A DNA stretch of 64,000 bases from Parafrankia irregularis (GTDB taxonomy: Bacteria; Actinomycetota; Actinomycetes; Frankiales; Frankiaceae), in the NCBI RefSeq assembly GCF_001536285.1, contig NZ_FAOZ01000005.1:175813-239812 (forward strand). The letters are read 5' to 3'. The notes under the pieces are model-generated. The model saw only the letters and a program-made list of their open reading frames with translations, was not told the origin of the DNA and made no database searches. Positions 1-64,000 of this stretch are shown here, in pieces. The position numbers and the translations under genes were made by a program. Numbering within the stretch: the stretch's first letter is position 1; the number at the start of each line of letters is the position of its first letter.

Positions 1-1
1 G

Positions 2-649
2 GGCTTCATCAGTGCGGACAGCCTGGCCAAGGCCGGCCTGGCCGTGGTCCTGCTTGTCGTCTTCGCCGAGTCCGGGCTGTTGGTCGGCTTCTTCCTGCCC
101 GGCGACTCGCTGTTGTTCACCCTCGGCCTGCTGATCTCCCGGGACGAGGTGTCCACGCCGCTGTGGCTCGCCTGTGCCCTCGTCGGCACCGCCGCGGCCC
201 TGGGTGACCAGGTCGGCTACCTCTTCGGCCGGAAGGCCGGCCCCGCGCTCTTCCGCCGCCCGGACTCCCGCCTGTTCCGCCAGGAGTACGTCGACCAGGC
301 ACACGGGTTCTTCGAGAAGCACGGCCCGCGGTCGATCGTCCTGGCTCGTTTCGTCCCCGTCGTGCGGACCTTCACCCCGGTCATCGCGGGCGTCAGCGCC
401 ATGCACTACCGGGTCTTCGTCGTCTACAACATCGTCGGCGCCGTCCTGTGGGGCTGCGGCGTCACGATCCTGGGTTTCTTTCTCGGCAGGATCGACTTCA
501 TCCGGCAGAACGTCGAGGTAATTCTGCTTCTCGTCGTCGTGATCTCGGTCATTCCGATTCTGGTCGAGGTTCTGCGCGCCCGCCGCCGGAAGGCCGTGGC
601 GGCCCGCCCGGAATCTCAGGAGCACGCCGTTCGCGGCGACGCCGGGTGA
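2..649 (+). CDS. DedA/SNARE-associated family membrane protein, 5' end missing
   Basis: The frame is open from the first codon of the window, so the gene starts upstream; the first in-frame start visible (GTG at 44) already lies inside a membrane segment. About 215 residues are visible. They carry the DedA signatures: FFLPGDSLLF near the N-terminus, a LGDQVGYLFGRKAG segment, and RFVPVVRTFTPVIAGVSAM, which holds the conserved Arg and Pro residues of the re-entrant regions. Hydrophobic helices follow, and the tail is basic and cytoplasmic. DedA proteins are inner-membrane transporters, and some members recycle undecaprenyl phosphate to the cytoplasmic face. The family assignment is firm; the substrate is inferred. 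Confidence 0.9.
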   Translation, partial: GFISADSLAKAGLAVVLLVVFAESGLLVGFFLPGDSLLFTLGLLISRDEVSTPLWLACALVGTAAALGDQVGYLFGRKAGPALFRRPDSRLFRQEYVDQAHGFFEKHGPRSIVLARFVPVVRTFTPVIAGVSAMHYRVFVVYNIVGAVLWGCGVTILGFFLGRIDFIRQNVEVILLLVVVISVIPILVEVLRARRRKAVAARPESQEHAVRGDAG

Positions 650-1387
650 CCGATCTCAGCCATCTGGATCTATACGCAGAATCCCGAGCCTCGGACTTCC
701 GCTGCCACTCCTCCCGCTCCCGCTGCCGCTGCCGCCAAGCAAGAGGTGAGGATTTTGGCTGCCCGAACAACCGAAATCCTCATTTCTTGCGGATTACCAG
801 GTGGCGCCATGTCCCACTTGTCGTTTGTTGGCGCGAATTTCTGTCACCGTGTGGCGGCGCGGAATCTCCGGTGGGTCACCATGCGGCGGTCCGCACTCAC
901 TCCGCGCCACCCGCCAGGTCGATATCGACGACCCCGGATCCGCCATTTCTCGGGATCGGGATGTCGACAGGCACCCCAGCCACCGATCTCAGTTCTTTCC
1001 CGGCAGCGACGGGTAGCCGGGACGCTCGCCCGCCGACGGACTCCGACCTTGGATCGTCGGTGACGGCGCTCCACCCGGGAGATCACGGGAAAACATGAAG
1101 ACATGAATTCCGTCGGGCCGGGCGAAGAACTGCGCCCAGCCGGCGTCACCCCGGCACATCACCCCACCCCGCCGGGCCACTGACACCCAGACCACGAATG
1201 GACACAAGGAAAGATCCCGAAAGGGCGATCCAGCTCACTTGCGAACGAGGTGACGCGAGCCACCAACAGCGTCGACCTAAAAGTGCCCGGCTTTCAGAGA
1301 ATTCACATCTTCGACGGGCAGGGTTAGTTACGTCCCTCGTTTGAGACGACGTCCGGGCCAGCTGGCGGACGATGAAACCTTCCGGCG
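650..1387. other. Intergenic region with no convincing gene
   Basis: The open frames here do not resemble proteins and overlap each other on both strands. The stretch contains a copy of the 52-bp hairpin repeat (739-790) and its flank, preceded by a short run of CGCTCC/CGCTGC hexamers. It probably holds the 3' end of the dedA transcript and the promoter of the AbrB-like gene; no clear -35/-10 pair was seen. Confidence 0.5.
739..880 (+). repeat. Dispersed hairpin repeat family 1, copy A (extended)
   Basis: The core (739-790, 52 bp) is an inverted repeat whose arms begin GCAAGAGGTGAGGATTTTGG and end CCGAAATCCTCATTTCTTGC. Homology to copy B, which lies in the opposite orientation, continues about 90 bp past the core and ends near a GTGTGGCGGCGCGGAAT block at about 850-864. 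It lies 90 bp downstream of the dedA stop. Confidence 0.75.
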
Positions 1388-2632
1388 GTGACGATGATCT
1401 TCTCCACAGTCGCGGATTCCCAGGTTCCGGACCGGCGGGCCGATGCCGGGATGACGACACGCCCCGGTCCACGGGCATCCGTGCACATCCGAGCAGGCAC
1501 GCGCTCCCGGGCAGGCGTGCAGGCCACGGGTTGGATGGTGCTCACCATCGCCTGCTACCTGCTCAGCGAGATCGGTGAGATGGTCTCGGTGCCGGCACCC
1601 CAGCTGGTGATGTCGCTGGCCGTCGGAGCGGCCCTCGCCGTCACCGGGTTGGTGCACCGGCAGGTGCCGGCCTCCGCCGCCCGCTCGTCGCACGCGGTGC
1701 TCGGGGCGCTCATGGGGTCGTATCTCGTCCCGTCGCAACTGGCATCGGCGGCAGGCCAGGCACTTGCGCTGACCGTGGTCACCGCTGCCACGGTGGCCGT
1801 CTGCGCCGGGGTCGCGGTGCTGATCGCGTACCGGACCCGGACCCGCCCGGTGGATGCGGTCCTGGGCCTGATCCCCGGCGGGTCCGCGGCGATCGTCGCC
1901 TACGCGGAGGACCTCGGTGCGGACAGCCGCGTGGTCGCCTTCGCCCAGTACCTGCGGGTCGGGCTGGTCGCTTTCTCCGCCCCGATGGTCGTGCTGGCGC
2001 TGCATGGGCCGGGCGCCGGGCACGCCGCCCCCGGGTCGTTTCCGAATCTGTCCCGTCTGGTCGACTCGTCGCACCAGCTCGCCGGCCTGGCCACCCTGCT
2101 GTTCATCTGCGTGGCCGGCAGCCGCGTCGGGCGGGGCTGCCGGCTGCCTGCGCCGTCGCTGCTCGGGCCGATGCTGGTGGCCGGGGCCGTGCTGGCCACC
2201 GGTATCGCCCCCGGGTTCGCGCCCGCGGGCCCACTGCAGGACGTCGTCTGGGTCCTCGTGGGGCTCGAGGTCGGCCTGCGCTTCACCCGCCCGGCCATCC
2301 GGCACATCGGGCACCTCATACCGCACCTGCTCGGCGGCATCGTGGTGATCTGCCTGGCCTGCGCCGGTTTTGCCTGGATCCTGGCCGACCTGGCCGGGGT
2401 GCCTTTCCTGGAGGCCTACCTCGCCACCACCCCCGGCGGCATCAACGCCGTCCTCGCGACTGCCGCGGCCACCCACACCAACGTCCCCGTCGTCGCCGTC
2501 GTCCAGAGCCTGCGACTGTTCCTCGTCGTGCTCCTCACCCCGCTGGTCATCCGGTGGGCGGCCCGCCGGATGACTGGACGGCCCGCCGAACGCACCGACG
2601 TGCGGAACGGTGCGGATGATCACCGGCGCTGA
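1388..2632 (+). CDS. AbrB-family (PF05145) polytopic membrane protein
   Basis: This 414-residue protein has about ten hydrophobic segments from residue 45 onward. It shows the internal duplication of the AbrB/AmoA-like membrane family: GLIPGGSAAIVAYAEDLG (about 159-176) followed by FAQYLRV, and TTPGGINAVLATAAA (about 350) followed by VVQSLRLFLVVLLTP. The family (COG3180) is uncharacterised biochemically; the name comes from an effect on aidB expression and is unrelated to the AbrB DNA-binding protein. The start is uncertain: GTG 1388, ATG 1394 or ATG 1451 all precede the conserved part, and none has a strong ribosome site. It appears to be monocistronic. Confidence 0.8.
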   Translation: MTMIFSTVADSQVPDRRADAGMTTRPGPRASVHIRAGTRSRAGVQATGWMVLTIACYLLSEIGEMVSVPAPQLVMSLAVGAALAVTGLVHRQVPASAARSSHAVLGALMGSYLVPSQLASAAGQALALTVVTAATVAVCAGVAVLIAYRTRTRPVDAVLGLIPGGSAAIVAYAEDLGADSRVVAFAQYLRVGLVAFSAPMVVLALHGPGAGHAAPGSFPNLSRLVDSSHQLAGLATLLFICVAGSRVGRGCRLPAPSLLGPMLVAGAVLATGIAPGFAPAGPLQDVVWVLVGLEVGLRFTRPAIRHIGHLIPHLLGGIVVICLACAGFAWILADLAGVPFLEAYLATTPGGINAVLATAAATHTNVPVVAVVQSLRLFLVVLLTPLVIRWAARRMTGRPAERTDVRNGADDHRR

Positions 2633-2813
2633 GTCACTGAGTCGTCGACGCGCTTGGATACCCGGACGCCGAGATGCGCCTGCCGCCGAGGGGGTCGGCT
2701 GGTCGGGTCAGGATGCGCTGGCCGGCGTCACTCCGGCGCCGGGCGCCGCGACCCGGCGCCTCTCCCGGGTATGAGCGAAGCCCACCAGGCCGAACACGAG
2801 CGCGAGCAACCTT

Positions 2814-3665
2814 TCAACGATCCGTTTCGCGGCTGCCGGGGGGCATTTCTCCAGCCCTTTCACCGGCCCGGGCCCCGGCACTCCGGCGTGGTGCGCGCGG
2901 CAGCGACAACTCCGGCTCGACCGGCGGGTCCGGCTCGTCCGGCGGGTCCGGCTCGACCGGCGGGTCCGGTCGGTCCCGCCCGACCCAGGTGAGCAGGGCG
3001 GCCAACGGCGGCAGGAAGACGCAGGCCAGGACTGCCACCAGCAGCCATCCGGCGAGAACGTCGGTGGGCCAGTGCACTCCGAGGAAGATCCGGCTGATCC
3101 CCACGGCGAACGCCCACAGACCTGGGAGGACGACAGCGGAGACCCGGGTGGTCCGACGCCTCGCCCGGCGGTACAGCACCGCGGCAAGACCCACGGCGAC
3201 CAGGGCCGAAGTGGTGGTGTGCCCGGACGGGAAGGCGAAACCCGAAGGGTGGGTCATCCAGTCCGCGAGCGGTGGCCGCGCCCTGCCGACAACGGTCGCC
3301 AGGGACGTCCGGAGCAGCTGAGCCATCAGCAACGCCGCAGGCGCGACGACGGCGCCCAGCCACCACCGTCCACGTCGTCCCACCGCGACCGCGCCGGCGA
3401 CCGCGGCGAGACCGTACGCGCAGGCACCGACCCCGGTGTCGGTGACCGCGACGGCGATGTCGGACAACGTGGCGCTGCGGTGGTCCAGCGCCCAGCGGTG
3501 CCACCTGGCGTCAAGCGCGAACGGCTTTCCGTTTCTGCTGACGACCGCGCACAACAGCCCGGCCAGCAGGAGACCCGATACACCGGCCACCAGGCGGCGC
3601 GCGGTTTCGGTGCGGGTCCGCTCCGGCCCGGGTGCGCCCGCCGGCAGTTCGGATGCCGAGCTCAC
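2814..3665 (-). CDS. PAP2-family membrane phosphatase
   Basis: This is a 283-residue integral membrane lipid-phosphatase homologue. The three acid-phosphatase motifs are intact: GRARPP (motif 1), FPSGH (motif 2) and SRIFLGVHWPTD (motif 3), with about six membrane helices around them. The cytoplasmic-type tail carries a short PDPPVEPDPPDEPDPP repeat. Known members dephosphorylate phosphatidic acid, undecaprenyl pyrophosphate or related lipids; the substrate cannot be read from sequence. The GTG start at 3665 is supported by a GGGAGGGG ribosome site about 7 nt upstream. Confidence 0.88.
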   Translation of the reverse strand: MSSASELPAGAPGPERTRTETARRLVAGVSGLLLAGLLCAVVSRNGKPFALDARWHRWALDHRSATLSDIAVAVTDTGVGACAYGLAAVAGAVAVGRRGRWWLGAVVAPAALLMAQLLRTSLATVVGRARPPLADWMTHPSGFAFPSGHTTTSALVAVGLAAVLYRRARRRTTRVSAVVLPGLWAFAVGISRIFLGVHWPTDVLAGWLLVAVLACVFLPPLAALLTWVGRDRPDPPVEPDPPDEPDPPVEPELSLPRAPRRSAGARAGERAGEMPPGSRETDR

Positions 3666-3931
3666 CAGCGGCCCCTCCCGGTCGTTTCGGGCGTGGCACG
3701 CACGCTCGACCGAAGACTGCTACAGCCGACATGTACGGACGATGTGAAACACATACCGCCTTTCTCCCCACGCTGTCGCAGCACCCTGGCCCCGGCCGCA
3801 GGCCGGCCCCACCGCCCGCGGCCGCCTCCTGCCTGCCGTCGCATTCAGCGGTGCTTCAGGCGTCCTCGGTCACGCTGCGGTCGCCGCGGTCACGCGGCTG
3901 AGGTCAGGACGACGACGAAGGGCTCCAGGCA

Positions 3932-4309
3932 ATGACTCGACGGAAGAAGATGATCATTGGCGCGGCGGGAAGCGCGCTGATCGCCGCGATGGTGGGCGGC
4001 GGTGTGACCGCGGCCTCGGCATCGGGCGGCGGTGACGACAACGCGACTCCCATCACCGGGCCCGCACTGGGGCAGGCCAGCGCGGCCGCGCTGGCGTACA
4101 CCGGTGGCGGGAAGGTGACCGAGACCGAGGTCGGCGACGAGGACGGCTACTACCAGGTCGAGGTCACCACACCCGACAAGGGAGTCGTGGATGTCGCCCT
4201 GGACCGCGACTTCACGGTGATCGGCGCGGTCGCGGACTCCGAGACCGGTCCCGACGACCCCGCGGACTCCGAAGGCCCCGAGGACCCCACGGACGACGTC
4301 GCCGGGTGA
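3932..4309 (+). CDS. Secreted PepSY-like small protein
   Basis: This is a 125-residue protein with an N-terminal signal sequence (RRKKMIIGAAGSALIAAMVGG, cleavage probably near ASA-SG at about 30). One PepSY-like unit follows (about 45-95): an ALGQASAAALAYTGGG helix, then YYQVEVTTPDKGVVDVALD. The C-terminal tail is very acidic (D/E/P-rich). PepSY proteins are commonly encoded beside two-component systems and may modulate the sensor or a protease outside the membrane. Here the gene converges on the kinase gene that ends at 4354, which supports that pairing. Confidence 0.78.
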   Translation: MTRRKKMIIGAAGSALIAAMVGGGVTAASASGGGDDNATPITGPALGQASAAALAYTGGGKVTETEVGDEDGYYQVEVTTPDKGVVDVALDRDFTVIGAVADSETGPDDPADSEGPEDPTDDVAG

Positions 4310-4324
4310 CGTCGATCCGGTCCG

Positions 4325-4357
4325 CTGATCCCCGCCCTCGCGAGGTGCGGGGATCAG
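4325..4357. terminator. Bidirectional hairpin terminator
   Basis: A perfect 11-bp inverted repeat (CTGATCCCCGC / GCGGGGATCAG) sits between the convergent PepSY and histidine kinase genes, and the last codons of the kinase overlap it. The loop is itself palindromic (CCTCGCGAGG). No U-tract is present. Confidence 0.7.
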
Positions 4358-5853
4358 CCCCCCGCGGCGCAGGCAGCTGCCCCTGGCATCGCCGGCAGGG
4401 GGAAGCACACGACGAACCGCGCCCCGCGCCCGCCGACACACCGGGCGGGGGTGACACCGCCGTCGACCTCGACGGCGACGGCGGCCTCGACGTCGATGTC
4501 GACGTCCCGAAGATCGTGATCGGCGTCGTCGAGCTGGATGGTGGCGCCGTGCCGCTGGGCGATCTCCTTCGCGATCGCGAGCCCGAGCCCCGTGCCGGTC
4601 CCCCGGGTGCGGGCGGTGTCCAGGCGGGTGAACCGGTCGAAGATGCGCTCGCGGTCCTCAGGCGGCACCCCAGGTCCGTCGTCCGCCACGACGAACACCG
4701 CGGCGGTCCCGGTGGTACGGACAGTCACGGTGACTGTTGACCTGGCGTGGCGTTCGGCGTTCTCCAGCAGGTTGCGCGCCAGCCGCGCGACCTCGTCCCG
4801 CCGGCCGTGGACCGGGGCCGCCGACACTCCGGAAACATCCACGGCCACCCGGCCGAGCGAGCGCAGCCGGGCGGCCTCCGCCATGACGACGTCGTCGAGA
4901 TCCAGCAGGTTCATGGCGTCCCGGCCAGGCTGGCTCCGCCTGTTCTCGGTGCGGGCGAGGAAGAGCAGATCCCGTACCAGGCGCTCCATCTGCCGGCTGC
5001 CGTCGAGCAGCTCGTCCGCGGTCGACGGCCAGTCGGCGGTGTCCGGATGGGCCAGGGCGACCTCGAGATGGGTCCGGAAGGCGGCGAGCGGGCTCTGCAG
5101 CTCATGGGCGGCGTCGGCGACGAACCGCCGCTCCCGCTCGGCCGCGGCGTGCAGCCGGTCGAGCATGTCGTTCATCGTCGACGCGAGCTGGGCGATCTCG
5201 TCACGCGCGAGCGGCACGGGTACCCGGCGCCCGCCGATGTCCCCGGTGATGTCCGCGACCTCGGCCCGGATCGCCTCCACCGGCCGCAGCGCGCGGCCGA
5301 CGACCAGCCAGGTGCCCGCAGCCGCCAGCGCGACAAGCGCCGGCAGGCCCGTGACCAACGCCCCCTGCACCGTGGTGACGGCTTCCTGAACGGTCTCCAC
5401 GCTGCTTCCGACGTAGATGACCAGATTGCGTTCGCCGTCCGTGGCGGCGGGCACTCGCAGCGCCCAGATCCGGTACTTCTCGGACTCGCCGCCGGACGTC
5501 CACAGAACGGTCCGCACGGCCGGATCGGAGCCGTTCGGCTCGAACGAGGTCAGCCTCGGCTGGCCCAGCACCTTCTCGCTGGCCGCGCGCACCCGGCCGG
5601 AGCTCTCGACCACCTGCGCCACATCGTCATCACCGGGCACCGGGACGACCCGGGGAACCGCGTTCGCCTCGACCATGGTCGCCAGGTCACGCAGCCGTGC
5701 CCGGTCGGCGTCGTCGTGCCCTCGGACCAGCGACCTGTTCAGGGTGAGAAGCAGCCCCGCGGCGCCGGCCGCGAGGGCGGTGGCGACCACCAGGGTCGCC
5801 ACCGCGGCGGCCCGGGCGCGGACCGTCGCCCGCCGACGCCACAGGCCCCGCAT
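4354..5853 (-). CDS. Sensor histidine kinase, partner of the 5855-6532 regulator
   Basis: This is a 499-residue membrane kinase. Domain order: TM1 (about 16-36), extracellular sensor domain (about 38-163), TM2 (about 165-186), HAMP, HisKA with the phospho-acceptor His at 250 in the AAHELQSP motif, then HATPase with NLLENAERHA (N box), DDGPGVP (G1), IFDRF (F) and GTGLGLAIAKEI (G2). An unusual Asp/Val-rich insert (DVDIDVEAAVAVEVDGG) interrupts the end of the ATPase domain before the final strand. The ATG follows the regulator stop with one base between (TGAGATG), so the two are co-translated. Confidence 0.93.
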   Translation of the reverse strand: MRGLWRRRATVRARAAAVATLVVATALAAGAAGLLLTLNRSLVRGHDDADRARLRDLATMVEANAVPRVVPVPGDDDVAQVVESSGRVRAASEKVLGQPRLTSFEPNGSDPAVRTVLWTSGGESEKYRIWALRVPAATDGERNLVIYVGSSVETVQEAVTTVQGALVTGLPALVALAAAGTWLVVGRALRPVEAIRAEVADITGDIGGRRVPVPLARDEIAQLASTMNDMLDRLHAAAERERRFVADAAHELQSPLAAFRTHLEVALAHPDTADWPSTADELLDGSRQMERLVRDLLFLARTENRRSQPGRDAMNLLDLDDVVMAEAARLRSLGRVAVDVSGVSAAPVHGRRDEVARLARNLLENAERHARSTVTVTVRTTGTAAVFVVADDGPGVPPEDRERIFDRFTRLDTARTRGTGTGLGLAIAKEIAQRHGATIQLDDADHDLRDVDIDVEAAVAVEVDGGVTPARCVGGRGARFVVCFPLPAMPGAAACAAGG

Positions 5854-5854
5854 C

Positions 5855-6532
5855 TCACCCGCCAGCCGGGTCGACGCGGTAGCCCACCAGGCGCACGGTC
5901 TGCAGGGCGCCGCGGCCGAACGGCTCGTCCACGCGGCGACGCAGCTGACGGACGTAGACCTCCACGATGTTGGGGTCGCCGTCGAAGGCGAAGTCCCACA
6001 CCTGCCCCAGGATCTCCCGCTTGGAGATCACCTGGCCTGGCCGGCGCATCAGGCATTCCAGCAGGGCGAACTGCCGCGGGGTCAGCTCGATCGGCGTCTC
6101 GCCCCGCCACGCCTGGTGTGATGCGGGATCGAGGCGCAGATCGCCGGCTGTCAGCACGACCGGCCGCTCGCGGGCCCCGCGGCGCATCAGCGCCCGCAGG
6201 CGTGCGACCAGGACCACATAGGAAAACGGCTTGGTGAGGAAGTCGTCGGCGCCCGTGTCGAGTGCCTCCGCCTCGTCCAGCTCCCCGTCCTTGGCTGTCA
6301 GCATCAGGATCGGCGCCCAGTTCCCGGCCTCCCGCAGGCGGCTGCACACCGTGTAGCCGCTCAGACCGGGCAGCATCACATCCAGCACAATCGCGTCGTA
6401 GCGGTGTTCGGCGGCCCGCCACAGCCCGTCGGGGCCGGTCAGGGCGACGTCGACCGCGAACCGCTCCGCCTCCAGGCCCCGCTTCAGCGCACGTGCCAGG
6501 CTCGGGTCGTCATCCACCACGAGAATCCGCAC
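5855..6532 (-). CDS. OmpR-family response regulator
   Basis: This 225-residue regulator has a receiver domain with acidic residues in VVDDDP, phospho-acceptor Asp 51 in VLDVMLPG and the conserved Lys in FLTKPFSY. A C-terminal winged helix follows, with recognition region FDGDPNIVEVYVRQLRRRVD and GYRVDPAGG at the end. It is the first gene of a two-gene operon with the kinase at 4354-5853. The PepSY-like gene beyond the kinase is the most obvious neighbouring target. Confidence 0.94.
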   Translation of the reverse strand: MRILVVDDDPSLARALKRGLEAERFAVDVALTGPDGLWRAAEHRYDAIVLDVMLPGLSGYTVCSRLREAGNWAPILMLTAKDGELDEAEALDTGADDFLTKPFSYVVLVARLRALMRRGARERPVVLTAGDLRLDPASHQAWRGETPIELTPRQFALLECLMRRPGQVISKREILGQVWDFAFDGDPNIVEVYVRQLRRRVDEPFGRGALQTVRLVGYRVDPAGG

Positions 6533-6650
6533 GCCGGTCAGGGTTCCGCGTGGCGGCTGAATCCCACCTGAACGAGCCGGCGGGAACGCGGCCGCGACGG
6601 GTCCGTCCCACCCGGGCGAACCCCGTCACGCGGCGGCATGGTGGGCATGC

Positions 6651-8150
6651 TCAGGCGGGGTTCTCATCGGTCCCGGGGCCGGGAATGCCGACGTCGGGGG
6701 GCTGGCTGGTCGGGAGGGTGAGGGTGACGACGGCGCCGCCGTCGGGATGGTTGCTGGCCGCGGCGGTCCCGTGGTGTGCCTGGGCGGTCGCGGCGACGAT
6801 GGCGAGCCCCAGGCCCGTCCCGCCGTGATCCCGGGTGCGGGCGCTGTCGGACCGGCGGAAACGTTCGAAGGCGTGCGGGAGGAATCCCGGGGGAAAGCCC
6901 GGGCCGTGGTCGCGGACCTGAACGGCGACGGCCGACCCACCCTCGGCCAGGTGGGCCACCACCTCCACGGCGGTGCCGGGTGGAGCGTGCCGGATGGCGT
7001 TGGCCAGGAGGTTGTCGACGGCCTGGCGCAGCAGGTCGGGCTCGGCGTCGACGGTCAGGATGCGGTCGGCGTCCGTCCGGATCGTGACGTCCCTGGTCTG
7101 CGCGTGGCCGGCCGCGGACCGGCTGGCCCGGTCGAGCAGGTCACCGACGGACAGCCGGCGCGGGGTGATGATGCCGCTGTCCATCCGGGCGAGCGTGAGC
7201 AGGGATTCGGCGAGCCGGATGAGGCGGTCGGTCTCCTCGGCGGCGTTGCCGACCGCTTCGACGAGGTCGTCACGCGTGCGGCCGGGGCGCCCGGCGAGGT
7301 CGAGCTCGGCCTTGAGGTTCGTCAGCGGGGTGCGCAGTTCGTGCCCGGCGTCGGCGACGAAGGCCCGGTCGCGGGCGCGGGCGGCGTTCAGCCGGCGCAG
7401 CAGGTCGTTCATCGTGGTCGCCAGCGCCGCGATCTCGTCCCGGGTGGCGGGGACGTCCAGCTCGGCGGCGCTGTCGGACTCGCTGATGGCGGCGGTCTGC
7501 CGGCGCATGCGGTCGACGGGGCGCAGCGCGGCGCCCGAGAGGAGCCAGGCCGCGAGCCCGGCGAGGGCCACCGTCGGCGCCGTCGCCGCGATCATGATGT
7601 TGCGGATCCGGTCCTCGGCGGCATCCACGAGGTCGGTCTCCGTCGCCACCACCAGGATGATCTGCTGCGGGGCGGACTGCCGCGGGGCGGACTGCCGCGG
7701 TGCGCTCTGCTGCGGTGTGGTGGGCAGCGGTGTGGTGGGCAGCGGTGTGGTGGGCAGCGGCCCGGCCAGTGCGCGTACGTCCTGCTCGTCGGTGTCCGTT
7801 CCCCGGTGCTGCTCCACCTCGAGCGTGAGCGAGGTCATGCCCGTGCGGGCGGCCGCCGCCTGGTCCCGGTCGAGCAGCGGCACCGAACCCGCGACGTCGG
7901 TCGAGGCGATGACGGTGCCGTCCGCGCGCAGGAGCTGAGCGGGCCCGGCACCGGCCTCCTTCAGCTCCGCCGCCGGATCGGACGCCTCCGGGAGCTGGGC
8001 GGCGAGGATCGAGAAGCGGGTGCGCAGGCTGGCGTCGACTGAGTTCTGCAGGTCATTGCGCAGCAGCAGGTAGAAGAGCACGCCGGCGGCGACGAGCACA
8101 AGCGAGGTGCCGAGCGCGAACAGCAGGGTCAGTCTCACTCGCAGTGGCAC
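6651..8150 (-). CDS. Sensor histidine kinase with repeat-bearing sensor domain
   Basis: GTG 8150 is chosen as the start because GAGGAA lies 9 nt upstream. A longer frame back to 8408 would only read through uppP out of frame. The 499-residue product has TM1 (about 7-30), an extracellular domain (31-183), TM2 (about 185-206), HAMP, HisKA with His 270 in DAGHELRTPL, and HATPase with GGTGLGLAIVAATAQAH. Residues about 132-162 consist of LPTTP and QSAPR units encoded by six tandem 15-nt repeats (7667-7756). The likely partner regulator is at 9227-9910, on the far side of uppP. Confidence 0.92.
   Translation of the reverse strand: MPLRVRLTLLFALGTSLVLVAAGVLFYLLLRNDLQNSVDASLRTRFSILAAQLPEASDPAAELKEAGAGPAQLLRADGTVIASTDVAGSVPLLDRDQAAAARTGMTSLTLEVEQHRGTDTDEQDVRALAGPLPTTPLPTTPLPTTPQQSAPRQSAPRQSAPQQIILVVATETDLVDAAEDRIRNIMIAATAPTVALAGLAAWLLSGAALRPVDRMRRQTAAISESDSAAELDVPATRDEIAALATTMNDLLRRLNAARARDRAFVADAGHELRTPLTNLKAELDLAGRPGRTRDDLVEAVGNAAEETDRLIRLAESLLTLARMDSGIITPRRLSVGDLLDRASRSAAGHAQTRDVTIRTDADRILTVDAEPDLLRQAVDNLLANAIRHAPPGTAVEVVAHLAEGGSAVAVQVRDHGPGFPPGFLPHAFERFRRSDSARTRDHGGTGLGLAIVAATAQAHHGTAAASNHPDGGAVVTLTLPTSQPPDVGIPGPGTDENPA
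7667..7756. repeat. Six tandem 15-nt units inside the kinase sensor domain
   Basis: The units start at 7667, 7682, 7697, 7712, 7727 and 7742. The first three are GCGGGGCGGACTGCC-like (third one diverged) and the last three are GCGGTGTGGTGGGCA. All are in frame, so a change in copy number would lengthen or shorten the extracellular Pro/Thr/Ser-rich segment by five residues without a frameshift. Confidence 0.85.
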
Positions 8151-8229
8151 GAACGACGCTTCCTCTGTGATCTTCCGGTATCCGGGCGGAACGCCGGCTC
8201 CCCACGATGATGACCAGGACGGCGGGCGC

Positions 8230-9066
8230 TCACGCGGCCAGCGCGCCGGTGGCCAGCAGCCCGAACAGGGCCAGCCCGACCACGATCCGGTAGGCGACGA
8301 AGACGTCGAACGAATGCCGGGCCACATACCGCAGCAGCCAGGCGATGGAGGCGTAGGCGACGGCGAAGGAGACCACGGTGCCGACCACCAGCGGCAGTGC
8401 GGAGACACCGCCGCCGACCGCGTCCTTCAGCTCGTACAGGCCGGCGCCGGTCAGCGCCGGAATCGACAGGAAGAAGGACAGCCGGGTGGCTGCCACCCGG
8501 TCCAGGTCACGGACCAGCGCCGTGGACATCGTCGCCCCGGAACGGGAGAACCCGGGAAAGAGCAGGGCCAGGATCTGGGACGACCCCACGGCCATGGCAT
8601 CGGTGAGATCGATGTCGTCCTCACCCCGTTTGCGCCGGCCGAACCGGTCGGCGAACCACATGAAGGCACTTCCGGCGAGCAGCGAACCCGCGACGATCCA
8701 GAGCGAGGCCAGCGGCCCGTCGATCAGTGACTTGGCGGCCAGCCCGACGGCGACCACCGGCAGCGTCGCGTAGAAGATCCAGCAGGCGAACCGGAACTCG
8801 TGGTGCTGGCGCAGCTCCCGGTCGGCCAGCCCGCGCACCCAGGCGGTCGCCAGCCGGCGGATGTCGGTGAAGAAATAGACCAGCACGGCCCCGATCGCGC
8901 CCACCTGGATGACAGCCGTGAAGGCGACGACCGACCGGTCGTCCACGGGAAGGCCCATGATCCCCTCGGTAATCTTGAGGTGACCGGTGGAGGAGATCGG
9001 AAGGAACTCCGTCACGCCCTCGACGACACCGAGAACAAGGGCCTGCCCGACACTGATGGCACTCAC
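8230..9066 (-). CDS. uppP: Undecaprenyl-diphosphatase UppP (BacA)
   Basis: This is a 278-residue polytopic enzyme that hydrolyses undecaprenyl pyrophosphate to the monophosphate carrier used for peptidoglycan precursors; extra activity confers bacitracin resistance. Both family motifs are intact: EGVTEFLPISSTGH (about 16-29) with the catalytic Glu and the Ser/His group, and FPGFSRSGATMS (about 165-176) with the conserved Arg. Length matches the family. Its position is unusual: it lies between a response regulator (9227-9910) and that regulator's probable kinase (6651-8150), all on the minus strand. This suggests control by, or feedback to, that signalling pair. Confidence 0.95.
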   Translation of the reverse strand: MSAISVGQALVLGVVEGVTEFLPISSTGHLKITEGIMGLPVDDRSVVAFTAVIQVGAIGAVLVYFFTDIRRLATAWVRGLADRELRQHHEFRFACWIFYATLPVVAVGLAAKSLIDGPLASLWIVAGSLLAGSAFMWFADRFGRRKRGEDDIDLTDAMAVGSSQILALLFPGFSRSGATMSTALVRDLDRVAATRLSFFLSIPALTGAGLYELKDAVGGGVSALPLVVGTVVSFAVAYASIAWLLRYVARHSFDVFVAYRIVVGLALFGLLATGALAA

Positions 9067-9226
9067 TGGTCGCCTTTCCTGGCGGATTCGGGCGCGGCGG
9101 CGGTCGCGCCGGTGGCAGCGGTGGCCACGGCCGCGCGGTGACGGAAGTGCACGTTAGGACCGGGATCATGTGAGGACGATGAGATTCGTCCCTGCCCGGA
9201 CGCAGGCGCGGCGGCGCCCGGTGGGG

Positions 9227-9910
9227 TCAGTCCGTCCGGGCGCTGGTCCGCAGCCGGTAGCCGGCCCCGCGCACCGTCTCCAGCTGCGTCGTACCAAAAG
9301 GCTTGTCGATCTTGCGACGGAGATAGGCGATGTACTGGTCGACCACGTTGGAGGTTCCGTCGTAGGCGAAGTCCCAGACGTGTTCGAGGATGGCAGTGCG
9401 GCGCAGCGCCTCACCGGGATGGCGCATCAGGTATTCCAGCAGCGCGAACTCCTTCGGCGACAGGTCCAGGGGGACACCGTCGCGGCTCGCGGTGCGCGCG
9501 GCCGGGTCCAGGCGCAGCCCGTCGACGTCCAGGACGACCGGGCGCTCGTGGGCACCGCGGCGGATCAGGGCCCGGATGCGGGCGGACAGTTCCTCGAAGC
9601 TGAACGGTTTGGCCAGGTAGTCGTCGGCACCCACATCGAGCCCGCGGACGCGGTCCGTCACGGCGCCGCGGGCCGAGAGCATGAGCACCGGTGCCCAGCG
9701 CCCCGCGGCGCGCAGCCGCCGGCAGACCTCGAACCCGTCAAGGCTCGGCAGCATCAGATCGAGCACGATCACGTCGTAGGTGATCTCGGTGGCCTGCCAC
9801 ACGGCGTCGGCGCCGTCCGCGACGACGTCGACCGCGAACCCCTCCTCCGCCAGGCCCCGGCGCAGCAGCGCGGCGGTGCGCGTCTCGTCCTCCACCACCA
9901 GCACCCGCAT
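9227..9910 (-). CDS. OmpR-family response regulator upstream of uppP
   Basis: This is a 227-residue protein with a receiver domain (acidic VVEDET, phospho-acceptor Asp 51 in VLDLMLP, Lys in YLAKPFSF) and a winged-helix DNA-binding domain (YDGTSNVVDQYIAYLRRKID). It is closely similar in layout to the regulator at 5855-6532, so the two systems probably arose by duplication. The order is regulator, uppP, kinase on one strand, with gaps of about 160 and 80 bp, so a shared transcript is possible but not tightly coupled. Three 15-bp direct repeats precede it. Confidence 0.94.
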   Translation of the reverse strand: MRVLVVEDETRTAALLRRGLAEEGFAVDVVADGADAVWQATEITYDVIVLDLMLPSLDGFEVCRRLRAAGRWAPVLMLSARGAVTDRVRGLDVGADDYLAKPFSFEELSARIRALIRRGAHERPVVLDVDGLRLDPAARTASRDGVPLDLSPKEFALLEYLMRHPGEALRRTAILEHVWDFAYDGTSNVVDQYIAYLRRKIDKPFGTTQLETVRGAGYRLRTSARTD

Positions 9911-9945
9911 GACCGAACGATAGGTCGCCGCGGATTTGAGTTCGA

Positions 9946-9990
9946 TGTGAGCTCGACGGATGTGAGCTCGACGGATGTGAGCTCGACGGG
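9946..9990. repeat. Three perfect 15-bp direct repeats upstream of the regulator
   Basis: The unit ATGTGAGCTCGACGG occurs at 9946-9960, 9961-9975 and 9976-9990, 36-80 bp upstream of the regulator start. It is followed by a CCTCAGCT 8-mer repeated about three times (from 9997). The position suits a regulatory site, but OmpR-type sites usually repeat every 10-11 bp, so a simple tandem duplication is also possible. Confidence 0.6.
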
Positions 9991-10095
9991 AGCGCCTCAG
10001 CTCCTCAGCTCCTCAGCTCCCTCAGGGCCTGTGGCGGGTGCCCGCGGCGGGTCTGGCGGCGCCCGGCGCGATGGCCGGCCGCGGCGATCAGGCGG

Positions 10096-10701
10096 TCAGC
10101 CGGCGGCGGACTCGGACGCGTGGTGGTCGACGTCCCATTCCCGGGGCTCGGCCGGGTCGGCAGGCGGGCTTCCCGGAGGCAGCAGCGCGTACCAGCCCAC
10201 GTCGTGCCAGCGGCCGGCCTTGTGGCCGACCGCGGGGTAGACACCGACCGGCCGGAACCCGAGCGCGGTGTGCAGGCCCACGCTGGCCTCGTTCGGCAGG
10301 GCGATACCGGCGAACAGGGTCACATAGCCGAGCGTTCGCACCTCGTCGATCAGCCGGGTGTAAAGCAGCCGGCCGAGCCCGCGCCGGCGCTGCCGGCCGG
10401 CGAGGTAGATCGAGACATCGGCCGACCAGCGGTAGGCCGCGCGCTCCCGGTGCTGGCTGGCGTAGGCGTAGCCGGCGACCTCGCCCTCGATCTCGGCGAC
10501 GAACCAGGGCATCAACGGCCGTGCGGTCATGCGTGCGCGCACAACCTCCTCGCTGGGCACCTCCACCTCGAAGGTGATGGGTGTATCCAGCACGTAGGGC
10601 GCGTAGATGGCCCGGATCGCGGCGGCGTCGGACAGCCTCGCCGGCCTGACCACCACCTGCGAACGGCCCGCCGGAACCGCCCCGCGGGTGACGCCTGTCA
10701 T
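10096..10701 (-). CDS. Pat/Bar-like GNAT N-acetyltransferase
   Basis: The 201 residues match the phosphinothricin-acetyltransferase branch of the GNAT family: VRPARLSDAAAIRAIYAPYV at the start, TPITFEVEVPS, the AYRWSADVSIYL strand, the acetyl-CoA loop RRRGLGRLLY, GIALPNEASVGLH and GFRPVGVYPAVGHKAGRWHD. Family members acetylate glutamate-analogue amines such as phosphinothricin or methionine sulfone/sulfoximine. The true substrate here is unknown and may be a general detoxification target. The last 25 residues are a polar tail outside the domain. Confidence 0.88.
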   Translation of the reverse strand: MTGVTRGAVPAGRSQVVVRPARLSDAAAIRAIYAPYVLDTPITFEVEVPSEEVVRARMTARPLMPWFVAEIEGEVAGYAYASQHRERAAYRWSADVSIYLAGRQRRRGLGRLLYTRLIDEVRTLGYVTLFAGIALPNEASVGLHTALGFRPVGVYPAVGHKAGRWHDVGWYALLPPGSPPADPAEPREWDVDHHASESAAG

Positions 10702-10820
10702 GACGCCGGCCGGAGGCGGTTCGGTCGATGCACCCGCCCGACAGCGCGGGCCGGGCTGCGGACCCCGGGATGGCTCAGGTGATGCGGCACATCGACATGA
10801 AATCAGGCGGGTCGGGCCCG

Positions 10821-10853
10821 CGAGGGGCCTTCGCGCCCCACGAGGCCCCCTCG
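10821..10853 (-). terminator. Hairpin terminator after the COG4705-like gene
   Basis: CGAGGGGCCT and AGGCCCCCTCG form a 10-bp stem with one bulge around a 12-nt loop. The hairpin ends just past the stop of the membrane-protein gene that ends at 10857. No U-tract is present. Confidence 0.5.
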
Positions 10854-10856
10854 CCT

Positions 10857-12158
10857 TCAGGTACCGGCCTGCGGGCGCAGGTCGGTCAGCAGGCCGGTCA
10901 GCGCCGACCGTTCACGGTTCACGTCCGGGTGCGTCGAGCGGAGCGCGCGCAGCGCGGTGTCGATCCTGTCGTCGATCGCGGTCCAGGCTGCGCCGTCCCG
11001 CGGCTTCAGGCGGGCCTCGGCGTTGTCCCACGCGGTTTCGAGGTCACCGATGCGGGACGTGGCCGCCGACTGATGGCCGGCGTTCAGACGGTCCAGCGTG
11101 TCCTGGGTTATGGTCGCGAACTTCGAGAGGTCCCCCAGGGGCGAGAACGGTGCCGCCTGACCGCCGCCGGACGCCTGATCACTGGCCGGGGCCAGGCCCG
11201 ACGTGTCGGATTCCAGCGCGGACCTGCGCAGGAAGTATCCCGTCCCCGCGGTGACGAGCACGAGGGAGACGACGACGATCGTCTGCACCAGGCCACCCCG
11301 CCCCGGCCTCGCGCCGGAGTCGGAACCCGAGCCGGAGCCGGCCGCGGCCGAACGGGTGGCCGGGGTGGCCGGGATGACGTCCGCTCTGGTGACCGAGAAA
11401 TAGACGACGATGACGATGATGCCGGCCGTGAAGATCAGGCTTGTCACCGTAGCGCCCAGGCCCAGACCGCCCACATCCTGCGACTGGGAGAGATAGTCGC
11501 CGATCGACGCGCCGAGCGGTCTGGTCAGAACGTAGACCAGCCAGAAGGAAAGAACAGGATTGAGCCCGTTTCGCCATCCGGCCGCGAGGGCCGCGATCAA
11601 CGCCACCATGATGACTCCCGTCATCAGGTAGCCGACCCCCAGGACCTCGGCCATGAGATCGCCGGTTGCCGTGCCGAGCGCGAAGGTGACCAGAACAGCC
11701 AGCCAGTAGAAGGCCTCACGCCGCGCGGTGAGGACGGAGTGAATCGAGAGGGTTCTCTCGACCAGGTACCACGCCAGGAAGGTGAGCCCGAGCAGACCGC
11801 CGAAGACCAGGGTGCTCGTCTCCAGCGGAACTCCGAGATTGTCCGTGAGATTGTCGGTCACCAGCGTGCCGAACACGCTCACCAGCGCCACCGCGAGCCA
11901 GTACGTCACCGGCACGTAGCGCCGCACGGTGAACTGCACGATCAGCGCACCGACGAGCAGAACCCCGGTGACGACGGATGTGCCCGTCAGGCCGAGACCG
12001 AGGTTGACGTTGAGGAAGTCGGCGGCGGATTCACCGACCGTTGTGCACAGTACCTTGATGACCCAGAAAAGCGCGGTCACCTCCGGGACCTTGCTGAGCC
12101 GTTGACGGACCGGCGCGGGAGATCCATCCGCGCGGGCCAGGCTGTGCTGTCTGGTCAT
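10857..12158 (-). CDS. COG4705-like membrane protein with C-terminal extension
   Basis: ATG 12158 is preferred over an in-frame ATG 39 nt earlier because AGGAAAGAG sits just upstream of it. The product is 433 residues. The first 270 residues hold four related two-helix units, each with a Gly-Asp/Glu or Thr-Asp centre: TTVGESAADFLN, GTLVTDNLTDNLG, GTATGDLMAEVLG and GASIGDYLSQ. This is typical of COG4705, a family of unknown function. A low-complexity linker, one more transmembrane helix (about 292-312) and a helical soluble domain (about 340-430) follow and are not part of the usual family. No function is assigned. Confidence 0.8.
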   Translation of the reverse strand: MTRQHSLARADGSPAPVRQRLSKVPEVTALFWVIKVLCTTVGESAADFLNVNLGLGLTGTSVVTGVLLVGALIVQFTVRRYVPVTYWLAVALVSVFGTLVTDNLTDNLGVPLETSTLVFGGLLGLTFLAWYLVERTLSIHSVLTARREAFYWLAVLVTFALGTATGDLMAEVLGVGYLMTGVIMVALIAALAAGWRNGLNPVLSFWLVYVLTRPLGASIGDYLSQSQDVGGLGLGATVTSLIFTAGIIVIVVYFSVTRADVIPATPATRSAAAGSGSGSDSGARPGRGGLVQTIVVVSLVLVTAGTGYFLRRSALESDTSGLAPASDQASGGGQAAPFSPLGDLSKFATITQDTLDRLNAGHQSAATSRIGDLETAWDNAEARLKPRDGAAWTAIDDRIDTALRALRSTHPDVNRERSALTGLLTDLRPQAGT

Positions 12159-12552
12159 GGGTCTCTTTCCTGGTCCGCCACGCCGGCGATGGAGCACGGC
12201 CGGCCATCCGGTCGGGGTGTCTATGTCACCGACAGCCTGCTCATCGCTTCATGTAAGGAACGTGTGACGGATCCGGGCAGGCGGCGCGCTATGACCGGTC
12301 GTGCCTGCCAGCTGCGCGCCGAAAGGACCCGTGACGGGTCTGGCAGGGTTCAGCGGGCTACTGGGACGCGCTCGGCAGGGCGGCCGGGACGGATACGGCA
12401 CCCTCAGGCGCTTGTCGACCTGGCCGGTCGGAGAGGTAGTCTGTCCGCGTCGCTCTGAGTCTCGGTATGTGACCTCAGGCGGCGTCGTGGTCCCGCCTTC
12501 GTGGGAGCACGACGAGCGCACGGTGATCGATCAGGTCACATTGCGCTCATCC
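12159..12552. other. Divergent intergenic region
   Basis: This spacer lies between the COG4705-like gene (minus) and the riboswitch leader (plus). It should contain both promoters; I saw no convincing gene, repeat or consensus -35/-10 pair. Confidence 0.4.
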
Positions 12553-12670
12553 AGGTCAAGAGTGCCAGCGTCAAGTCCGGGCTTGCTGGCCGGCAACCCT
12601 CCTCCGCGGCGGGGTGCCCCCGGTTGTGACCAGGCCGCGTCCGGGTGTCGGGCGTGGCAAGTGCGGACCC
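12553..12670 (+). promoter_or_regulatory. SAM-IV-type S-adenosylmethionine riboswitch
   Basis: The leader matches the actinobacterial SAM-IV pattern as I know it. Closing stem P1 is GGTCA (12554-12558) with TGACC (12627-12631). A core AGAGTGCCAGCGTCAAG is followed by a CCAGC/GCTGG helix, then CCGGCAACCCTCC and GGGGTGCCCC. A downstream pseudoknot-type tail ends GGCAAGTGCGGACCC. It ends about 20 nt before the GAAGGAG ribosome site of the next gene, so control of translation initiation by SAM is likely. The family call is from memory of the consensus, not a model search. Confidence 0.85.
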
Positions 12671-12706
12671 TCACCGGGGTCCGATGGACCCGAAGGAGTC
12701 ACGGCT

Positions 12707-14284
12707 GTGCCGTCTGTTCAGCCTGCCCTTGACCATCCCGCCGCCCGCGCCGCCACCGCGCCCGCCGCACAGACCGTTCCCGGCGCACGCACCGCGCCCG
12801 CGTCTCGCACCGCGCCCGCCTCTCGCACCGAGCCCGCGGCCCGGGCCATGACCACGGCGCGGGCTGTCCCGGCCAGGTTCCGCGACCGTCAGGTCCTGCC
12901 GCCCTGGGCTGGCCCGGCGGCAGCCAGCGCGGGGCACGACGCGCTGCTGCCCGTCGTCGGAGCCGATCTGGACGTCCCGCTGGTCGGCGGTGGCCGCATC
13001 CGCCATGTGAACCTCGACTACGCGGCAAGCGCACCCAGCCTCGTCGCCGTGGCCGACCAGGTGGCCCGGCTACTGCCGTACTCGGCGAGCGTGCACCGCG
13101 GAGCCGGCTTCGGCTCGCAGGTCTGCACCGCGGTGTACGAGACCGCTCGCGACGAGGTGGGCCGCTTCCTGAGCGTGCGAACGGACGACACGGTGGTGTT
13201 CACCCGCAACACCACCGATGCGGTGAACCTGCTCGCACACTGCGTCGCGCACGCGGTGGGCCGGGCCGCCCGGGTGGTGGTTCTCGATCTGGAGCATCAC
13301 GCGAACCTGCTGCCGTGGTCGGCGGTGCGCCGGGAGGTGGTGGAGTCCCGAACGACTCCGGAGGAGACGCTGGACGCGCTCGTCACGGCGTTGCGCGCCG
13401 AGCCGACCGCGCTGCTCGCGGTCACCGGGGCCTCCAACGTGACCGGGGAGCGGCTGCCGCTGGCCCGGCTCGCGGCCGTCGCGCATGACGCCGGCGCCCG
13501 CCTGTTCGTCGACGCGGCCCAGCTGGCCCCGCATGCCCGGATCGACCTGGCCGGCCTCGGCATCGACTACCTGGCGTTTTCCGGCCACAAGCTGTATGCC
13601 CCGTTCGGGGCGGGGGCGCTGGTCGGCCGGCGTGACTGGCTGGATGCCGCCCCGCCCTACCTGGCCGGTGGCGGCGCGGTCCGCGAGGTCACACCGGACT
13701 CCGTCACCTGGGCGGACGCGCCGGCGCGGCACGAGGCCGGCACCCCGAACCTGCCCGGCGTGGCGGCGCTGGCGACCGCCTGCCGCACGCTGGCCCAACT
13801 GCCCGCGGAGACACTCGCCGCGCACGATCTGGCCCTGCGGCACCGCCTGGCGGACGGGCTCGGCGCTCTGCCCGGCGTCCGGGTGCTGGCCTGCTGGCCC
13901 GCCGCCGGCACGGACGGGACGCGCGCTCCGGTCGGTGTCGTCACGTTCACACTCTCCGGGCATCACCCGGACGCCGTCGCCGTGTATCTCGCCGCCGAGC
14001 ACGGCATCAGCCTGCGCGCCGGCCGGTTCTGCGCGCATCCGCTGCTGCGGCGGCTCGGAGCCCCCGGCGGCGCGCTGCGCGCCAGTGTCGGCGTCGGTTC
14101 GACCACCGCCGATGTCGACCAGCTCATCGAGGCACTGGACGAATACCTGGCCGGAGGCCCCCGCTGGGGTTACACGTGCGGCCCGGGCGGCTGGGCTCCG
14201 ACTCCGGACGATCGGGCCCTGCCCGAATGGGTGGCATCGACCCCGGCCGCCCGGGTGCCTGCCACCTCGCCCTGCGGCACCTGA
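12707..14284 (+). CDS. Class V aminotransferase / SufS-like cysteine desulfurase
   Basis: GTG 12707 is chosen because GAAGGAG lies 8 nt upstream, just after the riboswitch; the longer frame to 12614 would read through the aptamer. The 525-residue PLP enzyme starts with an Ala/Pro/Thr/Arg-rich segment of low complexity (about 1-60). The fold follows, with DLEHHANLLPW, the Schiff-base Lys 295 in AFSGHKLYAPFG, and Cys 442 in RAGRFCAHPLL, where SufS-group enzymes have the catalytic RxGxHCAxP Cys. It may mobilise sulfur from cysteine or act on a related sulfur amino acid. SAM control and the following methyltransferase point to sulfur/methyl metabolism. Confidence 0.88.
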   Translation: MPSVQPALDHPAARAATAPAAQTVPGARTAPASRTAPASRTEPAARAMTTARAVPARFRDRQVLPPWAGPAAASAGHDALLPVVGADLDVPLVGGGRIRHVNLDYAASAPSLVAVADQVARLLPYSASVHRGAGFGSQVCTAVYETARDEVGRFLSVRTDDTVVFTRNTTDAVNLLAHCVAHAVGRAARVVVLDLEHHANLLPWSAVRREVVESRTTPEETLDALVTALRAEPTALLAVTGASNVTGERLPLARLAAVAHDAGARLFVDAAQLAPHARIDLAGLGIDYLAFSGHKLYAPFGAGALVGRRDWLDAAPPYLAGGGAVREVTPDSVTWADAPARHEAGTPNLPGVAALATACRTLAQLPAETLAAHDLALRHRLADGLGALPGVRVLACWPAAGTDGTRAPVGVVTFTLSGHHPDAVAVYLAAEHGISLRAGRFCAHPLLRRLGAPGGALRASVGVGSTTADVDQLIEALDEYLAGGPRWGYTCGPGGWAPTPDDRALPEWVASTPAARVPATSPCGT

Positions 14285-14385
14285 TCTCCGATCTCCCCCG
14301 CGGGGTGAGCGGACAGCCCAACGCGGGTTTGCCAGTTCGGCAAACAATGTTGGAGGACGGACGCACCCTGGGCGAGAGTGGCCCA

Positions 14386-15102
14386 ATGATCGACAGACTG
14401 ACCGCCGAATCGCCCGTGCCCGCACCCGCACCCGACGCCGCCTCGCCCGACGTCCTCTCCCCCGCCGACGGCTATCTCGGGAACCTCGCGGTGCAGGCGG
14501 AGTGGGACAGGAGGTACGTCGAGCGGGAGCGGCTGTGGAGCGGGCAGCCCAACGGCGCCCTGGTAGCCGAGGTCTCCGGGCTCACACCCGGACGGGTCCT
14601 TGACGTCGGCTGCGGCGAGGGTGCGGACGCCGTCTGGCTCGCGAACCGCGGCTGGGACGTGACCGCGCTCGAGGTCTCGGGTGTCGCGCTGCGGAGAGCG
14701 GCCGAGCACGCCCGTGACGCCGGTGTGACGGCACGATGGGTGCACGCCGAACTGACGGAGGCGGCGCCGGCAGTGCTGCCACCGGCGTCCTTCGACCTCG
14801 TCTCCGCGCAGTACCCGGCCCTGTTGCGCACCCCCGACGCCGCCGCCGAACGGGCCCTGCTCGCCGCCGTCGCGCCCGGCGGCCTGCTGCTGCTCGTGCA
14901 CCACGCCGGCATGGACGTCCAGCCGGTGCACGACGGCGGCTTCAACCCGGCCGACTACGTCTGGCCCTCGATGGTCGCCGCGCTGCTCGACGACGACTGG
15001 GTGGTGGAGTGCGACGAGCAGCGCCCGCGGATCGCGCCCGAGGGCGGGGCGGGTGCGCACCACACCGACGATGTGGTTCTGCGCGCCCGCCGGCTGCGCT
15101 GA
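14386..15102 (+). CDS. Class I SAM-dependent methyltransferase
   Basis: This is a Rossmann-fold methyltransferase of about 238 residues with motif I VLDVGCGEGADAVWLA, motif II WDVTALEVS, and a post-core PGGLLLLVHH. The frame is open back to 14176, but that part overlaps the aminotransferase. ATG 14386 (MIDRL) is the likely start, with ATG 14347 as an alternative. The substrate is unknown. It lies 100 bp downstream of the aminotransferase on the same strand, so it probably shares the SAM-responsive leader, which would match supply of the methyl donor with its use. Confidence 0.82.
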   Translation: MIDRLTAESPVPAPAPDAASPDVLSPADGYLGNLAVQAEWDRRYVERERLWSGQPNGALVAEVSGLTPGRVLDVGCGEGADAVWLANRGWDVTALEVSGVALRRAAEHARDAGVTARWVHAELTEAAPAVLPPASFDLVSAQYPALLRTPDAAAERALLAAVAPGGLLLLVHHAGMDVQPVHDGGFNPADYVWPSMVAALLDDDWVVECDEQRPRIAPEGGAGAHHTDDVVLRARRLR

Positions 15103-15133
15103 TCCGAGTGGCCATCGGCTACGTGATTCGCCG

Positions 15134-16405
15134 TCAAGGTGTGTTCAGTGCGCTCACGGGGGTGAGACGGGCCGCGCGGATGGCCGGGTAGATACCCGCG
15201 ACCACGCCGATCGGGAGGGTGACGACCAGGCCGCCCAGCCAGGCGACCAGCGGAATGGCCACCGGCCAGTGCTGGGTTGCCGCGTACCCCGCCGTGGCGA
15301 GGGAGCCCAGCAGGACACCACCGAGCCCACCGAGGGCTGCCAACAGCAGCGACTCGGTGAGGAACTGCAGGCGGATCTGGCCCCGGGTCGCGCCGAGGGC
15401 ACGTCGCAGCCCGATCTCGCCCCGCCGTTCCAACACCGAGATGACCATGGTGTTGGCCACGCCGACCCCGCCGACCACGAGGGCGACCGCGCCCAGCCCC
15501 AGCAGAAGACGGTCCAGCGTGTGGCGGGTGGCACGCTGCGCGGCCAGGGCGTCCGACGGGCGCGAGACCCGGACCTCGTACGGGTTCTGGGGGTTCACGC
15601 TCGCCGGCAGGACCGTGCGGACCGCCTCGACCTGCGGCTCCGCGGAGCGCGTGTACAACATCGTGGGATGTCCGTCGAAGCCCAGATAGGTCTCGGCGGC
15701 GCCCCAGCCAACCAGGGCGGCGTTGTCCAGTTCGGGGGCGAGCGGGACGGGCTCGAGCACACCGAGGACACCGAACCACTGACCGCCCAGCCAGACCCGC
15801 AGGCCGGCCTGGTGAATCGCGAGTTTCGTGGCCGCGCGGGAGCCGAGGACGACCGCCGGCACCTTTGACGTCCCCTGGTCAAGCCAGCGGCCTTCGGCCA
15901 TGGCACCGCCCACCGCCACCGGCAGCCCCGGCTGGGCGGCCAGCACCGCGATCGCGCTGGTGTTCCCGGCGTCGACGTGATCGTTGCGGTAGATCGCGGC
16001 GTTGATCCGCCCGGTCGCGGACACCGAGGACACCGGTCCTATCCGGGCCGCCATCCGAATGGACTCGGTCGGCAGGCGGGCCTTGCCTCCCAGTGCGGTC
16101 TGCCCGGGTTCGACGGTGAGCAGGTTGGTGCCGAGCGCGGCCAGCTGCCGGTCCAGGTCGGCACGGCTGGACGAGGAGACACCGAGGACGGCGACCAACG
16201 CGGCGACGCCGAGCGCGATCCCCAGGGCTGCCAGCCCGACCCGCAACGGCCGGGAGCGCAGGCCGGCGGAGCCGGTCCGGAGTGTGTCGGCAACGCCGAG
16301 CCGCGCCGGCTGCAACACCTCGGGTCGGGGTACCTCGGGCCGAGGTGTCCCAGGCTGCGGCGCCTCGGGCCGCGGCGTTTCGCGCTGGGGTGGTGTGGGC
16401 TCCAT
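15134..16405 (-). CDS. MacB/FtsX-type ABC transporter permease
   Basis: This 423-residue protein has the MacB layout: one N-terminal helix (about 55-78, LRVGLAALGIALGVAALVAV), a large extracellular MacB_PCD-type domain, then three C-terminal helices in the FtsX domain (RRALGATRGQIRLQFLTESL between helices). The first 45 residues are a Pro/Arg/Glu repeat segment. The ATG overlaps the ATPase stop by one base (TGATG). It is the last gene of a four-gene coupled unit: lipoprotein, adaptor, ATPase, permease. Confidence 0.9.
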   Translation of the reverse strand: MEPTPPQRETPRPEAPQPGTPRPEVPRPEVLQPARLGVADTLRTGSAGLRSRPLRVGLAALGIALGVAALVAVLGVSSSSRADLDRQLAALGTNLLTVEPGQTALGGKARLPTESIRMAARIGPVSSVSATGRINAAIYRNDHVDAGNTSAIAVLAAQPGLPVAVGGAMAEGRWLDQGTSKVPAVVLGSRAATKLAIHQAGLRVWLGGQWFGVLGVLEPVPLAPELDNAALVGWGAAETYLGFDGHPTMLYTRSAEPQVEAVRTVLPASVNPQNPYEVRVSRPSDALAAQRATRHTLDRLLLGLGAVALVVGGVGVANTMVISVLERRGEIGLRRALGATRGQIRLQFLTESLLLAALGGLGGVLLGSLATAGYAATQHWPVAIPLVAWLGGLVVTLPIGVVAGIYPAIRAARLTPVSALNTP

Positions 16406-17130
16406 CAGACCACCCGTCCATCACGCAGCCGGATCTCGCGCGGGAGCCGCTCGGCGATGTCCCGGTCGTGCGTGATCACGACGACGGTGGTGCCGGTGGA
16501 GTGCAGATCCTGCAGGATGTCCAGCACGGCGGCCCCCGAGGCTGTGTCCAGGTTGCCGGTCGGCTCGTCCGTCAGCAGCAGGCTGGGGGCGCCGACCACC
16601 GCACGGGCGATGGCGACCCGCTGCCGCTCCCCGCCGGAGAGCTCGTGGGGCCGGTGCCGAAGCCGGTGCCCGAGCCCGACCCTTTCCAGCGCCGCCTCGG
16701 CCCGCCGGCGCCGTTCACGAATCGCGACACCGGCGTACAGCAGCCCGTCGGCCACGTTGTCCAGGCAGGGCACGCCCTCGGCGAGGTGGAAGCTCTGGAA
16801 GACGAAGCCGATGCGGCGCGCCCGCAACGCCGCCAGACGGCGGTCGGGCAGCGCGGCGACGTCGTGACCGTCCAGGTACACACGCCCGGTGGACGGCCGG
16901 TCGAGGGTGCCCATGATCTGGAGCATCGTCGACTTCCCGGAGCCGGAGCGGCCGACGACAGCCACCATCTCCCCGCGGTCGATGGTCAGGTCGACGTCGC
17001 GCAGCGCGACGACACCGCCCGCGTACAGCTTGGAGACGCCCTCCATCCGCACCACCGCGGTGGCACTCGGGCCTGCGCTCACCTCGGCACCCGCACCGGT
17101 ACTCAGGTCGGTACCCGTGCCGGCGCTCAC
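16405..17130 (-). CDS. MacB/LolD-type ABC transporter ATP-binding protein
   Basis: The 241-residue nucleotide-binding subunit is complete: Walker [11 protein letters not shown]-loop FVFQSFHL, signature [14 protein letters not shown], Walker [13 protein letters not shown] and H-loop VITHD. A 28-residue Ala/Gly/Thr extension precedes the domain. GTG start and adaptor stop overlap as GTGA. It powers the permease at 15134-16405. Such tripartite systems export peptides, antibiotics or lipids, or act as mechanotransmitters. Confidence 0.93.
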
Positions 17131-18245
17131 GTCGGCACCGTCACTTTCAGACCGGCCCTGACCTCGGTGCCGCTGACCTCGACCCGGCCGTCCGCGAACA
17201 GGCCGGTCCGCACCGGGATCATCCGGGTTCCGCCACCGTCGGCGACGACCTCCAGCGCGTAGCCACCCTCGATCGTCGCGAGCAGCGCCGTCACCGGAAC
17301 CACCAGTACGTCCGCCCGCTCTGCCAGGACGTGCCGCAGTTTGACGGGAGCCTGGTCCAGCGCACCGACCGCACCCTGGTCGGCGATGGTCACGGTGATC
17401 GGCACCGTCGTCTGCTGTGCTCCCCCGCCACCACCGGCCCCGCCGCCACCGTTTCCGGTCCCGCCGGCGGAGCTGTCCGCGCCGGCGTCCGGCTGACTGG
17501 CCGACTGCTGGGTGCCGACGTCCGCGACGACGCCGGAGACGGCCGTGCCGGACGGCAGCACGACGTCCACCGCACCGCCGCGAACCGCCCAGGCGGTGTT
17601 CTGCGCCGGGACCTGAGCGGTCACCATCTTCGTCGTCGCGGTGCAGGTGAGGATCTGCCCGGTCGCGCTCGCGCCGAGGCGGGCCACCCGGCTGGCCACC
17701 CGGACCGGGCCGGGCCGGTAGATGACATCGGCGATCTCCACCGTGCCGGTCTGGTTGCGGTGCAGATCCCGCTGCCAGCGCCGGACGGCAGCACCCGTGT
17801 CAGCCGTGTAGCGCTCGTCGACCCGGAAGCCGGTGTACCCGAGCTCGCTCAGGTTCCGTTCGAACTGCTCGACGTCCGCGCCGACCGTGTCGGGCGCGAG
17901 CTGGCGGTACATCGGCAGCTCGCCGAACAGCAGCACCACCGGCTGTTCGTCCGCGCGCAGCAGCGGTTGGCCGCGGTCCACCGTGCCACCGGCGGCGGGC
18001 AGCCAGGTGAGGGTGCCACTCGCCCGGGAATCGACCGGCTGGGTCGGGCCGTGGCTGAGCGTTCCGTCGACGAAGGCGGTCTGTACCAGGTCGGTGCGGA
18101 TGACCTCGGCGGTGTCCGTGGGCGGTGCCGCCGCGGCCGGTGCCTCCGACGACCCGCCCGACCCGACGCTCACGATCACCAGACCGCCGGTGAGGGCGAG
18201 CGCGGCCGCCGCCCCGCCCACGACCAGGCCGGTGCGTCTCCTCAC
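17127..18245 (-). CDS. HlyD/MacA-like adaptor with peptidoglycan-binding domain
   Basis: The 372-residue protein has one N-terminal membrane anchor (about 5-27) and an extracellular remainder. It contains a peptidoglycan-binding-like helical segment (about 125-165: [16 protein letters not shown] to VRRWQRDL), barrel-like segments typical of adaptor proteins, and a Gly-rich loop (GGTGNGGGGAGGGGG). This arrangement is common in Gram-positive MacA-like adaptors, where the wall-binding module replaces the outer-membrane contact. It overlaps both neighbours by four bases (GTGA), so stoichiometric translation is likely. Confidence 0.85.
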
Positions 18246-18817
18246 CCGCCCACCGTCCCGCCGGTGCTGGACGGATTGACCTGCTGCTGGCAGGCGAGCA
18301 CGGCCGAGGCCACGTTCGGGTCATCCTTGATCCGGGCGGCGAACTGGTCACTGACCCGCGATTCGCCGGTCACCGGGTCGGGGTCCGGGTAGTCCGGCAC
18401 GCCGCGGCCGCGGATGCACTCCGCCAGCTTCCGCTGGTTCTCGATGGCGTCCTGGTCGGGCCGCTCCGCGTCGAAGACGGCCTGCAGCAGGGACCGGCAC
18501 TTCTGCGAGGCGGCGTCCACGACCCCGAGGTTCGTCCGCACCTTGTCGATCTGCGGCATGCCTTCCTCGGTCGGCTGGTCGAGCAGGGTGACGCCGTTCG
18601 TCACGAGGCAGTCTCGATACCGCCTGATCTGGCTGTCGCGATCGGTCCCGGCGGCGGGGGCCGTCGTGGCGCCGTTCGCGACGGACGCCACCTGCGGCGA
18701 TTCGCTGTCGCCTCCGCAACCGGCGGGCAGGACCAACGCGGCCAGCCCGATCACAAGCGCGGGGCCCAGCAGCGCTCTCCGCCGCCGACTCACTCCAGGA
18801 CCTGGCGTGTTCTTCAT
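18242..18817 (-). CDS. Lipoprotein, first gene of the exporter operon
   Basis: This 191-residue product has a signal peptide ending in a lipobox (LVLPAGCGGD, Cys about 34). The mature part has three further Cys (in YRDCLVTNG, SQKCRSLL and AECIRGRG) and a final VLACQQQ. The Cys pairs with C-x-x-G-x spacing suggest disulfide-stabilised helices. I recognise no named family, although similar lipoproteins beside MacAB-like exporters and two-component systems are familiar in actinomycetes. It may be the sensor or ligand-binding part of the system. The start has no obvious ribosome site, so a leaderless or short-leader mRNA is possible. Confidence 0.75.
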   Translation of the reverse strand: MKNTPGPGVSRRRRALLGPALVIGLAALVLPAGCGGDSESPQVASVANGATTAPAAGTDRDSQIRRYRDCLVTNGVTLLDQPTEEGMPQIDKVRTNLGVVDAASQKCRSLLQAVFDAERPDQDAIENQRKLAECIRGRGVPDYPDPDPVTGESRVSDQFAARIKDDPNVASAVLACQQQVNPSSTGGTVGG

Positions 18818-18851
18818 GTCACGGATACAACCCGCGCGGAGATAAAGTCAC

Positions 18852-18871
18852 CGTAAGCGACGACACTTACG
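18852..18871. promoter_or_regulatory. Inverted repeat in the divergent exporter/regulator promoter region
   Basis: CGTAAG-N8-CTTACG is a perfect 6-bp inverted repeat midway between the exporter operon (starts 18817, minus) and the regulator gene (starts 18995, plus). It is a candidate binding site for the divergently encoded response regulator. Confidence 0.45.
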
Positions 18872-18994
18872 CAGTTCTTATCCCGTTCTCCTCGACAATC
18901 ACCGCAGCACCGCGGCCGGTCCGACGTCCGGGGTTCCAGGCCCGAGGTTCGATGTTCGAGGTTCGACGCCCGAGGGTTTCGAAGGGAGGCGCTG

Positions 18995-19651
18995 ATGCGC
19001 GTGCTGGTTGCCGAGGACGAGCAGCTGCTGGCCGACGCGATCGCCGAGGGCCTGCGCCGCGAGGCCATCGCGGTCGACGTGGCCTACGACGGCGCCGAGG
19101 CGCTCGAACGGCTGGGGGTCAACGACTACGACGTCCTGGTCCTCGATCGCGATCTTCCGCTCACCCACGGCGATGAGGTCTGCCGTCAGGTCGTCGCGTC
19201 AGGTGCGGCGACCAGAGTGCTGATGCTCACCGCGGCGGGCGAGATCGATGATCGGGTCGCCGGCCTGTCACTCGGGGCGGACGACTACCTGCCGAAGCCG
19301 TTCGCGTTCGCCGAGTTCGTCGCCCGGGTGCGGGCGCTGGCCCGACGGGCGCGGCCCGCGGCCCCTCCGGTGCTGCACCGGGCCGGCATCGAGCTCGACC
19401 CCGGCCGCGTCCAGGCGAGCCGGGACGGCCGCCACCTCCCCCTGTCACGCAAGGAGTTCGGGCTGCTCCAGGAGCTGCTGCTGGCCGAGGGCGCGGTCGT
19501 GAGCGCCGAGCGGCTGTTGGAGAAGGTCTGGGACGAGAACATCGACCCGTTGACGAACGTCGTCCGGGTGACCGTGATGACGTTGCGGCGCAAGCTGGGT
19601 GAGCCCCAGCTCGTCGAGACGGTCGCCGGCGCGGGGTATCGGCTACGTTGA
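18995..19651 (+). CDS. OmpR-family response regulator, divergent from the exporter
   Basis: The 218-residue regulator has a receiver domain (VAEDEQ, phospho-acceptor Asp 51 in VLDRDLP, Lys in YLPKPFAF) and a winged helix (ENIDPLTNVVRVTVMTLRRK, ending GYRLR). AAGGGAGG lies 5 nt before the ATG. The gap upstream contains GTTCGA-rich near-repeats (about 18933-18985). It is coupled to the kinase by a TTGA overlap and transcribed away from the lipoprotein/ABC operon, its likely target. Confidence 0.94.
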   Translation: MRVLVAEDEQLLADAIAEGLRREAIAVDVAYDGAEALERLGVNDYDVLVLDRDLPLTHGDEVCRQVVASGAATRVLMLTAAGEIDDRVAGLSLGADDYLPKPFAFAEFVARVRALARRARPAAPPVLHRAGIELDPGRVQASRDGRHLPLSRKEFGLLQELLLAEGAVVSAERLLEKVWDENIDPLTNVVRVTVMTLRRKLGEPQLVETVAGAGYRLR

Positions 19652-20919
19652 CCGGGCCCGCTGCGTGGTTCGCCGGGCGGTCTGCCCGCCGGGCCGCCGG
19701 GCGGTCGGCCGTCCGCCTCCGGCTGGCGCTGATGTTCGCCGCTCTCGGCCTGGTCGTGGGCGCCTCGACCCTGCTCGCCACCTACCTGCTCGTCGAGCGT
19801 TCCATCGCGCTGCAGACCGTCGACCTCGACCCCGCCGCCGTCGGGCCCACCGCCTCCGACGAGCAGATCGAGCGGTCCAAGGCCCGGGCGGCGGAGGCGG
19901 AGCGGTCCCTCCGGCAGCAGCTACGCGCGGGGACCCTCGACCCGCTGGTCGATCGTGGGCTGGTCCTGGTCGCCGGGTTCACGGTGGCAAGTCTGGCGGT
20001 CGGCTGGTTCGCGGCGGGCACGACCCTGCGCCCGCTGCGCCCCATCATCGCCACCGCCCGCCGGGTCGCGGACGGCAACCTGCGCGAACGCGTCCCGGTG
20101 GCGGAGGACAACGGCGAGTGGAAGGAGCTCACGGTCGCGATCAACGACATGCTGTCCCGGCTCGACGCCACGTTCGCGGCGCAGCGGCAGTTCGTCGGCA
20201 ACGCCTCCCACGAGCTCAAGACACCACTGGCGATCAACCAGACGCTGCTCGAGGTGGCGATGGCCCGCCCCGACGCCTCCCCCGACCTGGTGCGGCTCGG
20301 CGAGACCATGCTGGCGGTGAACGCCAGGCACGAGCGGCTGGTGGACGGGCTGCTGGCGCTGGTCCGCGCCGAGCACGGCGTGGCCGACCCGCGGCCGGTC
20401 GACGTCGCCGAGGTCGTCGAGGGCGGGCTGGTCCTGTCCCGCCCGGAGGCGGAGCGGCTGAGGCTGCGTCTCGACGCCGAGGCCCGCCCGGTGACGGTGA
20501 GCGGCGACCGGCTCCTGCTCGACCGGCTCGTGCAGAACCTGCTGCAGAACGCCATCAGGCACAACGTGGCCGGCGGCTGGCTGCGTCTCACCGCCGGCCC
20601 GATCGACGGCGCGGCCCGGCTGACCGTGACCAACAGCGGGCCGGTGATCGCCCCCAGCAGCGTGCCCGCGCTGTTCGAGCCGTTCGCCCGGGCGACGAAC
20701 CGCGTCCATTCGGCCCGCGGCAGCGGCCTGGGCCTGTCCATCGTCCGCTCGGTGGCGCAGGCCCACGGTGGCACGGTGACCGCTTCCGCCCGCGCGGAGG
20801 GCGGGCTGGATGTGGTGGTGACGATCCCGGCGGCCACCAGGCAGAACCACGACGATCTCGCCCCGAGAGCACGGCCGGCACTCACCCACGACCACGACTC
20901 CGACGGGCAGTTCCCCTAG
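19648..20919 (+). CDS. Sensor histidine kinase, partner of the preceding regulator
   Basis: This 423-residue kinase starts at TTG 19648, overlapping the regulator stop. It has TM1 (about 25-48), a short extracellular loop (about 50-102), TM2 (about 104-123), HAMP, HisKA with His 188 in NASHELKTPLAINQ, and HATPase with NLLQNAIRHN and GSGLGLSIVRSVAQAHGG. The sensor loop is only about 50 residues, as in the small-loop kinases that sense transporters or membrane stress, often through the neighbouring ABC exporter. This fits control of the 15134-18817 operon. Confidence 0.93.
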   Translation: MTGPAAWFAGRSARRAAGRSAVRLRLALMFAALGLVVGASTLLATYLLVERSIALQTVDLDPAAVGPTASDEQIERSKARAAEAERSLRQQLRAGTLDPLVDRGLVLVAGFTVASLAVGWFAAGTTLRPLRPIIATARRVADGNLRERVPVAEDNGEWKELTVAINDMLSRLDATFAAQRQFVGNASHELKTPLAINQTLLEVAMARPDASPDLVRLGETMLAVNARHERLVDGLLALVRAEHGVADPRPVDVAEVVEGGLVLSRPEAERLRLRLDAEARPVTVSGDRLLLDRLVQNLLQNAIRHNVAGGWLRLTAGPIDGAARLTVTNSGPVIAPSSVPALFEPFARATNRVHSARGSGLGLSIVRSVAQAHGGTVTASARAEGGLDVVVTIPAATRQNHDDLAPRARPALTHDHDSDGQFP

Positions 20920-21029
20920 CATCTCCGTCGGACCTGGTCAAGAAACGAATGCTCGTGACTGTCACGATCCGGCCATCCCCCGAAGGATTGACCCTGTCCG
21001 ACCGGACACTTTCCTAAAGGGAGACGGGA

Positions 21030-21428
21030 ATGAAGCTCAAGCGCGCGTTCGCGGCAACATCCGTGCTCGCCACATGTCTCGCCACCGCGCTCGGGGTGGC
21101 TGCGCCGGCCGACGCGGCCACGCACAAGAACGGGGTGCTGGAGACCGGCGAGTTCGGCCTCTACTACCTGCAGAACCAGAGCGGCTACGTGTTCGACCTC
21201 TACGTGTCGGACGACAACTTCGCGGGGGACGTGTTCCCCGGCACCAGCATCTCCGCGAACGACAACACCGAGTCCTACCGGAACCGGGACAGCTACTGGT
21301 GGCACGTGTTCACGAACGCGAGCTACACGGGCTCGCACGGCTGCCTGTCCGCGGGCTACGTGGGCAACGCCTCCGCGACGTACAAGAACACGATCTCGTC
21401 GGCTTACTGGTCGTCGGCCTCCTGCTGA
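21030..21428 (+). CDS. Small secreted I36-like (beta/gamma-crystallin type) protein
   Basis: The 132-residue product has a Sec signal peptide (cut near ADA-ATHK, about 30) and a mature domain starting NGVLETGEFGLYYLQNQSG. This resembles the peptidase-inhibitor I36 / streptomycete metalloproteinase-inhibitor fold (NGxCxxGEFCLYY). The two N-terminal cysteines usual there are Leu and Gly here; only two Cys remain, both near the C-terminus (GSHGCL and the final residue). Many aromatic residues and Asn repeats suit a small beta protein. Inhibitor activity is unproven. The ribosome site AAGGGAG is good, and the gene stands alone. Confidence 0.7.
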   Translation: MKLKRAFAATSVLATCLATALGVAAPADAATHKNGVLETGEFGLYYLQNQSGYVFDLYVSDDNFAGDVFPGTSISANDNTESYRNRDSYWWHVFTNASYTGSHGCLSAGYVGNASATYKNTISSAYWSSASC

Positions 21429-21444
21429 TCCAGCGCAACGCACT

Positions 21445-21512
21445 GAGCCTTTTCCATCGTCGACTCGGACCTGCGGCGTCGCTGACCGTGCACCGTGGGA
21501 TGGAGAAGGCTC
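21445..21512. repeat. Dispersed repeat family 2, copy 1
   Basis: A 68-bp inverted repeat with 14-bp arms (GAGCCTTTTCCATC / GATGGAGAAGGCTC, one mismatch) encloses TCGTCGACTCGGACCTGCGG and the following GCTGACCGTGCACCGTG. It starts 16 bp after the I36-like stop. The central 45 bp recur almost unchanged at 48784-48823. Confidence 0.8.
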
Positions 21513-21711
21513 GCCGATCGGCCTTCCGTACCGATCAACGCTCCGGCCTGGTTGCCAGGCGCGGTTCTGTGCGCCCGACCGCCTGATCGCCTGAGCACGG
21601 TCACGAAATTCGTTCCGAACGGACGGCTGCGGCCGGTCGTGCGCCGTGGCGGCTGTCGCGGCGCGGCGGCCGCAGCCGTACCGGTCCGTTCCGCCGTCCG
21701 GGAGAGCTTAG

Positions 21712-22641
21712 ATGGCCCTGAACCGCCGGAAACCGAGAGCAGGCGCCGGTGTGGACTCCGTGCTCGCCGCGCTTGCCGTGCTCGCCGCGCTGGTGTTGCT
21801 CGCCAGCTGTGCCGGGGGAAAGCCCGACTCCGAACCAGCCGAGCCGGCCGAACCGGCGATAGGCGCGGCACCGAAACTGCTGGCCAGCTCGGGACTACGG
21901 CTCCCGGTGGAGGACTATCTGCCCACCCAGGACCAGCTCGACCGTCTCAGTCAGGCCAACCTGACGCTGATCCAGCGCTGCATGGCCCGGTTCGGCGTGC
22001 GATACGACGTCCAGCCGACGCCCGGGGGCATCTACGGTCCGGTCAGTCTCACGGACCGCCGGTACGGCATCACAGACGCCGAGCTGGCCAGAACCGCGGG
22101 GTACGGGCTCGGCGCACGGGATCCGGCGCTACAGCCGAAGCCAGCGAGGCCGGATCTTGACGCCGACGGGCAGACGGTGCTGACCGGTCAGGGCTCGTCC
22201 GTGGTCCACGGCCTGGCGGTACCAGCAGATGGCTGCCTGGGCGAGGCCGACCGGGCTCTGGTGCGGTCCGTCCCGAAGCCCGACGACCTGCGCCGCGGCA
22301 ACAACCTGCAGATGGGAACCTTCGAGGTGACCAAGAGGGACAGCCGGGTCCGAGCGGTCTTCGTCGCCTGGTCGGCCTGCATGAAGGAGGCCGGTTACCA
22401 CTACGCCGACCCGTTGGTCGTCGCCGGCGATCCGGCCTTCACCTCGCCGCCGAGCACCACCCAGATCGCGGTGGCGCTCGCCGACATCGCCTGCAAGGCC
22501 CGGACGAACCTGGTCGGCGAATGGTTCACCGTGGAGTCCGCGTACCAGCGGCGTGCCATTGATGCGGATCCCACCGGTTTCGCGAGAACCCGGGCCGCGC
22601 TCGCCGCGAGGGACCGGACCGCGACCGAGGTCGCCCAGTAA
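21712..22641 (+). CDS. Putative lipoprotein of unknown function
   Basis: The 309-residue product has an N-terminal hydrophobic helix ending in a lipobox (LVLLASCAGG, Cys about 38), then an EPAEPAEPA linker. The mature domain has conserved-looking Cys residues (LIQRCMARFG, ADGCLGEADR, WSACMKEAGYHY and IACKARTNL). Spaced Cys and an R-C-M-x3-G-like pattern are seen in several actinobacterial cell-surface lipoproteins. I do not recognise a named family. GGGAGAG stands before the ATG. The preceding 280 bp hold only the family 2 repeat. Confidence 0.72.
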   Translation: MALNRRKPRAGAGVDSVLAALAVLAALVLLASCAGGKPDSEPAEPAEPAIGAAPKLLASSGLRLPVEDYLPTQDQLDRLSQANLTLIQRCMARFGVRYDVQPTPGGIYGPVSLTDRRYGITDAELARTAGYGLGARDPALQPKPARPDLDADGQTVLTGQGSSVVHGLAVPADGCLGEADRALVRSVPKPDDLRRGNNLQMGTFEVTKRDSRVRAVFVAWSACMKEAGYHYADPLVVAGDPAFTSPPSTTQIAVALADIACKARTNLVGEWFTVESAYQRRAIDADPTGFARTRAALAARDRTATEVAQ

Positions 22642-22783
22642 CGCCGGACCACCACCTCCGCGCACGAACATCCGCACTTGGACGCCGACGCGCTCACCTC
22701 CATGTACGCACGTCCATGGAGGTCCATGCATGTTCCACGCGCGCCACGGGCCAGCATCGGCCCGTGGCGCCTTTGTCGACCGG

Positions 22784-22993
22784 TCAGACGACCGGCCACT
22801 CCAGCTGAAGGCCCAGCCGTACCAGCTCCGCCGTGTTGACAGCTCCGGTCTTCGCCCGAACCCGGCGCATATAGGTGTCCACGGTGGCCACCGTGATACC
22901 GAGCCGTCGACTGATCTGCAGATAGGTGTGGCCGCGGGCGAAGCTCGCCAGCACGGCCCTTTCTCGATGAGACAGCGAAGCAGTTTCCGTCAA
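22784..22993 (-). CDS. HTH-only LuxR-type regulator (69 aa)
   Basis: The whole protein is one GerE/LuxR helix-turn-helix: LSHRERAVLASFARGHTYLQ, ISRRLGITVATVDTYMRRVR, then AKTGAVNTAELVRLGL. There is no receiver, autoinducer or ATPase domain. TTG 22993 is the likely start, with GGGGAG 5 nt upstream. Longer frames on this strand are in another phase. It could bind DNA as a dimer without input, or compete with full-length LuxR regulators. It lies downstream of another orphan LuxR protein (23362-23928) on the same strand. Confidence 0.68.
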   Translation of the reverse strand: MTETASLSHRERAVLASFARGHTYLQISRRLGITVATVDTYMRRVRAKTGAVNTAELVRLGLQLEWPVV

Positions 22994-23361
22994 GGCTTCT
23001 CCCCGTGTGTCCTACGTCACCGATCGCGGGCTGCGGCACGATCGAACATCGGCACCCAATCGGCCCGCAGATTCATGCGCCGGCTATGACCTGGAAAGTC
23101 TCCACTGCAGACGTCACCATCGGGGCGGCGTCCACGACGGCGCCGATCAGCTCGCACCACTCGATCAGGATTGATCCTCGCCGATTGTTCGGACGGAGAC
23201 ATCAGGGATAGCACTGAAGACCGCGAACACAAAGATGACAGGACCCAGAAGGCAGAACACGTATTTCCATGGAGACCGGGCGGCACATCCAGGTCATCCT
23301 TACCCAAACCGATTCACGCCGATTCACGCCGAGCAAACCGAGCCACGCGGGTCACCGCGGA
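22994..23361. other. Spacer between two LuxR-type genes
   Basis: No open frame here looks coding. Base composition is less GC-rich than the surroundings around 23210-23350. No repeat or hairpin of note was seen. Confidence 0.35.
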
Positions 23362-23928
23362 TCAGCTGGCCGGATGGTGCCCGGTTGCCTCAAGATAGGC
23401 GAGAACAGCCAGCACCCGGCGGTTGTCCGCGCGCTGAGGCTGCAGGCCGAGCCGGGTGAAGATGCTGCGCACGTGGGACTCGACCGTTCGAGGAGTGAGG
23501 GCGAGCCGATCACCGATGGAGCGGTTGGAACGCCCCTGGGCAATCAGGGCGAGCACTTCACGTTCACGATCGGTCAGCGCGTCAAGGGGATCCGGTCGAT
23601 GTTCGCCCGGCCCGACCAGCAGCCCCACGGCATCATCATCGACATCCGACTGCACCACGACGTCGTAGCCGAAACAAACAAGCAGCTCCGCCACCGCCTC
23701 GAGCAGAACGGCCGCGTCATCGGCCGGCACGACCCGAAGCCCGATGGATGAAGCCACATCCCACTCCGGACGCCGCCGCGGAGAGCCCTCCTGTTGCCCT
23801 GGCCTCGTCACAGCGACGCGGCGGCGGGGAGGCAGACCCCGACGAAACCGCCGGGAAACAGCTCGAACATTCCCGTTAAACGCGAGACGAAAGTCGACAT
23901 CAACCGTGAGCAGATAGACCGATGGCAA
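23362..23928 (-). CDS. LuxR-family response regulator with most of the receiver domain missing
   Basis: The C-terminal half is a full LuxR HTH (DALTDREREVLALIAQGRSN to RTVESHVRSIFTRLGL, then RRVLAVLAYLEA), as in NarL-type regulators. In front of it, LRVVPADDAAVLLEAVAELL (about 62-81) resembles the first strand and helix of a NarL-type receiver, but the sequence then jumps within about 30 residues to the HTH. The phospho-acceptor Asp, the Thr/Ser strand and the Lys strand are absent. The basic N-terminal 60 residues and the TTG start lack support. It is either a relic or a phosphorylation-independent regulator. Confidence 0.62.
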   Translation of the reverse strand: MPSVYLLTVDVDFRLAFNGNVRAVSRRFRRGLPPRRRVAVTRPGQQEGSPRRRPEWDVASSIGLRVVPADDAAVLLEAVAELLVCFGYDVVVQSDVDDDAVGLLVGPGEHRPDPLDALTDREREVLALIAQGRSNRSIGDRLALTPRTVESHVRSIFTRLGLQPQRADNRRVLAVLAYLEATGHHPAS

Positions 23929-24554
23929 GGAATTAGAAAGTTTTCCGCCACACCATCGGAGCCCACCGAGTGAGCGTGTCAGAACTCTCTGCGACTGTCA
24001 ACCGGATTGCATCGAAGACACCGTCGAAGCTCAGCCGGTGACCGTCGCCGTCAATCGAGCGAGCCGGCCAGCAGGCCGGCGACCAGCTGCCATAACCACC
24101 CGGAACACCGAAATATTTCGGGATGAAAATATCCCGGGCGCACCGGTGAACAATGGGCGACGGCGCCGGACCGGAATTCAGGCCACCGATATACCGGCCA
24201 GCCGTGCCAGCCCTGGCCGTGGTGGAACAGCACACCCGGCAGGGAACGCTCCACCGCCGCGCCACCGGCTTCGGCGGTGCTCCAGGCGGCACCGGATCGT
24301 CCGCGACACCTTCGGCGGCCGGGGCGAGAACCACCCCGGCACCGCGGCCCAGGTCGGCGCCCACCGGACCAGCCGGGCGGGGCGGCGGGTCGACACCGGC
24401 TCAGCAGCCACCGACCGTCTGGGCGCCGGCAGTGGCTCCGACGACGTCCAGCGCCGTCCTCCCGCACTCTCCTACATGGCCCCCGCCTGCCGGCTGATGC
24501 CGGGCACGCACCCCGTGGGCGGGGCTGTCGGCGGGGGCCCGCGAGCGGGGCCGG
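23929..24554. other. Intergenic region with AT-rich palindromes
   Basis: No convincing gene is present; the open frames are low-complexity shadows. It contains a perfect 12-bp palindrome CGAAATATTTCG (24109-24120) directly followed by a CGGGAT/ATCCCG hairpin (24119-24136), a conspicuous AT-rich island in this GC-rich DNA. Confidence 0.45.
24109..24136. promoter_or_regulatory. Palindrome CGAAATATTTCG plus adjoining hairpin
   Basis: This is a perfect 12-bp palindrome overlapping a 6-bp-arm hairpin with loop GAAAAT. It could be an operator or a weak terminator downstream of the DHA2 exporter gene, which ends at 24555 on the minus strand. Confidence 0.35.
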
Positions 24555-26072
24555 TCAGCCGCCGATGGCGACGACCTCCTCCTCGTTCTCGCCGGGCTGG
24601 CGCACCTGGCCCGGCAGGACGACGGCGGTGATCACGGCGGCGAGGATCATGATTCCCGCGCTCCACCAGAACACGGTGGTGTAGCTCTCCAGCGAGGCGA
24701 GCACCGGCAGCATCGGGCCGGGCGCGTGCGAGTCGACGTAGTTGTCGGCGGCGGTGGCCGCCATGGTGCTCAGCAGCGCGGTGCCGACCGAGCCGCCGAC
24801 CTGCTGGACGGTGTTGACCATCGCGGACGCGGCACCGGCGTCCTTGGCCTCGACGCCCGCGGTGCTCAGGCTCATCGCGGAGGCGAAGACCGCACCGATA
24901 CCAGCCCCGAAGATCATGGTCGGCGGCAGGACACTGCCCAGATACGTCGAACCGAGATCGATGCTGGTGAGCATCCACAGACCGACGCCCGCGATCGCCA
25001 GGCCAGGGGCGATGATGTAGCGCGGCCCGACTCGCTGCGTGAGCACCGCCGACCCGAACTGCGCCGAGATCATGAGCGCGGCCGTCATCGGCAGGAACGC
25101 GAGGCCCGACTTCACCGCGCTGAACCCGAGGTTCTGCTGCAGGTAGTAGGTGAGGAAGAGGAAGACCCCGAACATGCCGGCGCCCGACATGAGCATCGCC
25201 ACCAACGACCCGCCACGGTAGCGGTCGAGCACGACACGCAGCGGGAGAACCGGCTGCGCGACCCGCTGCTGGACGACGACGAACGCGATCAGCAGCACCG
25301 CCGCGGCGGCGAGGCAGCCGATCGTCACCGGGTCGGACCAGCCGTCGGTCTCCGCCCGCGAGAACCCGTAGACCAGGGCGAACAGGCCGGTGGAGACGAG
25401 CACGATGCCCGGGATGTCGATCCTCGGCCGCTCCTGCTCCATCTCGTGGCGCAGCCACAGGGCGCCGCCGACGAACGCCACCGCGGCGAAGAAGAGGTTC
25501 ACGTACATGCACCAGCGCCAGGACAGGTACTCGGTGAGCACGCCGCCGAGCAGCAGCCCGATGGCCGCGCCGCCACCGGCGATCGCCCCGTAGATGCCGA
25601 ACGCCTTGGAGCGTTCCTTCACGTCGGTGAAGGTGGTGCTCAGGAGCGCCAGGGCGGCCGGGGCGAGGAGAGCGCCGAAGGCACCCTGCACGACCCGGGC
25701 CGCCACCAGCATGGCGAAGCTGGTCGCCGCGCCCCCGACGGCCGAGGCGACGGCGAACCCGATCAGACCGAGCAGGAACATCCGCTTGCGCCCGTACAGG
25801 TCAGCCAGCCTGCCGCCAAGCAGCAGCAGGCTGCCGAAGGCGAGCGCGTAGCCCGTCACGATCCACTGGCGCTGGTCGTTGCTGAAGTCCAGTGCCTGCT
25901 GGGCCGACGGCAGCGCGATGTTCACCACCGTCCCGTCCAGGACGACCATCAGCTGGGCCAGGCCGAGCACGCACAGCACCCACCAGCGCTTGTCGTTGAG
26001 GCTGGCGGAGCCCCCGTCCGCCCGTGGCGGCGCCTGTGCTGCGACGCCGGCTTCCGTACCTGTTAGCGACAT
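24555..26072 (-). CDS. DHA2-family (EmrB/QacA) MFS drug exporter
   Basis: This is a proton-driven exporter of about 505 residues with 14 predicted helices. Family features are LAQLMVVLDGTVVNIALPSA in helix 1 (motif D1), the GRLADLYGRKRMF loop (motif A) and ARVVQGAFGALLAPAALALL (motif C region). The C-terminus is acidic cytoplasmic. ATG 26072 is preferred to the ATG 6 nt earlier because AGGCGGG would otherwise abut the start. A divergent TetR gene (26310) and two palindromes between them indicate substrate-induced derepression. Likely substrates are lipophilic drugs or an endogenous metabolite. Confidence 0.92.
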   Translation of the reverse strand: MSLTGTEAGVAAQAPPRADGGSASLNDKRWWVLCVLGLAQLMVVLDGTVVNIALPSAQQALDFSNDQRQWIVTGYALAFGSLLLLGGRLADLYGRKRMFLLGLIGFAVASAVGGAATSFAMLVAARVVQGAFGALLAPAALALLSTTFTDVKERSKAFGIYGAIAGGGAAIGLLLGGVLTEYLSWRWCMYVNLFFAAVAFVGGALWLRHEMEQERPRIDIPGIVLVSTGLFALVYGFSRAETDGWSDPVTIGCLAAAAVLLIAFVVVQQRVAQPVLPLRVVLDRYRGGSLVAMLMSGAGMFGVFLFLTYYLQQNLGFSAVKSGLAFLPMTAALMISAQFGSAVLTQRVGPRYIIAPGLAIAGVGLWMLTSIDLGSTYLGSVLPPTMIFGAGIGAVFASAMSLSTAGVEAKDAGAASAMVNTVQQVGGSVGTALLSTMAATAADNYVDSHAPGPMLPVLASLESYTTVFWWSAGIMILAAVITAVVLPGQVRQPGENEEEVVAIGG

Positions 26073-26091
26073 GACCATCCCGCCTGATCGA

Positions 26092-26150
26092 AGTGGACAT
26101 CACTGGTCCGCTTCAGCCAAGCTAACGGAAGCGGACACCTCCGGTCCACT
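26092..26150. promoter_or_regulatory. Paired TetR operators of the exporter promoter
   Basis: Two 21-bp inverted repeats with the same half-sites: AGTGGAC-N7-GTCCGCT (26092-26112) and AGCGGAC-N7-GTCCACT (26130-26150), centres 38 bp apart. They lie 20 bp upstream of the exporter start and 160 bp upstream of tetR. They are probable binding sites of the TetR protein at 26310. Confidence 0.78.
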
Positions 26151-26309
26151 TGTGAAGTGGTGGCCTTGTTCACGACGAGCAGCACACTGATCGACAGATC
26201 GGTCGTGCTGGGCCCAGCCCCGGGTCCGTAGAACTCGACGCACCACCGCCTACCGACCCACCCGCTACACCGGGTAGCTAGCCTTACGACATCGACCCCA
26301 CCCGCGGGA

Positions 26310-26981
26310 GTGAATGCACCCATGTCCGCCACACCTACGGTCAGCGGCTCCGACGCTCCGCGTGCACGTAAGGATGCGGTACGCAATCGCGCCATCCTGC
26401 TTGAGACCGCCGACAGACTCATCGCCATCCGCGGACTCGACGTCACGTTCCATCAGCTCGCCGCCGCGGCAGGCATGGGGGTCGGCACGGTCTACCGGCA
26501 CTTCGCCGACAAGGAAGCACTGCTCGGCGCCCTGATCGAGCAGCGGTTCGACACCGCGCGCGACATCATGCTCGCGGCCGAGCAGGTCTCCGACCCGATC
26601 GAGGCATTGCGCGCGGCGATTGTTCGCACCTGCGAGTACCACTTCTCCGACCGTGCGCTGTGGCAGGCGATGATGTCCGCCGCCAAACGAAACCAGGAGC
26701 TCGCGCGCGAGCGGTTGCTGCCGGTCATCACGCGCATCGTGGCCCGAGCCAGGGCCAGCGGTCGCCTTCGAGATGACTTCACCGCCACCGACTTTCCAAT
26801 GATCTTCCTGCTTACGGGAAATCTCGGCTACCCCGTCGACATACGCCCCGATCTCTGGCGGCGCTACGTCGAATCCATCATCGACGGCTTCATGCTCCAG
26901 GACTCCGACCGCGTGGGTACGGCCGCACCTGCGGCACCGACCGAGGACGAGGTCGAAAGAATACTGTCCCGCATTGAATGA
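26310..26981 (+). CDS. TetR-family repressor of the DHA2 exporter
   Basis: This 223-residue protein has the TetR N-terminal HTH (RNRAILLETADRLIAIRGLD, FHQLAAAAGMGVGTVYRHFA, DKEALLGALI) and a helical ligand domain. A GGGAG ribosome site precedes ATG 26310, with ATG 26322 as an alternative. It is divergent from the exporter with two matching palindromes between, so it probably represses the exporter and releases DNA on binding a drug. Its stop codon lies at the very edge of a family 1 repeat. Confidence 0.9.
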   Translation: MNAPMSATPTVSGSDAPRARKDAVRNRAILLETADRLIAIRGLDVTFHQLAAAAGMGVGTVYRHFADKEALLGALIEQRFDTARDIMLAAEQVSDPIEALRAAIVRTCEYHFSDRALWQAMMSAAKRNQELARERLLPVITRIVARARASGRLRDDFTATDFPMIFLLTGNLGYPVDIRPDLWRRYVESIIDGFMLQDSDRVGTAAPAAPTEDEVERILSRIE

Positions 26982-27116
26982 TCCACCGGGATTCCGCGCC
27001 GCCACACAGCGCCAGTAATTCACCCCAACAGGCGCAAACAGGACGCGAGCCGGTTTGACGATCCGCAAGAAACGAGGATTTCGGTTGTTGTAGCAGCCGA
27101 AATCGTCATTTCTTGC
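26979..27116 (-). repeat. Dispersed hairpin repeat family 1, copy B (extended)
   Basis: The 52-bp hairpin core is 27065-27116 (arms GCAAGAAACGAGGATTTCGG and CCGAAATCGTCATTTCTTGC). On the opposite strand homology to copy A continues through GGTGAATTACTGGCG-like sequence to TGGCGGCGCGGAATCCCGGT and stops at TGATCC, whose TGA is the stop codon of tetR. Confidence 0.78.
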
Positions 27117-27117
27117 T

Positions 27118-27177
<60 letters not shown>

Positions 27178-27698
27178 CGGATGGAAGCCGAAACCCGGGG
27201 ATCCGCGACAGGCTCGCCCGGCGACCGAAAGTCCCCCAACGCCACCCAGCCCATGTGGATCTTCGACGCTACGGCGCATCGGCGTCGGGCGTTCACCCTG
27301 GTCGCCAACATGATCACGATCCACGGCGGATGACGGCCCGGCCACGGACGACCAACCTGCCCCGAAGGGCCCCGACCACATCCCGGACACCTGCGACAGG
27401 CTTCTCATTTATCCAACCGCATTCACCCGCCGACACCCGATCCAGAAGATCACAGCAACATCCTCATCACCTGAATTTAACGGCATGCCGGAATGTCGCG
27501 GATCAGACGATGCCGAGGCGTGGAACCCGTACAGGCCAAGCCGATCCTAATGCCATGTTCTGGACATTTACGCGCCCCGCGCACGGAACCCCCAGAAGGC
27601 AGTCGATTTCTCACGGGTGGGCCGAGCCAGCCACCAGGCGGTGCATTCGAACAAAAGACGAGATGGGAGGATGCCGCCGAACACCGAGAGGAGATCGT
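27178..27698. other. Leader region of the GT2 synthase gene
   Basis: The synthase frame is open through this stretch back to 27255, but the translation is low-complexity and unlike a protein. I regard it as noncoding 5' region; no promoter consensus is evident. Confidence 0.45.
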
Positions 27699-29603
27699 GT
27701 GGTGGACCAGGCCCGGCCCGAGGACACAAACAGTACGGATGACCACGACGTCACGTCCTGGGCGGTGGAAAACGGCTTCGTGCGGCCTCAGTTGTCAGGA
27801 TTCAGCGGGAGCGCCACCTCCCTGTCCAGGGCACCCGCTTTTTCCACTGTTCCAGGCGCTTCCGCCGGACCCGCAGCGGTCAACACCACGACTCCGGCAG
27901 CTCCCCCCATTCCCGTGCAGCGGTCCACCGCACAGGGGCCCACCGCACAGGGGTCCACCGCACCGGGGTCCAACCTGCGGACGTCAATCGCGACACGCCC
28001 CGCGGCACGCCGCGCCACCGCGCTCGAAACCCTCGCCGGTCCCGCGCCGCTGACGGAGGACGACACCTGGCAGCGGGTGCCCGTCGGACGGCTCACGGCC
28101 GCCACCGGGCCCGGCCTGGCGATCGCGGTCATCCTGATCGGCGCCGGGTACCTGACCTGGCGAGCCGGCACCCTGGGCGGCTCCGGGGTGACCGGGTTCC
28201 TCTTCTACTGCGCGGAGGTCGCCAGCTACCTCACGATCGTGTGGACGGCGCTGATGACATCCCGGATCCGGCCCGGACGGGTGCGGCGCCCGCCCATGCC
28301 CACCGGCACCCTCGACGTCTTCGTCACCGTCTGCGGCGAGCCGGTGGAGATCGTCGAGGCGACGCTGCGGGCCGCGCTGGCGATCGACTACCCGCACCGC
28401 ACCTACGTGCTCAACGACGGCCGGATCGCCCGCAGGGAGAACTGGCGCGAGATCGACGAGCTCGCCGCCCGGCTCGGGCTGACCTGCTTCACCCGCACGA
28501 CCGGGGCGAAGGGCAAGGCGGCCAACCTCAACCACGCCCTCGCGCGCACCGGCTCCGAGGCGATCATGACGCTGGACGCCGACCACATCGCCGTCCCCGA
28601 CCTGGCGGAACGGGTCCTGGGCTACCTGCGCAACCCACAGGTCGGCTTCGTCTGCACCGAGCAGCGCTTCGACGTCGGCCGGTACGACGTCCTCAACAAC
28701 GCCGAGCCGATGCTGTACCGGGCGGTGCAGCCGGCGAAGGACCGGGACGGTGCGGCCTCCTCCTGCGGAAACGGCACCCTGTACCGGCGGTCGGCCCTGA
28801 CGTCCGCCGGCGGGTTCAGCGAATGGAACATCGTGGAGGACCTGCACACCTCCTACGAGCTGCACTCCCGCGGCTGGCGCAGTGTCTACCACCCGGAGCC
28901 GGTCTCCGTCGGCATCGCGCCGGCGACCGCCGCCGAGTACGCCAAGCAGCGCAGCCGGTGGGCGATGGACGGGCTACGCCTGCTGCTGTTCGACAACCCG
29001 CTGCGCAAGCCGGGACTGACCGGCTGGCAGCGCGCCCACTACCTGCACACCGGCGTCGGCTACCTGGTGGCGTGCGCGCAGATGATGTTCCTGCTCGGGC
29101 CGCCGATGAACGCGCTGGCCGGGGTGCAGATCGCCGCCGGGGTCTCGCTGACCGACTACGTGCTGCACGCCCTGCCCTACCTGGTCGGGTCGATGCTGGT
29201 CGTCGCCCGCCACACCGGCCTGCGCGGCGCGCACCGGACGATCGCCAGCACCCTGTTCAACGCGCCGCTCTACGCGCTGGCCTTCGTCCGCGTCGTGCTC
29301 GCCGGGCGCCCCGAATCCGGGGCCACCGCAAAGACCGCACTGCCCCGGATGTCGTTTCTGCTGCTCCCCCAGGCCCTGTTCGCCGCCGCGCTGATCGCCA
29401 CCATCGTCGTGGTCGGGCTCGACCCGGACGTGGCCGACCTGTCCGCCCTGGTGTGGGCGGGTGCCCTGCTGGCGATGATCGCCGGGCCGCTGTCCGCGCT
29501 CTCGGAACGATCCTCGGCGGTCGAGCGGGCGCAGCTCCCCATCCGGGCCGCCATCGCGGTGACGGTGCTCGGCCTCGCCACGACAGCCCTGCTCACCAGC
29601 TGA
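27699..29603 (+). CDS. Membrane glycosyltransferase 2, cellulose-synthase-like
   Basis: GTG 27699 (or the next GTG, 27702) follows GAGAGGAG. The 634-residue processive-type GT2 has a polar N-terminal segment, two helices (about 137-182), then a catalytic domain: LDVFVTVCGEP, ALAIDYPHRTYVLNDG (first Asp), TLDADHIAVPD (D-x-D, about 290), CGNGTLYRR, VEDLHTSYELHSRGW (ED base) and QRSRWAMDGL (QxxRW, about 416). About six C-terminal helices follow. It uses a UDP-sugar to extend an exopolysaccharide at the membrane; the polymer is unknown. No PilZ domain or Bcs partner is adjacent. Confidence 0.88.
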   Translation: MVDQARPEDTNSTDDHDVTSWAVENGFVRPQLSGFSGSATSLSRAPAFSTVPGASAGPAAVNTTTPAAPPIPVQRSTAQGPTAQGSTAPGSNLRTSIATRPAARRATALETLAGPAPLTEDDTWQRVPVGRLTAATGPGLAIAVILIGAGYLTWRAGTLGGSGVTGFLFYCAEVASYLTIVWTALMTSRIRPGRVRRPPMPTGTLDVFVTVCGEPVEIVEATLRAALAIDYPHRTYVLNDGRIARRENWREIDELAARLGLTCFTRTTGAKGKAANLNHALARTGSEAIMTLDADHIAVPDLAERVLGYLRNPQVGFVCTEQRFDVGRYDVLNNAEPMLYRAVQPAKDRDGAASSCGNGTLYRRSALTSAGGFSEWNIVEDLHTSYELHSRGWRSVYHPEPVSVGIAPATAAEYAKQRSRWAMDGLRLLLFDNPLRKPGLTGWQRAHYLHTGVGYLVACAQMMFLLGPPMNALAGVQIAAGVSLTDYVLHALPYLVGSMLVVARHTGLRGAHRTIASTLFNAPLYALAFVRVVLAGRPESGATAKTALPRMSFLLLPQALFAAALIATIVVVGLDPDVADLSALVWAGALLAMIAGPLSALSERSSAVERAQLPIRAAIAVTVLGLATTALLTS

Positions 29604-29670
29604 CCTGAGGGCCTGGGGGGACGTCCTTCCCGAGGCGGGGGCGGTTGCCCGTGGCTCGGGCACGGGGTGC

Positions 29671-30594
29671 CTACGGCTGCAGTGCCCGGCGCAGGAAGGC
29701 GGCCTGGTGGGCGAGGGCGGCTTCGTGCCACGGCTTGCCGGCGTGCAGGTCGAAGTGGTCGCAGGGGTAGTGCCGTACCTCGGCCCGGCCGCGGAAGGCG
29801 GCCTTCGCGGTCGCGTACGGCGGTGCGGCCCGGTCGAAGTCGGCTATCTGGACCAGCCAGCGGCTGCGCAGCGCCGAGGCCGCCGTCCGGCCCGGTCGGA
29901 ACGGCCCGATCTCGCCGCCGAGGGTGGCCGCGACCTCGTTACGCCACGTCGGGCCGGCGATCGCCAGGTAGTCGTCGTAGTAGCCGGGCGGGGTCAGCGC
30001 CGCCGACCGGCCTGGCGGCCCGACCACCGGGATCATCGGCGCGGGGCGGCCGACCAGCCCACCCAGCCGGGCGGCCAGGGAGGTGGCGGAGGTTCGGGCC
30101 ACCATCAGCGGCGGCTGGGTCCGGAACGCGTACAGCGCGGCGGCCGGCCCGTCCAGCAGCGGGACCATGGAGATGACGGCGGCGATGTCGGCCCGGCCGG
30201 CGGCGACCTGCAGCACGGTGCCACCCGACAGCGACTCCCCCCACAGCACCAGCCGGGACGGGTCGACGCCGGGGGTCCCGGCCGCCACGGTCAGCGCGGC
30301 CCGGTAGTCGTCCGCCTGCCTGGCGAGGGACACCGTCTGACGCGGGCCTCCGCCGCTCGCGCCGAAACCGCGGTAGTCGAAGGTGAGGACGTCCAGCCCG
30401 GCCGCGGCGAGACCGACGGCGAACGGTTCCAGGCCGGAGTCCATGGTACCGGCCAGCCCGTGGGCCATCACCACGGCGGGCCGGCCGGAATCCGTCGCCA
30501 GACTGTCGTCGGCGGCCCGGAACCACCAGGCCGCGCAGTCCGCGTCCCCGGAACGGAACGTGCGTTCCTCGTAGGTGAGCTGCGAGTTGGTCAT
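29671..30594 (-). CDS. Alpha/beta hydrolase
   Basis: The 307-residue hydrolase starts at ATG 30594; the longer frame upstream reads only simple repeats. It shows VVMAHGLAGTMDSG (oxyanion loop), FDYRGFGASGGG, nucleophile elbow GESLSGG, and the catalytic His in CDHFDLHAGKPW near the end. It resembles prolyl-oligopeptidase/dienelactone-type soluble hydrolases of the acetylxylan-esterase/fermentation-respiration-switch group. It has no signal peptide, so it is cytoplasmic. Its substrate is not evident. It converges on the GT2 synthase gene with a 67-bp gap. Confidence 0.82.
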   Translation of the reverse strand: MTNSQLTYEERTFRSGDADCAAWWFRAADDSLATDSGRPAVVMAHGLAGTMDSGLEPFAVGLAAAGLDVLTFDYRGFGASGGGPRQTVSLARQADDYRAALTVAAGTPGVDPSRLVLWGESLSGGTVLQVAAGRADIAAVISMVPLLDGPAAALYAFRTQPPLMVARTSATSLAARLGGLVGRPAPMIPVVGPPGRSAALTPPGYYDDYLAIAGPTWRNEVAATLGGEIGPFRPGRTAASALRSRWLVQIADFDRAAPPYATAKAAFRGRAEVRHYPCDHFDLHAGKPWHEAALAHQAAFLRRALQP

Positions 30595-30644
30595 CTGCGG
30601 TCCGATCGTTCGTGGCCGGCCTCCGTCACCCACCCGCCTCCGCC

Positions 30645-30704
30645 GGCAGCGGTGGCGGTGGCGGTGGCGGCAGAGGCGGGGTGGCGGTGGCGGCGGCGGC
30701 GGCG
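30645..30704. repeat. GGC/GGT trinucleotide-rich simple repeat
   Basis: Runs of GGTGGC and GGC units lie between the hydrolase start and the TetR stop. They read as poly-Gly or poly-Pro in several frames, which creates false open frames on both strands. Confidence 0.7.
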
Positions 30705-30716
30705 AGCCGGGTATGG

Positions 30717-31433
30717 CTAGGGGCGGGTCACTTCGTCGGGATAGGGGGCGGGATCGGCGTCGGCGTCGGCGTCGGCTTCGGGGCCAGAGCCGGGCCCGGG
30801 ATCGGGATCGGTGCCGTAGATCGTGCGCAGCCAGATCGCCGTCAGCGCCTCGGCGCGCTGATCCGCGCTGAGCGGACCGCCCGTGCTCAGCTGCTCGAGA
30901 CTGCGCTCGTTGAGCTCGAGCAGAACGGTGACGAGCGCCCGGCTGTCCGGCCCGGCGGAGGCGGTGCCGGCGGCCCGCTCCGCGTCGATCATTTCCGCGA
31001 GCGGGCCGATGAACGACTCCCGGTACTCGTCCCACAGCCTGCGGACGGTCTCGCTGCGCTGGCGGGCGACCAGCATTCCCTGGATCAGGTGCCTGTGCTT
31101 CTCACCACTGGTGAGCACCGCCCGGATCGTCCTGCCGATCCGTTCCCTCGGTGGCCCGCCGGTGGTGATGAGGGCGTGGGTGGCGGACAGGACCTCCTGG
31201 TAGACGTCCGAGCCGAGCGCGGCGGCGCAGGCCGCCTTGTCCTCGAAATAGAAGTAGAACGCGGACCGGCTGACCCCCGCCTCGGCGGTGATCGCGGCGA
31301 CGTTGATCTCGTCGAGGTCGCGTTCCTTGAGGAGTTCGTCCAGCGCCCGCATCATCGCGGCCCGGCGCTGGTCACCGCGCTGGGGCGCGCGCCGGTCGAG
31401 CGGATCGCCGACGCCGACCTGTTCACCGCTCAA
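30717..31433 (-). CDS. TetR-family regulator coupled to the FMO gene
   Basis: TTG 31433 overlaps the FMO stop codon (TTGA), giving 238 residues. The HTH is clear: MMRALDELLKERDLDEINVA, AITAEAGVSRSAFYFYFED, KAACAAALG. A helical ligand domain follows and the tail is Asp/Ala/Pro-rich. The internal MM at about residue 27 is an alternative start. Co-translation with FMO, and a palindrome between FMO and the divergent SDR genes, suggest it represses both units until a substrate is present. Confidence 0.85.
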   Translation of the reverse strand: MSGEQVGVGDPLDRRAPQRGDQRRAAMMRALDELLKERDLDEINVAAITAEAGVSRSAFYFYFEDKAACAAALGSDVYQEVLSATHALITTGGPPRERIGRTIRAVLTSGEKHRHLIQGMLVARQRSETVRRLWDEYRESFIGPLAEMIDAERAAGTASAGPDSRALVTVLLELNERSLEQLSTGGPLSADQRAEALTAIWLRTIYGTDPDPGPGSGPEADADADADPAPYPDEVTRP

Positions 31434-32785
31434 CTCAGGGCCGTCGCCGCGGTCAGCGGGACCGGGCCCTCGGCGAGTGCCCGGCGCCGGCCCCGCGGCA
31501 GCTCCCTGGTGCGCATGTCGTGCTCGTAGAGGAAGTAGTCCACCTGCTGAGTGTGCCGTGGACGGTCGACCATCCGGCCGATGTACTTCTGCTCGTCCGC
31601 CGTGATCACCTGGTCCATCTCGGTGTCGGACGGCGGGCGGTACTGGCCGGCCGCGTAGGCGGCCACCAGGCGCGACTGGCACTCGACGAACGGGAAGAGG
31701 GTCGGCGTCGACTGGGCGAAACCGACGAACGCGAGGTCGGGCAGCCCCGGCAGGAGGATCCGCTTGTACAGGCGGATCCGGTTGTCGGGCGCGCTGACGA
31801 AGTCCTCGTCGAAGAACGGGAACGTGATGTTGTAGCCGGTGGCGTAGATGATGATGTCGAACTCGCCGGACGTCCCGTCCTCGAAATGGACGGTTGATCC
31901 GTCCAGCCGGCTGACGTTCGGCTTCGGGGTGACGTCCCCGCTGGAGAGACGGACGGGGAGCTCCGCCGACTGCGTCGGATGGGCGTCGAAAAGGCGGTGT
32001 TTCGGGGCCGGCAGCCCCCACCGCTCGGGCCGCCCCGCCGACTGGATGTTGAAGAAGTGGAGCACGTTTCGCTGCCAGTTCAGCGGCACGTACGGAAGGG
32101 TGCGGTAGAGCTTGTCCCCCGGCTGGCCACCGACGAGCTTCGGCACGATCCAGGCGCCGGACCGGGTCGAGATTGTCACCTGGTTGCGCAGCGTTCGGGA
32201 CGACAGCTCGACGGTGATGTCGGCGGCGCTGTTGCCGATGCCCACCACCAGGATGCGTGAGTCCTTGAACCGCAGCGGGTTCTCCGGGTCGATGTAGTGG
32301 TGGGAGTGCAGGGTCTGGCCAGTGAACGTGCCGGGGAAGTCGGCGTAACGCGGGTCCCAGTGGTGGCCGTTGGCGACGACGAGGAAGTCGAACGTACGGG
32401 TGCTCCCGTCGGCGGTGGCCAGCCGCCAGCCGCCGCCGTCGAGATGCTCCGCGTGCGTCACACCGTTCTCGAACTCGATTCGCTCGCGTAGCCCGAACGC
32501 GTCGGCGTACCCGTCCAGATAGTCCTTGATCTGGGTGTGGTGCGGGAAGTCCGGATAGTCGTCCGGCATCGGGTAGTCCCGGAACGAGAGCCGGTGCCGC
32601 GAGGTGTCGATATGCAACGAGCGGTAGGCACTGCTGTGCCCGTTCGGGTTCCCGAAAGCCCAGTTGCCACCGAGGCGGTCGGACGACTCGAAACAGGTGT
32701 ACGGCACTCCGTAGTCGCCGAGCATCTTGCCGGCGGTCAGGCCGCTGATGCCCGCGCCGATAACCGCCGTGCGAGGCCCGTTCAT
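31430..32785 (-). CDS. Flavin-containing monooxygenase (class B, FMO/BVMO type)
   Basis: ATG 32785 follows GGAGG 6 nt upstream. The 451-residue enzyme has the FAD Rossmann motif GAGISG (about 10-15), the FMO fingerprint FPGTFTGQTLHSHHY (FxGxxxHxxxY, about 155-169), the NADPH motif GIGNSA (about 187) and ATGY near the end (IIIYATGYNITFPF). These enzymes use NADPH and O2 to oxygenate nitrogen, sulfur or carbonyl substrates. The divergent SDRs and co-encoded TetR suggest a small catabolic or detoxification pathway in which an alcohol is oxidised to a ketone and then oxygenated. Confidence 0.9.
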   Translation of the reverse strand: MNGPRTAVIGAGISGLTAGKMLGDYGVPYTCFESSDRLGGNWAFGNPNGHSSAYRSLHIDTSRHRLSFRDYPMPDDYPDFPHHTQIKDYLDGYADAFGLRERIEFENGVTHAEHLDGGGWRLATADGSTRTFDFLVVANGHHWDPRYADFPGTFTGQTLHSHHYIDPENPLRFKDSRILVVGIGNSAADITVELSSRTLRNQVTISTRSGAWIVPKLVGGQPGDKLYRTLPYVPLNWQRNVLHFFNIQSAGRPERWGLPAPKHRLFDAHPTQSAELPVRLSSGDVTPKPNVSRLDGSTVHFEDGTSGEFDIIIYATGYNITFPFFDEDFVSAPDNRIRLYKRILLPGLPDLAFVGFAQSTPTLFPFVECQSRLVAAYAAGQYRPPSDTEMDQVITADEQKYIGRMVDRPRHTQQVDYFLYEHDMRTRELPRGRRRALAEGPVPLTAATALS

Positions 32786-32838
32786 GGATTCCTCCAGGGG
32801 ACTGGACAGAGGTGCCGGGCACAGACTAGGAACTGACC

Positions 32839-32850
32839 TGACACATGTCA
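32839..32850. promoter_or_regulatory. TGACA-N2-TGTCA operator in the divergent FMO/SDR promoter
   Basis: A 5-bp-arm palindrome is centred between FMO (32785, minus) and the first SDR (32874, plus). A related half-site, CTGACACGCG, occurs 10 bp further on. It is a likely TetR operator controlling both directions. Confidence 0.6.
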
Positions 32851-32873
32851 ACAAAAGCTGACACGCGTGAGGG

Positions 32874-33788
32874 GTGACGGTGGAGCCGACCGTGGAGACA
32901 GCGGTGGAGACCGGGGCGCAGCAGGATCCGCAGGCCGGGACTCCGGCAGGCACGCAGGCAGGCACGCGCGCTGGCACGCAGGCAGAAGCAGGCGGTGACG
33001 GAGGCGGGCGCGAAGCCGGTCGGGTCGCGGTCGTCCTGGGCGGTGCCTCCGGCATCGGTCGCGCCACCGCCGAGGTCTTAGCCGCACACGGCTACCAGGT
33101 CGTGGTGGCCGACCGTGACGGCACGCTGGCGGCGGAGGTCGCCGGCGGACTGGGCAGGCCACATGAGAGCGCCACCGCCGACGTGACCGACGAAGCATCG
33201 GTCGCGGGCCTGTTCGACGGGGTCCACGACCGGCTCGGCCGGCTGGACGCCGTCGTCAACAGCGCCGGCATCGGCAGCCTCGGCCTGATCGCCGACCAGT
33301 CGCTGGAGGAGTTCCGCGCCGTCGTCGACGTCAGCCTCACCGGCGGCTTCCTCGTCGCCAAGCACGCCGGGCGCCACCTCGGCCGCGGCGGGGTGCTGGT
33401 GTCACTGTCGTCGCTCAACGCCCGCCAGCCCGGCGTGGGCCTTGCCGCCTACTGCTCGGCCAAGGCGGGGCTGTCGATGCTCACCCAGGTCGCCGCCCTG
33501 GAGTTCGCCGAACGAGGCATCCGGGTCAACGCGATCGCGCCCGGCCTGGTCACCACCCCGCTGACCGCCCCCGCCGCCGCAATCCCCGGCATCACCGAGG
33601 ACTACCTGGCCAACACCCCGCTGGGGCGGGCCGGCACACCGGAGGAGATCGCGCAGGCCGCCCTCTACCTGTGCTCGGACGCCGCAGCCTGGATCACCGG
33701 GGAGATCCTGGACATCAACGGCGGCGCGCACATGCTCCGCTACCCGAACATGCTCACCCACCTCGCCCGCGCGTTCGGGGACAGCTGA
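32874..33788 (+). CDS. Short-chain dehydrogenase/reductase
   Basis: The 304-residue SDR starts at GTG 32874. The first 45 residues are a low-complexity Gln/Ala/Gly/Thr repeat (AGTQAGTRAGTQ) unlike the enzyme, so translation may start later. The core has cofactor motif GGASGIG, VNSAG, the SLSSLNA Ser region, YCSAK (YxxxK) and NAIAPGLVTTPL. The C-terminus DINGGAHMLRYPN is typical of classical NAD(P)-dependent SDRs. It is paired with the next SDR (one base between stop and start). Confidence 0.88.
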   Translation: MTVEPTVETAVETGAQQDPQAGTPAGTQAGTRAGTQAEAGGDGGGREAGRVAVVLGGASGIGRATAEVLAAHGYQVVVADRDGTLAAEVAGGLGRPHESATADVTDEASVAGLFDGVHDRLGRLDAVVNSAGIGSLGLIADQSLEEFRAVVDVSLTGGFLVAKHAGRHLGRGGVLVSLSSLNARQPGVGLAAYCSAKAGLSMLTQVAALEFAERGIRVNAIAPGLVTTPLTAPAAAIPGITEDYLANTPLGRAGTPEEIAQAALYLCSDAAAWITGEILDINGGAHMLRYPNMLTHLARAFGDS

Positions 33789-33789
33789 G

Positions 33790-34653
33790 ATGGCCGCGGA
33801 CGGAGGGAACCCCGCCGGGAGCCGTGCGGGGCGGCTTGCCGGCACAACGGCACTGGTCACCGGCGGCGGGTCGGGAATCGGTGCCGCCCTGTGCCGCGCC
33901 CTGGCCGGCGCCGGCGCGACCGTGATCTGCACCGACCTGGACGAGGCCGCCGCGGCCCGCACCGCGGGCGACCTGCCCGGCGCCCGCTCCGCCCGGCTCG
34001 ACGTCACCGACGCGGCGGCGGTCGAGCGGACGGTCGCCGACGTCGTGGCCCGAGACGGACGGCTCGACCTGCTGGTCAACAACGCCGGCATCGTCTTCGG
34101 CGGCGAGACGACGGAGCTGACCCCCGCCCAGTGGAACCAGATCATCGACGTGAACATCCGCGGGGTGGTGCACGGTGTCACCGCGGCGTACCCAAGGATG
34201 ATCGCCGCCGGCGGCGGGCACATCGTCAACGTGGCCTCGCTGGCCGGCCTGGTCGCCTCCGGTCTGCTGACCAGCTACGTGATGACCAAGCATGCCGTCG
34301 TCGGGCTCTCCCTCGCGCTGCGGGCCGAGGCGGCCGCGCACGGCGTGGGCGTGACGGTCGTCTGCCCGTCCAGCGTCGACACGCCGATCCTCGACAAGGG
34401 CGCGATCGGGAGCTTCGACAGCCGGGATCTCTTCCTGAAGGACCAGGGCATCCGGAAGCCCTACGACGTCGACCAGCTGGCGGCGGACGTGCTGGCCGCC
34501 GTCGCCGCCGACCGGGCCCTGCTCATCGCGCCCCGGTCAGCCCGGATGGCCTGGCGCTTCCACCGGCTCGCACCCGGACTGCTGCGCCGCTCGGCGGTGC
34601 GTTGGGTCGCCAACCAGCGCAGCCGGGCCGCCGCCCACGCGGCCGGCCGTTGA
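33790..34653 (+). CDS. Short-chain dehydrogenase/reductase
   Basis: The 287-residue SDR has cofactor motif GGGSGIG, LDVTDAAAVE, LVNNAGIVFGG, the VASLAG Ser strand, YVMTK (YxxxK) and VCPSSVDTPI. The C-terminal segment LLIAPRSARMAWRFHRLAPG is the type seen in SDRs annotated as acetoin or ketoacyl reductases in catabolic clusters. It follows the first SDR directly (TGAGATG) and is closed by a strong terminator at 34665-34721. It belongs to the FMO/TetR locus. Confidence 0.88.
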   Translation: MAADGGNPAGSRAGRLAGTTALVTGGGSGIGAALCRALAGAGATVICTDLDEAAAARTAGDLPGARSARLDVTDAAAVERTVADVVARDGRLDLLVNNAGIVFGGETTELTPAQWNQIIDVNIRGVVHGVTAAYPRMIAAGGGHIVNVASLAGLVASGLLTSYVMTKHAVVGLSLALRAEAAAHGVGVTVVCPSSVDTPILDKGAIGSFDSRDLFLKDQGIRKPYDVDQLAADVLAAVAADRALLIAPRSARMAWRFHRLAPGLLRRSAVRWVANQRSRAAAHAAGR

Positions 34654-34664
34654 CGGAGCCCGCA

Positions 34665-34721
34665 GCGCCACCGGGGCTGCGGGGCTGGCGGGCAGCGCAG
34701 CCCCGCCAGCCCCGGTGGCGC
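34665..34721 (+). terminator. Strong hairpin terminator of the SDR operon
   Basis: The left arm GCGCCACCGGGGCTG-CGGGGCT pairs with AGCCCCG-CCAGCCCCGGTGGCGC, a stem of about 21 bp with one bulged base. It starts 12 bp after the second SDR stop. No U-tract is present, as is common in high-GC genomes. Confidence 0.8.
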
Positions 34722-34733
34722 GATGATGGACCC

Positions 34734-35033
34734 ATGCGCACGCAGAGTGGTTCCGCTTTGTCAGCACGCAAGGGCTCACGGCTGTCGATCGGCTCGGAGG
34801 ACTCCGTCCTGTGCCTGTGGTCGAAGGGCTCCGTGCTCTCGATCGGCTCGATCGGCTCGGTTCTGTCCATCGGCTCGATCGGCTCGGCCGTGTCCGTCCT
34901 GAGCGTCGGTTCCTGGGCGAGCTTCGGCTCGGTGATGAGCGCCGCGTCAGGCTGGTCGGTGATGTCCTGGCGGGCCCGGTGGTCAACCCTGACGGGCGGC
35001 CCCGCGGAACCGACGTCGGGCAGCCACTCCTGA
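34734..35033 (+). CDS. Small protein with serine at every third residue
   Basis: ATG 34734 gives 99 residues. From residue 15 to 78 every third position is Ser (15, 18, 21 ... 78) except residue 27, which is Cys. The intervening pairs are mostly hydrophobic-Gly or two hydrophobics (SIG, SVL, SVG, SWA, SFG, SVM). No signal peptide is present; the N-terminus (MRTQSGSALSARKGS) is basic. Such strict three-residue periodicity suggests a stacked helix or beta-solenoid. I have an impression of similar small proteins in other actinomycetes but know no function. The ribosome site is weak (GATGGA). It lies between the SDR terminator and a convergent methyltransferase gene. Confidence 0.6.
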   Translation: MRTQSGSALSARKGSRLSIGSEDSVLCLWSKGSVLSIGSIGSVLSIGSIGSAVSVLSVGSWASFGSVMSAASGWSVMSWRARWSTLTGGPAEPTSGSHS

Positions 35034-35122
35034 CCTCGACCGACCTCGACTCGACCAACCGCCAACGCGACTCGACGCGGTGCGGGCGGCGCGGCGCAGC
35101 GCGGCGCAGCGAAAGAGCAGGC

Positions 35123-35941
35123 TCAGGCGACGGCGAGGATCTCGCCGTTCGGGATCGTGATCGACGCTCCGGGCGTGGCTGCCCACGCACGCCACGCCCG
35201 CGAGATCCGCTCCAGATCGGCCTGGCTGGCAAATCCGCCGGCCAGGGCCTGGGACGCCATGTCCGAGCGCAGGATCCGCTCGGCCCACATCTGCCCCCAC
35301 CAGCGCCGATCGGCCTCTGATTCGTACACCCAGTCGTCGTTCGTCGCCGCGACCTCGGTGAACCCGGCGTCGCGCGCCCACTGCGCCAGGTGGCGCCCCG
35401 CATCCGGTTCCCCGCCGTTCGCCCGCGCGGTACGCAGATACACATCGAGCCACTCGTCGAGCTCGGGCGGCCTCGGCGTCCACACGAAGTCGCTGTAGCT
35501 GCCGTCCCGAGCGGCGACGAGACCACCAGGACGGCACACCCGACGCATCTCGCGCAGCGCGAGCACCGGGTCTGCGACGTGCTGAAGAACCTGATGGGCA
35601 TGCACGACGTCGAACGAATCATCGTCGAACTGCAACGAGTGGACGTCGGCCACGGCGAAGACGATTCCGCCGGCGGCAGTCCCGCCGCGACGGGCAGCCT
35701 CCGCCCGGGCCAGCTCCAGTACGGACTCGCTGATCTCCACCGCCGTGACCTGCCCGGGCGCCACCCGCTCGGCCAGGTCGACGGTGATCGTGCCCGGCCC
35801 GGCGCCGATGTCGAGCAACGTCATCCCGGGCCGCAGCGCCGGCAACAAGTAGGCCGCCGAGTTCTCGGCCGTGCGCCAGCGATGGGACCTGAGCACCGAC
35901 TCGTGATGGCCGTGTGTGTAGGTGTTCGCGGGTGTCGTCAT
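35123..35941 (-). CDS. SAM-dependent methyltransferase (UbiE/arsenite-type fold)
   Basis: The 272-residue class I methyltransferase has motif I LLDIGAGPGTITVDLAE, motif II VTAVEIS, FAVADVHSLQFDDDSFDVV (motif IV) and RRVCRPGGLVAARDG. The C-terminal helical region (GRHLAQWARDAGFTEV, then a Trp-rich stretch) is typical of small-molecule methyltransferases in actinomycetes. GGGCGAGG precedes the ATG. The gene stands alone, and a perfect palindrome at 35995-36011 lies in its promoter region. Confidence 0.87.
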   Translation of the reverse strand: MTTPANTYTHGHHESVLRSHRWRTAENSAAYLLPALRPGMTLLDIGAGPGTITVDLAERVAPGQVTAVEISESVLELARAEAARRGGTAAGGIVFAVADVHSLQFDDDSFDVVHAHQVLQHVADPVLALREMRRVCRPGGLVAARDGSYSDFVWTPRPPELDEWLDVYLRTARANGGEPDAGRHLAQWARDAGFTEVAATNDDWVYESEADRRWWGQMWAERILRSDMASQALAGGFASQADLERISRAWRAWAATPGASITIPNGEILAVA

Positions 35942-35994
35942 CGCACCTCGCCCTTCTCGCTACGGATCGATCCGTCTCCACGCCGAGCCTATCT

Positions 35995-36011
35995 CATAGT
36001 TCGAAACTATG
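35995..36011. promoter_or_regulatory. Palindrome CATAGTT-CGA-AACTATG upstream of the methyltransferase
   Basis: This has perfect 7-bp arms with a 3-nt centre, 54 bp upstream of the start codon. The AT-rich palindrome stands out in this GC-rich DNA and looks like the operator of a dimeric repressor such as ArsR, MarR or TetR type. No regulator gene is adjacent. Confidence 0.55.
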
Positions 36012-36256
36012 ATCCCAATATTTGAGACGACGACAGGGCGAGCGCGATTCCCGAGCTTCGGCCTACCGCCGCTACCGAGCAGGACCTACGGGCCGCGGTC
36101 GCCAGGAAGCCCGTCGCGGACCGAAATCGATCAAGGTCGCTGGTCGCTGGTCGCTGGTCGGGGAGGTTCGCACTCCACGAACACGGCCGGACCTCCGCGC
36201 ACCCGATACCTCGGCGCCCGGTAACCGGATAGCCCGGCAGCCCAGTTTGGCGAGTC

Positions 36257-36308
36257 GCAAGAGTGAACGATTTTGGTCGTTCCGACGAACGAAATCCTTC
36301 TTTCTTGC
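36257..36308 (+). repeat. Dispersed hairpin repeat family 1, copy C
   Basis: A 52-bp core beginning GCAAGAGTGAACGATTTTGG and ending CGAAATCCTTCTTTCTTGC. Together with copy E it forms a subfamily: both are preceded by GCGAGTC and followed by a GACTCTGCACCCCTTT-like block. Confidence 0.75.
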
Positions 36309-36546
36309 GGGTCGCCAGGCGACTCTGCACCCCTTTTGCGCCCCTTGAGGTGAATTACCGGTGCACGCGCGGCGGTGCGGGATCCTTGATGGGTGGCCGT
36401 GCGGGTGGGGTTCGCATTCCGTCAACACGGCTCCGTCAGGCCCGTGCAGGTAGCCGGGATCCGCCGCGTCTCAGAATTCCGCCACGGGCCTCCGGAACAA
36501 CCAGGATCCTAAGCCCGGGCTGTCACCGTGGCTGCGGCTGCCGACG

Positions 36547-36598
36547 AGCAGGATCTGAGGACTACGGTCGCCAGAACGACGAACACCCTCCGCTCCTC
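36547..36598 (+). repeat. Dispersed hairpin repeat family 1, copy F (degenerate)
   Basis: It aligns without gaps over the 52-bp core with copy A (GCAGGATCTGAGGACTACGG ... CACCCTCCGCTCCTC) and has the same GCTGCGGCTGCC hexamer flank. Many substitutions have destroyed the hairpin. Confidence 0.5.
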
Positions 36599-36715
36599 GG
36601 ACTCGTCCCGTCGTCGATCACGAATCTGGGCGTGCTGGTGGAGGGTGAAACCGAGGGGGACGAGCCAGCACCACAGGCCAGCCAGCACCGCAGGCCGGAT
36701 CAGACGCAGGCCGGA

Positions 36716-37360
36716 TCAGACGCAGGCGACCCGGTCGCTGCGCCGGCCCTCGATGTCGCCACCGCTCACCGCGCTCGTGCACTGGGTGAAGATGACAAGG
36801 ACCAGGTCGGGAGTCCGGGTACCACCGGCCAGCACCTGAACGCTCTGGCTCCGCCCGGTGAAGGTCACCTTTGTCCGCCCCTCGGAACCGGCCTCCTGGA
36901 AGAACTTGTAACCGGCACCAGGCAAAGCCGCGCGATAGTAGGCGACGGCCGCGGCGGGAGCTATTCGCTCAAGCCTGATGGTCGCGTCGGTCGCCTTTGC
37001 CTCGGAAACCGTCACGGTCGCTCCCGGCGGGATAGGAAAATCCGCGGGAACAATTGTTCCAGCGAGCGGACCGGTTCCCGCGTCCCCCGCCGACTGCGTC
37101 GCCGCGCCGCCCCCGGCACCTGGCGCCGCGACCGGATCCGCGGCCGCCGCCGCGGCGGCGGCTGACGGTGACGAAGCACCTCCGGCCAGCTCAACGGGTA
37201 TGTCGGTCGCCCAGGCACCTGGCGATGTGGTGACGGTGCCGGCCCCGTCGGCCTCGCCGGACCCGGCCGATCCGCCGCCGCAGGCACCCGTCGACAGCAC
37301 CAGGCCCACTCCGATGGCCGCAGCCATCACACGGAGCGCGCGCACCATTACCTTCATCAT
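36716..37360 (-). CDS. Putative lipoprotein of unknown function
   Basis: The 214-residue product has a signal peptide with lipobox VLSTGACGGG (Cys about 27). A long Ala/Gly/Ser/Pro linker follows, then a C-terminal domain (about 100-214) containing VPADFPIPPGATVTV, ATIRLERIAPAAAVAYYRAALPGAGYKF and VTFTGRSQSVQVLAG. The YYRAALPxAGY segment is found in several actinobacterial surface lipoproteins whose function I do not know. GGGGGGA precedes the ATG. It is followed by a decayed repeat and not coupled to neighbours. Confidence 0.72.
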   Translation of the reverse strand: MMKVMVRALRVMAAAIGVGLVLSTGACGGGSAGSGEADGAGTVTTSPGAWATDIPVELAGGASSPSAAAAAAAADPVAAPGAGGGAATQSAGDAGTGPLAGTIVPADFPIPPGATVTVSEAKATDATIRLERIAPAAAVAYYRAALPGAGYKFFQEAGSEGRTKVTFTGRSQSVQVLAGGTRTPDLVLVIFTQCTSAVSGGDIEGRRSDRVACV

Positions 37361-37514
37361 ATTCCCCCCGTGACCCGACCATGCTGTCAGCGCTCAGCAA
37401 AGTCGACACGGCCGAAAATACACCGTTCCATGGAAAGCCCCGCCGGCGCCGTTCGCCGTTCGCGTTGTCGGCGGCGGTCGGGCACGCGCCGCCGCCGCCT
37501 CGTCTATCGCGCCA

Positions 37515-39854
37515 TCAGCACAGCGGAACCCTGGTATCGACCCAGACGGTGTTCGACGGGCCGGAGGTCTGGCCGTTGTTGTAGAAGCCGTCCGCGTCGG
37601 AGTAGTACGCGTTGTTCCACGGCGACGATGCGATCCTGTACCACCAGTCGTTCCCGTTCGGGGTGACGTAGCCACGCACCCGGCAGGACACCTGCACCGT
37701 CTGGTGGTACCCGATGTCCGGGCCGCGCGTACCACCAGCGGTCTGGTAGTTCGTCCACGTGTGCCCGCCGTGGTTGGACGTCTCCGAGTAGGTGGACGGC
37801 GCCGGCGGCACGGTCGTCGGCGCCACCGTCGTCGGCGCCACCGTCGTCGGCGCCACCGTCGTCGGCGACAGGGACGGGCTCGGCGACGGCGGCGTCGTCC
37901 GCACCGGCGGAGCCGTCGACGGGGTCGGGGTCGGAGTCGGAGTCGGAGCAGGCGGCGTCGTCGTCCGCACCGGTGAAGTCGTCGACCGGGTCGACGTCGG
38001 CGACGTCGGCGACGTCGGCGACGCGCCGGGTGTTGTCGGGCGGGCCGACGACGGCTGCTGCTGCGTTCCGGTCGGCAGCTGCGCGGGCGGCGACGACGGG
38101 AGGGCGGCCGTCCGCGGCCGCACGGTGATGGAGACCTGCTCCGTGGCAGTACCACCGCCGACGAGCTGGGCGCTGACGCTGACGGTGTAGGTCCCGGCCG
38201 CGGCCCAGGAATGGGTGACGTCGAGACCCATCCCGTTCGCGCCGTCGCCGTAGTACCAGCTGGCACTGGCCACCGGTGCCGTGTCGCCCAGTGGGACGAC
38301 CCGCAGGGTCACCGTGCTGTCAGTCGTGACCTGCTGGGCGGTCACGCGGATCTCAACACCGGACCGTGCGGGCGGCCGCGCCGAGGTCGGCGGCGCAGCG
38401 GTCGGCGGCGCAGCGGTCGGCGAGTTGCTGACCTGCGGCGCTGTGCGCGGCTGCGGCTCGGAAGCCTGCGTCGAAGGGGACGAGGACGGCACCACCGGCA
38501 CGACCGGCCTCGACTCGGCGGTACGCGTCGGCTGGGGCGTCCGCGCCGGGGCGGAGGTCTGCGCAGGCTGTGACGGCTGTGCCGGAGGGGATGTCTGCGC
38601 CGGGGGCGGCGTCTGCGCCGGGCCGGACGGCGTGTTCGCGGCGACGCCGGCTGCGCCCCGGTCGAACTCGTGTGCCTCGGAAGCGGTGCCGTCCGCGCGG
38701 ATGACACCGGCGATGTCACGATTACGGTCGTTGTAGAACATCAACGTGCCCTGCGCGACCAGCTCGAGCGCGGCACTCGGCCCGTGCACCACTTCCGAGC
38801 GGGCCAGAACCCGCGGGCGGGCCGGGTCCGTCGTGTCCACGACGATGATCGCACCGGTGGTCAGATCGGGGATGAACACGCGCCCCGCCGCATCCTTCGG
38901 CTGCCCGAGCGTGTGACCTTCGGGTGCGATCGACAGTGCCGCCGTGGCGCAACCGCCCGCCGCGACGTCACTGACCACCAGCACCCCCCGCTGGCTGTTG
39001 ACCAGGTAGAGCGCCGTCCCCCGGCTGGAGCCGATGACCTCGACCGTCCGCAGATCGGACAGCGGCTCGACGCATGTGTGCTCGTCGCCGAGGCCGTCCG
39101 CCCCGATCGTTCGCACCGTGCCGGCGGCGAAGTCGACGAGGTAGGGCCTGCCTGCCACCGTCACCAGCTGCACCAGCGCCGGGTTGCTGACCACGTTCCG
39201 CCAGACGCGGGTGCCGGCGGCGTCGATTCTGACGAGCCCGCCGGTGCCGTCGACAGCCCAGAGCCGTGCCTGGCCGTCGGCACCCGCCGAGGCGTCGCTG
39301 ATCGTCGCCCCTTCAGCCATGCCGGCGGGGGCCGCCAGCGAGTAGGTCCGCACGGTCCGCAGCGTCTTCGGGTCGGCGATGCTGACCACGCCGGTCAGCC
39401 GGTCCCGGACGAAGACCGCACTGGGCGTGGCCCGGATCTCCAGCCGCGGCTGCCCGTCGGCGAGCTGCCCGACATCCGCGTTTCTGGTTTCAGCGTCGAC
39501 GAACGACACCGGAGCGCCCAGGTCGAACGTCGCACCATCGATGCGCTGGACGGCACCGTCCTTCAGGACGGCGAACGCGTCCGGCCCCGACTGGGCGACC
39601 GCCAACGGCTCTCCCAGGAGAGACACTCGACGGATCACCGCTGCCGACGCCCCGTCCACCAGCACTCCGGCCCAGGCGGGCGTGGATGGCAGCCAGGCGG
39701 AGCTGTCGTCCAGGTTCGCGGCCCGGGCCGGGGGTGTCCCCGGCGACCGCCAGGCGACGATGGTCACCGCGCACGCGACCAGCAGGAAACCCAGCGACGC
39801 GCGGAGCAGCCACAGCCGCCGCGGCCCCGTCTCCCTGCCTGCCATTTTACCCAC
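37515..39854 (-). CDS. Large exported protein with propeller-like, PKD and C-terminal Trp/Tyr-rich modules
   Basis: This 779-residue protein has a signal anchor (about 14-35). A repeat region of beta-propeller character (about 50-400) contains segments such as VFVRDRLTGVVSIADP, RPYLVDFAAGTVRTIG and VFIPDLTTGAIIVVDTTDP. A Pro/Gln/Thr linker leads to a PKD-like domain (about 505-585; SWYYGDGANGMGLDVTHSWA, AGTYTVSVSA). A long Pro/Thr linker with PTPTP and TTVAP tandem units follows, then a C-terminal module (about 700-779) with VSCRVRGYV, NDWWYRIASSPWNNAYYSDA and a final Cys. That module is familiar at the end of actinobacterial cell-surface and kinase proteins. It is probably extracellular; ligand unknown. 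Confidence 0.75.
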   Translation of the reverse strand: MGKMAGRETGPRRLWLLRASLGFLLVACAVTIVAWRSPGTPPARAANLDDSSAWLPSTPAWAGVLVDGASAAVIRRVSLLGEPLAVAQSGPDAFAVLKDGAVQRIDGATFDLGAPVSFVDAETRNADVGQLADGQPRLEIRATPSAVFVRDRLTGVVSIADPKTLRTVRTYSLAAPAGMAEGATISDASAGADGQARLWAVDGTGGLVRIDAAGTRVWRNVVSNPALVQLVTVAGRPYLVDFAAGTVRTIGADGLGDEHTCVEPLSDLRTVEVIGSSRGTALYLVNSQRGVLVVSDVAAGGCATAALSIAPEGHTLGQPKDAAGRVFIPDLTTGAIIVVDTTDPARPRVLARSEVVHGPSAALELVAQGTLMFYNDRNRDIAGVIRADGTASEAHEFDRGAAGVAANTPSGPAQTPPPAQTSPPAQPSQPAQTSAPARTPQPTRTAESRPVVPVVPSSSPSTQASEPQPRTAPQVSNSPTAAPPTAAPPTSARPPARSGVEIRVTAQQVTTDSTVTLRVVPLGDTAPVASASWYYGDGANGMGLDVTHSWAAAGTYTVSVSAQLVGGGTATEQVSITVRPRTAALPSSPPAQLPTGTQQQPSSARPTTPGASPTSPTSPTSTRSTTSPVRTTTPPAPTPTPTPTPSTAPPVRTTPPSPSPSLSPTTVAPTTVAPTTVAPTTVPPAPSTYSETSNHGGHTWTNYQTAGGTRGPDIGYHQTVQVSCRVRGYVTPNGNDWWYRIASSPWNNAYYSDADGFYNNGQTSGPSNTVWVDTRVPLC

Positions 39855-40567
39855 CTGCGCCCGTCGAACGAATGGTTCCTGCCGGAAGGCCGGCCGCAGG
39901 CCCCGCTACCTGACCACAGGTACGGCCGCAGCCGTCATCCGTCAGGCGGGTGGCGCCCCACGCGGCTGATTATCGCCGCAGGCGCATGGCCGAGAGCAAT
40001 GATCCCCCCGACGAAGTCCCCCGGATCGATGACCGGACAGAGCGCCAGCTCCCGCAGCCGCTGGTCAGGCCTCGGGCCGGATTTCGTTGTCGGGGAGACG
40101 ACAGGAGAATTCACCGCGCGGCATCCGCCGGACACGCCAGAGCAGTCGAGCAGGCGCAGCACCTGGATGTGCTCATCCTGCCGATCACAGCAGGTGTCGA
40201 AGCCTCCGTGGCGCGGGCATTCGATGTCGTCACCCGCCGCGCCGTAGTAAAGGTCAGGGCCGCCGAGGTCGAGGACAACACGTGCCCCACTCGCCTCGCG
40301 TCGCTCGCGACTCCGACGTCGACAGGCTCATAACCCGATCCAACGGCGGCGCCCAAGCCTGACCACGAATGAAGGTCCGCCACGTCGACGCGCGGAGTAC
40401 TACGAGGGCTTCGACAGCCGAGTCGACAGTGAACTCTGGCGCCCGCCCGCCCGCCTGCCCGCCCGCCCGCCTGCCCGCCTGCCCGCCTGCCCGCCTGCCC
40501 GACGAAGGACCACGGCCCGGGACCGATACCTGAGTTGCAACCAGATCTTGCGCAACTCTGCCAACGC
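39855..40567. other. Intergenic region with simple repeat; possible gene remnant
   Basis: A frame starting ATG 39986 has coding-like third bases for about 40 codons and then degenerates; I recognise nothing in it. A CCTGCCCG/CCCGCCCG simple repeat occupies 40441-40501. No function is assigned. Confidence 0.35.
40441..40501. repeat. CCCG/CCTG tetranucleotide-type simple repeat
   Basis: About fifteen tandem CCCG/CCTG units (CCCGCCCGCCTG and CCTGCCCG runs). It lies in noncoding sequence and reads as Gly/Ala/Arg repeats on the minus strand. Confidence 0.8.
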
Positions 40568-41038
40568 CTATCGTCCGGCGGTGATTTGTTCTCGGAGAAT
40601 GTCACCATGGCCGGCGTGACGGGCGAAATCCTCGATCAGGAGCAGGTAGACAAACCGTAGGCTGACGTCGCCGGCGCGGGGGTGCGCCCTGGTGTCGTCG
40701 AGCTCGAAGTCGGCGGCGATCACGCGGGAGCGCTCGCTGGCGCGCTCGAATTCGGCGATCACGTCGGCAAGGGTTTCGCCGTCGGCGACAACGAAACTGC
40801 CGTCGTCACCGGTGGCGTAGCCGTCGCATGCGGACTCCTCCAGGCCGAGCAGGGTGCGTTGGAACCAGATGCGCTCAGCGGTGGCGGCGTGTTTGATCAG
40901 GCCGATCGGTGTGGTGAGTGAGACGACCAGGCGCCGCCGCGCGTCGGCCTCGGACAGCCCTCGCGCGGTGTCGATGAGCGCTTGCCGGTTGCGGTCGAGC
41001 ATGCTCTCCAACATGAGACGTTCGGGTCCAGTGGTCAT
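40568..41038 (-). CDS. DinB/DUF664-family protein
   Basis: The start ATG 41038 (MTTGPERLMLESMLDRNRQA) matches the usual N-terminus of the family, so the earlier ATG 41056 is not preferred. The 156-residue four-helix protein has His residues of the metal site: LIKHAATAERIWF (first His) and the C-terminal EDFARHAGHGDILREQ (H-x2-H). Members of the DinB/YfiT superfamily are metal-dependent enzymes such as thiol-dependent transferases (bacillithiol or mycothiol). The actual reaction here is unknown. It stands alone. Confidence 0.85.
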   Translation of the reverse strand: MTTGPERLMLESMLDRNRQALIDTARGLSEADARRRLVVSLTTPIGLIKHAATAERIWFQRTLLGLEESACDGYATGDDGSFVVADGETLADVIAEFERASERSRVIAADFELDDTRAHPRAGDVSLRFVYLLLIEDFARHAGHGDILREQITAGR

Positions 41039-41441
41039 TCGGGGCCATATGAACATGAATTGTCAGCTTTCTGGACCAAAAGAACAATGACGGATCTTTG
41101 CGGCTGGTGACGCGCTTCTTACCGGCACAGCCCGAGGTGCGGCCGCGCCCCGCCGTCATCGTGCCCGCACCGCGAACACGCCCATTTGATCGATCAGAAG
41201 CCGACCACGAAGCACTGACCCCGGACCTTCCACGCATCGCCGTGGTCACCCGGTCGACACCGACGCATGGGGAGGCCCGTACGTACGAGGGTGCGGCCAG
41301 CCTCCACCGAAAAGACCTTCGGCGGCTCCGGAAGCCGGAGGACCGGACCAGATCCACCCTCTCGGCGATCATGTAGCCGACAAGTCGGGAGACGTCGCAA
41401 GTGGTCGAATGACGACGAGTTCTAAGGCTCAAAATGACTCA

Positions 41442-41471
41442 AGCCTTGATCAGAAACTTACGATCAAGGCT
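41442..41471 (-). terminator. Hairpin terminator downstream of tRNA-Asn
   Basis: A perfect 10-bp inverted repeat (AGCCTTGATC / GATCAAGGCT, 10-nt loop) starts 17 bp past the tRNA 3' end. On the transcribed strand it is followed by a T-containing stretch (TTGAGTCATTTT). Confidence 0.75.
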
Positions 41472-41487
41472 GTGACCTGCGGTGATG

Positions 41488-41560
41488 CTCCTGCGATAGG
41501 ACTCGAACCTATAACCTGCCGGTTAACAGCCGGCTGCTCTGCCAATTGAGCTACGCAGGA
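41488..41560 (-). tRNA. tRNA-Asn (anticodon GTT)
   Basis: On the minus strand the 73-nt cloverleaf has acceptor arms TCCTGCG / CGCAGGA with discriminator G. The D-arm region is AGCTCAATTGGCAGAGCA, the anticodon stem-loop CCGGCTGTTAACCGG with anticodon GTT, and the T-arm GGTTCGAGTCC. No CCA is encoded. No second copy of its 3' end was noticed nearby, so there is no sign of an integrated element at this site. Confidence 0.97.
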
Positions 41561-41804
41561 CCGTTCTGGGCGCCATCCACGAACCTGGAACCCTCGCAGA
41601 TCGTACACCAGTCACCCGGCAACCAGCTCCGGGTAGATCGGCGATCTCGCGGTCCAGATCGGCGGTCCAGATCGTGTCTGACGTCCGTCAGCCTACCTGA
41701 GGTTCCCCGGGTGCTGCCGGTGGGGTAGTAAACAAGCCTAGTGACATGCCGGAGCGCCAGCGGAGTCGGCCGCGCCCGCCCGGCCCTGCCCCCCGGGAGG
41801 AACC

Positions 41805-42086
41805 ATGCGCATCAGGCCCAGTGTGGCCATCGCCCTTGGCGTCGGATATGTCCTGGGTGCGCGTGGTGGCCGCGAGCACTATGACGCGATCATGCGCCAG
41901 GCCCGCGAGGTGCGGGAGCGTCCCGAGGTCCAGAGCGTGGCCGGGGTGGTGTCCGCGCAGGCCGGGGCGCTGTTCCACCGGGTGCGCGCGATGCTCGGTG
42001 GAACGGAGCCTGATGTGAACAGTGCCCCGTTCGCGCTCCCCCGCGACGCGCACAGCTCGAACGGGGCGGGGGTGCGAGCCCGCTGA
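41805..42086 (+). CDS. Small membrane-associated protein (YtxH-like)
   Basis: The 93-residue product has a short N-terminal hydrophobic segment with glycine pattern (RPSVAIALGVGYVLGARGGREHYD). This resembles the start of small actinobacterial YtxH-type proteins. An amphipathic helix (MRQAREVRERPEVQS) and a polar tail follow. GGGAGG stands 6 nt before the ATG. Function is unknown. It lies 20 bp upstream of the HxlR-type gene and may be co-transcribed with it. Confidence 0.75.
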   Translation: MRIRPSVAIALGVGYVLGARGGREHYDAIMRQAREVRERPEVQSVAGVVSAQAGALFHRVRAMLGGTEPDVNSAPFALPRDAHSSNGAGVRAR

Positions 42087-42106
42087 GCAGCCGGCACACG
42101 CATGGC

Positions 42107-42472
42107 GTGAGTGGTCCGTCCGGCTCGGGGGCGCCGGAGGAGCTGCTCACGCTGGTGGACCTGCTCGGCCGGCGGCACGCGCTCGCGGTCTTCTGGTGTC
42201 TTCGCGGCGGCTCGTCCTCGTTTCGGGGGCTGGCCGCGCGGGTGGGTGCGGCTGAGTCCCAGCTCTCCCAGCGGACCCGTGAGCTGCGTGAAGCGGGCCT
42301 GGTGGAGGTGGACGAGGCGGGTGAGTACCGCCTGACCAGCCACGGGCGGCGGCTCCTGGGCGTGCTGGAGCCGCTGGCCGGCTGGGCGCAGGAGTGGACG
42401 TCGCTCAGCCCACGCCAGCGGGTGCCGAAGGGTTCAGCCAGCAGCGCCTCGGACGAGCCCGGCCATCGGTAG
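42107..42472 (+). CDS. HxlR/winged-helix transcriptional regulator
   Basis: The 121-residue protein from GTG 42107 has an HxlR-like winged helix: LLGRRHALAVFWCLRGGSSS, FRGLAARVGAAESQLSQRTR, ELREAGLVEVDEAGEYRLTS, HGRRLLGVLEPL. The initial Cys typical of redox-sensing HxlR proteins is not at the N-terminus; one Cys (FWC) lies in helix 2. It may sense small molecules. Its target is unknown. The gene converges on the LCP gene, and a family 1 repeat sits between them. Confidence 0.82.
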   Translation: MSGPSGSGAPEELLTLVDLLGRRHALAVFWCLRGGSSSFRGLAARVGAAESQLSQRTRELREAGLVEVDEAGEYRLTSHGRRLLGVLEPLAGWAQEWTSLSPRQRVPKGSASSASDEPGHR

Positions 42473-42515
42473 GCGCGGGATCGCGCAAACGAGACAAAAC
42501 GCCGCCTGACGATCA

Positions 42516-42567
42516 GCAAGAAGCGAGGGTTTCGGTTGCCGCAGCAGCCGAAATCCTCATTTCTTGC
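42516..42567 (-). repeat. Dispersed hairpin repeat family 1, copy D
   Basis: This is the best preserved hairpin: GCAAGAAGCGAGGGTTTCGG and CCGAAATCCTCATTTCTTGC arms extend to 24 bp with compensatory changes. It is followed by GGCAAC hexamers (about 42578-42590). It lies between the convergent HxlR and LCP genes. Confidence 0.8.
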
Positions 42568-42624
42568 TTGGCGATAACGGCAACGGCAACCACGGCGGCG
42601 GCCGCGGTACCGGTAGGCCCGGGA

Positions 42625-44253
42625 TCAGTAGGTGCAGTTCGGGGCGGTTGGCGCGGCAGCCTCAGGTGCTGGAGCGGCCGCGCCGGCACTGCCGCCGGCG
42701 TCCGCGGGGGCCTGGGTGCCCGGACCTGTGGCCGCGGCGGAACCGGCGTGCGCGACGGTGGACTGCGCCGCGGCGGACGGTGCGGTCACCGGGGCGTCCG
42801 TGAGGCCGTCGAAGGACGTCCCGAGGATGAGCTGCAGGCCGGTGATGCTGGCGTCGCTTTCCAGGCGTGCGCCCGGCACGAGGGCCTGCAGGGCGGTCGC
42901 CGCGTCCTGCATACCGGCGCCGTAACGGACCCGGGAGGTCACGTAGTTGCTGCTGTCGGTGGTGTTGCCCGCGTTCGTCGCCTGGTAGCCCTTGGCGGTG
43001 AGCTCGTCGACGGCGCCCGCGGCGAGACCGGCGATCTTGGTGCCGTTGAAGACCTGCACGGTCATCGCGGCCGAGCCGGTGCCGGTGGTGGCCACGCCGG
43101 TGGAGCCGCCGAGCGGCGCGATGATCTTCTCAAGGTCTGCGGGGTTGTAGAGCTGCACGGACACTCGCTGGCCGCCGATGAGGATCTCGCCTCGCTCGTT
43201 GCCGCCCTCGGTCGGGCCCGGTGCGTGCGTCGGCAGGGTCTGCATGGCGATGCCGCCGGAGGCGATGCCCGTCAGCCTGCTGGCGAGCTTGCGAAGGTCC
43301 ATGATTTCGGTGCTGTCGTCGAGGGTGAGTGCCCCGGTCGCGGTGCTGATCAGCCCTTCCAGCTTGCTGGGGCTCTTCAGCACCCCACCACCGATGACCT
43401 TGTGGAAGACCGCTCCCATGAACTGCTGCTGGCGGTGGATGCGGTCGAGGTCGCCGCCGGGTAGGCCGTGGCGCTGCCGGACGAACGCGAGGGCCTGCTC
43501 ACCGTTGACGTGCACGGTCCCGGGGCCGCCCACGAAGCCGCTCATCGGGTCGTTCGTGTTGCGGCTGGTGCGGCCGTTCTCGGAGACGTACTCCTTGAAG
43601 GTCGACGGCAGGACGCACACGTCGACGCCCCCGATGGCGTCGGTGATGGCTTTGAAGCCCTCCAGGTCCATCGACACGTAGTGGTCGATGCGCAGGTTGG
43701 TGAGCGATTCGACCGTACGGACGAGCAGCGAGGGCCCGCCGTCGGAGATGGCCGAGTTGAACTTGTTCTTGTGTGCGGCGTGAACCTTGCCGGCGCTGTC
43801 GGTGTACTTGGGGATCTGGACGTACGTGTCACGCGGGAAGGACAGCATGGTCACGGTCTCGTCCTCGCTGAAGTGCACGAGGATCGTGGTGTCGGAGCGC
43901 TGCCCCTCGACGTCGCCGTAGGCTCCGCCGCTGTTCGCCCGGCTGTCGGTGCCGACGATCAGGTAGTTGGTGGCTCCCTCGGTCTGCTCGGGGCGGTCGC
44001 TGCCCAGGCTGAGGTTGACCCTGTCGGTGTTCTCGTTCACGTAGGTGTAGAACGCCCAGCCGCTGGCCGTGACGATGAAGACCAGAACCGACAGGATCCC
44101 CAGGGTCACCCTGGCGAGCCGCGATGACGCGCTGCGTCGCGGAATACCACCAGCACGAAGATCGAACGGAAGCGTCCTCGGACGCCGCTGTGGATCTCGT
44201 GTCGTTCCCGGCAGCCCGCTCAACCCACGGTCTCCCTCCGCCGCCCTGCTCAA
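42625..44253 (-). CDS. LytR-CpsA-Psr (LCP) family cell-wall polymer ligase
   Basis: The 542-residue protein has a cytoplasmic basic N-terminus, one TM helix (about 47-70) and an extracellular LCP domain (about 90-330). The domain shows NYLIVGTDSRA, DTTILVHFSEDETVTMLSFP, RDTYVQIP, an ISDGGPSLLVRTVESLTNLR segment and RQRHGLPGGDLDRIHRQQQF, with the conserved Arg and Asp that bind pyrophosphate lipid. A LytR_C domain (about 400-490; MTVQVFNGTKIAGLA) and an Ala/Pro-rich tail follow. LCP enzymes attach undecaprenyl-linked glycopolymers to peptidoglycan or arabinogalactan-type polymers. It is transcribed alone. Confidence 0.93.
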   Translation of the reverse strand: MSRAAEGDRGLSGLPGTTRDPQRRPRTLPFDLRAGGIPRRSASSRLARVTLGILSVLVFIVTASGWAFYTYVNENTDRVNLSLGSDRPEQTEGATNYLIVGTDSRANSGGAYGDVEGQRSDTTILVHFSEDETVTMLSFPRDTYVQIPKYTDSAGKVHAAHKNKFNSAISDGGPSLLVRTVESLTNLRIDHYVSMDLEGFKAITDAIGGVDVCVLPSTFKEYVSENGRTSRNTNDPMSGFVGGPGTVHVNGEQALAFVRQRHGLPGGDLDRIHRQQQFMGAVFHKVIGGGVLKSPSKLEGLISTATGALTLDDSTEIMDLRKLASRLTGIASGGIAMQTLPTHAPGPTEGGNERGEILIGGQRVSVQLYNPADLEKIIAPLGGSTGVATTGTGSAAMTVQVFNGTKIAGLAAGAVDELTAKGYQATNAGNTTDSSNYVTSRVRYGAGMQDAATALQALVPGARLESDASITGLQLILGTSFDGLTDAPVTAPSAAAQSTVAHAGSAAATGPGTQAPADAGGSAGAAAPAPEAAAPTAPNCTY

Positions 44254-44585
44254 ACAGCGCTTGGGCCGGAAATTCTAGGCGATGCCCGACACGGCAAGAC
44301 CACCCGGTGGTCCCGTCGCCGCTGGTCATCGGTCCACTTGACGTGCGGGGCGGCGTCAGTGGGGCATCGGGTGCGGCATCGGCGCGCTCGTCAGGTCCCC
44401 ACTTTCCCGTCCCGCAACGTTCACCACGTCGTCGGTCGGCTGTCGACGGACAGTCCGCCATGATTGCCACTCTTTTCCCCGCTGGGGGCAACGACGCTGA
44501 CGCCGTGCCGGAGCCGCCGCGCAGGTGGCGCGGATGACGCCCGGGGGCGCGGTGCACGGTGCGGCACCGAGAATGGGGACACTCC

Positions 44586-46265
44586 ATGACCGCACCTGAC
44601 CACCGGACACCTGCCACCGACGCGGGCGAAACTGGTGGGGCGATCGAGGCCGGGTCGCTCGGGTCCGCCGCGATCGGGCGCCGGGCACTGCTGCGCGGTG
44701 GCGCCGTCATCGCGACCGCGGGGACCATGGGCCTGGCTGGCGGGCTCGGCTCGCCGGCCGCGTGGGCCGGCTCAGGTTCGGCTTCGGGTTCGGGCAGCAC
44801 CCCCGGGCAGGTGCTGGGTGGTCGGCCGACCTTCACCTCGGGCATCCAGTCCGGTGAGGTCACCGCCCGCAGCGGTGTGATCTGGGCGCGCTCGGACCGG
44901 CCGGCGCTGATGACCGTCGAGGTGTCCGGGACGGAGTCGTTCCGCTCGGCACGCACGGTGGGCGTGACCCGCCTGACCGACGCGACGGACCGCACCGGCA
45001 TCGTCGCGGTCGACGGTCTGCCCCCGGGCAGCGAGGTGTTCTACCGGGTGAAGCTGACCGCGGCGGACGACCCGCGCCGCGGCGGCGAGACGCTGGTCGG
45101 CCGGTTCCGGACCGCACCGGCTCGCGCCAGGGACGTGTCGCTGGTGTGGACCGGCGACGTCGCCGGGCAGGGATGGGGCATCAACCCGGACCTCGGCGGC
45201 ATGAAGATCTTCGAGACGATGCGCCGGACGTCGCCGGACTTCGCGATCTGCTCCGGTGACTTCGTGTACTCCGACGGCCCGCTCGCCGAGACGGTGACGC
45301 TCGCCGACGGAACGGTGTGGCGCAACCTGGTCATCGACGAGAAGCGCAAGGTCGCCGAGACCCTCGCCGAGTACCGCGGCAACTTCCGCTACAACTTCCT
45401 GGACGCGAACCTGAAGGCGTTCAACCGCGAGGTGCCGTGGCTGTTCCAGTGGGACGACCACGAGACCACGAACAACTGGTACCCCGGCGAGGTCCTCACC
45501 ACGGACACCCGCTACACCGAGAAGCGCGTCGACGTGCTCGCCGCCCGCGCCAAGCAGGCGATGTACGAGTACACCCCGCTGCTGCAGGGCCGCGGCGACC
45601 CGAACGGCCGGATCTACCGGAAGATCTCCTACGGCCCGCTGCTGGACGTCTTCGTCCTGGACATGCGCAGCTACAAGAACGCCAACCCGGACGGCCAGAA
45701 CGACCCCGCGGGTGCGGCGATCCTGGGTGCGACCCAGCGGGACTGGCTCATCGACGGCCTGAAGAAGAGCAAGGCCACGTGGAAGGTCATCGCCAACGAC
45801 CTGCCGATCGGCCTGCTCGTCCCCGACGGCACCGCCATCGAGGGTGTCGCCCAGGGCGCCGCCGGTGCCCCGCTGGGGCGTGAGGTCGAGATCGCTCAGA
45901 TCCTCTCGTCGATCCGCCGCAACAAGGTGCGCAACACCGTGTGGTTCACCGCGGACGTCCACTACACGGCTGCGCACCATTACCACCCGGACCGGGCCGC
46001 GTTCCGCGACTTCGACCCGTTCTGGGAGTTCGTCGCCGGCCCGGCGAACGCCGGCACGTTCGGGCCGAACACTCTCGACTCGACGTTCGGCCCCGAGCAG
46101 GTCTTCGTGAAGGCCCCGCCGGCGGGTCAGTCGAACCTGCCGCCTTCCGCGGGCCTGCAGTTCTTCGGCCGGCTGGCGATCGACGGCCGTTCGCGCGCGT
46201 TGACCGCCCAGCTTGTCGACGTCGCCGGGAACGTCCTCTGGTCGAAGGGCCTGCAGGCCGGCTGA
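44586..46265 (+). CDS. phoD: Tat-exported PhoD-type alkaline phosphatase/phosphodiesterase
   Basis: ATG 44586 gives 559 residues. The twin-arginine signal is IGRRALLRGGAV (about 30-41) followed by a hydrophobic stretch and an Ala-x-Ala cut site near AWAG. A fibronectin-like N-terminal domain leads to the PhoD metallophosphatase core: VWTGDVAGQGWG, ICSGDFVYSDGPL, FQWDDHETTNNWY, VFVLDMRSYKN and WFTADVHYTAAHHYHPD, with Asp/His ligands for calcium and iron. It releases phosphate from phosphodiesters or teichoic-acid-like polymers outside the cell. No Pho box was identified upstream. Confidence 0.94.
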   Translation: MTAPDHRTPATDAGETGGAIEAGSLGSAAIGRRALLRGGAVIATAGTMGLAGGLGSPAAWAGSGSASGSGSTPGQVLGGRPTFTSGIQSGEVTARSGVIWARSDRPALMTVEVSGTESFRSARTVGVTRLTDATDRTGIVAVDGLPPGSEVFYRVKLTAADDPRRGGETLVGRFRTAPARARDVSLVWTGDVAGQGWGINPDLGGMKIFETMRRTSPDFAICSGDFVYSDGPLAETVTLADGTVWRNLVIDEKRKVAETLAEYRGNFRYNFLDANLKAFNREVPWLFQWDDHETTNNWYPGEVLTTDTRYTEKRVDVLAARAKQAMYEYTPLLQGRGDPNGRIYRKISYGPLLDVFVLDMRSYKNANPDGQNDPAGAAILGATQRDWLIDGLKKSKATWKVIANDLPIGLLVPDGTAIEGVAQGAAGAPLGREVEIAQILSSIRRNKVRNTVWFTADVHYTAAHHYHPDRAAFRDFDPFWEFVAGPANAGTFGPNTLDSTFGPEQVFVKAPPAGQSNLPPSAGLQFFGRLAIDGRSRALTAQLVDVAGNVLWSKGLQAG

Positions 46266-46278
46266 CCTGTGCTGGCGT

Positions 46279-46309
46279 CTCGTCGGCGCGGTCAGCCCGC
46301 GCCGACGAG
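46279..46309. terminator. Bidirectional terminator between phoD and the ABC exporter gene
   Basis: A perfect 13-bp inverted repeat (CTCGTCGGCGCGG / CCGCGCCGACGAG) with a 5-nt loop covers the gap between the convergent stops; the last codons of the ABC gene are inside it. Confidence 0.78.
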
Positions 46310-48244
46310 GGTGGGACCGGGCTGGACGGGCAGCTGCCCGGCCTGGTCCCGCTGCCCGGCCTGGTCCCGCTGCCCGGTCTGGTCCCGCTGCTCGAACTGG
46401 GTGCGGTACAGCTCGGCGTACCGACCGCCCGCCGCCAGCAGCTCGGTGTGGTTGCCCCGCTCGACGATCCGGCCGGCCTCGACGACCAGGATCTGGTCGG
46501 CGGAGCGGATGGTCGAGAGCCGGTGGGCGATGACCACGGCGGTGCGGCCCGCGAGGGCCTCGGCGAGCGCTGCCTGCACGGCGGCCTCGGAGGTCGAGTC
46601 CAGGTGCGCGGTCGCCTCGTCCAGCACCACAACTCGGGGCCGGGCGAGCAGCAGGCGTGCGATGGTGAGCCGCTGGCGTTCCCCACCGGAAAGGCGGTAG
46701 CCCCGCTCGCCGACCACCGTGTCCAGCCTGTCGGGAAGCTCCTCGACGAGCTCCGCGAGCCGGGCCCGGCGCAGGACGCCCCAGAGCTCCTCGTCGCCCG
46801 CCTCGGGCCGCGCCAGCAGCAGGTTCGCGCGCACCGTGTCGTGGAAGAGATGGTCGTCCTGGGTGACCATGCCGACGGCCTGGCGCAGCGAGTCCGCGCT
46901 GAGCTCCCGGACGTCGACCCCGGACAGCCGCACCGCGCCCGCGCCCACGTCGTACAGACGCGGGATGAGCTGGGCGATCGTCGACTTGCCCGCGCCCGAC
47001 GACCCGACCAGGGCGATCATCTGACCGGGTTCCGCCCGCAGGGACACGCCGTGGAGCACCTCGGCGCCGCCGCGCTCGTCGAGGACGGCGACCTCCTCCA
47101 ACGAGGCCAGGGAGACGGCCTCGGCGGTCGGGTAGGCGAAGTCGACCTCGTCGAACTCCACGCTGACCGGCCCGTCGGGCACCGGCCGCGCGTTCGGCGA
47201 CTCGACGATGAGCGGCGCCAGATCGAGGATCTCGAAGACCCGCTCGAAGCTCACCAGCGCGCTCATGATCTCGACACGGGCGTTGGCCAGGGCGGTGAGC
47301 GGTGCGTACAGCCGGGTCAGCAGCAGGGCGAGCGCGACAACCGCGCCCGGCTCCAGGTCGCCCCGCAGCGCGCGGTACCCGCCGAGCCCGTAGACGAGTG
47401 CCAGCGCGAGCGCCGACACCAGCGTGAGCGCCGACAGGAACACCCACTGGAGCATCGCGGAACGTACGCCGATGTCGCGCACCCGGCGGGCCCTGCGGGC
47501 GAACTGGGCGGATTCCTCCGCGGGCCGCCCATACAGCTTCACGAGGGTGGCGCCTGGGGCGGAGAAGCGTTCCGTCATGCGCGAGCCCATGGCCGCGTTG
47601 TGGTTGGCCGCCTCGAGCTCCAGCCCGGCCAGCCGGGAACCCATCCGCCGCGCGGGCAGGACGAACACCGGAAGCAGAATGAGCGCGCACAGCGTGACCT
47701 GCCAGGAGAGGCTGACCATCACCACGAGCGTGAGCAGCAGTGACACCAGGTTGCCGACAACGCCGGAAAACGTGTCGCTGAATGCCCGTTGAGCACCGAT
47801 GACGTCGTTGTTCAACCGGCTGACCAGGGCGCCGGTCCTGGTCCGAGTGAAAAACGCGACCGGCATTCGCTGCACGTGGTCGAAGACGGCGGTGCGCAGG
47901 TCGAGGATCAGCCCCTCGCCAATGCCCGCGGACAGCCAGCGGTTGAGGATTCCGAGCCCGGCCTCGACCACCGCGATCGCGGCGATCACCAGGGCCAGGA
48001 GCACGACCACCCGGGGACGCGACCCGTCCACGATGGCGGTGACGACCCGGCCGGCGAGGACCGGTGTGACGACCGCCAGGACAGCCATCGCGACACTCGT
48101 CACCAGAAAGCAGCCCAGCCTGCGCCGGTGCGGCGCCGCGAAGCCCGCGATGCGGCGAACGGTGGCGCGGGAGAACGGCCGCCGTTCCCGCTGTGCGTGC
48201 ATCATCGAGTACATCGAGTGCCAGGCCGTGGACTCCAGGCTCAT
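46292..48244 (-). CDS. MsbA-like ABC exporter (fused membrane and ATPase domains)
   Basis: ATG 48244 (MSLESTAWHSMYSMM) matches the N-terminus of related actinobacterial exporters; in-frame ATGs at 48292 and 48397 extend into less plausible sequence. The 650-residue product has six helices (about 45-300) and an ATPase domain: Walker A GSSGAGKST, Q-loop VTQDDHLFHDTV, signature LSGGERQRL, Walker B VVVLDEATAHLDS and H-loop IAHRLSTI. The C-terminus has three DQTGQR/DQAGQR repeats. It is a homodimer-type lipid or drug exporter; the substrate is unknown. Confidence 0.92.
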   Translation of the reverse strand: MSLESTAWHSMYSMMHAQRERRPFSRATVRRIAGFAAPHRRRLGCFLVTSVAMAVLAVVTPVLAGRVVTAIVDGSRPRVVVLLALVIAAIAVVEAGLGILNRWLSAGIGEGLILDLRTAVFDHVQRMPVAFFTRTRTGALVSRLNNDVIGAQRAFSDTFSGVVGNLVSLLLTLVVMVSLSWQVTLCALILLPVFVLPARRMGSRLAGLELEAANHNAAMGSRMTERFSAPGATLVKLYGRPAEESAQFARRARRVRDIGVRSAMLQWVFLSALTLVSALALALVYGLGGYRALRGDLEPGAVVALALLLTRLYAPLTALANARVEIMSALVSFERVFEILDLAPLIVESPNARPVPDGPVSVEFDEVDFAYPTAEAVSLASLEEVAVLDERGGAEVLHGVSLRAEPGQMIALVGSSGAGKSTIAQLIPRLYDVGAGAVRLSGVDVRELSADSLRQAVGMVTQDDHLFHDTVRANLLLARPEAGDEELWGVLRRARLAELVEELPDRLDTVVGERGYRLSGGERQRLTIARLLLARPRVVVLDEATAHLDSTSEAAVQAALAEALAGRTAVVIAHRLSTIRSADQILVVEAGRIVERGNHTELLAAGGRYAELYRTQFEQRDQTGQRDQAGQRDQAGQLPVQPGPTLVGAG

Positions 48245-49052
48245 CGACAACACCACCTTGTCCGCGTCGAGATCCAGCTCTGTCGCAGGCATGGAAGCAC
48301 GCCGTACCGACAGTTTCGTGTGCCCACGCGGCCGCCTCGGACGGCCGATCCCGGCCACGTGCGGCGACAGTAAGACCTCAACCGAGCTTGAGGTCAAACG
48401 CTTTTCGGGCCGGGACCGGCCAGGACGGACCGGGCAGACCTGGATGCGGAGCCGGCGGCTCGGGCGCAGGCCGAGGCCGAAGCGCGGGCGAGCCCGGCCC
48501 GCGCGCAGGCGGGACGTCGGGTGCGTGCCGGCGGAACCGGAGAAGCCGTCCGCGGCGACCGAAAGGCCTGCGTATTAACTGACCACCGGTCCGTCAACGG
48601 CCTGCTTGCCGACAAATTACGACAGAAAAGATGAACGGCCACAGACGCGGAAAAAGGCCGGTGCGACACGTCCGCGAGCCACAGCCGAGAAGGCGGTGGC
48701 GACAGGCGGAAGGCAACTGCCGAAGCGGGCCGCCGCAGCGATTCCGGGCATTAGAAGCCATGGGCGCGACTGTGCCTTATATCGTCGACTCGGACCTGCG
48801 GCGTCCCTGACCGTGCACCGTGAGACGGAAAGGCTCACTGTCGATGCCACCGGGAAAGCGGGGACGAAGACGCACGAGAAGGGCGTCGAAGAAGGTGCGA
48901 ACCCGGCGGGGGAAACACGGCCGGGGCGGGAGTCGACGGTGCGGCCGGTGGCCGCTCCGCCCGTCCGGGGCGGATCGGGGAAGGGACAGCGAAGGAGTGT
49001 GCCCGGTCGCCGTTGACCGGACGACGTCCCTCATACCGCGGAAACGACCCGC
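48245..49052. other. Intergenic region with repeat family 2
   Basis: It should include the promoter of the ABC exporter gene. Open frames here are unconvincing. The only clear structure is the second copy of repeat family 2 at 48772-48838. Confidence 0.45.
48772..48838. repeat. Dispersed repeat family 2, copy 2
   Basis: ATCGTCGACTCGGACCTGCG and the following GTCCCTGACCGTGCACCGTG match copy 1 (21457-21496) with one base different in about 40. The outer arms have partly decayed here (GTGCCTT / AAAGGCTCAC). Confidence 0.78.
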
Positions 49053-49325
49053 TCAGGCGATGCGCATCGCTCGCTCGGGCTTCAGCGGAACAACCCGCAG
49101 CGTGGACACCGGATGATCAGCCATCCAGGCGACGTCGGCCTCGGTGACCCGCATCCGGCGGGCCAGCTCGGCCGTGGTCGACCCATCCTCAAGAGCCTGC
49201 CTGATCGCGGCGGCCCGGACACCGCGTAGCGCGGAACGCTGTTGGCTCGCCGTCCACATGAGCTGGTCGGCGAGCGCTGCCCGTTCGACCGGGTCGGCCA
49301 CTTGCATTACGTCGTCACAGGTCAC
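49053..49325 (-). CDS. Small helix-turn-helix protein
   Basis: From GTG 49325 the product has 90 residues: a helical N-terminal part (VADPVERAALADQLMWTASQ), then RGVRAAAIRQALEDGSTTAE, LARRMRVTEADVAWMADHP. This is a simple HTH like those of sigma-region-4 or MerR-lacking-wing small regulators. The frame continues upstream to 49535 with Cys-rich, non-protein-like sequence. No ribosome site is seen, so a leaderless mRNA or a start at ATG 49307 is possible. Function is unknown. Confidence 0.55.
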   Translation of the reverse strand: MTCDDVMQVADPVERAALADQLMWTASQQRSALRGVRAAAIRQALEDGSTTAELARRMRVTEADVAWMADHPVSTLRVVPLKPERAMRIA

Positions 49326-49900
49326 GGTGATAGATGGTTGCGTGTATGGGAAGTCTTGGCAACACCCCGGGCAACAGTGATTGCGTAGAACCGGGCTGGC
49401 GGCGTGAAGCACCCTCGGCCCATCTACGGTCAGTACACAAATGCAACCGTGCGTACGCGCGATTTTCGGGCGTGGTGGTACTCGACCGCCGGCAGCTACC
49501 CGGCACCGGCATCCAGCCACAAGAGCCCGAGGCACTGAACCTCAATGTGATGAGGGCGACGTGACGACAGCGTCGGATGAAGGCAAAGCGCGAAGGCGAC
49601 AGCGCGGCGGCAGCGGTACTGACATCAGGCGCGGACCGCGGGAAGCCAGCGGCGAGGCTGCCACGCGGGGCACGTCCGACCCCGCCCTTCGAGCAGGGTA
49701 CCGATGCACGGACCACCACCACCGCGGGATGGATTATTTTCGCCCGACACACCGGTTCACGACTGACCCATGCCAGATGAGTGGCCCTACACCGGACATT
49801 CATTCGCCGGAGCGAGAGCCAGCCGCAGGCACGGCAGCCGGATCACCCGCCGGCCGCCGCCGCCGGCAGCTGGCCGCCGCCCCACGCCCCGGCACGCCAC
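49326..49900. other. Intergenic region, nothing identified
   Basis: Short overlapping frames on both strands have no recognisable protein character. I see no RNA gene, repeat or hairpin worth naming. Confidence 0.35.
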
Positions 49901-50368
49901 TCAGTTCTCCGGAGTGACCCCGAACCAGGACACCACCTGCCCGCCGAACTTCAGATCACCGTCAATCTTGATCTTGCGAGTGAGGAAGAGCTTGGCCGCG
50001 TTCGCCTGACCGGTGACCACGCGAACCAGGCGGACCCGATCCGTGCGCACGGTAACGGTGCGATCGTCAGCCGGCACGGCGCCGCCGGGCGGATCGATGG
50101 TGAGCTCGCACACCGCGGCACGGATGGACAGCGCGAAAACCCGAGTCACACCGCCCGGGCCACCGCCGAGCTCGAACTGGACCAGTGCGTCCTCGCCCCC
50201 GGCCTTCTCGGGCTGGAAGCTGTCGCGCATCCGCGCGAACAGCTCGTCGAGGACGGCGTCCCCGCGCTGCCCCCGCAGGAGCTCCTCGGTCTGGGACTCC
50301 GACAGCGAGGCCAGCCGGTCCACCAGGGTGGCCGGGTCGGCAGCTAGATCAACAGATGGATCGGACAT
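49901..50368 (-). CDS. SCP2 sterol-carrier-like domain protein
   Basis: ATG 50368 has AGGGAG 6 nt upstream; the frame open to 50527 is not needed. The 155-residue protein has an N-terminal helical part (ATLVDRLASLSESQTEELLR) and a single SCP2-like domain: VLDELFARMRDSFQPEKAGG, ALVQFELGG, RVFALSIRAAVCELTIDPPG, then KLFLTRKIKIDGDLKFGGQV at the C-terminus. SCP2 domains bind lipids or acyl-CoA in a hydrophobic cavity. The partner is unknown. Confidence 0.82.
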   Translation of the reverse strand: MSDPSVDLAADPATLVDRLASLSESQTEELLRGQRGDAVLDELFARMRDSFQPEKAGGEDALVQFELGGGPGGVTRVFALSIRAAVCELTIDPPGGAVPADDRTVTVRTDRVRLVRVVTGQANAAKLFLTRKIKIDGDLKFGGQVVSWFGVTPEN

Positions 50369-50880
50369 GGTGGCTCCCTGATGCCGCGCCGATGCGGGTC
50401 GCCGGCCAGATGCCGGTACGCCCCATAATGTCGCGCCCCTCGGACGATCCGATCGGCCCCCTGTCACCCAGAAGAGCCACTCGCGGGCCCGATCAACACC
50501 TACGCCATAATTTTCTCTGTTCAGCATGATGTACGCCGAAGTATCGGTCGGCGGTCGGTGATCGCGGGACGCCTGCCGGCCCCAGGCTCCTGGGAGACGC
50601 CAGCCGCCCCGAGAGACGCCTCAGGCGCCTCAGGTGCCTCGGAAGGACGTCAGACGGACATCGGGAGGACATCGGATGCTCGGGCCGGCACGGATGCACG
50701 GAGTGCCGGAACGCCTACCGGGCACCTCCGGGCGGATCCGTCCGCAGGTCGGCCGGTGATCGGGCACCGCGCAGCCGGTGGCCGGCGGTCAGCGGCTCCC
50801 GGCATGCCACACGAATGCCCTCGAACCGGCATGTGGTTACCTCTTAGCAGCGCCAGCCGGGGTACGGGAGCGAGGATGCC
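50369..50880. other. Divergent intergenic region upstream of parA-like gene
   Basis: This lies between the SCP2 gene (minus) and the ParA-like gene (plus). It contains short GCCTCAGG-type direct repeats around 50620-50645 and no convincing gene. Confidence 0.35.
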
Positions 50881-51822
50881 GTGAAAGTCGTGGCAGTCGT
50901 CAACTACAAGGGTGGGGTAGGAAAGACGACACTCACCGCCAACATCGGCGCGGACATAGCCCGGTGGGGAAAGCGCGTACTGATGATCGACCTCGATCCG
51001 CAGGCGAGTCTCACTTTCTCCTTCTACCGCCCCGACGAATGGCGTGCGAATCTCGCTGACGACCGGACCATCAAGGAGTGGTTCGAGGCGTGGCGCGGCG
51101 AGGCCTATGTCCCGCACCTCTCGCCGTTCATCACCTCACCGCCGGTGGTCAACTCGGCCATCAGTTACAACGGCGGCGCGCTCGGGCTGGTCGCGTCCCA
51201 TCTCTCCCTCGGGGACGTGGAGATGAACCTGGCCGCCCGGCTGGGGGGCGCGCAGGCCCAGCGGTCCACCCGGTACTACTTCGACGTCTATCAGCGGCTC
51301 GTCACCGGCCTGGCAACGCTGCACCCGCACGACTACGACCTGGTTCTCATCGACTGCCCACCGAACTTCGGTGTCATCACCCGCACCGCGATCGCCGCCT
51401 GCGACCACCTGCTGATCCCGGCGCGGCCGGACGAGCTGTCGACCCTGGGTATCGAGCATCTCCTCAGCCGGCTGCACCGCTTCACCTGGGAGTACAACCG
51501 GGTGGCCGGGCTGCAGTCGGACCGGCATCCGGAGGTCAAAAGGCTCGACCCGCGGATTCTGGGCATCGTCTTCACCATGGTGCAGTACTACGGCGGCCAG
51601 CCCATCAACGCCATGCAGCCGCACATCGACCTGGTACGCAGCCTCGATGTCCCGGTTTTCGAGGCAATGGTCCGGGAGAGCAACACCTACTTCGCCGGAG
51701 CGGCCGGTACGCGGCTGCCCGTGGTACTTTCCGAGCGCATACCCCGGGCGCTGGCGGTGGAGTTGCGCGCCCTTGTCGACGAGTTCCTGCGGCGGATCGG
51801 GGCGGCGAACCGTGGGTACTGA
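50881..51822 (+). CDS. ParA-family ATPase
   Basis: GTG 50881 gives 313 residues. The deviant Walker A is VNYKGGVGKTTLTANIGADI (residues 7-26), then MIDLDPQASLTFSF (A' motif) and LVLIDCPPNFGVITRTAIAA (Walker B region). C-terminal helices carry LGIVFTMVQYYGG. It is a cytoplasmic ParA/Soj-type ATPase that forms ATP-dependent dimers on DNA to position a cargo. No ParB (no ParB/RepB HTH nuclease-like domain) is adjacent; instead the next gene overlaps it by 11 bp and encodes a SAP/Rho-N-like protein. It may be a plasmid- or element-type partition system. Confidence 0.9.
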   Translation: MKVVAVVNYKGGVGKTTLTANIGADIARWGKRVLMIDLDPQASLTFSFYRPDEWRANLADDRTIKEWFEAWRGEAYVPHLSPFITSPPVVNSAISYNGGALGLVASHLSLGDVEMNLAARLGGAQAQRSTRYYFDVYQRLVTGLATLHPHDYDLVLIDCPPNFGVITRTAIAACDHLLIPARPDELSTLGIEHLLSRLHRFTWEYNRVAGLQSDRHPEVKRLDPRILGIVFTMVQYYGGQPINAMQPHIDLVRSLDVPVFEAMVRESNTYFAGAAGTRLPVVLSERIPRALAVELRALVDEFLRRIGAANRGY

Positions 51823-52393
51823 CACCGGGATTTCCCCGCGCGCGGTGACCCGTGACGCTCCGCTCGGGGCAACGGACCCGGCCGACATCGGAATTCTCGT
51901 GCTGAGGCGTCTCTCGGAACTGCTGGCCACCCTCGACGCACGGCAGGTCGGCGACCTCGCGACCGGCCGCGCCCGCCTCACGGTGGTGCCCGTCGCACCA
52001 GACGCCGTCGAAACGAGCGACGCGGGCAACACCGGTCCGCGCAGCGCGGAGCCGCGCGGCGGCGCGGCGGCTGCCGCCCGGGCGGCCAGCCGCCGCCCGC
52101 GCCGGGCCGCCGCTGCCACCCGACACGGCGCGCCGGTGGAGCCGCCCGCGGGGGCGATGCTGGCGGCGCTGGGCCGGTCGCTGCGGGCCGCCCCCAGCCG
52201 AGAGGCCGCCATGGGGATGATCGACGACCTGGGCCCGCTCACCGTCCCGGCGCTGCGGAAGTTGGCGGCCGACCTGGAAATCAAGGGTGTCCTCGGGCGT
52301 GATCCCCGGCCGGCCGTGCTGCAGAAGATCGTTGAAGGGACCGTCGGCCAGCGGCTGCGCTCGGAGGCGATAGCCGCCCCCGACCGAACCTGA
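51812..52393 (+). CDS. SAP/Rho-N-like small protein coupled to ParA
   Basis: GTG 51812 lies inside the end of the ParA gene in another frame; the product has 193 residues. An N-terminal helix (PADIGILVLRRLSELLATLD) leads into an Ala/Arg-rich basic segment (ARAASRRPRRAAAATRHG, about 90-110). A C-terminal domain, LTVPALRKLAADLEIKGVLG followed by RDPRPAVLQKIV, resembles SAP or Rho-N helix-extended-loop-helix DNA/RNA-binding motifs. A basic region plus SAP-like domain would suit a DNA-binding ParA partner acting in place of ParB. That role is inferred from overlap and domain type only. Confidence 0.68.
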   Translation: MGTDTGISPRAVTRDAPLGATDPADIGILVLRRLSELLATLDARQVGDLATGRARLTVVPVAPDAVETSDAGNTGPRSAEPRGGAAAAARAASRRPRRAAAATRHGAPVEPPAGAMLAALGRSLRAAPSREAAMGMIDDLGPLTVPALRKLAADLEIKGVLGRDPRPAVLQKIVEGTVGQRLRSEAIAAPDRT

Positions 52394-52451
52394 CCGCCGC
52401 GGGGCACCGGGCCCAGGCACACGGGCCGGCGACCTACCAGCCCTACCAGCC

Positions 52452-52859
52452 CTACCAGCCGGGCATCGTGATCCGGATCGCGGTCGGGCGCTCCGGATCA
52501 CGCCGGCGCACCGTGCGTACAACCTTCGACGTCGCCGCCACCAGCGGGGCTGCCAACCGGTATCTGCGGTTCACCATGGCCCGGGTCGCTCCGGTCCGCT
52601 CCGGCACGATTTCCGCCATGACCTCGATCGGGCCTTCCGAGGCCCGCCCGCGGGCGTCGCACGGGGCGACGGTCGCCCGCGGCGAGCTGCGCAGCCGGCG
52701 TGCCTTCCCGCTGCTCTCGTCCGTCAGGACCAACAGTTCCGCTCCGTTGACCACGAACCAGACCGGCGTCGAGACGGGACGTCCGTCCTTGCGGAATGTG
52801 GTCAGAGCGAGATACTTCGCGGTTTGGGTCCACGCTGGCAGTGTCACGGTTGACGGCAT
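52452..52859 (-). CDS. PPOX-fold F420/flavin-type reductase
   Basis: The 135-residue split-barrel protein starts at ATG 52859 and shows AKYLALTTFRKDGRPVSTPV, WFVVNGAELLVLTDESSGKA, RRLRSSPRATVAPCDARG and GPIEVMAEIV, the pattern of the PPOX class F420-dependent family (Rv2074-like). Members bind F420, FMN or haem and reduce small molecules such as biliverdin. Size is normal. It appears to be transcribed alone. Confidence 0.88.
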   Translation of the reverse strand: MPSTVTLPAWTQTAKYLALTTFRKDGRPVSTPVWFVVNGAELLVLTDESSGKARRLRSSPRATVAPCDARGRASEGPIEVMAEIVPERTGATRAMVNRRYRLAAPLVAATSKVVRTVRRRDPERPTAIRITMPGW

Positions 52860-53094
52860 GGCGGGAACCGTAGTCCGCGCCCGGCCGGGCGTCCCGCCGC
52901 CCGGCCGGTAAGCCCGAAGGATCCACGCGGCACGGCCGCCCCGTGTTCAGCCGCCGCCGGGCCGCGCCGGCATCAGCCATGGAGTCGGAAAGCGCACGGA
53001 AGCCCGTTCCTGCTCACTTCGCGCGCGACCGACAGGAGTAGGCTGCAAAATGCATGTGCAAACCGACCGATTCCGACCGGCACACCACACCCCC

Positions 53095-53122
53095 TTGACA
53101 GCATGCACCTCTTTGACACAAT
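53095..53122 (+). promoter_or_regulatory. Candidate sigma-70-type promoter
   Basis: TTGACA, a 16-nt spacer and CACAAT. This good -35 and moderate -10 pair lies 370 bp upstream of the winged-helix gene at 53491. Confidence 0.35.
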
Positions 53123-53292
53123 CGGGCACCCGACAAACATCCCGACGTTCGAACGCGGAGCGGGCAACAGTGGACCGAGCCCATAGAAGCAACATCGGCC
53201 CAGGTCACAGCACCCCCCGAGCAGAGTTCAGGTCCGGCCCTTCGCGGTCCGGCCAGTACTCGGAACACGGAAGCGTTGAGGTCCAGCAAAGA

Positions 53293-53313
53293 CAAATATC
53301 GTCTAGCTATTTG
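53293..53313. promoter_or_regulatory. Inverted repeat CAAATA-N9-TATTTG
   Basis: Perfect 6-bp AT-rich arms lie 178 bp upstream of the winged-helix gene, in a short AT-rich island; it may be an operator. Confidence 0.4.
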
Positions 53314-53490
53314 CACTAAAAATGAACCGGCTCGCGGAAGGACCCCCGCGCAAGCTGGCCAGCCGTGGAATCGACCCCGAACGTCCCGGCCCGAGCCTGC
53401 CCGGCCCAGCGCGGGGCGTCCCTTATGGGTTCGATGCCCCAGAGGGGACACTGTGGCGGCGCCTGCACCGGCGCCAAGGAAAGGCACAAA

Positions 53491-54300
53491 ATGGTACAGG
53501 CGGCCAGAAAGCAAAGATCGGACAAAGGGCGCGTACGGGTAAACGCGCGCGACTTTCGATGCCTGACCTGGTTGTTGGAGATGGGTTCGGCCTACGAGGA
53601 TGACCTGGCAATCGTGCTCGACCCCGCGATGCAGACCTCCCGCGACGCGGCGCGGGCGGTGGTTCGGCGCTGGATGCAGGCGGATCTGGTCCACGCGGAC
53701 GGCCTGTTCGCCAACCGGGGCCGGATCGTCCGCCTCACCGAGAACGGTGCGCGCCTCGTCGGCGAGGTCGACCACCGCGCCGACGAGCCGGTGACCGCGG
53801 CCGTGCACGCGGCCGAGGCCGCACGGACCCGGCTGCTCCTGGAACACCAGACACCGGTTGCGGGCGTCGCGGTCGTCGGCTGGGTGAGTCCGCGCCGATG
53901 GCGCGCGGAGAACGAGGCGGTGGTCGCCGCCGGCGCGCTCGTGCCGGACGGCGTCGCCCGCCTCGCCGACGGCTCCAGCGCCGCCGTCCAGGTGGAACGG
54001 GTGTTCCGCGAGATGCCCTCGGTGGTCACCGCCGCCGTGGACCTGCTGCGCAGGTTCCCTCGGGCGATCTACGCGGTTCCGTCGATGATCGACGGCTTGC
54101 CGGGCCTCGTCGAGGCCGCGCTGAACCAGGCAGTCGGGCAGATCCGAGCCGATGGGTCGGTACCCGGCACGCCGACCTTCGTCCAGATACCCGACCGCCT
54201 CGTCCCAAACCGCACCAGCGTCACGACTGAGGAGACGGGCAACCTGAGGACCACACGACCAGGGACCGCCTCGCGGCAAGGTCGCCCTTGGCCCCGCTGA
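53491..54300 (+). CDS. Replication-relaxation-like winged-helix protein
   Basis: ATG 53491 follows AAGGAAAGG. The 269-residue protein begins with a basic stretch and a winged helix: VNARDFRCLTWLLEMGSAYE, ARAVVRRWMQADLVHADGLF, IVRLTENGARLVGEVDHR. A larger domain (about 95-240) of alpha/beta character follows, with VVGWVSPRRWRAENEAVV, VERVFREMPSVVTAAVDLLR and AIYAVPSMIDGLPG. The layout (wHTH, then a nuclease-like region using chromosomal-style ERxxR words) resembles actinobacterial replication-relaxation proteins of plasmids and integrative elements. The match is by pattern only. Confidence 0.6.
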   Translation: MVQAARKQRSDKGRVRVNARDFRCLTWLLEMGSAYEDDLAIVLDPAMQTSRDAARAVVRRWMQADLVHADGLFANRGRIVRLTENGARLVGEVDHRADEPVTAAVHAAEAARTRLLLEHQTPVAGVAVVGWVSPRRWRAENEAVVAAGALVPDGVARLADGSSAAVQVERVFREMPSVVTAAVDLLRRFPRAIYAVPSMIDGLPGLVEAALNQAVGQIRADGSVPGTPTFVQIPDRLVPNRTSVTTEETGNLRTTRPGTASRQGRPWPR

Positions 54301-54637
54301 CGGTTGGCTGCCGGGCCGGGTCTCGCCGAGTCCGGCCCGAAACGCGGCGATGGCCGGGAACGGACATAAAAAAGGCCGCCCGGGGTACGGGGGGATCCCC
54401 GGGCAGCTGGTACATGTTTGCACCCTCGTGCCGTCCAATGCAATGGGGCGGCGGCGATGGCTGGTCACACTCGACCTGACCAGCGCGAAGAGTGTTCACC
54501 CGGCTGCACTCAGCCAATCCGGGAACCCGCACAGCCATCGTCCGGGCACTCTGGGGCGTTGTCGCCGGCGGGGCGTAATCGGTCGGGGCAGTCGCCGATC
54601 GGGGCGGTCGCCGGTCGCCGGTCGAAGCTTCGGTTCC
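54301..54637. other. Intergenic region with U-tract terminator
   Basis: This lies between two convergent genes. Apart from the terminator at 54368-54404, the strand-minus stretch of about 230 bp between it and the gene end at 54638 has no open frame of interest; it could be a long 3' UTR. Confidence 0.45.
54368..54404 (-). terminator. Classical rho-independent terminator
   Basis: On the minus strand, GCCCGGGG-N11-CCCCGGGC (8-bp perfect stem) is followed after GGCC by TTTTTT (54373-54368). A full U-tract is unusual for this genome. It would end transcripts coming from the gene at 54638-55540. Confidence 0.78.
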
Positions 54638-55540
54638 CTAGGCGGCCACCGTGGCGGCCGCCAGCGGAAGAACCACATCGGGGAACCGGTGGATCAATGT
54701 CGCGGAGATCGTCTTCTCCCCGCCCTCGCCGAAGACCTCCGCCAGGACCGCGCAGCGCCTTCGGTCGAGCCGGCCGGCCCGGTGCAGGCCTCGCAGCCGC
54801 AGCAGGCCCGGCAGGTGGGACTCGATCGCGCACTGGTCGGGGCGTGGTGCGCCGTCCAGCCAGGCGTCGAACTCGCCACCGGTCATGACCTCCCAGACGA
54901 CGGCGTCCGCGACGGCGCCCGTGGCATCCGTGACGGTGACCAGATGCGGCACGCGGACCAGCTCGGCCAGGCCGGTCAGGTCCGGACGGGTGCCGGAGGT
55001 GATGACGTGGACCTGCCGCTCGGCACGCAGGAACACCGAACGCAGGTGCGAGGCGAAGGCCAGCGCCAGCGCACTTCGGCCGGGCAGGCCGCCATGCTCG
55101 TGCATCACGACCGCGTCGACACCCGGCCCACGCACCCGCTCGGCGGCGGCCCGCGCCAGCCAGCTCGGTTCCACGATGTCGAAACTCACCTGTGTGCGGC
55201 GCCGCTCCAGCAGGGTGTCGACGTCGGCGGGACCTCCCAGCCGAGCCACGGCCGGGTCGGGCAGCCAACGGCAGACAATCAGACCGTCGGCCCTTGGCAG
55301 CGACAGTAGCGGGAGATCCCCGGACGTGAAGATCCGATCGGTGATCGGCGGCGTCATTCGGCTCTCCGGTGCGCGCACAGGGCATGGCAGCGCTCGCGGC
55401 AGCCCCGGCGGGTCGAGGTCGAATCGGTAGGTGTCGAACCCAGCCGCGACGCGGCGGTAGGACGCCGCCGGATCAGCGGCAGGCAGTCGAGAAGGCCCGA
55501 GCCGGCAGGAACCTGCCAGATCGCTGCCGTACCGGCTCAC
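54638..55540 (-). CDS. Hypothetical protein
   Basis: The 300-residue frame starts at GTG 55540 with GGAGG 8 nt upstream; ATG 55357 with GGAGAG is a second good start. No family is recognised. The product is soluble, with segments of alternating strands and helices: RADGLIVCRWLPDPAVARLG, VDTLLERRRTQVSFDIVEPS, RSALALAFASHLRSVFLRAE, RQVHVITSGTRPDLTGLAEL, and a C-terminal LHRAGRLDRRRCAVLAEVFG. The coding pattern (GC at third bases) is strong. Iteron-like repeats lie 230-330 bp upstream and a U-tract terminator 230 bp downstream. Confidence 0.62.
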   Translation of the reverse strand: MSRYGSDLAGSCRLGPSRLPAADPAASYRRVAAGFDTYRFDLDPPGLPRALPCPVRAPESRMTPPITDRIFTSGDLPLLSLPRADGLIVCRWLPDPAVARLGGPADVDTLLERRRTQVSFDIVEPSWLARAAAERVRGPGVDAVVMHEHGGLPGRSALALAFASHLRSVFLRAERQVHVITSGTRPDLTGLAELVRVPHLVTVTDATGAVADAVVWEVMTGGEFDAWLDGAPRPDQCAIESHLPGLLRLRGLHRAGRLDRRRCAVLAEVFGEGGEKTISATLIHRFPDVVLPLAAATVAA

Positions 55541-55772
55541 ACCAACAACCTCCAGACAGGCCGCACAGGGCTCGTGGAGACCCGTGCATGGCTCAGCGGG
55601 AAAACCGCGGCGGGGAGATCCGCCAGCCCCTGACGAGATCGCCGACCGGACGCCGGTGTCCGGTCGCGACCCAGCGGGGCGGACTACCTCGAGATCGCAA
55701 GATCCCGTCGTAGCGCCGAGCAGTCGGCTGGTCCCCGCACAATCCGGTTACCCGCTAGTCGGCGTTGGTGCG

Positions 55773-55865
55773 TTAGCAGGTGGTGCACTGGCGATGGCAC
55801 GGCGTTATCAGTGCTGCACTTACAGGCGGTACGGGTTACAGGTGGTGCGGTTACAGGTAGTGCGA
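55773..55865. repeat. Iteron-like TTACAGG repeats
   Basis: Three tandem units, TTACAGGCGGTACGGG (55820-55835), TTACAGGTGGTGCGG (55836-55850) and TTACAGGTAGTGCGA (55851-55865), and a related upstream unit TTAGCAGGTGGTGCA (55773-55787). They lie between the DUF397 gene end and the start of the hypothetical gene at 55540. Confidence 0.65.
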
Positions 55866-55989
55866 CCGGGGCCTCGCCCCGGCTTTTCCGGGTACCCGCC
55901 CAGGACGGGGATAGACCGTGGTTCACGGTGACCGCCACCCCCAGAGGCAGTCCCCCGGTACTCACCGAGTACCGACACGGTCGTTCCCA

Positions 55990-56226
55990 TCAGATGAGCA
56001 GGTTGTCGAAATCCCCATCCTTGGCACCGAGGATGAGTGCCTCAATCTCGGCCCGCGTGTAGACCAGAGCGGGCCCGTCGGGATGCCTGGAGTTCCGAAC
56101 AGCCACAGCGTCTCCGGGTAGCCGCGCCATCTCGACGCAGTTGCCCTGGGAGTTACTCCGCCGGCTCTTCTGCCACGTGACCCATTGAAGTGCTGTGGCC
56201 GGCATACCACTGTAGATCTTGGACAA
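55990..56226 (-). CDS. DUF397-domain protein
   Basis: The 78-residue protein is one DUF397 domain: WVTWQKSRRSNSQGNCVEMA, VAVRNSRHPDGPALVYTRAE, and a final GAKDGDFDNLL. DUF397 proteins are small actinobacterial partners of Scr1-type XRE/DUF5753 regulators and may act as their antagonists or toxin-antitoxin-like companions. The nearest such regulator is at 57785-58651, divergent and 1.5 kb away, which is further than usual for this pair. Confidence 0.88.
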   Translation of the reverse strand: MSKIYSGMPATALQWVTWQKSRRSNSQGNCVEMARLPGDAVAVRNSRHPDGPALVYTRAEIEALILGAKDGDFDNLLI

Positions 56227-56435
56227 GGTCGATCTCCTGAAGTTCCTTCGTCCGGAGCCAGGCGAGTGCTACCGAGGGTCTGGGAGCCTTTTCTCTCAGG
56301 CGGCTCACGGCTCGCCCGCGGCCACGAAACCGCCCCACGCGCAAGGGGTCCAAGCCGACGAGAGGCCTCGTCCTACCTCCCTCCGGGGGTCAGCTCGTGC
56401 GCTTGCACGGACTTCGGCTCACGATACAGCACGCG

Positions 56436-56474
56436 CGTGTGCACGTGCATCGGACCGCTATCCATGTGCACACG
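56436..56474. promoter_or_regulatory. Inverted repeat CGTGTGCAC / GTGCACACG
   Basis: Perfect 9-bp arms with a 21-nt loop, 210 bp upstream of the DUF397 start on the other strand. It could be a hairpin or an operator. Confidence 0.35.
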
Positions 56475-57759
56475 ACGCTCGCCTGCCGCATCCAGCGTTC
56501 GCTCACGAGGACCCCACCTCCCCCACCGTGCCACCCCTTTGAGACATCAAAGCAACGCAGGATCAAAGTTCTGGCACCGTGAAACGACCAGGCCACACCC
56601 ACTGGCAACCAGTTCACACCGGCCATGACAGCGCGGCATCCGCGGCCTCCGGTCCACCGCGGGCTCCAACGAGGGGCGACGAGGGTGCCGGGAGCAACCA
56701 ATCGAAAGTCCGCGGCCGGCGCCGATCTCCGCCCGACCCACGACGGGCCGGGTAAACACGGCCCGCGGGGGTAACCCGTTCGACGCGCCTCCATCGCAGC
56801 CGGTTACCCGATCGTGCCCTCTCAGCCCGGGTGCCTCCGATGACGAACGGCTCCCCCACACGCCACGGAAATGGCACCGGGATACACCCCGCGGATGCCG
56901 CGATGTGTGCTCCGAGCTGGGTTGCGGGCACCCGGCCAGCTCACCGCGACCTACGCGGCAGGGCGGCGGCGGCCCACCATCCAGGCAACGACGAAGGTCC
57001 CCTCACCCACCGGACGCGCCATGGCGAGCCTGTACGGTCAACACGCCGTCCGACTCCGGCGGGTGCACCGGGGCCGCACGCCGGGTATTCGCCGGGCCGG
57101 CAGGATGTGACACCGCGGCAGCGTGAAGCGGCACGGTGCCGACCGGCCCGCCGAGATGACAGCACCGAATGAACGGCACCCCACATGAACAACACAGAAG
57201 GACAATGGAAGGCGGTGCGCGCCATGCGGCCGCGGGCGGCTTCGCGGCCCGACAGTGGAAGAGGACACGCACCGTTGCGGAAAACCCCCCGACGGAGCAC
57301 TACTGCTCGACCACAGCGTGATCCTTCTGCCACAGTGAGGTTCCGGCAACACCGACCGGTTCGAGGGGGTTCGGAGACAGGCCCCGGGCCAGGCACCTGG
57401 TCCGTGCGCCGGCCATGGCAAAGAAGCCTCCCCGGGATGGTGGAGTCCTTGCAGGAATCGGCGACCGACCCATCCGACCGGCCGGGCCACCATCGATGCC
57501 GCAGCCACCCGGTCGCGCCTCCCCCGGCACGGTCCACGTCGAGGAGGAATGCGACGGTGTGTGGGCGGCAATGAAACAGGCGGTACTCGGAAGGGCCTGA
57601 TCACGCCTGCTTGTGACTCGTCAAGCCAAGCCGGTGCCGAACACTCAACGTAAACCGTGTATACGTATCTAGTTCACAACGCGAAGGCGGAACCGGTTGA
57701 ACCGGGTCGAGAGGCCGCGGGGTGAACGAGGGTAGAAGATCGAATGACGTACTCTTGTA

Positions 57760-57773
57760 TTGACCTATGTCAA
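57760..57773. promoter_or_regulatory. TTGAC-CTAT-GTCAA palindrome before the XRE gene
   Basis: Perfect 5-bp arms with a 4-nt centre, 11 bp upstream of the GTG start and overlapping the probable ribosome site. It is a candidate autoregulatory operator. Confidence 0.45.
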
Positions 57774-57784
57774 GGGGGCCGACA

Positions 57785-58651
57785 GTGACCAGCACTCAGC
57801 CGGGAGGCGGTCCGACCGTCCGTCGGATCCTGCTCGGCTCGCAGCTGCGTCGCCTTCGGGAGGAAAAGGGCATAAGTCGCGAGGACGCCGGCTACCACAT
57901 CCGGGCCTCCGAATCGAAGATCAGCCGGATGGAACTGGGCCGGGTGAGCTTCAAGGGCCGCGACGTCGAGGACCTGCTCACCCTGTACGGAGTCACGGAC
58001 GAGGACGAACGCGAGCCGCTGCTGACCCTCGTCCGCGAGGCGAACCGCCCGGGCTGGTGGCACGGCTACGGCGACGTCCTGCCGAACTGGTTCCAGCCCT
58101 ACATCGGGCTGGAGGAGGCGGCGCAGCTCATCCGAACCTATGAGCTGCAGTTCATCCCAGGCCTGCTCCAGAGCGAGGAATACGCCCGGGCGGTCATCAC
58201 CCAGGGCAGCGCCGGCGACCCCCCGGACGTCATCGAGCGCCGGGTGAGCGTGCGCATGAACCGGCAGAAGATCCTCTACCGTGAGCACCCACTCCGGCTG
58301 TGGGTGGTGATCGACGAGGCCGCGCTGTGCCGGCCGATCGGCGGCCCCAAGGTGATGCGTCGCCAGCTCGAACACCTGATCACGATGTGCGCGTTGCCGA
58401 ACCTGACACTGCAGGTCATGCCGTTCACCTTCGGCGCCCATGCGGCGGAGGGCGGCGCCTTCACGATCCTGCGTTTCCCCGAGTCGGACCTGCCCGACGT
58501 GGTCTACCTGGAGCAGCTCACCGGCGCCGTCTATATGGACAAAAGGGAAGAAGTAGACATTTATGCAAATGCAATGAACCGTCTCACGGTGGACAGCCCG
58601 CCGCCGGCCGCCACACCCGATCTCCTGAACCGGATCGTCGCCCAGCTCTGA
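57785..58651 (+). CDS. Scr1-family XRE/DUF5753 transcriptional regulator
   Basis: GTG 57785 is preferred to ATG 57767 because AGGGGG lies 7 nt upstream of it. The 288-residue protein has an XRE helix-turn-helix (SQLRRLREEKGISREDAGYH, ASESKISRMELGRVSFKGRD) and a DUF5753 domain with the hallmark EANRPGWWHGYGDVLPNWF, TYELQFIPGLLQSEEYARAV and VQVMPFTFGAHAAEGGAFTI. In streptomycetes such proteins control development or secondary metabolism together with a DUF397 partner. Here the partner is probably the gene at 55990. Confidence 0.92.
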   Translation: MTSTQPGGGPTVRRILLGSQLRRLREEKGISREDAGYHIRASESKISRMELGRVSFKGRDVEDLLTLYGVTDEDEREPLLTLVREANRPGWWHGYGDVLPNWFQPYIGLEEAAQLIRTYELQFIPGLLQSEEYARAVITQGSAGDPPDVIERRVSVRMNRQKILYREHPLRLWVVIDEAALCRPIGGPKVMRRQLEHLITMCALPNLTLQVMPFTFGAHAAEGGAFTILRFPESDLPDVVYLEQLTGAVYMDKREEVDIYANAMNRLTVDSPPPAATPDLLNRIVAQL

Positions 58652-59042
58652 AACCACCGCGCCGCCCGCTGCCCCGCCACTCGATCGGCTGGTCGGCCGG
58701 CCCGCCGGTCGGCCTGATCTCCACCCGCGCCTGCGCCGATCTGGATCCGCGTGGTTCCGCTGTGCATGGAACCACTGCATGGAACCGCCCGGCTCAGCCC
58801 AGCCCAGCCCGGTCCCGCCCGGCCGGCCCTGGCCCGATCCGGCCGTGACATGCCAACCTGGCATATCGCCCCGGGTGCGGGGGCACAGCGGGCGCGCCGC
58901 GGCCGCGAGCAGTGCGAGCGCCGCCCGTTCACGGCCCTGGCCAGGTGCTTTGCATGAAAAGGACAGTGGGTCACCCGGACCATCCCGGCTTGGTATGAAT
59001 GCATCCACTCAGCCACGCCTGAAGGATGGAGAGCCGGAAGCC
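58652..59042. other. Intergenic region with small direct repeats
   Basis: TGCATGGAACC occurs twice in tandem (about 58762-58786) and GCCCAGCCCA runs follow. The DUF1772 frame is open here back to 58779 but does not look coding before 58995. Confidence 0.4.
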
Positions 59043-59504
59043 ATGGTCTCGGCACTCGTCGTGGTCTCCCTCGTTCTGACCGGGCTCGTCGCGGGGACGA
59101 TGACTATTGGCCTCGTCGCGGTTCGACCCGCCTTGCACTCGCTGCCCACAACCTCATACGTGCTGGTCAAGCAGGCCTTCGACATCAGTTACCCGAAGCT
59201 GATGAAGCCGCTTCAGATCACCAGCCTGCTCTCGGCCGTGGCCCTGACCGTGGCCGCGGCGGTGGATGGCGCGTCCACCTCCGCGATCTTCGCAGCGGTG
59301 GCCTCGGCCGCGGTTCTCACCAACATCCTCGTCACCGTGCGGGGTGACCTTCCGATCAACAACGCGATGGCCACCTGGAAGCCGGAGGCGCCGCCGAGCG
59401 ACTGGCAGGCCCAGCGTGCCCGTTGGGACTTCTTCAACTCGATCCGGACGACCGCCGCCGTCAGCGCTCTGGTACTCCTCGCCGTGGCGGCAACCGCCGC
59501 CTGA
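59043..59504 (+). CDS. DUF1772 (anthrone-oxygenase-like) membrane protein
   Basis: ATG 59043 gives 153 residues; ATG 58995 is a possible longer start. Four helices are evident: ALVVVSLVLTGLVAGTMTIG, ITSLLSAVALTVAAAVDG, SAIFAAVASAAVLTNILVTV and TAAVSALVLLAVAATAA. DUF1772 signatures are the polar loop LPINNAMATWKPEAPPSDWQ and RARWDFFNSIRTTAA. Some members of this fold are fungal anthrone oxygenases; bacterial ones are mostly uncharacterised. A family 1 repeat lies 100 bp downstream. Confidence 0.85.
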   Translation: MVSALVVVSLVLTGLVAGTMTIGLVAVRPALHSLPTTSYVLVKQAFDISYPKLMKPLQITSLLSAVALTVAAAVDGASTSAIFAAVASAAVLTNILVTVRGDLPINNAMATWKPEAPPSDWQAQRARWDFFNSIRTTAAVSALVLLAVAATAA

Positions 59505-60087
59505 TACAGCAGGCTGGCCGGTACGGATGTCCTGGCCGCCCCGCTCGACGCCGGTATGCGAACGCGGCCGGGCCCCCGAACGCGGTGGCCCGGTGGGGCG
59601 AGTCCGAAGGGTGAAGGATTTCGGTCGCTGGGACGACCAAAATGCTTCCTTCTTGCGGATTGGCAGACGACTCCGCACCCCTTTCATCCGGCTTGTCATG
59701 GATTGTCGGCATGGCCGGTAGAAGCGTTCGATGGCGAAGACCGGCCAGGGAGCCGCACCGACAACCTTCTGACCACGCGCAGTCAGACCGCGGCGCCAGG
59801 CCACCTCGCAGCCCCACCTCGCAGCCCCACCTCGCGGCGCCACCGCTTCCGGCCACCGCGGGGCCCGGCGGGAATGTGTTCGGCCATCCGAACGCTGGAA
59901 AAGCAGGTGCCCGCACGCGGCGTCCCGGGCACAATGCTCCCCCGGGAGCCCCGCCACGCCACGGCGGCGCCCACCCGCCTCGGCGCGGGCGGAGTGTGAC
60001 CGGTCGGGTAGTCCGCCGGTCGCCACCTGCGCCCGCCGAGGCAGCCACGAACGCCGATCCGACGACCGCCCGGGACACACGCTGCCA
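59505..60087. other. Intergenic region with repeat copy E
   Basis: Apart from the repeat at 59605-59656 and its C-like flank (to about 59710), there are short runs of CCTCGCAGCCCCA (about 59803-59834). No gene or ribosome site for hrpA is obvious. Confidence 0.45.
59605..59656 (+). repeat. Dispersed hairpin repeat family 1, copy E
   Basis: The 52-bp core is CCGAAGGGTGAAGGATTTCGG ... AAAATGCTTCCTTCTTGC, aligned base for base with copy C. It is preceded by GCGAGT and followed by GACTCCGCACCCCTTT, as copy C is. Confidence 0.7.
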
Positions 60088-63000
60088 GTGATCTCTCCAG
60101 CCGAATCGCCGCCGCCGCGGCTGTCGGAGCTGCGCGCTCATCTCCCCCGGCTGATGGCCGTCGACGCGCATCGCCTCGGCCGCCGCCTCGACCGGGCTCG
60201 GAAGACGCGGGACGCCGACGCGCGCGAGTCCTCCATCGCACGCATCGCGGCCGACGTCGAAGCCGCACGCCTTCGGGTCGCGGCGCGGCAGGCGAGCGTG
60301 CCGCTCATCCACTACCCGGAGGAGCTGCCCGTCAGTCAGCGCCGGGACGAGCTCTTGGCCGCCATCCGTGACCACCAGGTCGTGGTCATCGCCGGTGAGA
60401 CCGGCTCGGGAAAGACCACGCAGATCCCCAAGCTGTGCCTGGAGCTGGGCCGCGGGGTGCTTGGCATGATCGGGCACACCCAGCCACGGCGGATCGCGGC
60501 ACGTACCGTCGCCGAACGGATCGCGGCGGAGCTGGGCAGCACGATCGCGGGGCGCGACCAGCGGATCACCGCCCCCGCGCAGGGCCGACCCGACCGGCCC
60601 AGCCAACCCTCCGAAACCGACCAGCCCGACCCAAACGATCTAACCGATCTAACCGATCCAAGCGATCAGCCCGACCAGCCGGGTGGCGCGGCCACTGACG
60701 GACTGGTGGGATATCAGATGCGGTTCACCGACCGGGTCGGGCCCACCACCCTCATCAAGCTGATGACGGACGGCATCCTGCTCAACGAGCTCACCGCCGA
60801 CCGGATGCTGCGCCAGTACGACACGCTCGTCATCGACGAGGCGCACGAGCGCAGCCTCAACATCGACTTCATTCTCGGCTACCTGCACGGGCTTCTCCCC
60901 CGCCGCCCGGACCTCAAGGTGATCATCACCTCGGCGACGATCGATCCGCACCGGTTCGCCCGCCACTTTCACGGAGCGCCGGTGATCGAGGTGTCGGGCC
61001 GCACCTATCCGGTGGAGATGCGGTATCGACCTCTCACCGGTTCCGACGGCGGCGACGCCGGTGACCGCGGTGACCGCGGTGACCGCCACGATGGCTCGGA
61101 TCGAAGCCCCGCACGCGAGCGCGAACGCGAGCGGAACCGCGACCGCGACCGTGACCGCGCCAGGGACCGAGGCCGGGAGCGGGATCGCGACCGGGAGTCC
61201 GACCGGGACAGCGAGCGGGACCAGGTCTCGGCGATCTGCGACGCGGTGGACGAGCTGTGTGCCGAGGGACCGGGCGACATCCTGGTGTTCCTCAGCGGCG
61301 AGCGGGAGATCCGGGACACCGCGGAAGCGCTGGCCCGGCAGGACCGCCCGGCCACCGAGGTGCTGCCGTTGTACGCACGGCTGTCGTCGGCCGAGCAGCA
61401 CCGGGTGTTCAGCCCGCACACCGGGCGGCGGATCGTGCTGGCCACGAACGTCGCCGAGACGTCGCTGACCGTGCCGGGCATCCGGTATGTGATCGACCCC
61501 GGGCTCGCCCGCGTCTCCCGGTACAGCCATCGGACGAAGGTGCAGCGGCTGCCGATCGAGCCGGTCTCCCAGGCCTCGGCGAACCAGCGCGCCGGCCGGT
61601 GCGGGCGGACGTCCGACGGTATCTGCATCCGGTTGTACGCCGAGGACGATTTTCTCGCCCGGCCGGCCTTCACCGATCCCGAGATCCTGCGGACGAACCT
61701 CGCCTCGGTGATCCTGCAGATGGAGGCCCTCGGACTCGGCGAGATGGCCGACTTCCCGTTCCTCGACGCACCCGAGACGCGCCAGATCACCGACGGTGTT
61801 CGGCTGTTGACCGAGCTGGGGGCGCTGGTCGAGGACGCCGAGCCCGGCCGGCGGCTCACCCCGGTCGGGCGCAGCCTGGCCCAGCTTCCGGTCGATCCGC
61901 GGCTGGCCCGGATGGTGCTCGCCGCCGGGGAGCTCGGCTGCCTGTCGGAGGTCCTCGTCATCGCGTCGGCGCTGGCGATCCAGGACCCGCGGGAACGGCC
62001 GGTGGAGCAGCGCGCCGCCGCCGATCTGGCCCACGCCCGGTTCACCGACCCGACGTCGGACTTCCTGTCGATCCTGAACCTGTGGCAGCACCTGCGCACC
62101 GCACGCGAGGAGCGGTCGTCCAACCAGTTCCGCCGCCTGTGCCGCACCGAGTTCCTGAACTACCTGCGTATCCGGGAGTGGCAGGACGTCCACGGCCAGC
62201 TGCGCTCGATCGCGCGGAACCTGGGGCTGGCGCCCAACGAGAGCCCGGCGGACGTCCGGTCGCTGCACCAGGCGCTGCTGACCGGGCTGCTGTCCCACAT
62301 CGGCCGCTACGAGCCCGAGAAGAAGGACTACCTCGGGGCACGCGGTGCCCGGTTCGCGATCTTCCCGGGTTCCGGGCTGGCCCGCCGGCGGCCGGCGCGG
62401 CCGGAGAGCCCGCAGGCAGCCGGCGCGGACGCCGGTGGCGCGGGCGGCGGGGCCGACGAGGGCCCGGACGCCCAGGGCGACCGGCGCGGGCCCGGCATCC
62501 CGACCTGGGTGATGGCCGCGGAGCTGGTGGAGACGTCCCGGCTGTGGGCCCGCACGGTGGCGCGGGTCGAGCCCGACTGGGTCGAGCCGCTGGCGGAGCA
62601 CCTGCTGCGCCGCACCTACAGCGAGCCGCACTGGTCGCGCCGGCAGGCGGCGGCACTGGCCTACGAGAAGGTCACGCTCTACGGCGTCCCGCTGGTGACC
62701 GCGCGGCTGGTGCAGTACGGCCGGATCGACCCGGTGGTGAGCCGGGAGCTGTTCGTCCGGCACGCGCTGGTGGAGGGCGACTGGAACACCCGGCATGCGT
62801 TCTTCCAGGCGAACCGGGAGCTGCTCGCGGACGTCGAGGAGCTGGAGCACCGGGCTCGACGCCGCGACATCCTCGTCGACGACCAGACCCTGTACGACTT
62901 CTACGACCAGCGGATCCCCGCGGACGTCGTCTCCGGCCGCCATTTCGACACCTGGTGGAAGGCGACCCGGCGCACGCAGCCCGACCTGCTCGACTTCTCC

Positions 63001-64000
63001 GCGGCGATGCTGGTCAACGACCGCGCCGGCGCGATCCGCGCGCAGGACTACCCGGACGTCTGGGTCGCCGGTGAGGTGGAGCTGCCGCTCACGTACCAGT
63101 TCACGCCCGGCGAGGCCGCCGACGGCGTGACCGTGCGGGTGCCGCTGCCGGTGCTGGGGACGCTGCCGGCCGAGCCGTTCACCTGGCAGGTGCCCGGGCT
63201 GCGCGAGGAGCTGATCACCGCGATGATCCGAGGGCTGCCCAAGGTCGTCCGGCGCGGCTTCGTGCCCGCGCCGAACTACGCGCGGGCCGTGCTCGACCGG
63301 ATCACCCCGGACGACCATCCGCTGGCCGACGCGGTCGCCGCGGAGCTGCACCGGATGAGCGGGGCCGCGCTGCCCCCCGGGGTCTGGGCGCCGCCCCGGC
63401 TGGTGGAGATGCTGCCGCCCCATCTGCGGATGACGTTCCGGGTGGTCGACGACCGCGGGGCGACCCTCGCCGAGGGCAAGGACCTGGCGGAGCTGCGGGC
63501 GCGGCTGCGGCCGAAGACCCGGGCGGTGGTCTCCGCCGCCGCCGCGGGGGTGGAACGCTCGGGCCTGCGGGCCTGGGAGATCGGCACCCTGCCGACGGTG
63601 ATCGAGCGCACTCGCGGCGGGCATGTCGTGCGGGCCCATCCGGCGCTCGTGGACGAGGGCGCGTCGGTGTCCGTCCGGGTCTTCGACAACCCGGACGAGG
63701 CCGACGCCGCGATGTGGGCCGGCACCCGGCGGCTGCTGCTGCTGGGAGTGCCATCCCCCGTCCGGGGCATCATCGGTCGGCTGCCGAACGCGGCGAAGCT
63801 GGCCCTGAGCAACAACCCGCACCGCGACGTCAGCGACCTGCTGGACGACTGCGTCGCCTGCGCCGTGGACACACTGCTGCGCCGGGCGGGCGGGCCCGCC
63901 CGGGACGAGGCCGGCTTCGGGGCCCTGCTCGAGGTCGTGCGCGCCGAGCTGCCGGAGCGCTCGTTGGCGGTGGTGCGGGCCACTGAGCGGGTGCTGGCGC
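60088..64000 (+). CDS. hrpA: ATP-dependent RNA helicase HrpA (3' end beyond window)
   Basis: The frame from GTG 60088 stays open to the window edge (1304 codons visible). A helical N-terminus precedes HYPEELPVSQRRDELLAAIR, Walker A GETGSGKTT (about 103-111), QPRRIAARTVAERIA, DEAH (about 250-253), SATI, LVFLSGEREIR, ATNVAETSLTVPG and QRAGRCGR (about 500). The HA2/OB regions and HrpA-specific C-terminal domain follow (DFYDQRIPADVVSGRHFDTW). Two insertions are unusual: an Asp/Pro/Thr repeat (about 162-201) between motif Ia and Ib regions, and an Arg/Glu/Asp tract (about 337-379) between the two RecA domains. The start lacks a clear ribosome site. Confidence 0.95.
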   Translation, partial: MISPAESPPPRLSELRAHLPRLMAVDAHRLGRRLDRARKTRDADARESSIARIAADVEAARLRVAARQASVPLIHYPEELPVSQRRDELLAAIRDHQVVVIAGETGSGKTTQIPKLCLELGRGVLGMIGHTQPRRIAARTVAERIAAELGSTIAGRDQRITAPAQGRPDRPSQPSETDQPDPNDLTDLTDPSDQPDQPGGAATDGLVGYQMRFTDRVGPTTLIKLMTDGILLNELTADRMLRQYDTLVIDEAHERSLNIDFILGYLHGLLPRRPDLKVIITSATIDPHRFARHFHGAPVIEVSGRTYPVEMRYRPLTGSDGGDAGDRGDRGDRHDGSDRSPARERERERNRDRDRDRARDRGRERDRDRESDRDSERDQVSAICDAVDELCAEGPGDILVFLSGEREIRDTAEALARQDRPATEVLPLYARLSSAEQHRVFSPHTGRRIVLATNVAETSLTVPGIRYVIDPGLARVSRYSHRTKVQRLPIEPVSQASANQRAGRCGRTSDGICIRLYAEDDFLARPAFTDPEILRTNLASVILQMEALGLGEMADFPFLDAPETRQITDGVRLLTELGALVEDAEPGRRLTPVGRSLAQLPVDPRLARMVLAAGELGCLSEVLVIASALAIQDPRERPVEQRAAADLAHARFTDPTSDFLSILNLWQHLRTAREERSSNQFRRLCRTEFLNYLRIREWQDVHGQLRSIARNLGLAPNESPADVRSLHQALLTGLLSHIGRYEPEKKDYLGARGARFAIFPGSGLARRRPARPESPQAAGADAGGAGGGADEGPDAQGDRRGPGIPTWVMAAELVETSRLWARTVARVEPDWVEPLAEHLLRRTYSEPHWSRRQAAALAYEKVTLYGVPLVTARLVQYGRIDPVVSRELFVRHALVEGDWNTRHAFFQANRELLADVEELEHRARRRDILVDDQTLYDFYDQRIPADVVSGRHFDTWWKATRRTQPDLLDFSAAMLVNDRAGAIRAQDYPDVWVAGEVELPLTYQFTPGEAADGVTVRVPLPVLGTLPAEPFTWQVPGLREELITAMIRGLPKVVRRGFVPAPNYARAVLDRITPDDHPLADAVAAELHRMSGAALPPGVWAPPRLVEMLPPHLRMTFRVVDDRGATLAEGKDLAELRARLRPKTRAVVSAAAAGVERSGLRAWEIGTLPTVIERTRGGHVVRAHPALVDEGASVSVRVFDNPDEADAAMWAGTRRLLLLGVPSPVRGIIGRLPNAAKLALSNNPHRDVSDLLDDCVACAVDTLLRRAGGPARDEAGFGALLEVVRAELPERSLAVVRATERVLA

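What the first reader, a model, noticed from the sequence alone, without database searches (positions are those of the whole stretch)
34734..35033. 99-residue protein with serine at every third position over 22 triplets
Residues 15-78 have Ser at 21 of 22 successive third positions, with one Cys. The intervening residues are mostly Ile/Val/Leu/Trp/Phe plus Gly or another hydrophobic. This regularity goes beyond low complexity: the codons vary and the periodicity persists where the DNA no longer repeats (residues 51-78). It predicts a three-faced solenoid or bundled extended helix with a serine stripe, which might bind ice, a surface, metal or itself. I know no function for such proteins.
Basis: partly seen in the sequence, partly recalled or inferred. 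Interest (0 to 1): 0.7.

Follow-up and report, generated by a model that had tools for sequence, protein, structure and literature searches.

The report
Actinobacterial serine-triplet nonapeptide-repeat small protein
A small bacterial protein that carries serine at almost every third position belongs to an unnamed family found across many actinobacteria and kept by selection, but its shape and job are still unknown.

Summary
ORF 34734-35033 (+), 99 aa, has Ser at 21 of 22 third positions (Cys27 the exception); 20,000 shuffles never exceeded 15. It belongs to a family without Pfam or NCBIfam entry, found in 83 of 393 sampled genomes of the class (37 of 137 genera, E <= 1e-8). Coding is secure: all 23 serine columns of a 55-row alignment mix TCN and AGY codons, dN is below dS in 17 of 17 chosen pairs, and 83 of 133 loci have a -10-like NANNNT 12-13 bases before the start codon, suggesting leaderless mRNAs. 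The unit is nine residues: 61 of 63 arrays with both end motifs keep a multiple of nine. Exceptions at serine sites are mostly Ala, Cys or Gly; Thr is absent at window residues 15-78 (0 of 55), so the serine looks packed rather than displayed. In 33 of 37 Streptomyces-type arrays a hydrophobic segment follows. One copy in the same genus looks broken. Best guess, inferred: a self-assembling, serine-cored rod at the membrane.

The parts
34734..35033 (+). 99-aa protein gene (residues 1-14 lead, 15-78 serine-triplet array, 79-99 tail)
   Evidence: 98% identical relative in Parafrankia sp. EUN1f; one match in the own genome, E 2.6e-54
34776..34967 (+). residues 15-78, 22 triplets, nine-residue superperiod clearest in the first half
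34770..34895 (+). DNA tandem repeats, 27- and 9-base units, under the first part of the array
34722..34727 (+). -10-like hexamer GATGAT (NANNNT, not full TANNNT), six bases before the ATG; suggests an mRNA that starts at the start codon
   Evidence: sequence; family spike at -12/-13 in 83 of 133 loci; meaning of TANNNT about 12 bp before the start: PMC3160421 (passages)
34665..34721 (+). hairpin of 25 pairs with small bulges between the upstream SDR gene and this gene; probably separates the transcripts (inferred; no run of T)
   Evidence: part of a -75.9 kcal/mol fold of 34640-34760, z -3.9

Best explanation
SHOWN: a real, selected protein of an unnamed, mainly actinobacterial family; the unit is nine residues made of three Ser-x-x triplets; the middle is nearly free of charge and proline; many of the genes carry a leaderless-type promoter signal; gene order around it is kept within Nocardiaceae but not between more distant genera in the loci compared. 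SHOWN BY SEQUENCE: many members add a hydrophobic segment after the array. INFERRED: the serine side chains are packed tightly at every third position and form the core of a thin rod or self-assembling bundle whose outside carries the I/V/L/W/G residues, so that the protein lies on the cytoplasmic membrane or assembles with itself there; members with an extra hydrophobic segment are tethered by it. The likeliest role is structural, not enzymatic. The role itself is a guess.
For: Selection on the protein: 23 of 23 serine-rich columns of A1 (55 rows) hold both TCN and AGY codons; dN < dS in 17 of 17 pairs that I chose, e.g. 0.03/0.48, 0.01/0.19, 0.20/0.56 for window/L002; differences at codon positions 1, 2, 3 = 129, 65, 259 over 11 pairs. 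Small residues: over window residues 15-78, 55 of 1193 in-phase residues are not Ser: Ala 22, Cys 17, Gly 6, Lys 4, Leu 3, Arg 3, Thr 0, while Thr occurs 28 times at the other two positions; in 110 arrays 74 of 2597: Ala 23, Cys 19, Gly 16, others 16, Thr 0, although Thr makes 12% and Pro 21% of one-step non-synonymous neighbours (transitions counted double). Nine-residue unit: 61 of 63 motif distances are multiples of 9; triplet class repeats at lag 3 (0.65 against 0.32-0.36 at lags 1, 2, 4, 5; C-terminal halves 0.57 against 0.35-0.46). Middle: no D/E/K/R at window residues 33-72 in 50 of 55, no proline in any. Tethers: a charge-free hydrophobic window after the array in 33 of 37 Streptomyces-type arrays and 7 of 73 others, one of the 7 (L002) being part of an interrupted array; in the L149 model helix 91-119 has pLDDT 59 in its first ten residues and 79-83 after, the best of the chain; one locus, L081, has a hydrophobic segment before its array instead, with TACGCT six bases before its GTG. 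Promoter signal.
Against: No model supports any fold of the array. The array is no ordinary membrane helix: best 19-residue sums on a recalled additive scale run from +0.5 to +8.4, median 3.8, none below 0 of 109; the tails go below 0 in only 3 of 109 (tails under 19 residues not scored). Most members outside the Streptomyces type, the window's included, lack the extra segment. Positive charge flanks that segment on both sides, more after it, so topology is open, and an N-terminal segment in L081 may put the array on the other side. Nine-residue indels may come from 27-base slippage. Thr does occur once at the edge column of residue 81 (L003). A same-genus copy (L107) has 16 Ser of 20 and a stop inside the end motif, and L110 stops soon after ten triplets, so the gene may be dispensable in some strains.
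Confidence: 0.35

Rival explanations
1. A three-sided beta-solenoid that displays the serines outward and binds ice, a surface or metal.
For: Three triplets per nine-residue unit; beta-branched I/V frequent at the first position.
Against: AF2 gives no strand in two attempts; Thr, the usual ice-binding residue (recalled), absent at serine sites of residues 15-78; middle without charged ligands in 50 of 55; no signal peptide seen (own reading).
Confidence: 0.1
2. A membrane-inserted helical protein whose serines pack helix against helix or line a pore.
For: Ala, Cys and Gly as main exceptions; uncharged 40-residue middle; AF2 weakly proposes helix 51-87.
Against: Period 3.0 does not match 3.6; first half rich in G/S/I/V; insertion sums unfavourable; low confidence.
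Confidence: 0.2
3. An intracellular amyloid-like or phase-separating protein without a fixed monomer fold.
For: Uncharged, proline-free middle of S, G, I, V, L; unresolved by AF2.
Against: Strict register, absence of Thr and multiples of nine ask for exact packing.
Confidence: 0.2
4. A multi-site serine substrate (kinase target, or peptide precursor with dehydrated serines).
For: Density of serine; Cys at some sites.
Against: Thr would be expected among the exceptions but is absent; no neighbour cluster recurs in more than 7 genus labels. Neighbours outside the window were not scanned for kinase or modifying-enzyme families.
Confidence: 0.05
5. Not a gene: an open frame over a simple DNA repeat.
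For: 27-base DNA repeat; many chance open frames in this GC-rich DNA; two relatives with early stops.
Against: Mixed serine codons in every serine column, dN<dS, conserved ends, and start codons placed behind a promoter-like signal.
Confidence: 0.02

Closest known systems
Insect antifreeze proteins of the Tenebrio/Microdera type (TCTxSxxCxxAx)
   Same: Small residues (Cys, Ser, Cys, Ala) at every third position of the repeat string (string seen in one passage of PMC4204002); recalled to point into the core of a thin beta-helix.
   Different: Unit 9, not 12; Ser instead of Cys; no Thr row; no match of A1 to a solved antifreeze protein by sequence.
RTX nonapeptide beta-roll (GGxGxDxUx, recalled)
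   Same: Nine-residue unit.
   Different: No Gly-Gly or Asp ladder in A1; no Pfam match.
Left-handed beta-helix hexapeptide repeats (recalled pattern [LIV]-[GAED]-x-x-[STAV]-x)
   Same: Single hexamers such as IGSFAS fit the pattern.
   Different: Unit is nine; no hexapeptide family among Pfam hits of 55 members; not built by AF2.
Collagen and polyglycine-II bundles (Gly every third, recalled)
   Same: Small residue nearly obligatory at every third position.
   Different: Ser instead of Gly; no proline in the middle.

Membership tests
Any Pfam or NCBIfam family | HMM match | tested here: not met
   window protein: 0 families at E <= 0.01 in both; of 55 members, five families each hit by one member, best E 0.0083 (Pfam); other members not scanned against NCBIfam
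RTX beta-roll | GGxGxDxUx nonapeptides (recalled) | tested here: not met
   alignment A1, Pfam scan
Hexapeptide left-handed beta-helix | six-residue period and left-handed beta-helix | tested here: not met
   period nine; no such Pfam hit; no strands in AF2 models, which are of low confidence
Ice-binding proteins | regular Thr-rich face (recalled) | tested here: not met
   Thr 0 of 55 exceptions and 0 of 74
Ice-binding proteins | ice activity | not testable with these tools
   needs an assay
Beta-solenoid proteins in general | stacked strands in a solved or confident model | tested here: inconclusive
   pLDDT 49.8 and 53.5, no strands
The serine-triplet family described here | serine-triplet array in multiples of nine between a charged N-end triplet and an S-x-[ML]-S-W-R-like end | tested here: met
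   distance 54 = 6 x 9 in the window's own gene (row L071); motifs in A1
Leaderless genes | TANNNT about 12 bp before the start codon | tested here: inconclusive
   family: NANNNT at -12/-13 in 83 of 133, TANNNT at -12 in 23 against 0.07 per position; the window has GATGAT, so the first T is not met; no 5' end measured

The most novel reading that the evidence does not exclude
The array is an inside-out micro-solenoid with one turn (or half a turn) per nine residues: serine hydroxyls stacked in a polar, hydrogen-bonded core and aliphatic residues outside, a fold not seen before that lives on or in the actinobacterial membrane and polymerises by stacking.
Probability: 0.15. Interest if true: 0.85.

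Novelty: new variant of a known kind. Interest (0 to 1): 0.6.

Why it matters
A family present in about a fifth of sampled genomes of the class (83 of 393), with named members in Streptomyces, Nocardia and Frankia and in 46 of 85 genomes of a family with small genomes, has no Pfam or NCBIfam entry and no predicted fold. Its rule (Ser, sometimes Ala, Cys or Gly, not Thr, at every third place, in blocks of nine) is strict enough to state a packing problem that can be tested directly and that AlphaFold2 did not solve here.

Tried and rejected
Gene neighbourhood. The first clustering had its output cut; it was repeated without ORFs that overlap the array. Across genera the widest clusters look like ABC ATPases (7 genus labels, 13 of 70 loci; 5 labels, 10 loci; 4 labels, 4 loci) and SDR enzymes (5 labels, 5 loci), names by my own reading; a uracil-DNA-glycosylase-like ORF lies near the gene in 3 labels (3 loci). 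Genus labels are mine, from the record titles. Within Nocardia and Rhodococcus many neighbours are shared by 17-18 loci, so the gene is inherited in place there. In 55 Streptomyces-type loci the largest shared neighbour set had 7 loci. The window's neighbours recur in L001 and L103 only, of 10 Frankiaceae loci searched, of which L102-L107 hold only about 3 kb. None of this names a function.

Mobile elements: no match in plasmids or phages (BLAST's low-complexity filter was on, so this is weak) or, with one Streptomyces-type query, in viral contigs. PHROGs: phrog_36982 in two of 55 members (best E 9.5e-4) and phrog_29268 in one, taken as compositional. PDB by profile: three kinesin light chain constructs, E 0.0034-0.01, matching a Thr-Gly-Ser linker.

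Literature: searches for the idea and for peptide strings gave nothing relevant; this covers the open-licence library only.

Rows dropped: A1 holds the window and 54 of the 70 loci; left out were near-duplicate Nocardia and Modestobacter rows (L049, L053, L054, L056, L059-L063, L066, L069) and truncated or doubtful ones (L039, L040, L046, L067, L070). L070 and the weak hits may be unrelated low-complexity frames; some such loci (e.g. L108, L109, L115) appear in the upstream listing and may be among the 133. In one search, 47 of 110 arrays lacked one of the two motifs and were not counted, and some matches (e.g. L027, L029, L033, L138) are internal look-alikes.

Full report
WHAT IS THERE. The frame 34734-35033 (+) codes for 99 residues. 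Serine occupies 21 of 22 successive third positions over residues 15-78, with Cys at 27. Shuffling the same residues 20,000 times gave at most 15 of 22. The DNA repeats end at 34895, while the periodicity runs on to residue 78 (base 34967).

IT IS A FAMILY. A scan of genome contigs (one genome for each of 84,980 species) returned 70 loci, 68 of them titled as Actinomycetota, among them Parafrankia, Frankia, Streptomyces, Nocardia, Rhodococcus, Nocardioides, Asanoa and Modestobacter; the exceptions are an Anaerolinea MAG (L055) and a Clostridia MAG (L070, doubtful). Profile searches of sampled whole genomes found it in 40 of 396 of the phylum (E <= 1e-3, weak hits included), 53 of 199 of genus g3 (E <= 1e-10), 83 of 393 of the class, 37 of 137 genera (E <= 1e-8, profile A2), and 46 of 85 of a family of small genomes (E <= 1e-6). 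Genus g3 is unnamed; I take it as Streptomyces because the named Streptomyces loci L007 and L021 share neighbour genes with its loci, and call these members Streptomyces-type. In the window's own family 18 of 35 match at E <= 1e-3 but only 7 strongly (E < 1e-20: G000, G397, G401, G412-G415). The own genome has one match. The window protein matches no Pfam or NCBIfam family; in Pfam, five families were each hit by one of 55 members, best E 0.0083.

IT IS CODING AND SELECTED. In A1 (55 rows) all 23 columns with at least 60% Ser contain both TCN and AGY codons, two sets not joined by a single synonymous change. In 17 pairs that I chose, dN is below dS throughout, though for window/L001 this rests on two changes of each kind and for L002/L003 it is weak (0.22/0.31). 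Over 11 pairs, differences fall 129, 65, 259 on codon positions 1, 2, 3. Against it: L107 (same genus) has 16 Ser of 20 and a stop inside the end motif, and L110 (same family) leaves the pattern after ten triplets and stops soon after; these look broken.

LEADERLESS PROMOTER SIGNAL. In 133 loci with distinct array starts (window included) I took the ATG nearest the array, or GTG where no ATG was found, without looking upstream. NANNNT begins at -12 in 64 and at -13 in 19, against 0 to 8 at each position from -20 to -60; TANNNT is at -12 in 23 against a mean of 0.07. So 50 of 133 lack it; some of the genes have a Shine-Dalgarno-like stretch instead, e.g. L043 and L057. In 1359 mechanical ORFs of 150 aa or more in the same loci the NANNNT counts at -12 and -13 are 86 and 66 against a mean of 31.8. 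A TANNNT about 12 bp before the start is read as the mark of leaderless genes, about a fifth of genes in Actinobacteria (PMC3160421, passages). The window has GATGAT at -12 (34722-34727), right behind a hairpin (34665-34721) that separates it from the SDR gene upstream. The loci are related to each other, so these are not independent cases, and no 5' end was measured.

THE UNIT IS NINE RESIDUES. In 63 of 110 arrays both an N-end charged triplet and a C-end motif were found; their distance is a multiple of nine in 61 (54 in 25, 63 in 25), where one third would be expected if only triplets mattered. The class of the residue before Ser recurs at a lag of three triplets (0.65; 0.32-0.36 at lags 1, 2, 4, 5), and in C-terminal halves (0.57; 0.35-0.46). 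Slippage of a 27-base DNA unit could produce such indels, so this speaks for a structural unit only together with its persistence in the C-terminal halves.

WHAT THE SERINES TOLERATE. Over window residues 15-78, 55 of 1193 in-phase residues of A1 are not Ser: Ala 22, Cys 17, Gly 6, Lys 4, Leu 3, Arg 3. All Lys are at residue 78 of four similar rows and all Arg in the outlier L055. Thr is absent there and in 74 exceptions of 2597 in 110 arrays, though present at the other positions; it occurs once at the edge column of residue 81 (L003). I read this as tight packing with a wish for the hydroxyl, not a display surface. Window residues 33-72 are free of D, E, K and R in 50 of 55 members and of proline in all.

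TETHERS. After the array, 33 of 37 Streptomyces-type arrays and 7 of 73 others have a charge-free hydrophobic stretch (one of the 7 is part of an interrupted array). L081 has such a stretch before the array, with TACGCT six bases before its GTG. The window protein has neither.

STRUCTURE. AF2 with 55 rows: pLDDT 49.8, pTM 0.20, one low-confidence helix 51-87. AF2 on L149 with 53 rows: pLDDT 53.5, pTM 0.25; array blocks 37-59; helix 91-119 with 59 in its first ten residues and 79-83 after. Since AF2 tends to over-predict solenoids for perfect repeats (PMC11795689, abstract), its failure to do so is mild evidence against a simple solenoid, no more.

CONTEXT. Many neighbours are shared by 17-18 Nocardia and Rhodococcus loci, but between more distant genera mainly large enzyme families recur, and the window's neighbours recur only in L001 and L103 among ten Frankiaceae loci.

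WHERE THIS LEAVES THE MECHANISM. Shown: a real, strict, widespread family. Inferred: packed serine core, membrane association, self-assembly. Not shown: any fold, location or function.

Noticed in passing
window 12554-12669 (+): SAM-IV riboswitch, 103.4 bits.
   Followed up: no
window 41487-41560 (-): tRNA-Asn (gtt).
   Followed up: no
window 34665-34721: Hairpin of 25 pairs between the SDR gene and the serine-triplet gene; L001 shows a shorter palindrome at the same place.
   Followed up: partly
window 31430-34653: Two SDR genes in tandem (+) beside a flavin monooxygenase gene on the other strand; the listed 5' ends of the monooxygenase and first SDR frames overlap.
   Followed up: no
L107: Copy in the window's genus with several lost serines and a stop inside the end motif; looks like a decaying gene.
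   Followed up: partly
L083, L086, L089, L090: Distant relatives with IGSAGS-type nonapeptides and a hydrophobic C-terminal segment but without the SWR end motif; homology or convergence undecided.
   Followed up: partly
L033, L052, L064 and relatives: Lineage-specific tails with cysteine: many Nocardia end in HCQT, Modestobacter L064/L069 in a cysteine-rich stretch.
   Followed up: no
L006: Contig titled Bifidobacterium breve MAG whose member resembles those of uncultured actinobacteria L010/L011; the label may be wrong.
   Followed up: no
L004, L005, L050: A uracil-DNA-glycosylase-like ORF within about 4 kb of the gene in three genus labels; may be chance.
   Followed up: no
window 37515-39854 (-): Long secreted-looking protein with Thr/Pro-rich repeats over 15-, 18- and 36-base DNA repeats.
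   Followed up: no
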